DNA of 20,507 nucleotides from a virus, in the IMG/VR virus record IMGVR_UViG_3300042197_002170, positions 1 to 20,507 of that record; one strand, written 5' to 3'. Position 1 is the stretch's first letter, and each line of letters starts with the position of its first letter. Position numbers and translations under genes: made by a program. Of the stretch, positions 1 to 20,507 are shown piece after piece. Under the pieces are notes generated by a model that had not been told where the DNA came from, made no database searches, and was given only the letters and a program-made list of their open reading frames with translations.

Positions 1-279
1 CTTTTTCCGCCATCACCGCCCCCTCCAGAACCTTCTCTCTTAGAAATTGGTTTTGCTACACCTAGTGGTTGGAGATTAGGGTGGACTCCAGACGATGTAG
101 CATTATTAACCGGATTATATGTATTAGCTAAAGAAAGCAATGAGTTGGGAATAAATAATCGCGTTGTTGTAACAGATACATCTGGTGAAAAACATGAGTT
201 GCCGTTTGAAGAGTTTAAATCCATAATGTTACAGTATGGTGCTGCCCGAGCAACCGCTAGTGCCAGTGGCCTAATTTAA
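1..279 (+). CDS. C-terminal end of a phage tail/fibre-type protein (5' partial)
   Basis: The frame is open from the first base to TAA at 277-279, so only the last 92 residues are seen. They begin with a proline-rich linker (PPSPPPPEP), followed by about 75 residues containing a GWTPDD stretch and then TSGEKHELPFEEFKS and AARATASASGL. The pattern of an acidic or aromatic residue, a short beta turn, an 'elpfeeF' helix and an alanine-rich end loosely recalls the DUF4376-type C-terminal domain of phage tail-fibre proteins. That comparison is from memory and weak. A strong Shine-Dalgarno sequence for the next gene follows directly, so this gene sits in the same transcription unit as the small beta-rich protein and the adhesin downstream, which fits a structural tail role. 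Confidence 0.5.
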   Translation, partial: LFPPSPPPPEPSLLEIGFATPSGWRLGWTPDDVALLTGLYVLAKESNELGINNRVVVTDTSGEKHELPFEEFKSIMLQYGAARATASASGLI

Positions 280-291
280 TAAGGAGAAAAT

Positions 292-651
292 ATGGCTAAT
301 GTAAATCTTAAAAGTTTAACAACAGTACTAGGAGAAAATGCTAGTATAGCGGATATTCCTGCTAGTGCTAGTGGTATAGTTACCTGTGGTAATAATGAAG
401 TACTTAAAATTAACAGTCTTTACGTAAGCAATATTGATGGAGTTAATAGCGCTAATATAACTGCTGATCTACATAATGGGTCATCAGTACTAAGTCACTT
501 TGTAAAGGGTACTAGTGTGGGTGCTGGTGGAACAGTTAATATTATTACTAGTGAAACTCCGGTCTATGTTACTGAGGGTCAGAGTATTCGGTTAACTGCT
601 AGTGCAAGTGGTGATTTGAGTGGTTTTGTTAGTTATGAGAGGATATCATGA
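292..651 (+). CDS. Small beta-rich phage structural-type protein, unknown function
   Basis: A 119-residue protein with a textbook AAGGAG ribosome site (AATAAGGAGAAAATATG). I do not recognise a named family. The sequence alternates small and hydroxyl residues with short hydrophobic strands and has no Cys pairs, signal peptide or membrane segment. The order 'INSLYVSNIDG..SANITADLHNGSS' to 'ETPVYVTEGQSIRLTASASGDLSGFVSYE' looks like a single beta-sandwich domain, of the kind found in small tail-tip, neck or decoration proteins of phages with contractile or long tails. Its stop overlaps the start of the adhesin gene as ATGA at 648-651, so the two are probably translationally coupled and made together. 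A tail or decoration role is inferred from context and composition only. Confidence 0.6.
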   Translation: MANVNLKSLTTVLGENASIADIPASASGIVTCGNNEVLKINSLYVSNIDGVNSANITADLHNGSSVLSHFVKGTSVGAGGTVNIITSETPVYVTEGQSIRLTASASGDLSGFVSYERIS

Positions 652-1541
652 GTAGAGGTGGAAGACGAATAAAGTGGGGTAGTGAACCTACCACAACAAC
701 TAATTTGGATGGCATTTGGGGCTTGAATGAGATTAATAATCTTATAGGTCAAACCAAGTGGCCTCGCGGCCCTGTCGCACCCACGGGCCTATCGGCAACG
801 GCGGGCAACGCTAAACTCTCGCTCAGTTGGACGGCACCAGCGACCACTTACGGAACGATAACTAACTACCTAGTGGAATACACGCCAAGCGGAGGCTCGG
901 CGGCTTATGTGCTGACCGGCAGCAACAGCACTTCGTACACGCTTACTGGGTTGAACAACGGCACCGAGTATACGGTACGAGTGGCGGCGGTGAACTTTAC
1001 TGCGGGTGATTACAGCGGGACGGCGACGGCTACGCCTAGTGCCGCAAGTTTTGTTGCAATACCAGAAATGACCAGCAACACCGCCCCGTCTGGCACAGTG
1101 CTGACGTTCGGAGATATCAGGAACGGCTTTCTGCAAAATGGAAATGCGGTCGCATGGTTTTGGTTTTCCAGACAATTTAGCGGCGGCTCAAGTTTGAATG
1201 CGAATTTGCAGCCGGTAAATCTTCAGAATTCTGGGATCGGCTATCAGTTTGCCAGTGGTACATCTCTTGTTTCCGGGTATGAGATTGCACAAAGCGAGCG
1301 ACAAGAGAACCACTTCGCGCGCGGCTTCACATTTGAAGGAAGCGATGACGGGACGAACTGGACGATTATCGATAGTCGATCCAATCTGGCGGGGCCAGAT
1401 GAAGGAAACGGCTTTTGGGAGCCCAACGTAGTTAGGTCGTTTAGTTTTTCTCCCGCTGTAAGCTACTCTCGTTACAGATGGATAATTACAACGCCCTCGA
1501 ATGCGTACGTCGAATGGTCCAAGGTTCAACTTCGTCCATGA
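648..1541 (+). CDS. Phage tail adhesin with fibronectin type III and F5/8C-like domains
   Basis: 297 residues. Residues 1-40 are an AT-coded phage-type lead that ends in a 'GIWGLNEIN...KWP' motif, a pattern that recurs near the end of phage tail structural proteins. Residues about 44-131 form a fibronectin type III domain (APTGLSA, LSLSWTAP, ITNYLVEYTP, SYTLTGLNNGTEYTVRVAAVN). Residues about 135-297 resemble a discoidin or F5/8 type C carbohydrate-binding fold (GFTFEGSDDGTNWTIIDS, then YSRYRWIITTP and VEWSKVQLRP). The likely job is surface or glycan binding by the virion. The GC content jumps at codon 38-40: bases 781-840 hold 39 G or C in 60, whereas bases 1681-1740 hold 21 in 60. The binding part therefore looks acquired. 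FnIII is secure, the discoidin call moderate, tail location inferred. Confidence 0.8.
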   Translation: MSRGGRRIKWGSEPTTTTNLDGIWGLNEINNLIGQTKWPRGPVAPTGLSATAGNAKLSLSWTAPATTYGTITNYLVEYTPSGGSAAYVLTGSNSTSYTLTGLNNGTEYTVRVAAVNFTAGDYSGTATATPSAASFVAIPEMTSNTAPSGTVLTFGDIRNGFLQNGNAVAWFWFSRQFSGGSSLNANLQPVNLQNSGIGYQFASGTSLVSGYEIAQSERQENHFARGFTFEGSDDGTNWTIIDSRSNLAGPDEGNGFWEPNVVRSFSFSPAVSYSRYRWIITTPSNAYVEWSKVQLRP

Positions 1542-1550
1542 CCTGGCTCT

Positions 1551-1580
1551 ACTACGCACTCTGCGACTACGAAACGTAGT
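1551..1580. repeat. ACTACG direct repeat with short hairpin in the gap after the adhesin gene
   Basis: The 53-base gap between the adhesin gene and the next gene contains ACTACG at 1551-1556 and again at 1566-1571. The second copy pairs with CGTAGT at 1575-1580 across an AAA loop, giving a six-base-pair stem. No T-run follows, so this is not a standard intrinsic terminator. The gap is still GC-rich up to about 1580 and turns AT-rich right after it, so the hairpin marks the downstream edge of the GC-rich segment. Confidence 0.4.
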
Positions 1581-1594
1581 ATAAGGAATAAATA

Positions 1595-1777
1595 ATGAAA
1601 ACTCAACTAATAGAATTCTTATTGTGTAGCACCATAGCTACTTATTGCATGGTAAGATGTGTAAGATTAATGCCAGAGATAATATCTATGGCATATAAAG
1701 CTGTTGCTGCTGCCACACAAAGAGTAGAAAGTATAGAAAATCTTATGGAACCAGAAGAACCAGCTATTCTTGATTAA
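1595..1777 (+). CDS. Small single-pass membrane protein, unknown
   Basis: 60 residues, with an AAGGA ribosome site eight bases ahead of the ATG. Residues about 4-22 (LIEFLLCSTIATYCMV) are hydrophobic enough for one membrane span. They are followed by an arginine pair region, a helix rich in Ala, Gln and Glu (AYKAVAAATQRVESIENLM) and an acidic end (EPEEPAILD). I recognise no family. This is the first of five consecutive genes for membrane-associated or exported proteins between the tail adhesin and nrdA. Size and shape would fit a holin-like or accessory envelope protein, but nothing in the sequence proves that. Confidence 0.55.
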   Translation: MKTQLIEFLLCSTIATYCMVRCVRLMPEIISMAYKAVAAATQRVESIENLMEPEEPAILD

Positions 1778-1802
1778 GTGTATATAAAATTGGAGACAGT
1801 TT

Positions 1803-2204
1803 ATGAAAAAAATTATACTAATAATTCCATTATTATGTGGATGTGAATATCTAAATAAATTACATAATTATTCACAAAATGATGACATTTCAGCACTAAT
1901 ATCAGAAGCTAACAATTGTTTTTCTGAAGCAGAAAAAGAAATATTGGGCAATATTCCAAAGCCAGACGATGTTGTTGGTCCTCATCCTGATCCGGCAAAA
2001 TGTATTTGTAAAGGAACTGGTATTATAAAACAAGGTGATGGTCACGAAAGCGCTTGTCCATATCATGCTAAGAAAGAGCCAGAACCAGCCATAGAACCAG
2101 TTGTTGAACCAACCCCAGAACCAACCCCAGAACCAACGCCCGTTAAGAAAGAAGCTGTTATATATGAACGAACCTTGGATGGAAGAATAATAAGGAGACA
2201 ATAA
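1803..2204 (+). CDS. Lipoprotein with CxCxGTG...CPxH motif and EPTP repeats
   Basis: 133 residues, with a GGAG ribosome site. A short signal peptide (MKKIILIIPLLCGC) ends in a lipobox, LCGC, with the lipidated Cys at residue 14. The +2 residue is Glu rather than the Asp that often marks inner-membrane retention, so outer-membrane placement is plausible in a Gram-negative-type host. Residues 67-88 carry CICKGTG, then GDGH, then CPYH. The spacing C67-x-C69...C85-x2-H88 looks like a small metal site and resembles half of a DnaJ CxxCxGxG unit. Residues about 92-113 are a Pro-Glu spacer (EPTPEPTPEPTP), and the tail is basic (DGRIIRRQ). The role is unknown. An envelope-spanning or spanin-like lysis role is possible; the metal site is inferred from spacing alone. 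Confidence 0.65.
   Translation: MKKIILIIPLLCGCEYLNKLHNYSQNDDISALISEANNCFSEAEKEILGNIPKPDDVVGPHPDPAKCICKGTGIIKQGDGHESACPYHAKKEPEPAIEPVVEPTPEPTPEPTPVKKEAVIYERTLDGRIIRRQ
2106..2141 (+). repeat. 12-base tandem repeat coding EPTP units
   Basis: GAACCAACCCCA occurs at 2106-2117 and 2118-2129, followed by a near copy, GAACCAACGCCC, at 2130-2141. More degenerate copies lie upstream from about 2080. It encodes the Glu-Pro-Thr-Pro spacer of the lipoprotein and could change length by slippage. Confidence 0.85.
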
Positions 2205-2205
2205 A

Positions 2206-2469
2206 ATGTTAGAATTAAGCTGGTCAATGAAAGTTGGATTAATAGCAGTAGGAAGTTTACTGCTATTATCTAATTTCATAGATTTTAGTTATATAGTATC
2301 AAAAGTATTTTTCTTTAGAAGCAGTCAAACAAAAGAAAAAACTTTCTTAGAAATAGTTAATCTTTGGTATAGACTAAAATCTTTATGTGAAGATAATAAT
2401 TTAGATATTGCCTGTGAGAAACTAGACGAGGTATTTCCATTATTAAATAAGGTTCTAGAAGATGAATAA
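2206..2469 (+). CDS. Small N-terminally anchored membrane protein, unknown
   Basis: 87 residues, starting one base after the lipoprotein stop and preceded by a strong AAGGAG site. Residues about 8-35 are a long hydrophobic stretch (KVGLIAVGSLLLLSNFIDF, then SYIVSKVFFF), enough for one long or two short spans. A soluble helical part follows (FLEIVNLWYRLKSLCEDNN, then ACEKLDEVFPLLNKVLEDE) with a regular spacing of Leu and Val that suggests a short coiled coil or amphipathic helix pair. No named family is recognised. The close spacing to both neighbours shows co-translation with the lipoprotein and the next exported protein, so the group may act as one membrane assembly. Confidence 0.55.
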   Translation: MLELSWSMKVGLIAVGSLLLLSNFIDFSYIVSKVFFFRSSQTKEKTFLEIVNLWYRLKSLCEDNNLDIACEKLDEVFPLLNKVLEDE

Positions 2470-2893
2470 ATGGCGACCACTTAAGAATGCTTTAGCTGTA
2501 CTCTTAATTGGTGTTGCTGTTTTATCTTCTAATGGAACCGGTGTAGATTTAAAAATACCAGCACCATCAAGCTCGGTATCATCTAAAGTATCATCAGCAG
2601 CTAAACTAGTAACAAAAAAACAAGATAAAATAAAGTTTGCTATATTTAATCATATATTCTCTGAAAGAATTAGTGATTATGAAATTGATACTCAAAAGCT
2701 GCAAGATATTTATGTGTTAGCAGCTAAAAAATATTTTGGTGGTGAATTAAAAGATAAATATTCTGAATTAGATGTTAAACTAACAGAATTATTTAAAAAT
2801 TTATTGGGTGAAGACAATAAAATTTTATCCGATACTGATAAAAAATTAGTGTCAGAACATTTTTCTGGATTAGCATACAAACTAGTAAGGTGA
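2462..2893 (+). CDS. Exported or membrane-anchored helical protein, unknown
   Basis: 143 residues. The ATG overlaps the previous gene by eight bases. Residues about 1-24 look like a signal peptide or anchor (MNKWRPLKNALAVLLIGVAVLS): basic start, hydrophobic core, then small residues. A serine-rich linker follows (PAPSSSVSSKVSSAAK), and residues about 55-143 form a charged, helical domain. The ribosome site (AGAAG) is weak, so translation probably depends on coupling to the upstream gene. I recognise no family. The layout of anchor, flexible Ser/Pro linker and compact domain suits a periplasmic or surface protein, consistent with the neighbouring lipoprotein and membrane genes. Confidence 0.55.
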   Translation: MNKWRPLKNALAVLLIGVAVLSSNGTGVDLKIPAPSSSVSSKVSSAAKLVTKKQDKIKFAIFNHIFSERISDYEIDTQKLQDIYVLAAKKYFGGELKDKYSELDVKLTELFKNLLGEDNKILSDTDKKLVSEHFSGLAYKLVR

Positions 2894-2897
2894 AAAA

Positions 2898-3536
2898 ATG
2901 GTAGTTATTCCTATACAAAATGTTAAAAAAGTTCTAGACCTCGTATTTTCATCAGAAGGATATTCTATTAAAGATAATATAAAATTATTTTTTCCACGAC
3001 CCTTTAGTTTAAATTGTAATGCTAGTGATAATGGTGAGTTGACGCTAGACTTTTTAGGAAGCCAACCAAAAGTAACATTCAAAAAATATCTAACACTATC
3101 AGCTTGGATAGAAGGTATCGTATTAAAAGAAAATGGCGGAACTATAAAAATCAAATATCTACCAGATATAGATTTTACTTATGAAGAAAAAAGTAAAACT
3201 GAAGATGTATTCAATATGCCACACGACTTTAGTGATATATATGGTGAAATAAATTTTAGATATAAAGATAAGGAGCGTAGACTTCTTGCTGAAAAGTGTT
3301 TGCATTATGCCAATGAGTGGGCTACAATAGCTTGTGCTGGAGGGTTAACAAAAGATGATTTTAGAACAAAAAGTATTTTAAAACAAAATTGTAAAAGCTA
3401 TGTTTTAGAAGCTATTAAAAATGATAGAGATCTTAAATATGGCTCTATTATATTAACAATCATTCTTCTTTATGTTGTTTTACCAGTAATATTGAGATGG
3501 ATTCTTGAAAGAATATTTAGCAAACTTGCTGAATAA
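2898..3536 (+). CDS. Tail-anchored membrane protein, unknown
   Basis: 212 residues, with an AAGGTG site six bases before the ATG. The first 150 or so residues are soluble and mixed alpha/beta, with strands such as GELTLDFLG, KVTFKKYLTLSAWIEGIVL and GTIKIKYLPDIDF. A helical stretch follows (ERRLLAEKCLHYANEWA). Residues about 181-200 are a strongly hydrophobic segment (YGSIILTIILLYVVLPVILR) with a short basic tail, so the protein is probably anchored by its C-terminus. There is no signal peptide, which places the large domain in the cytoplasm. It is the last of the five membrane-related genes; a short AT-rich gap of 36 bases then leads to nrdA. Function unknown. Confidence 0.6.
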   Translation: MVVIPIQNVKKVLDLVFSSEGYSIKDNIKLFFPRPFSLNCNASDNGELTLDFLGSQPKVTFKKYLTLSAWIEGIVLKENGGTIKIKYLPDIDFTYEEKSKTEDVFNMPHDFSDIYGEINFRYKDKERRLLAEKCLHYANEWATIACAGGLTKDDFRTKSILKQNCKSYVLEAIKNDRDLKYGSIILTIILLYVVLPVILRWILERIFSKLAE

Positions 3537-3572
3537 TTCTTTATATTTTTTTAATCACCATAGGAGTAATAT

Positions 3573-5798
3573 ATGCTTGTCCAAAAGCGTGATGGTTCTT
3601 TTGAGGAATATAATGTTGAAAAAATTCACAAAGTTGTGGAGTGGGCAAGCAAAGATATCAATAATGTTTCTTGGTCAGATATAGAGATGAATGCTAATCT
3701 ATCCCTTAGGGACGGTATATCTACTAAGGAGATACATCAAATTTTAATTAAATCCGCCAACGATCTTATATCAACCTCTAAACCAAATTATCAGTATGTT
3801 GCTTCAAAATTGTTAAACATGTCTTTGAGAAAAGATCTTTGGTTAAAGCATGATTGTCCACCATCTTTAGGTAATCATATAACTACTAATATAGAAAACG
3901 ATGTATATGACTCGTCTATTTATAGTAAGTGGAATCAAAATCAATTGCTAGAGATAGAATCAGCTATTGATCACGATAGAGATTATTTATTTACATACGC
4001 TGGTTTACAACAAATGATAGATAAATATCTTGTTAAGAACAGGGTAACTAACAAGATTTATGAAACGCCACAATTTGCATATATTTGTATAGCAATGGCT
4101 CTATTTGATAATGTACAAGATGTTGTTAATGCTTACGAGTGTTTTTCTACCTTTAAAATAAATTTACCAACGCCAATAATGGCTGGAGTAAGAACAAAAA
4201 TAAAACAATTTGCTAGCTGTGTTCTTGTTGATGTTGACGATGATCTTGACTCTATTTTCTCAAGTGTTCATGCTATTGGAAAATATACCGCCAGACGCGC
4301 CGGTATAGGATTAAACGTTGGGCGCATCAGACCAATAAATTCTAGTATTCGCGGCGGCGAGGTTGTACATACTGGTCTTATACCATATTTAAAAATATTC
4401 GAATCTACTGTTAAAGCTACTAGTCAAAACGGAATAAGGGGTGGATCAGCCAATGTTAATGTTGCTTGGTGGCATTATGAAATAGAAGACGTCCTTTCTT
4501 TAAAGAATAATGCTGGAACAGACGATAATAGAGTAAGAAAGCTTGACTATACTATACAATTTGATAAAACATTTTATGAACGATTAATAGCGAATGAAGA
4601 AGTAACACTATTTAGTCCAAGCGAATGCTCTGGACTTTATGAAGCTTTTGGAAATAATGAAGAATTTAAAAAACTATATGAAAAATATGAAAAGTCAAAA
4701 AATATTAAGATTAAGAAAAAGATAAGTGCTAGAAAATTAGCAGAGATATTTGCTAAAGAAAGATTAGAAACTGGCAGAATCTATTCCATGAATATCGATA
4801 ATGCTAATGATCATGGGTCTTGGAATGTTCCAGTTAAAATGACAAATTTATGTGTAGAAATTATTCACTATACAAAGCCTATTAAATCAATAGAAGATGA
4901 TGAGGGAGAAATTGGTATTTGTATTCTTTCTGCCCTTAATCTATTAGAATTAGAAACGTACGATGATATTGTAAAAGCTTGTAATATGTCTGTTAAAACT
5001 CTTGAGTCAATAATTGATTATCAAGATTATCCAGTTGTTGCTGGAGAAAATTTTACAAAAAACAGAAGATCATTAGGTATAGGAATAACTAACCTTGCTG
5101 GCTTTCTAGCCAAACATAAGTTAAAATATGACGACCCAGAAGCATTGGTGCTTATTCACAATACTATGGAAAAAATTCAGTGGAATCTTTTGAATGAATC
5201 TTGTGAACTTGCTAAACTAAAAGGGGTGTGTAAAAAGTTCGGTGATACAAAGTATGCAAAAGGCTTACTGCCGATAGATTGGTATAAAAAAACAGTAGAT
5301 GATCTTGTAAAGCCCGAATATACAATGGATTGGGAATTATTAAGACAAAAAATTAAACAATATGGGCTAAGACACTCAACACTAACAGCAATTATGCCAT
5401 GTGAGTCATCCAGTGTTATACAAAATAGTACCAACGGTATAGAACCAGTTAGAAACCTTTTATCATATAAAAAAGCAAAGAATGGTATTTTAAAACAAAT
5501 TGTTCCAAATTATACCTCTAGAAAAAATTTTTATACCTTAGCTTGGGATCTTAAAAATAATAATTCTTTAATAAATATATCTGCTGTATTACAAAAGTTT
5601 GTGGATATGGGGATAAGTACAAATCTATACTATAACTATGCTAATTTTGAGGGCGGCAACATTCCATTAAGTGTATTAATAAAGGATCAACTATATGGAT
5701 ATAAATATGGAATCAAAAATTTTTATTACGCCAACTCTCCTGACGGCGATGGCTCAACAGAAAAACAATCTTGTGAGGGCGGATCATGTTCAATTTAA
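3573..5798 (+). CDS. nrdA: Class Ia ribonucleoside-diphosphate reductase, alpha subunit
   Basis: 741 residues, close to the 761 of E. coli NrdA, which it follows along its whole length. It reduces ribonucleoside diphosphates to deoxy forms using the radical supplied by NrdB. An N-terminal ATP-cone is present (residues about 1-90, KRDGSFEEYNVEKIHKV), so activity control by dATP is possible. Catalytic residues are intact: C216 (FASCVL) and C450 (GICILSALNL) as the redox pair, N425, C427 and E429 (TNLCVEI) at the active site, Y718-Y719 on the radical path and the C-terminal C734-x4-C739 pair that accepts electrons. AGGAG lies nine bases before the ATG. Its 3' end overlaps the DUF1501 gene by 13 bases. 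It should be functional. Confidence 0.97.
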   Translation: MLVQKRDGSFEEYNVEKIHKVVEWASKDINNVSWSDIEMNANLSLRDGISTKEIHQILIKSANDLISTSKPNYQYVASKLLNMSLRKDLWLKHDCPPSLGNHITTNIENDVYDSSIYSKWNQNQLLEIESAIDHDRDYLFTYAGLQQMIDKYLVKNRVTNKIYETPQFAYICIAMALFDNVQDVVNAYECFSTFKINLPTPIMAGVRTKIKQFASCVLVDVDDDLDSIFSSVHAIGKYTARRAGIGLNVGRIRPINSSIRGGEVVHTGLIPYLKIFESTVKATSQNGIRGGSANVNVAWWHYEIEDVLSLKNNAGTDDNRVRKLDYTIQFDKTFYERLIANEEVTLFSPSECSGLYEAFGNNEEFKKLYEKYEKSKNIKIKKKISARKLAEIFAKERLETGRIYSMNIDNANDHGSWNVPVKMTNLCVEIIHYTKPIKSIEDDEGEIGICILSALNLLELETYDDIVKACNMSVKTLESIIDYQDYPVVAGENFTKNRRSLGIGITNLAGFLAKHKLKYDDPEALVLIHNTMEKIQWNLLNESCELAKLKGVCKKFGDTKYAKGLLPIDWYKKTVDDLVKPEYTMDWELLRQKIKQYGLRHSTLTAIMPCESSSVIQNSTNGIEPVRNLLSYKKAKNGILKQIVPNYTSRKNFYTLAWDLKNNNSLINISAVLQKFVDMGISTNLYYNYANFEGGNIPLSVLIKDQLYGYKYGIKNFYYANSPDGDGSTEKQSCEGGSCSI

Positions 5799-7036
5799 AC
5801 AGAAGAAATTTTCTTTTATCTACTAGTTCCATTGGTTTAACAGCAACACTAAATAATGTTTCATTTGCTGTTAATCACGACAATCATCCAATGGTAACCC
5901 CTAATGAGAATAGTATTATATATCTATTTCTAAGTGGTGGTCCAACGCATATAGAAACTTTTAATCCTATACCAAATTCTCCAGTAGATAGGAGATCGAT
6001 AGTAGGACACTTAACAACAAAAACTCCCGGTGTTAGAATAGGTGGTCTATGGGAAAATTTATCTAATAAACCAGAAAAATTTACAATAGTAAACAGCTTT
6101 GCTCATGGTGATGCTAATCATGAAAGTGCTGTTCATTGGATGATGACAGGAGAAAGAACTGTACCAAACTCTGCACAAAAATGGCCCAGTTATGGTAGCG
6201 TTATAAGTGGTCAATATGGAACAAATGTTAAGGATGGATTACCCACATATGTTAAGTTAAATAAGATAGAACATGATGCCGCCGCTTGGATGGGTAGCAA
6301 ATATATGGGTTATACAGCAAGCGCAGAGGGTGTTAAAGATTTGGTAATGAAAGATCCGGCTAGATTTCAGCATAGATTAGAATTTTTAAAAGTTGTAGAA
6401 TCAAGTAATAGGCTAGGAAATTTACCAGCAGCAAAGTCTTGGACAGATTTAAGGGAGCAAGCAATAAATGTTTTATTTGGTAAGGCTAGCGAAGCATTTA
6501 TGGTAGAAAAAGATCCCGAATTTGATTTATATAAGAAAGATCAGCTAGGTAAAGATATATTAACAGCCATGAGACTAGTAGAACGTGGTGTTAAATTTGT
6601 TACCATTAATTATGGTGGTTGGGATATGCACCAAAATATGTTAGAAGGATTAAAGTCTAAGGTTCCACCACTTGATTTTTATCTATCAAAATATTTTGAG
6701 TCTGCTGAAAAAAGAAATATAAATTATCGTAATATGTTAGTTATGACCGGAGATTTTGGTAGAACACCAAAAGTAAATAAAGATGGCGGCAGAGATCACT
6801 GGCCTAATTTGGTTCCACTATTTTTTGCTTGTGATTCATACCCAATGAATAGAATAATTGGTACTTCCGATACTAATGCAGAAAGGCCAGACCAAAACCC
6901 ATTTAATCCAGAAGATTTAAGATGGACAATGTTTGAACACGTTGGAATAAATAAAACAGCAGATTGGTATAGCATAGAGGGTAGACCCATGATGTTTGTG
7001 AAAGATAGTAATTCTAAAAATATACTAAAAGGGTAA
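5786..7036 (+). CDS. DUF1501 family protein with Tat-like signal, inserted between nrdA and nrdB
   Basis: 416 residues. DUF1501 belongs to the alkaline phosphatase/sulfatase-like superfamily and is abundant in Planctomycetes and related bacteria; no activity is settled. Family landmarks are present in order: NRRNFLL (5-11), a Tat-like twin-arginine motif leading a short hydrophobic segment; LSGGPTHIETFNPIP (from 49), where the nucleophile position of the superfamily would lie; AHGDANHES (from 106); GGWDMH (277-282); GDFGRTP (322-328); and GRDHW (335-339). These His and Asp clusters are the expected metal ligands. The start ATG lies inside nrdA, with GAGGG about nine bases upstream, so it is coupled to the reductase. 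Length is near the family norm and nothing looks broken. Export through Tat and a hydrolase role are inferred. Confidence 0.9.
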   Translation: MFNLNRRNFLLSTSSIGLTATLNNVSFAVNHDNHPMVTPNENSIIYLFLSGGPTHIETFNPIPNSPVDRRSIVGHLTTKTPGVRIGGLWENLSNKPEKFTIVNSFAHGDANHESAVHWMMTGERTVPNSAQKWPSYGSVISGQYGTNVKDGLPTYVKLNKIEHDAAAWMGSKYMGYTASAEGVKDLVMKDPARFQHRLEFLKVVESSNRLGNLPAAKSWTDLREQAINVLFGKASEAFMVEKDPEFDLYKKDQLGKDILTAMRLVERGVKFVTINYGGWDMHQNMLEGLKSKVPPLDFYLSKYFESAEKRNINYRNMLVMTGDFGRTPKVNKDGGRDHWPNLVPLFFACDSYPMNRIIGTSDTNAERPDQNPFNPEDLRWTMFEHVGINKTADWYSIEGRPMMFVKDSNSKNILKG

Positions 7037-7038
7037 TA

Positions 7039-8115
7039 ATGAAAACAATATTAAATAAGCAAAATGTAAACTATTTAAACCAGCCGTTATTTTTAGGAGA
7101 AGATCTTTCACTACAAAGATATGATAAATTTAAATATCCAATATTTTTTGACCTGTATAAAAAACAGTTAGAGTTTTTCTGGCGACCAGAAGAAATCGAG
7201 CTAAAAAAAGATAGAAATGATTTTAAAAATGATCAAATAATGTCTGAGAATGAGAGGTTTATTTTTACTTCTAATCTCAAATACCAAACAATGATGGATA
7301 GTGTTATATGTCGCGGAGTACCAACAATATTACAATATGTTTCTAATCCAGAACTAGAAGCTTGTATGAATGTTTGGGGTTTTTTTGAGCAAATACATAG
7401 CTATAGTTATACATATATTATTAAGAATGTTTACAGTAATCCAAGTGATATACTTGACAGTTGCTTAACTGATCAAGAAATACTAAAACGTGCTGATGTT
7501 GCAATAAAAGAGTATAATTCTCTTAGAGAACTATCATCTTCTGGATCTACTAAAGATCTTAAAAAACAAATCTATTTAACATTGATTAGTGTGAATATAT
7601 TAGAGGCTGTAAGATTTTATGTTTCATTTGTATGCGCTTTTGCTTTTGCTGAAAATAAAAAAATGATTGGCAACGCTGATATTATAAAGTTGATCAAAAG
7701 AGATGAAGCGTTACATCTTTATAATACTCAAGAAATAATAAAAATATTAAGAACGGCAGAAGAAGAAGGATTTATTGATATCGCAAAAGAGAATGAAGAA
7801 AGTGCTATAAAAATGTTTGAGTCAGCCGCACAAGAAGAAAAAGCCTGGGCTTCATATTTATTTAAAGATGGGTCTATTATAGGACTTAATGAAAAAGTTT
7901 TATCGGAATATATAAACTGGCTTTGTATGAGTAGAAGAAAAAATATAGGATTGCCTTATGATAAGGGTTGCAAAAATCCTATATCTGGTTGGACAGATCC
8001 GTGGATGAATAGTGAATCTGTTCAAGTGGCACCACAAGAACACGAAATAACTTCTTATAAAATTGGTGCTAGTAAGAATGATCTTGATGATATGGACTTT
8101 GGAGGAATAATATGA
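7039..8115 (+). CDS. nrdB: Class Ia ribonucleoside-diphosphate reductase, beta subunit
   Basis: 358 residues, aligning with E. coli NrdB from end to end. It carries the diiron centre and the stable tyrosyl radical that starts catalysis in NrdA. The metal ligands are all present: D87 (YQTMMDS), E117 and H120 (FEQIHSYSY), E189 (NILEAVRFY), and E223 and H226 (RDEALH). The radical tyrosine corresponds to Y124; Y122 two residues earlier replaces an Arg of the E. coli protein. The acidic C-terminal tail (DDMDFGGII) is the part that docks on NrdA. AAGGG lies shortly before the start, and the gene begins two bases after the DUF1501 stop. Its own end overlaps dut as ATGA. It should be active. Confidence 0.97.
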   Translation: MKTILNKQNVNYLNQPLFLGEDLSLQRYDKFKYPIFFDLYKKQLEFFWRPEEIELKKDRNDFKNDQIMSENERFIFTSNLKYQTMMDSVICRGVPTILQYVSNPELEACMNVWGFFEQIHSYSYTYIIKNVYSNPSDILDSCLTDQEILKRADVAIKEYNSLRELSSSGSTKDLKKQIYLTLISVNILEAVRFYVSFVCAFAFAENKKMIGNADIIKLIKRDEALHLYNTQEIIKILRTAEEEGFIDIAKENEESAIKMFESAAQEEKAWASYLFKDGSIIGLNEKVLSEYINWLCMSRRKNIGLPYDKGCKNPISGWTDPWMNSESVQVAPQEHEITSYKIGASKNDLDDMDFGGII

Positions 8116-8612
8116 GTTTTTTACCAGTATATAGTGATTGTGAGAATTTTGCTACAGACAAACTTGTTAAACAAGTTGGCGTTTTACTAAAAAGATCAGA
8201 CGCAAAAATCCCCACCAAAGCACATTATAATGATGCTGGATTTGATCTTTATTCAGTAGAAGACGCTGTTATACAACCAAAACAAAGAAAAACCGTTTGC
8301 ACAGGAATATGTTTACAGATACCAGATAATTATACCGGCTTAATATGGCCAAGGTCTGGTTTATCTGTAAAAAAAGGAATAGATGTATTAGCTGGCGTTA
8401 TAGATGCTGGCTATAGAGGAGAGGTCATGATTTGTTTATATAATACTTCTTTTGAAGCTGTTAGAATAAATCGTGGGGATAAGATCGCTCAGATTATATT
8501 CCAAGAAGTTCCTAATATATCTATGATTCCTATGGCTATGTTAGATTCTTCGCAACGGGGAGAAAACGGCTTTGGTAGCACAGACAAATTACAATTCGGA
8601 AAGCAACAATAG
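8112..8612 (+). CDS. dut: dUTP diphosphatase (trimeric dUTPase)
   Basis: 166 residues. It hydrolyses dUTP to dUMP and diphosphate, keeping uracil out of DNA and supplying dUMP for thymidylate synthesis. All five motifs of the trimeric family are present in order: AGFDLYS (42-48), PRSGLSVKKGI (80-90), GVIDAGYRGEV (95-105, with the catalytic Asp), GDKIAQIIF (122-130) and RGENGFGST (149-157, the C-terminal arm that closes over the substrate). The extra 20 residues at the N-terminus are not part of the usual core. A GGAGG site precedes the ATG, which overlaps the nrdB stop. The sequence for the last motif also holds the start of the phoH gene. Confidence 0.97.
   Translation: MSFLPVYSDCENFATDKLVKQVGVLLKRSDAKIPTKAHYNDAGFDLYSVEDAVIQPKQRKTVCTGICLQIPDNYTGLIWPRSGLSVKKGIDVLAGVIDAGYRGEVMICLYNTSFEAVRINRGDKIAQIIFQEVPNISMIPMAMLDSSQRGENGFGSTDKLQFGKQQ
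8557..8574 (+). promoter_or_regulatory. Ribosome binding site and TTG start of phoH inside dut
   Basis: GGGGAG at 8557-8562 is followed nine bases later by TTG at 8572-8574. The phoH frame has no ATG or GTG before its Walker A motif, and its first Met codon falls at about codon 140, so a rare start must be used. This is the best placed one. It lies within the codons for the last dUTPase motif, so the two genes overlap by 41 bases. Confidence 0.7.
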
Positions 8613-9267
8613 AAAAAAAAATAAAAAAGAAGCCAAGGTTTCCAAAGTTACTCCATTAGAAGCAAAAACTTATAATCAAAAAGAGTATATACGATCAATA
8701 ATAGAAAATGATATTACATTTTGTATAGGACCATCTGGTAGCGGTAAATCTTTTATTGCTGCTGGCATAGCTTCTGATCATTTATTTAGAGATAAAATAG
8801 AAAGTATTATAGTAACAAGACCTCTTGTTTGTACAGGAAAAGATATTGGATCCTTACCGGGCGAACTTAATGAAAAAATAAAACCTTACTTGCAGCCAGT
8901 GGAAGAGAATCTAAAGTTCTTTTTAGGGAGAGACAAGTTTGGCTTATATTTTAATACCAGAAGAATTAGATTTGAACCATTAGAAACTATGCGTGGGGCG
9001 ACCTTCCATAATTCTTATATGGTTTTAGATGAAGCGCAGAACTGTACACTTGAACAAATAAAGATGTTTATAACAAGAATGGGAGAAAATAGTAAAGTTA
9101 TAATTAATGGAGATCTAAAACAAACGGATCTTTTTAATAGAAGCGGATTGCAACTCTGTTTAGACAAACTTTTGGGAGTAAACGGTGTTGGAATATGCAA
9201 GCTTGACTATAATGATATACAGAGAAACGGAATTCTTGGAAGAGTTTTGAACGCTTTAGAAAGATAA
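8572..9267 (+). CDS. phoH: PhoH family P-loop ATPase
   Basis: 231 residues with a TTG start. The protein has a lysine-rich N-terminal tail (residues about 13-25), then a single P-loop ATPase domain: Walker A GPSGSGKS (53-60), TRPLV (82-86), LPGELNEKI (95-103), Walker B VLDEAQN (151-157) and the sensor stretch INGDLKQTD (178-186). This is the PhoH core found in bacteria, often as part of RNA-processing systems, and very common in phages. Its phage role is not settled; RNA helicase-like activity has been proposed for the family. It lacks the PIN domain of PhoH2 proteins. It shares 41 bases with dut and is followed closely by the FmdB-type gene. The family call is firm, the role open. Confidence 0.93.
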   Translation: MVAQTNYNSESNNRKKNKKEAKVSKVTPLEAKTYNQKEYIRSIIENDITFCIGPSGSGKSFIAAGIASDHLFRDKIESIIVTRPLVCTGKDIGSLPGELNEKIKPYLQPVEENLKFFLGRDKFGLYFNTRRIRFEPLETMRGATFHNSYMVLDEAQNCTLEQIKMFITRMGENSKVIINGDLKQTDLFNRSGLQLCLDKLLGVNGVGICKLDYNDIQRNGILGRVLNALER

Positions 9268-9270
9268 TAT

Positions 9271-9594
9271 ATGTTATATGATTATGAATGTTCCATCTGT
9301 CAGTATCGTATGATTGATGTTTATCAGTCAATAAAAGATGAGGCATTTAAAACTTGTCCATCCTGTAATACTGATAATCTTCAAAGAATTATATACGGTG
9401 GTATCGGATCATTTATGAAAGATGTAAAAACTATAGGCCAATTAGCTGACAGTAATTGGTCTAAACTTGGCTCATATAAGAGATCAGAAATAGAGCAATC
9501 AAGCAAAAAAGAAAATAGTAGAGATCTACATAGAAAAATAAATAATATGACATCTATTCAAAAAGAAAGGTATATTAAAACTGGCGAAGTATGA
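9271..9594 (+). CDS. FmdB-type zinc ribbon protein
   Basis: 107 residues. The N-terminal 45 residues fit the FmdB regulatory-type zinc ribbon: MLYDYECSIC opening, C7-x2-C10 and C29-x2-C32 as the four zinc ligands, then a short IIYGG strand. The remaining 60 residues are basic and helical (NWSKLGSYKRSEIEQSSKK, then a Lys/Arg-rich end), suiting nucleic acid or protein contact. Small proteins of this family occur in many bacteria and phages; their function is mostly assigned by analogy and remains unclear. The ribosome site (GAAAGA) is weak, and coupling to phoH three bases upstream is likely. The end overlaps the following gene as ATGA. Confidence 0.8.
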   Translation: MLYDYECSICQYRMIDVYQSIKDEAFKTCPSCNTDNLQRIIYGGIGSFMKDVKTIGQLADSNWSKLGSYKRSEIEQSSKKENSRDLHRKINNMTSIQKERYIKTGEV

Positions 9595-9926
9595 AATATA
9601 TTGATTCCTATAAAAAAGAAGATTTTAGCTCAGTAAAGGCGGAAGACAAATACGGCAGATCAGGATCATTTTTGGTTGAGGATAAAGATAAAATATTTGC
9701 AAAATGTGTTTATATAAATGAAGATGGTATTAAATATAAGTATTATGTTTTAACTTATCACAATACAATATATGATCCATTCGGTCCAGATTCCCATAGG
9801 GAAAGAACGCTAGATACGATATTAAAAAATACTTCAAAAGAAACTTTTGAGAGTTATATTTCTTATCTTAAAACAAGAAATAGATTGTATTTGACTAGAG
9901 CAAATAGGAGCTATATCGATGCTTAA
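9591..9926 (+). CDS. Hypothetical protein, charged alpha/beta
   Basis: 111 residues, starting on the ATGA overlap with the zinc ribbon gene. The first half looks beta-rich and aromatic (GRSGSFLVEDKDKIFAKCVYI, then KYKYYVLTYHNTIYDPFGPD). The second half is helical and basic (ERTLDTILKN, TFESYISYLKTRNRLYLTRANRSYI). There is no signal peptide, membrane segment or metal motif. I do not recognise the family. The central strands followed by 'YDPFGPDS' give it a distinctive core that should be searchable. It lies between two probable nucleic-acid-related genes, so an accessory or regulatory role in early gene expression is possible, but this is only context. Confidence 0.6.
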   Translation: MKYIDSYKKEDFSSVKAEDKYGRSGSFLVEDKDKIFAKCVYINEDGIKYKYYVLTYHNTIYDPFGPDSHRERTLDTILKNTSKETFESYISYLKTRNRLYLTRANRSYIDA

Positions 9927-10212
9927 AAAAGGTCCAATAAGTAAGGTAGAAGCTTTTTATATCAAAGCACATTATAATAAGATTGATTTAAAAGAATTAT
10001 CTGAAGATTTAAATCGCCCAATGGGACTAATAGAGAAATGGGCAAAAAAGAATATAGACGAATCTCCCGCAACAATAAAAGCTGGAGATCATTTTGCAAG
10101 ATCAAAAGGATCTGTTGTAATGACAGAGAATGCTTCTACACTATCTGATTCAAAAAGAAAAAGAAAAGCAACAAGAAGACAGCCCTGTATAACAAAAATA
10201 AAAAATGACTAA
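9919..10212 (+). CDS. Helix-turn-helix-like small basic protein
   Basis: 97 residues, preceded by AGGAG eight bases before the ATG and overlapping the previous gene by eight bases. Residues about 6-45 (ISKVEAFYIKAHYNKIDLKE, then LSEDLNRPMGLIEKWAKK) have the spacing of a helix-turn-helix: a helix, 'dlkeLsedLnRp' and a recognition-type helix. The C-terminal half contains SVVMTENASTLSDSKRK, a 'vvMTe-aS-LsD' pattern I associate with small phage DNA-binding proteins. A very basic tail follows (KRKRKATRRQ). It may be a transcription regulator or a DNA-binding accessory to the replication genes that follow. The HTH reading is from pattern only. Confidence 0.6.
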   Translation: MLKKGPISKVEAFYIKAHYNKIDLKELSEDLNRPMGLIEKWAKKNIDESPATIKAGDHFARSKGSVVMTENASTLSDSKRKRKATRRQPCITKIKND

Positions 10213-10645
10213 TTTAATTTTCGGATATGATTCTTGGGCTAAGAAATATTCTGAGTCTACAAGAGAAAAAAAATATAATATATGGATATATGCTAAACTT
10301 AGTAATTCTAAAGAGATATATTTAGAAGAATATAAACATTGGCAAGATCTTAAAAAATATTGTTATGATAATGTTTTAAATATTGAAATAATTGGGCTAA
10401 GATATAGATCTCACCAAATAGAAAAAGTTGTTGATTGCTCAGAAGCGGTCTATGTTGTAAGATCAGTAAAAGGCGAGTTTGGAGCAACAACAAAACAGTG
10501 CTATACCATAGGATTATTAAAAGATAATAAAGTTGAAAAAACTATGTGGATAACACCAGAATTAGTAGAAGAAAGCTCGTTTATTGATAATAAAGAAGAT
10601 TGTTTTGAAGAAGCTTTCATATATCAAAATGGCAAAAAAGAATAA
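10205..10645 (+). CDS. Hypothetical protein, possible beta-barrel or WYL-like fold
   Basis: 146 residues, overlapping its predecessor by eight bases. The opening (FGYDSWAKKYSESTREKKYN) gives way to alternating strands and helices: IWIYAKLSNSKEIYLEEY, HWQDLKKYCYDN, LNIEIIGLRYRSHQIEKVV, EAVYVVRSVKGEFG and CYTIGLLKDNKVEKTMWI. The end is acidic (ESSFIDNKEDCFEEAF). It is soluble, with no cysteine pairs arranged for metal and no catalytic motif I can name. I do not recognise a family. It may belong to the same regulatory cluster as the small HTH-like protein; any function would be a guess. Confidence 0.6.
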   Translation: MTNLIFGYDSWAKKYSESTREKKYNIWIYAKLSNSKEIYLEEYKHWQDLKKYCYDNVLNIEIIGLRYRSHQIEKVVDCSEAVYVVRSVKGEFGATTKQCYTIGLLKDNKVEKTMWITPELVEESSFIDNKEDCFEEAFIYQNGKKE

Positions 10646-11147
10646 AGAAAAACCAAAGCTTTTTAATCAAGAATATCAAAAGCAATGGTCAGAAACTCAT
10701 AAGTACAAACATATTCATACTGGCGAGTATTGTACTTTTGAAGCATATGTTGCAGAGTATATAATATTGAGAAGAGCAGAAAAATTGAATCTTGGAAAAC
10801 CGTCATACAAGTTTTGGACAAAGGGTGATCCTAATCATTGGACATGGAAAAAACAGCTGGGCGCTGCCAGATTATTGAGAAAAAAATATAGTGAGCAAGC
10901 TATACTAGAAGCTATTAACTCAAAAGAGTTTGATAATTATTTAGTTATTGGAATACAAGATGGTAGAGGATATAAAATAAATCCACCAGTAGAAAGCATA
11001 GTAGCAAAATATCAAAATAAAATTAACTCCTCTACAACAACAACCGTTTCACCAACTATAGAAGAAAATAATATAAGCTTAAAGTCCAGATCAACACAGT
11101 CTTATTCTCCAAAAAAAATAGGATTAAATCAATTGAGGAATTTATGA
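10629..11147 (+). CDS. Hypothetical replication-region protein with conserved-looking C-terminal tip
   Basis: 172 residues from the ATG at 10629; an in-frame TTG at 10584 would add 15 residues but has no better ribosome site. Residues about 1-120 form a basic, aromatic, mostly helical domain (FEAYVAEYIILRRAEKLN, YKFWTKGDPNHWTWKKQLGA, ARLLRKKYSEQAILEAINS). Residues about 125-155 are a Ser/Thr-rich, probably disordered linker (NSSTTTTVSPT). The last 13 residues (SPKKIGLNQLRNL) form a basic-hydrophobic tip. A folded domain, flexible linker and short end peptide are common in proteins that recruit partners at replication forks. It sits directly before, and overlaps, the recombinase gene by ATGA. 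No family is recognised and the role is inferred from context. Confidence 0.6.
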   Translation: MAKKNKEKPKLFNQEYQKQWSETHKYKHIHTGEYCTFEAYVAEYIILRRAEKLNLGKPSYKFWTKGDPNHWTWKKQLGAARLLRKKYSEQAILEAINSKEFDNYLVIGIQDGRGYKINPPVESIVAKYQNKINSSTTTTVSPTIEENNISLKSRSTQSYSPKKIGLNQLRNL

Positions 11148-12253
11148 GTAAGAAAAAAACAACAACAAAATTTGAAGATGACGCTGTAAGCAACTCTATA
11201 CTTAGCAAATATGGAGACGTTGTAAAAAGTGGCACAGAAGTATTGGATAGCATTAATAATCTAAAAGTAATAGGAGTATCTCCAGCATTAGATTTGGCGC
11301 TAGGTGGAGGATTAAGAGAAGGATCAGTTGTTGTAATGACCGGAGATCCAAAAAGTGGGAAAACTACAACTGCCCTACATTTTGCTGCTAAATGTCAAGC
11401 TATAGGCAAACGTGTAGTATATATTAACACAGAAGGAAGATTGTCTAAACAAAACTTTGACGGAATAAAGGGACTAAATCCTGACAACATTATAATTATT
11501 GAATCAACTGATGACAGAATACTCACAGCAGAAGATTTTCTTAATATAGTAGAATATTATATTAATAATGATCCGGGATGCTTAATCATAACAGATTCTT
11601 TATCTAATATGGTTCCAGCGTGTGAACTTGAGGGCGAAGTAAGAACTGGTGTTCGCAACGCTTTGCCAAGACTGCTTTCTATGTTTTTCAAACGTATTAG
11701 TGGAACATTGATGAAGAATAAGACTATATTAATATGTATCACACATAATATTGCTAATACTGGCGGATCTCCATACGCCCCATCGAAGATGGCAGATTGT
11801 GGTAACATGTTGCAATATCAAGCTGGCACAAATATGGTTATTACTCATCGTGGAAAATGGCAAGTTCCAAAAGATAGCGGTCCTCATGTTGGACAAATAG
11901 CAAATTGGAGCATAAAAACATCAAATGCTGGAGGTCGCCCAAATAGCACAGCAGAAAGCTGGATAAGATATGGGCTAGGTATTGATGAAGTGCAAGAAAT
12001 TGTTCAAATAGCTTGTGAATTTAGGATTATAAAAACTAGCGGAGCATGGTATACCATACAATGCGCCGTTGATGAAAAAGATAGTCCTATAATTAAAAAA
12101 TTATTAAATTCTAACAATATAGATGATAACAAAGTCGAAGATGTCGAAAAATTTTTTAAATTTCAAGGATCAAATAATTTAGCAGAGTTTATAAGCAATA
12201 ATCAAGAACTGTGTGATTTTATATATAACAAAATAAAACAGAGTATAACATGA
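11144..12253 (+). CDS. RecA/UvsX-like recombinase
   Basis: 369 residues. The protein would coat single-stranded DNA and drive strand exchange in recombination-dependent replication and repair. A RecA-type core is evident: GVSPALDLALGGGL (44-57), Walker A GDPKSGKT (67-74), INTEG with E97 at the catalytic glutamate position, and Walker B CLIITDSLS (146-154). A loop-2-like region follows with THNIANTGG (200-208). The residue matching RecA's NTP-sensing Gln in 'NQI' appears as His (H201), as in the 'NH' of T4 UvsX. The last 100 residues (KLLNSNNIDDNKVEDV onward) resemble no RecA C-terminal domain that I know. The ATG overlaps the previous stop. The stop is shared with a 25-residue gene. Confidence 0.9.
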   Translation: MSKKKTTTKFEDDAVSNSILSKYGDVVKSGTEVLDSINNLKVIGVSPALDLALGGGLREGSVVVMTGDPKSGKTTTALHFAAKCQAIGKRVVYINTEGRLSKQNFDGIKGLNPDNIIIIESTDDRILTAEDFLNIVEYYINNDPGCLIITDSLSNMVPACELEGEVRTGVRNALPRLLSMFFKRISGTLMKNKTILICITHNIANTGGSPYAPSKMADCGNMLQYQAGTNMVITHRGKWQVPKDSGPHVGQIANWSIKTSNAGGRPNSTAESWIRYGLGIDEVQEIVQIACEFRIIKTSGAWYTIQCAVDEKDSPIIKKLLNSNNIDDNKVEDVEKFFKFQGSNNLAEFISNNQELCDFIYNKIKQSIT

Positions 12254-12327
12254 ATATCATAAACATAATAGAAATTATGCTTGGCGTTTTATTAGCTAGA
12301 TTTATATCTTGGATTTTATTCAAATGA
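12250..12327 (+). CDS. 25-residue membrane peptide, coupled to recombinase and nuclease genes
   Basis: A very short frame, easily missed, encodes 25 residues from ATG at 12250 to TGA at 12325-12327. The start overlaps the recombinase stop as ATGA, and the stop overlaps the nuclease start as ATGA, so the frame exactly fills the 70-base gap between two well-defined genes. The peptide (MNIINIIEIMLGVLLARF, then ISWILFK) is almost entirely hydrophobic with one Glu, one Arg and a final Lys, suiting a single membrane helix. No family is recognised. The perfect double overlap argues for real translation. Alternatively it could serve only to carry ribosomes to the next start. Confidence 0.6.
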   Translation: MNIINIIEIMLGVLLARFISWILFK

Positions 12328-12746
12328 GGGTTGTTGGCATTAACGGAAAACAATATGCCTGGAATTTATCTAATTATGATATAAAATCAAATGATAAGAG
12401 GCCAAGATCAAAATATCATATAAAAGCAAGAAATTTGTTAAAAGAAATATTTCATAGCTATAGAATACTAGAAGAAGTAAAACTTCCCGGAAGTACGGCG
12501 ACTCATAGAAGGGGCGTTTTGTATTTAGATTTTTATATACCACAAATAAATAAAGCGTTCGAAGTTCATGGTCAACAACATTATGATTACATACCATTTT
12601 TTCATAAAACGAAAAAAGATTTCTTGCTTGCACAAAAAAAAGACGATGATAAAATAGCTTGGTGCGAACTTAATAATATAAACCTTGTAATCCTTAAATA
12701 TTCAGAAAGCGAAGATGAGTGGAGACAAAGAATTAAAGGCGTCTGA
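12324..12746 (+). CDS. PD-(D/E)XK-like endonuclease (Vsr/resolvase type)
   Basis: 140 residues from the ATG at 12324, which overlaps the preceding peptide gene as ATGA; an in-frame TTG 15 bases upstream is rejected. The core reads YHIKARNLLKEIFHSYRI (37 on), EEVKLPGS, then LYLDFYIPQINKAFEVHGQQHY. This matches the small-nuclease pattern 'l-lDf-ip--n-aiEvdG-qHy' of Vsr-like and DUF559-like enzymes: the Asp and Glu would bind the metal, and Gln-His-Tyr belongs to the conserved block that follows. The end (CELNNINLVILKYSESEDEW) fits the last strand and helix. Next to a recombinase, a role in cutting branched or mismatched DNA is likely. The nuclease fold is fairly sure, the substrate unknown. Confidence 0.75.
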   Translation: MRVVGINGKQYAWNLSNYDIKSNDKRPRSKYHIKARNLLKEIFHSYRILEEVKLPGSTATHRRGVLYLDFYIPQINKAFEVHGQQHYDYIPFFHKTKKDFLLAQKKDDDKIAWCELNNINLVILKYSESEDEWRQRIKGV

Positions 12747-13191
12747 AAAATTATCAGAACATATAGAATCAATAAATAATTATATAAATTCTAGCAATAC
12801 AAAATTTTCATCTTTTAGAGAAGAGTATTTATTTGTGGCGGATGTGTCATCCGAACAACTTAAAAAGTTTACACAAGTAGAACTTTTTGACGCAGCATAT
12901 CTTTTATATAGTTATGCTAGTTATATTCAAGATGAAATCAATAAAAATAAAATAGCATTATCTTGGTGCAACGATCAGATGGAAAAGCTTATAGTAAAAA
13001 ATAATGATGAATTTGGTCAATATACAAAGCATGAATCTAAAAAACATATTCTTTCGCAAAGCAATTCATACGCTTCTTCACTAGAAAATATGCGACAGAT
13101 AGCAGAATCAAGGCTTCAAGCATTAGAAGGCAAAGTGTATGAAATAAAAAGAAAGGCAGACATTTTACTAGAGAAAGGTAAAAAACAATGA
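12715..13191 (+). CDS. Helical protein, candidate UvsY-like recombination mediator
   Basis: 158 residues, overlapping the nuclease gene by 32 bases. It is almost all helical, with no membrane segment or metal motif. The central block (FTQVELFDAAYLLYSYASYI, then QDEINKNKIALSWC) has the feel of the T4 UvsY helix 'LQYEAANNVMLYSKWLNKH'. The end (NMRQIAESRLQALEGKVYEI, then KRKADILLEKGKK) parallels its last helix. Length is near UvsY's 137 residues, and the gene sits two places after the RecA/UvsX-like gene. UvsY loads UvsX on DNA covered by single-strand binding protein, a job that would make sense here. The likeness was judged by eye and could be chance coiled-coil similarity, so I leave the symbol empty. 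Confidence 0.6.
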   Translation: MSGDKELKASEKLSEHIESINNYINSSNTKFSSFREEYLFVADVSSEQLKKFTQVELFDAAYLLYSYASYIQDEINKNKIALSWCNDQMEKLIVKNNDEFGQYTKHESKKHILSQSNSYASSLENMRQIAESRLQALEGKVYEIKRKADILLEKGKKQ

Positions 13192-13565
13192 ATGATATGA
13201 ATGAGTTCTTGAATTCTTTGTCTGAAGATCAAAAAAAGAAATTACTTGAAGCTTTATTGCCAAAACAAGATGAATCTAATCCGAACAAGTCTGTTATCGG
13301 AGAAGATTTTAGAGTTTTCAAAACAGACAATAAATTATCCAACCAAAGGAGAAAAGAGCCCGTGAGAGGTAAAGAAAATAAATGGCGTGACACCGGAGAA
13401 TTCAGAGATGTAGAAACAGAATATGGCGAAAGAACGCCAAGAAATCGTGAAGCACCAAAAAAGGTAGAAGTAGATTGCCACGTTTGTGGTAGACCATTTA
13501 AAATGGATAAAAGGTTTGCTTTTGGTGAATATCATAGGTGTAATAGGTGTGGTGGTAAAAAATAA
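13188..13565 (+). CDS. Zinc ribbon protein preceding the helicase gene
   Basis: 125 residues. The start overlaps the previous stop as ATGA, and the stop overlaps the helicase start as TAATG. An acidic helical N-terminus (residues about 1-25, FLNSLSEDQKKKLLEALLP) and a long charged, probably disordered middle (about 28-90, many Arg, Lys and Glu) lead to a zinc ribbon: C97-x2-C100 (CHVCGRPF) and C118-x2-C121 (CNRCGGKK). The whole resembles small phage proteins in which a flexible arm precedes a ribbon that contacts DNA, RNA polymerase or a fork protein. Its location between the mediator candidate and the helicase hints at a replication accessory or late regulator; the exact job is unknown. Confidence 0.65.
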   Translation: MNDMNEFLNSLSEDQKKKLLEALLPKQDESNPNKSVIGEDFRVFKTDNKLSNQRRKEPVRGKENKWRDTGEFRDVETEYGERTPRNREAPKKVEVDCHVCGRPFKMDKRFAFGEYHRCNRCGGKK

Positions 13566-15043
13566 TGGATGATAAATTAAGCGATGTAGGATCAGAACGC
13601 GCTGTATTAGCTGGTCTAATCCAGCATGGCGTAGATGGTTATATAACAATATCAGAACTAATAAATAATGACAGTTTTGGTAACCTAAATAACCAAGTAC
13701 TTTTTAAATGTATAAAATACGTTTTAGATAATAATCAAAGTATTGATTTGCCATCGCTACTTTCTGCCGCGTCCCTGCTAAACTTTGCAGATACAATCAA
13801 TACTCCGCAAGAATTAAAATACATAAAATCTTTATTTAGTTTTCCAGTTAATAAAGATAATATATTTAATTTTGCTATACAACTTAAAAAATTTGAGTTT
13901 GCAAGAAAGATTAAAAATCTAACAGCAAAGATAAGCAAAGAAATAGACAATGTTACCGGGTCCGAATCCATAAATGATATTGTACAAATATTAGAAAATC
14001 CGGTTACGGAATTTTTAAGAGAGGACGATGGGGCAGAAAGCCCAGCAAAGATAGGAAAAGATATAGATCAATATTTCGATTTCCTAATAGATAATAAATG
14101 TGATATCATAGGTATACCAACAGGCTTCAACGTGTATGATGAAGCTATTGGTGGAGGATTAAGAAGAAAATGTGTTGATTTAATAGCAGCAAGACCAAAA
14201 GTAGGAAAGTCTGTTTTTGCTGACAATGTTGCTCTTAGCGTTGCGTCAAAAAATATTCCAGTTTTGATGCTTGATACAGAAATGAGCAAAGAGGATCATC
14301 TTAATAGATTACTAGCTAATTTAAGTGGAGTGCCAATAAATGAAATATCAACAGGAAAATTTTCTGAAGATCAAGATAAGTATGAAAAAGTAAGAGATGC
14401 TATTTCTAAAATATCAAATATTCCATATAATTATGTTAGCGTAGCCGGAAAACCTTTTGAACAAATTATCAATCTAATAAAGCGCTGGATAGTTCAGGAA
14501 GTAAAGGTAGACGATACTGGTAAAACAAATGATTGCTTGATTATATATGACTATCTAAAATTGATGTCTTCGGAATCTATTACTAATAATATTCAAGAAT
14601 ATCAAGCCTTAGGATTCCAGATTACCTCTTTGCATAATTTATGCGTAAAATTAGACATACCATGCCTTTCTTTTGTTCAGCTAAATAGAGATGGTATAAC
14701 AAAAGAAAGTACAGACGCTGTAAGCGGGTCAGATAGATTAATATGGCTATGCACATCTTTTACTATTTTCAAATCAAAATCTCCAGAAGAATTAGCAGAA
14801 GATGGTCCAAATGCTGGGAATAGAAAACTTGTTCCAATTGTTTCTAGACACGGTTCTGGCTTAGATGATGGAGATTACATCAATATGTCTATGCAGGGAT
14901 CTTATGCAAAGTTAATAGAATTAAAAACAAGAAATCAATTTAAAAATCAACCCATTGGTGATACCGGACTAGTATCAACAGATGGACTACTAAAAATCAA
15001 AATACAAGATGAACTTGAAACAAGTCAAACAGAATCTGAATAA
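13565..15043 (+). CDS. Replicative DNA helicase, DnaB family
   Basis: 492 residues. It would unwind DNA ahead of the phage replication fork as a hexamer. The N-terminal domain (about 1-115) has the DnaB-type opening (GSERAVLAGLIQ, then FKCIKYVLDNNQSIDLPSL). The RecA-like ATPase domain starts at about 180 (GIPTGFNVYDEAIGGGL). Walker A is AARPKVGKS (208-216), LDTEM (236-240) carries the catalytic Glu, and Walker B is CLIIYDYLKL (324-333). The later QLNRDG, SGSDRLIW and VSRHGSG stretches match the DnaB glutamine switch and C-terminal loops. DnaB's usual 'R-G-GKT' loop is ARPKVGKS here, a normal phage variant. The primase gene overlaps the end by 35 bases, so helicase and primase are made together. 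Confidence 0.93.
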   Translation: MDDKLSDVGSERAVLAGLIQHGVDGYITISELINNDSFGNLNNQVLFKCIKYVLDNNQSIDLPSLLSAASLLNFADTINTPQELKYIKSLFSFPVNKDNIFNFAIQLKKFEFARKIKNLTAKISKEIDNVTGSESINDIVQILENPVTEFLREDDGAESPAKIGKDIDQYFDFLIDNKCDIIGIPTGFNVYDEAIGGGLRRKCVDLIAARPKVGKSVFADNVALSVASKNIPVLMLDTEMSKEDHLNRLLANLSGVPINEISTGKFSEDQDKYEKVRDAISKISNIPYNYVSVAGKPFEQIINLIKRWIVQEVKVDDTGKTNDCLIIYDYLKLMSSESITNNIQEYQALGFQITSLHNLCVKLDIPCLSFVQLNRDGITKESTDAVSGSDRLIWLCTSFTIFKSKSPEELAEDGPNAGNRKLVPIVSRHGSGLDDGDYINMSMQGSYAKLIELKTRNQFKNQPIGDTGLVSTDGLLKIKIQDELETSQTESE

Positions 15044-16025
15044 TAACATAGAGCTTGTTTTTAAAACTCTAAATATAGAGTACGAAGTTTTTGGAGATAA
15101 TATATACTCAACTTGTCCTGCACACGAAAGCAGTGATAATCCTAGAGCTTTTTCATTTTCTAAAGAAAAGGGCATATGGAAATGTTGGACAAGAGACTGT
15201 CAACATCATTTTGGAAATGATATATTCGGTGTAATAAGAGGGTCATTATCTTTAAATAGCGGAGAAGAAATAGATTTTAAAAAAGCATTAAAGTGGTCTT
15301 GTGATTTACTAGATATAAAAAATAAAACAATAAAACAGAAAATAAACGTAACACAAGATAACGATTTTGAAAAAATTGTAGGGCTATTTTGTAATAATCC
15401 TAAACGCCATGAACCAAAACCTATATCAATAGAATGCAATATTGAATATCCTTCTATGTATTTTTTATCAAGAGGATTCAAAGAAGAAACCTTAAAGTTT
15501 TTTGGTGTTGGGGATTGTCATGATAAATCTTCTAAACTCAAAGATAGATCAATTATTCCAATACATAGCGATGATGGAGAATTTATTGTGGGTTTGATAG
15601 GCAGATCGCTAAAAGAATATAGAAATCCTAAATTTTTAATTCATCCAGCCGGATTTGATAAAAGATATTTTTTATATAACTATCATAATGCTATCAAAAA
15701 AGCAAAAGATACATCTTGTTTATATATTGTTGAAGGACAAGGAGATGTTTGGAAATTGCACGAAAATGGTCTTCAAAATGTTGTTGGGGTTTTTGGTAAA
15801 ACTATAAGCAAACAACAAGAAGATAAATTAATGTCTCTACCAATAACACATTTAGTTATATTAACTGACAACGATCAGTCTGGAAGAGAATCAAAAATAC
15901 AAATCAAAAGACAGTTAGGAAGAAGTTTTAAATTGACATTTCCAAGAATGAATACTAAAGATGTTGGAGATATGTCAAATGAGATGGTTAAAGAAATGCT
16001 ATCAACACTAAAAGGAACTTATTAA
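15009..16025 (+). CDS. DNA primase with CHC2 zinc finger and Toprim domain
   Basis: 338 residues. It would make RNA primers at the fork together with the DnaB-type helicase whose gene it overlaps. The zinc finger lies at residues 36-64: C36-P-A-H39, then C59-W-T-R-D-C64, a CHC2 pattern. A Toprim domain follows: IVEGQGDVWKL with E242, GVFGKTISKQQ, and LTDNDQSGRES with D287 and D289 as metal ligands. Between them is a DnaG-like core (SRGFKEETLKFFGVG, IPIHSDDGEFIVGLIGRS, NPKFL). It is shorter than bacterial DnaG (about 580 residues) and lacks the helicase-binding C-terminal domain. The start at 15009 has a poor ribosome site and is chosen because no later start precedes the zinc finger. Confidence 0.9.
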   Translation: MNLKQVKQNLNNNIELVFKTLNIEYEVFGDNIYSTCPAHESSDNPRAFSFSKEKGIWKCWTRDCQHHFGNDIFGVIRGSLSLNSGEEIDFKKALKWSCDLLDIKNKTIKQKINVTQDNDFEKIVGLFCNNPKRHEPKPISIECNIEYPSMYFLSRGFKEETLKFFGVGDCHDKSSKLKDRSIIPIHSDDGEFIVGLIGRSLKEYRNPKFLIHPAGFDKRYFLYNYHNAIKKAKDTSCLYIVEGQGDVWKLHENGLQNVVGVFGKTISKQQEDKLMSLPITHLVILTDNDQSGRESKIQIKRQLGRSFKLTFPRMNTKDVGDMSNEMVKEMLSTLKGTY

Positions 16026-16772
16026 ATGGGTAAGATAATAGGCATATCTGGAAGAAAACAGGCTGGAAAAAATACTGTTGCAAATTATATAACTGGATAT
16101 TCTTTGCTACAATTAAAAATGATACAAGATTTCTATATTGATAAGGATGGAAGTCTCGTAGTTAAAACTGTTGATTCAGATAATAATAGTGGTTATGGCA
16201 TATTAGATTTGTTAAGAAAAGACGAATCATTCGTTGAGTATGCAGAAAAAAATCTTTGGCCATATATAAAAATATATCATTTTGCGGACCCTCTCAAAGA
16301 GATGAGTGTTAATTTATTTAATTTAGATCCTGCTTATATATATGGAGATAATGATAGCAAGAATTCTAAAACGGATTTTGAATGGAAAAATATGCCATCC
16401 TCAAATAAAAAATCTGGCAATCTAACAGTAAGAGAATTTTTAGAGTATTTTGGAACAAAAATAGTAAGAAAAATTTATGATAAAGCTTGGAGCGAATTTA
16501 CGCTTAAAAGAATTAATAAAGAACAAAGTTCTATATCTATTATCCCAGACGTTAGATTTCCAAATGAGGTTAAGGCTATAAAAGATAATGGGGGGATAGT
16601 TATAAGGTTAACTAGGAATATCCATAATAGTGATTTTGAGGCAGAAAGTGCTTTAGATAAAGATAATTTTGATTGGTCGAATTTTGACTATATAATAGAA
16701 AATGATAATATATCATTGACAGAATTATCTAGTAAACTTTCTGAACTTAACCATCTATGGAGTACTATATGA
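16026..16772 (+). CDS. Deoxynucleoside monophosphate kinase
   Basis: 248 residues, starting immediately after the primase stop. It would phosphorylate dNMPs to dNDPs for the dNTP pool. The protein opens with GKIIGISGRKQAGKNTVANY, a P-loop (GRKQAGKNT) like that of T4 gp1-type dNMP kinases. FADPLKEM (about 87-94), the usual substrate-side region, and REFLEYFGTKIVRKI follow. IIPDVRFPNEVKAIKDNGG, then VIRLTR, is the 'DvRfpnE' signature of this kinase family. An insertion of about 50 residues (about 30-80) after the P-loop is charged and variable. The gene complements nrdAB and dut earlier in the window, although it lies in the replication block. The family call is firm; which dNMPs it takes is not visible. 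Confidence 0.9.
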   Translation: MGKIIGISGRKQAGKNTVANYITGYSLLQLKMIQDFYIDKDGSLVVKTVDSDNNSGYGILDLLRKDESFVEYAEKNLWPYIKIYHFADPLKEMSVNLFNLDPAYIYGDNDSKNSKTDFEWKNMPSSNKKSGNLTVREFLEYFGTKIVRKIYDKAWSEFTLKRINKEQSSISIIPDVRFPNEVKAIKDNGGIVIRLTRNIHNSDFEAESALDKDNFDWSNFDYIIENDNISLTELSSKLSELNHLWSTI

Positions 16773-17791
16773 TAGTAACATATATAAGATCATCTAGTTA
16801 TAATAATTATGCTTATTGTGAAATGCAATATTTTATAACATATGTTCTTGGATATTATGGATTAAGCGGAAAGAAAGCTGAAATAGGCACTATAGTTCAC
16901 AAAGTTATGGAATGTTTAGCATCTCTTAAAAAAGAGCAGCAATGTTTATCGTCAAAAGCGAAAAAAATAATTATAGACGATGATGCTATAGGAAATATAT
17001 CTATATTAAAAAGTGCTTTATTATCAAAATCCTTACCTAACGACTTGCTAGATTTAAGTTTTGATTTTTATACAAAAAATTCTCATCATAATTTTACAGC
17101 ATCTGATAAAAAAGAGTGCAAAAAACTAGTCTGGGACACTCTAGAATTTAATAATGGACAATTTGATCCTAGAAATAGAAATATTATAGCGGCAGAACCA
17201 CATTTTGATATCCCAATAGAAGAAGATTGGGCCTTTTATGAATACCATATTAATGGTGAAAAAATAAAGGGGCAGCTTGCTATAAAGGGTACTATAGATT
17301 TAGTAACAAAGGTTGATGATAATACTATAGAAGTAGTAGATTGGAAAACCGGTAAAAGATTGGATTGGGCAACTGGTGAAGAGAAAACATATGAAAAACT
17401 TAATAATGATGCACAATTGTTATTATATAACTACGCAATATCTAAACTCTTTCCAGATTATAATCAATCAATTATGACTATATTTTTTATTAAGGATGGT
17501 GGCCCAATATCCTTATGTTTTGATAAAAATGACCATACCAAATTTCTCAGTATGCTAAAAAAGAGATTTAATGAAATACAGAAAAATAATATTCCAAAAC
17601 CAATATCAGAAGATAGAAGTAGCTGGAAATGTACAAAACTGTGTCATTTTTGTAAAAATAGCTGGAAAGACACTAACGTAAGTATGTGCAAATATGTGGA
17701 AAATCATATAAAAACTAATGGTATAGAAAAAACAGTGTCTGAATTAACAAAACCAGATTTTAATATTGGATTCTATTCTGCTCCGGGGTAA
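16769..17791 (+). CDS. PD-(D/E)XK exonuclease with Fe-S-type cysteines (Cas4/RecB family)
   Basis: 340 residues from ATG at 16769, chosen because it overlaps the kinase stop as ATGA and has GGAG six bases ahead; an ATG 12 bases upstream lies on that ribosome site itself. RecB/Cas4 nuclease motifs are present: GTIVHKVME with H44, E143 (AAEPHF), D177 (GTIDLV), D191 and K193 (VVDWKTGK), and QLLLY with Q216. Cys17 near the start (AYCEMQYF), with C288, C292, C295 and C307 near the end (CTKLCHFC, then C), gives the one-plus-three layout of a 4Fe-4S cluster, as in Cas4 and AddB. It would resect DNA ends for the recombinase. No cas1, cas2 or CRISPR array is nearby, so a replication or recombination role is preferred. 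Confidence 0.88.
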   Translation: MIVTYIRSSSYNNYAYCEMQYFITYVLGYYGLSGKKAEIGTIVHKVMECLASLKKEQQCLSSKAKKIIIDDDAIGNISILKSALLSKSLPNDLLDLSFDFYTKNSHHNFTASDKKECKKLVWDTLEFNNGQFDPRNRNIIAAEPHFDIPIEEDWAFYEYHINGEKIKGQLAIKGTIDLVTKVDDNTIEVVDWKTGKRLDWATGEEKTYEKLNNDAQLLLYNYAISKLFPDYNQSIMTIFFIKDGGPISLCFDKNDHTKFLSMLKKRFNEIQKNNIPKPISEDRSSWKCTKLCHFCKNSWKDTNVSMCKYVENHIKTNGIEKTVSELTKPDFNIGFYSAPG

Positions 17792-17794
17792 AAA

Positions 17795-18646
17795 ATGAAA
17801 AAATTATTGACTGTTGGAATGTCAACTTACGATGATTATGATGGTGTTTATTTTTCAGTTCAAGCTTTAAGAGCTTATCACGATATTTTTTCAACAAATG
17901 AGACAGAAATACTAATAATAGATAATAATCCAGACGGTCCTCATGGCAATGCTGTTAAAAACTTTGCAAATTCTTGGGCTAAGTGTAAATATATTCCGTA
18001 TAAATTAAGAACTAGCACAGCGGTAAGGAATGAAATTTTTAAAAATGCTGAAGGCAAGTACTGTGTGTCTATGGACTGTCACGTTTTCTTTCTAAAGGGC
18101 GCTTTTGAGGCTCTAATAAGATATTATGCTGCTAACCCAAACTGCAAAAACATAATTCAAGGCCCAATGGTATATGATGATTTAAAAAATTGTTCTACCC
18201 ACTTTAAACCAACGTGGGGAGCAAATATGTATGGCCAATGGGATACTAACCATGAAGCCCTTAAAAATAACCAACCTTTTGAGATACCAATGCACGGTTT
18301 AGGTGTATTTTCTTGTGAGAGTAAAAACTGGGTAGGCTTTAATAAACTGTTCAAGGGATTTGGTGGAGAAGAGGGATATATTCACGAAAAATTTAGATTA
18401 TTTGGCGGTAAAGCTATTTGTTTACCAGAATTTAAGTGGTTGCATAGATTTGGCCGTCCAGATGGTGTAAAATATCCACTAATATTAGAAGATAGAATAT
18501 GGAACTATTTTGTGGGCTGGTTAGAGCTAACTCAAGATCCTAATCACGAAATGGTTCAACAAATATATAATAATTTTAAAGATAAAATTCCATCTGGAAG
18601 TATAGACAATATTTTTAATAGGGCTAAACAAAAAGTTCTAATATAG
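17795..18646 (+). CDS. GT-A glycosyltransferase, DxH type (GT2/GT27-like)
   Basis: 283 residues with no signal peptide or membrane segment. The opening LLTVGMSTYDDYDGVY and ILIIDNNPDG are the nucleotide-sugar-binding part of a family 2 fold. CVSMDCHVFF has D94-x-H96, the metal-binding form seen in GalNAc-transferase-like enzymes in place of DxD. MHGLGVFSCESKNWVGFNKL and GFGGEEGYIHEKFRLFGG carry the acceptor loop and the catalytic 'GGEE' region, and WLHRFGRP supplies the later His. It probably transfers a sugar in the cytoplasm, to phage DNA, a virion protein or a host glycan; the acceptor cannot be read from sequence. It begins right after the nuclease gene and is followed by a virion-type gene with its own AGGAGA site. 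Confidence 0.85.
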   Translation: MKKLLTVGMSTYDDYDGVYFSVQALRAYHDIFSTNETEILIIDNNPDGPHGNAVKNFANSWAKCKYIPYKLRTSTAVRNEIFKNAEGKYCVSMDCHVFFLKGAFEALIRYYAANPNCKNIIQGPMVYDDLKNCSTHFKPTWGANMYGQWDTNHEALKNNQPFEIPMHGLGVFSCESKNWVGFNKLFKGFGGEEGYIHEKFRLFGGKAICLPEFKWLHRFGRPDGVKYPLILEDRIWNYFVGWLELTQDPNHEMVQQIYNNFKDKIPSGSIDNIFNRAKQKVLI

Positions 18647-18656
18647 GAGAAATATT

Positions 18657-19511
18657 ATGCCGACTCCATCTCGCAGAAAGGATGAAGAAAAACAAGGATT
18701 TGTTTCTAGATGTATGAGTAATGAAACAATGAAAAAAGAATACCCAGACGAAAAACAAAGGGTTGCTATCTGTATATCACAAGCAACTGCCACATGTGGC
18801 TGTGTAGAAGCGGCAGATTTTGAACTACAAATGGAAAATGGCTACGAAGAAGAAATTAATGAAGATAATTTTTACATACCATTAGAAGCTGAATATGTGG
18901 ATTTTGGCGAACAAACAGAAGAGTGGGATTGTGCAAAAGAAAAGCCTGGACTTTGGGAAAATATAAGAAAGAAAAAAGAACGTGAAGGCAAAAAATATAA
19001 ACCAGCAAAACCCGGAGATCCAGATAGACCAGACCCAAAGTCTTGGAAAAGGGCACAGTCTAGCGGTGGAGATGAAATGGCTATAGAACAACTGCAAAAA
19101 ATGCACGATCAATTAATGGCCATTGTTATGAAAATAAAATCTATGGATATAGAATTTCAGGATTGGACTAAAGATATGATATCCAAGGCGGAAATTTATA
19201 TTCAAAATATTTCTGATTTTGTTACTTATTATGAGCCAGGAAAATATGAGGACGAATATACAGAAAGCTCCGAATATCAAGGAAGAAAAGTAACTCTTAA
19301 TAAACCTTTTAGAACTCCTAGTGGGCCTAAAAAATTCAGCGTTTATGTAAAAAATGAAAAGGGCAATGTGGTCAAAGTCAATTTCGGTGATCCTAATATG
19401 AAAATTAAGAAAAATATTCCAGAACGAAGAAAAAGCTTTAGGGCTAGACATAATTGTGATAATCCGGGTCCAAAATGGAAAGCAAGATATTGGTCTTGTA
19501 AGGCTTGGTAA
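18657..19511 (+). CDS. Three-part phage protein with head-region-type termini
   Basis: 284 residues, strong AGGAGA site. Residues about 1-45 (RRKDEEKQGFVSRCMSNETM, then KKEYPDEKQRVAICISQ) match a pattern I know from proteins beside phage prohead proteases: 'fvsRCMsd..m..e.pd..QR.AiC'. An acidic part (about 50-90) and a Lys/Pro-rich linker follow. Residues about 140-195 are a helical bundle (EQLQKMHDQLMAIVMKIK, then DWTKDMISKAEIYIQNISDF) seen in the same group. Residues about 215-284 (KKFSVYVKNEKGNVVKVNFG, then RRKSFRARHNCDNPGPKWKA and RYWSCKAW) form a C-terminal 'RARHnCd-PGP-kArYWsC' signature common in phage proteins. A capsid assembly or prohead role is likely, from memory of families rather than proof. 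No protease motif is seen. Confidence 0.75.
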   Translation: MPTPSRRKDEEKQGFVSRCMSNETMKKEYPDEKQRVAICISQATATCGCVEAADFELQMENGYEEEINEDNFYIPLEAEYVDFGEQTEEWDCAKEKPGLWENIRKKKEREGKKYKPAKPGDPDRPDPKSWKRAQSSGGDEMAIEQLQKMHDQLMAIVMKIKSMDIEFQDWTKDMISKAEIYIQNISDFVTYYEPGKYEDEYTESSEYQGRKVTLNKPFRTPSGPKKFSVYVKNEKGNVVKVNFGDPNMKIKKNIPERRKSFRARHNCDNPGPKWKARYWSCKAW

Positions 19512-19970
19512 ATGAATTTTCTAGACTTAATTTTGTGCGGAATAGCTATAACAATACTAGCACAAAGTATGTATACATATAGTATATACAAGAACTTAAA
19601 GCGGAAGTACGAGCGAGTAATACGTCCGCTTTATTTACGATATAAATTTATTCGCAAAACTAAGAAAGGTAGAAAAATGGCATTAGTATACGAAGTTAGT
19701 TGCGCCGCTCCTGTTAGCGACGATGTTGTTTCTAGAGTTTTGACAGTTTCTGTTAATGGTCAAGAAGTTTCTGTAGCAAATTATATTCCATCAGCAACAA
19801 ATTTAGGAGAACTAGTTTTTGAACAAGATGATAATGTTGTTTTATCTTTAGTAGATGTTGATGACGCTGGCAATAAGAGTGAGGCTACCGTTCTAGAGTT
19901 TGTTGCTCTGGACACTGTAGCTCCAGAATCTCCAACTGGCCTTGGTGTTAAACTTGTGAGAGAAGAGTGA
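19512..19970 (+). CDS. Ig-like small protein with possible membrane-anchored long form
   Basis: 152 residues from the ATG directly after the previous stop. Residues about 3-26 (FLDLILCGIAITILAQSMYT) are a membrane span followed by a very basic stretch (YKNLKRKYERVIRPLYL, then RYKFIRKTKKGRK). From M56 the character changes to an acidic beta-sandwich (MALVYEVSCAAPVSDDVVSR, SVNGQEVSVANY, LSLVDVDDAGNKSEATVLEF). This second part has its own ribosome site, so two products may be made, 152 and 97 residues, or the short form alone. The beta-sandwich resembles small bacterial and phage Ig-like proteins. No named family is recognised. An internal hairpin lies between the two starts. Confidence 0.6.
   Translation: MNFLDLILCGIAITILAQSMYTYSIYKNLKRKYERVIRPLYLRYKFIRKTKKGRKMALVYEVSCAAPVSDDVVSRVLTVSVNGQEVSVANYIPSATNLGELVFEQDDNVVLSLVDVDDAGNKSEATVLEFVALDTVAPESPTGLGVKLVREE
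19598..19632 (+). other. Hairpin upstream of the internal start of the Ig-like gene
   Basis: AAAGCGGA at 19598-19605 pairs with TCCGCTTT at 19625-19632 across a 19-base loop, giving eight base pairs. The sequence after it (ATTTACGATATAAATTTATT) is AT-rich but has no clean T-run, so it is at best a weak terminator. It lies 44 bases before the internal ATG and could affect access to that start. Confidence 0.4.
19664..19679 (+). promoter_or_regulatory. Internal ribosome site and ATG for the 97-residue form
   Basis: AAAGG at 19664-19668 is eight bases before ATG 19677-19679, in frame with the longer gene. The protein changes from basic membrane type to acidic beta type exactly here, which suggests that this start is used and may be the main one. 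The resulting CDS would be 19677-19970. Confidence 0.6.
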
Positions 19971-20182
19971 AAGTGATTAGGCTTTTAGAAGAAGCAAAAA
20001 AGCATCTTAAAGATAGTAATATGTCATACTGGCAGCACTATATTTTTGCTGCCAAGTATGGCTTATTATGTTTGTATTATGGATGTTTATTTTTTATACA
20101 TGCTTCATTACCATGTTTTTTTCAAAAAAATGGATCGAATCTTATTTGTAAATTACAAAAAGATTTTAAAGTCGATGAATAA
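19967..20182 (+). CDS. DUF6356-like small membrane protein
   Basis: 71 residues with a GTG start at 19967 that overlaps the previous stop as GTGA and has a GAGAAGAG-like site ahead. The order 'LLEEAKKHLKDSNMSYWQHY', 'FAAKYGLLCLYYGCLFFIHA', 'SLPCFFQKNGSNLICKLQKDF' fits my memory of DUF6356: an amphipathic start, 'sY.eH..fa..fg..ml...l.clvHg..Pflf...gs..i..l'. The length agrees with that family. One membrane segment lies at about 31-50. DUF6356 proteins occur in bacteria and some phages and have no assigned function. It is the last gene of the long co-directional run; a promoter follows it. Confidence 0.65.
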   Translation: MKVIRLLEEAKKHLKDSNMSYWQHYIFAAKYGLLCLYYGCLFFIHASLPCFFQKNGSNLICKLQKDFKVDE

Positions 20183-20190
20183 ATTTTGCG

Positions 20191-20219
20191 TTGCAATGAA
20201 ATAGCCTGTCTGCTATAAT
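20191..20219 (+). promoter_or_regulatory. Sigma70-type promoter with extended -10, ahead of the DUF58 gene
   Basis: TTGCAA at 20191-20196 serves as the -35 box (four of six consensus bases, TTG..A). A spacer of exactly 17 bases leads to TATAAT at 20214-20219, a perfect -10 preceded by TGC to make an extended -10 (TGnTATAAT). Transcription should begin near 20226-20228, leaving a leader of about 28 bases with AAAGGA before the ATG at 20255. It is the best promoter match I found in the window. Confidence 0.8.
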
Positions 20220-20254
20220 ATAATGGCAGCTTTCACCATTCTAAAGGAAAATAA

Positions 20255-20507
20255 ATGTTGTCTTCTATATTTAATCCTTTCAAACTTTTTGAGAATAAAC
20301 CAATTCCAGAAACGGCCAAATCTTATGACAATAAGATGCTCAAAAATCTACAAATTCTCTTCAAATCCAAAATAAAAAAAGGGTTGTCTGGAAGTATTGA
20401 AAGTTTAATGAAGGGCAGCGGATTAAGTTTTGCAAATATCAGACCATATAACATAGGCGATGATATTAGAAAAATAGATTGGAATGTTTTTGCACGAACA
20501 ACTATTC
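20255..20507 (+). CDS. DUF58 domain protein (3' partial)
   Basis: The first 84 residues are seen; the gene runs off the window. After a basic N-terminus with helices (LLSSIFNPFKLFENKPI-type opening, then MLKNLQILFKSKIKKG) comes GSGLSFANIRPYNIGDDIRK and IDWNVFAR. This is the DUF58 signature 'G-G-eF-dvRpY--GDDiRkIDWn--AR', with the usual 'fkGsGl' lead. DUF58 proteins normally work beside a MoxR-type AAA+ ATPase and von Willebrand factor A proteins, a system involved in protein maturation or metal insertion. The AAAGGA site is six bases before the ATG. It has its own promoter, so it begins a new transcription unit. Whether it is phage or host DNA cannot be settled here; an adjacent moxR gene would be expected off the window. 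Confidence 0.88.
   Translation, partial: MLSSIFNPFKLFENKPIPETAKSYDNKMLKNLQILFKSKIKKGLSGSIESLMKGSGLSFANIRPYNIGDDIRKIDWNVFARTTI

Follow-up and report, generated by a model that had tools for sequence, protein, structure and literature searches.

The closest described relatives of the gene treated here are the DUF1501 genes of Planctomycetota and Verrucomicrobiota. DUF1501 clusters are found preferentially in those PVC bacteria that have intracellular membranes, and the domain is without biochemical characterisation (PMC4452313, PMC4960237). The proteins have a twin-arginine motif, and in some bacteria the genes lie together with genes for DUF1800 and chitin synthase (PMC5122149), and PSCyt-type genes are linked through their context to carbohydrate metabolism (PMC5615132). 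Short of proof, the literature favours a role in the envelope or with glycans. No paper devoted to phage DUF1501 was found in the literature, only one incidental entry in a table of weak hits. The entry A0A6J5M742 (BFVD/UniProt), a "DUF1501 domain-containing protein" of an uncultured Caudovirales phage, shows that the domain has been annotated in a phage before now; it has the same family name and fold as the protein described below but only 10% identity to it. Among the auxiliary metabolic genes of cyanophages, phoA and pstS provide another comparison, with an exported protein of alkaline-phosphatase-type fold likewise encoded by a large phage.

The stretch of DNA analysed, hereafter the window, is a virus record of 20,507 bases and constitutes a fragment. 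It contains an intact DUF1501 ORF with an ATG start (Table 1), whose product matches PF07394 with an E-value of 6.8e-55 and 187 bits (cut-off 27) over profile positions 2–382 of 390, and for which there is no family in PHROGs. The start overlaps the end of nrdA by exactly 13 nt and the end is located exactly 2 nt from the start of nrdB. An earlier note had placed the gene at these coordinates with this overlap and gap, and had suggested that it may be cargo in a phage operon with ribonucleotide reductase; both points are borne out by the ORF positions, the Pfam match and the flanking products, which exceed the cut-offs of the class Ia models NF006578 (890 bits, cut-off 813) and NF006576 (376.5 bits, cut-off 346). 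The motifs it had listed are present as well, namely the twin arginine at residues 6–7, GGPTH at 51–55 and the three later motifs of Table 1. A glycosyltransferase is also encoded in the window, and positions 648–1541 encode a protein with fn3 and F5/8-type C-like parts. The first 2000 nt have a GC fraction of 0.43–0.50, compared with about 0.30–0.35 in the remainder.

Table 1. Location of the DUF1501 gene, its motifs and neighbouring genes in the window.
Feature	Position	Strand	Description	Basis
nrdA	3573..5798	+	class Ia ribonucleotide reductase alpha subunit	NCBIfam equivalog model
DUF1501 (PF07394) gene	5786..7036	+	416 aa, class A of the phage DUF1501 paralogues	ORF call, Pfam match, class tree
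N-terminal twin-arginine (Tat-type) signal	5786..5869	+	RRNFLL at residues 6–11	sequence motif
Motif I, GGPTHIETFNPIP	5936..5974	+	residues 51–63; D60N and K62I relative to cellular FDPKP	
Motif GGWDMH	6614..6631	+	residues 277–282; D280 and H282 invariant in phage and cellular members	
Motif GDFGRTP	6749..6769	+	residues 322–328	
Motif GRDHW	6788..6802	+	residues 335–339; R336, D337 and H338 near-invariant	
nrdB	7039..8115	+	class Ia ribonucleotide reductase beta subunit	NCBIfam equivalog model
dut	8112..8612	+	dUTPase, downstream of nrdB	
phoH	8572..9267	+	PhoH-like ATPase, downstream of nrdB	
Exonuclease gene	16757..17791	+	homologue directly 5' of the DUF1501 array in many relatives	
Conserved phage gene	18657..19511	+	phrog_7595 match at the C terminus; homologues adjoin DUF1501 arrays in many relatives	

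Five further viral contigs (L001, L005, L006, L007 and L008), which come from different IMG records and were independently assembled, share the order nrdA-DUF1501-nrdB, and the DUF1501/nrdB junction is seen in L192. As L005–L008 are mutually close, about three lineages besides the window have this arrangement. A chimeric assembly, which the earlier note had considered, is ruled out by the same gene order in independently assembled contigs, and this recurrence together with the purifying selection described below makes chance or chimera very unlikely. The junction was surveyed in the 80 contigs with the closest nrdB (82–89% identity), 73 of which contain it. The two genes are directly adjacent in 43 contigs, which agrees with the statement that the reductase subunits are normally neighbours, DUF1501 lies between them in 5, and other sequence of 100–1300 nt is found in the remaining 25, indicating that the site is an insertion hotspot; DUF1501 at this position is one use of it, and other genes are found there in relatives. 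These inserts, in contigs L166–L244 (e.g. L175:4935–6001, L177:5374–6001 and L182:2052–2701), encode putative HNH-like, FkbM-methyltransferase-like and CxxC (about 134 aa) proteins, among others. In L179:690–1817, L240 and L244:3445–4520 an insert some 1.1 kb long interrupts nrdA itself, and it could be an intron, an intein or a homing element. DUF1501 was found anywhere in only 2 of 24 large related records, and with 22 of them lacking it this group of phages can do without the gene.

Scanning of IMG/VR with the single sequence gave 3 relatives, with a four-sequence profile 7, and with a profile including a paralogue 145 stretches, 80 of which were kept. These relatives rule out a unique insertion, and the gene is not confined to this contig alone as the earlier note had allowed. 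With the window included, 177 DUF1501 ORFs in 84 viral loci were examined, and five classes can be told apart on a tree: A (the window, THIETFNPIP), B (TQFETFHAP), C (HQETFDPK), D (HQDMWDIK) and E (STMDIWDLKP). There are 1–4 copies per record in 22 viral records, and the view of the window gene as an isolated oddity was too narrow, the gene being widespread and often multi-copy in a group of large phages. In most of the contigs the DUF1501 genes are located either in a common block with genes for DnaB, a primase, a dNMP kinase, an exonuclease and a homologue of the window ORF 18657–19511, or between divergent nrdB and phoH. A terminase profile is matched in 15 of 20 records, strongly in only 8, and several of the weak matches probably represent different ATPases, PhoH for instance. 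In G002, a near relative, very long genes of tail type occupy the opposite strand. A collection of 50,697 phage records gave no clear match, only one weak match to a class E query with 30% coverage. The best reading is that the large phages carrying DUF1501 are a group of related, uncultured, tailed phages. In front of class E genes lie overlapping genes whose products contain proline-rich stretches (L003:1–1009, L002:1–912 and G009:C1:23592–23984); one product has a signal-like N terminus, and these are possible partner proteins. In addition, a phage gene at L002:8540–9070 encodes a product with a calpain-like domain (PF00648) that begins MFMKLFTEKLEDKRMMTA, a LEDR-like start which we take to be reminiscent of planctomycete secreted proteins.

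The window protein resembles the DUF1501 proteins of Planctomycetota and Verrucomicrobiota in its Tat-type signal, length, GG, H112, WDxH, FGRTP, N331, GRDH and profile match, but differs from them in D60N, K62I and other class-specific changes, and its gene is phage-borne, AT-rich, overlaps nrdA, abuts nrdB and has no PSCyt2/PSD1 partner. Motifs were compared in 77 cellular, 11 class A and 25 other phage rows, in which RR, GG, H112, W279, D280, H282, D297, FGRT, N331 and GRDH vary little or not at all; the core residues G51, G52, H112, D280, H282, R326, N331, G335, R336, D337 and H338 are all present in the window protein. The twin arginine is kept in all 76 cellular rows with letters at that place and in 36 of 36 phage rows, and RRxF occurs close to the start of 158 of the 162 phage copies that are full-length, so that the Tat-type signal noticed earlier stands as a motif, with a plausible cleavage site near residue 28 (between SFA and V). 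Motif I is different. All 11 class A rows have N at position 60 and either I or L at position 62 (N60 and I62 in the window), whereas the cellular rows have D60 in 75/77 and K62 in 74/77 (96–97%). This Asp and Lys (FDPKP) are usual in DUF1501, although not required by the Pfam model; FDPK is retained by the cellular relatives nearest to class A, class B is likewise without D60, and the full motif I is kept in copies of classes C–E. D60 may be an active-site residue, and given the changes at 60 and 62 the window's class might not catalyse what the host proteins do. Omega is 0.02–0.16 in the seven phage pairs for which it could be estimated (0.16 for the window and L001), indicating purifying selection, where the sign is firm rather than the value since several pairs have a high dS.

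Counts in nine PVC-type genomes, which include one Hydrogenedentota MAG, gave 20–83 DUF1501 genes each. The closest cellular matches of the window protein are 33–37% identical and nearly all from Planctomycetota or Verrucomicrobiota, which supports the planctomycete type first noted; class A, more diverged than classes C and E, has a best cellular match of 37%, and no cellular relatives matched the A1 patterns. Class C shows 64–69% identity to a planctomycete gene in the best genomes, with matches at E<=1e-90 in 48 of 294 Planctomycetota genomes, and class E 63–67% identity to planctomycete genes. Class C is also up to 87% identical to L161:4867–6174, on a contig that was binned into a Planctomycetaceae MAG and on which the neighbouring genes (sugar epimerase, PSCyt2/PSD1) look chromosomal, and the 87% match reflects either a recent gene exchange or a binning matter. 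The planctomycete orthologues of classes C and E adjoin PSCyt2/PSD1 genes, and a search of 22 phage records for PSCyt2 as a co-captured partner found none. Matches of a spacer-like kind between the window and 392 Planctomycetota genomes were only short and weak, with the best in the conserved DUF1501 core.

A tree was built from 36 phage and 77 cellular rows, the latter picked by similarity to the phage queries, and phage copies are placed at several points among the PVC sequences. The search behind it was quick and short, some of its branches are long, and two or three phage rows are doubtful (L054, which may be a bacterial contig, and single long branches). About 10 label changes are needed, 9 of them forced by starred branches, indicating that there were several captures and arguing, within such a quick tree, against a single origin of all phage copies. 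Classes A and B constitute one clade with an SH-aLRT of 93, below the starred level, and five planctomycete genes are next to it. The genes were probably taken from planctomycete hosts, and from these sequence relationships we infer a PVC host for the window phage and a transfer from host to phage.

The AlphaFold model of the window protein has a pLDDT of 83 and a pTM of 0.85, and Foldseek gave 304 PDB matches at E<=0.001, the best to carbohydrate sulfatases, LtaS-type synthases and PhoA with E-values of about 1e-8 to 1e-6 and a TM of only about 0.4. The predicted fold is alkaline phosphatase/sulfatase-like, in keeping with the hydrolase-like fold first suggested, but the protein differs from these structures by its identity of about 8–14%, the missing formylglycine signature and the class-specific loss of a conserved Asp; a search of solved structures by sequence gave no significant match. 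The [CS]xPxR formylglycine (FGly) signature is absent from 177/177 phage copies, so that by its signature a type I sulfatase is rejected, and a search of 24 phage records for a phosphate module with PstS found none. Unlike the cyanophage phoA/pstS genes, the DUF1501 gene belongs to a different family in which no link to PstS or phosphate was found, and several paralogues per genome are present in many relatives.

That the window gene encodes a host-derived, Tat-exported DUF1501 enzyme, obtained from a PVC-like host and acting in the envelope of the infected cell, is a reading to which we give about an even chance as a whole. An ancestor of a large tailed phage group would have taken DUF1501 from a planctomycete-like (PVC) host, and in the window phage and its nearest kin the gene lies between nrdA and nrdB and overlaps or abuts the two. 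From this position, its production probably coincides with that of the replication and nucleotide enzymes, ahead of lysis. The protein would pass the inner membrane in folded form by the Tat system of the host, and could then act in the periplasm or envelope as an enzyme of alkaline-phosphatase/sulfatase fold on the host envelope or on an exported glycan, in place of or beside the host DUF1501 proteins. The export in the infected cell, the timing of expression, the activity and the substrate are here predicted from sequence features. Points against this reading are, for a PVC host, the 37% of the best class A match and the 392 Planctomycetota genomes without a convincing spacer-like match, for activity, the low TM, the missing sulfatase nucleophile signature and D60N with K62I or L throughout class A, and further the 22 large related records that lack the gene. 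A more specific and more tentative version is that the PVC-phage group has repeatedly captured DUF1501 and deploys 1–4 per phage as exported factors, and that the window's class, with its changed motif I, has become a phage-specific factor acting on the PSCyt2-DUF1501 envelope systems of the host.

Superinfection exclusion or receptor masking, in which the exported protein would modify or cap a surface glycan and block related phages, with the paralogue classes corresponding to several receptors, appears unlikely. The export signal, the location among replication and not structural genes, the several diverging paralogues per phage, the varying presence among close relatives and the glycosyltransferase in the window are all consistent with it, but no receptor is known, and classes C and E very closely resemble conserved host genes, which fits a supplementing of host functions better than an arms-race factor. 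Of the two roles raised in the earlier note, alteration of the host envelope is a candidate one. The other is scavenging, with a phosphatase or sulfatase in the periplasm that would release phosphate or sulfate during infection like cyanophage phoA, and we consider it improbable. It has the fold in its favour, and phoH nearby, but phoH is common in phages whatever the phosphate status, and in the absence of a sulfatase signature from the 177 copies and of PstS from the 24 records such scavenging is unproven; the motif-I Asp is moreover lost in classes A and B.

A rival built on the same loss is a catalytically altered decoy, where class A and B proteins without D60 and K62 would bind partners or substrates of the host DUF1501 systems (PSCyt2/PSD1 proteins) and block or redirect them. 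That every one of the 11 class A rows has D60N and K62I/L, that class B has lost D60 too and that the core is otherwise invariant fits this, as does the lack in the phages of the PSCyt2 partner that adjoins the host orthologues of classes C and E. However, the nearest cellular relatives of classes A and B are not clearly PSCyt2-linked, class C–E copies have the full motif and any part of D60 in metal binding or catalysis is putative, and we hold a decoy to be about as improbable as scavenging. Passive cargo in an insertion hotspot, with no phage-specific role, would explain the other inserts in 25/73 contigs and the fact that most close relatives are without DUF1501, but is already weakened by the low omega over a deep divergence, and the twin arginine and core motifs are retained and several subfamilies have been captured recurrently, leaving it very improbable.

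The reading of a captured, exported enzyme acting in the host envelope concerns a protein family that is heavily expanded in planctomycete genomes. To our knowledge few phages are known for PVC hosts, and DUF1501 may serve as a marker tying large unassigned phages to such hosts. The phage DUF1501 genes, being under selection and free of the usual partner genes, constitute a tractable route to the function of the family.
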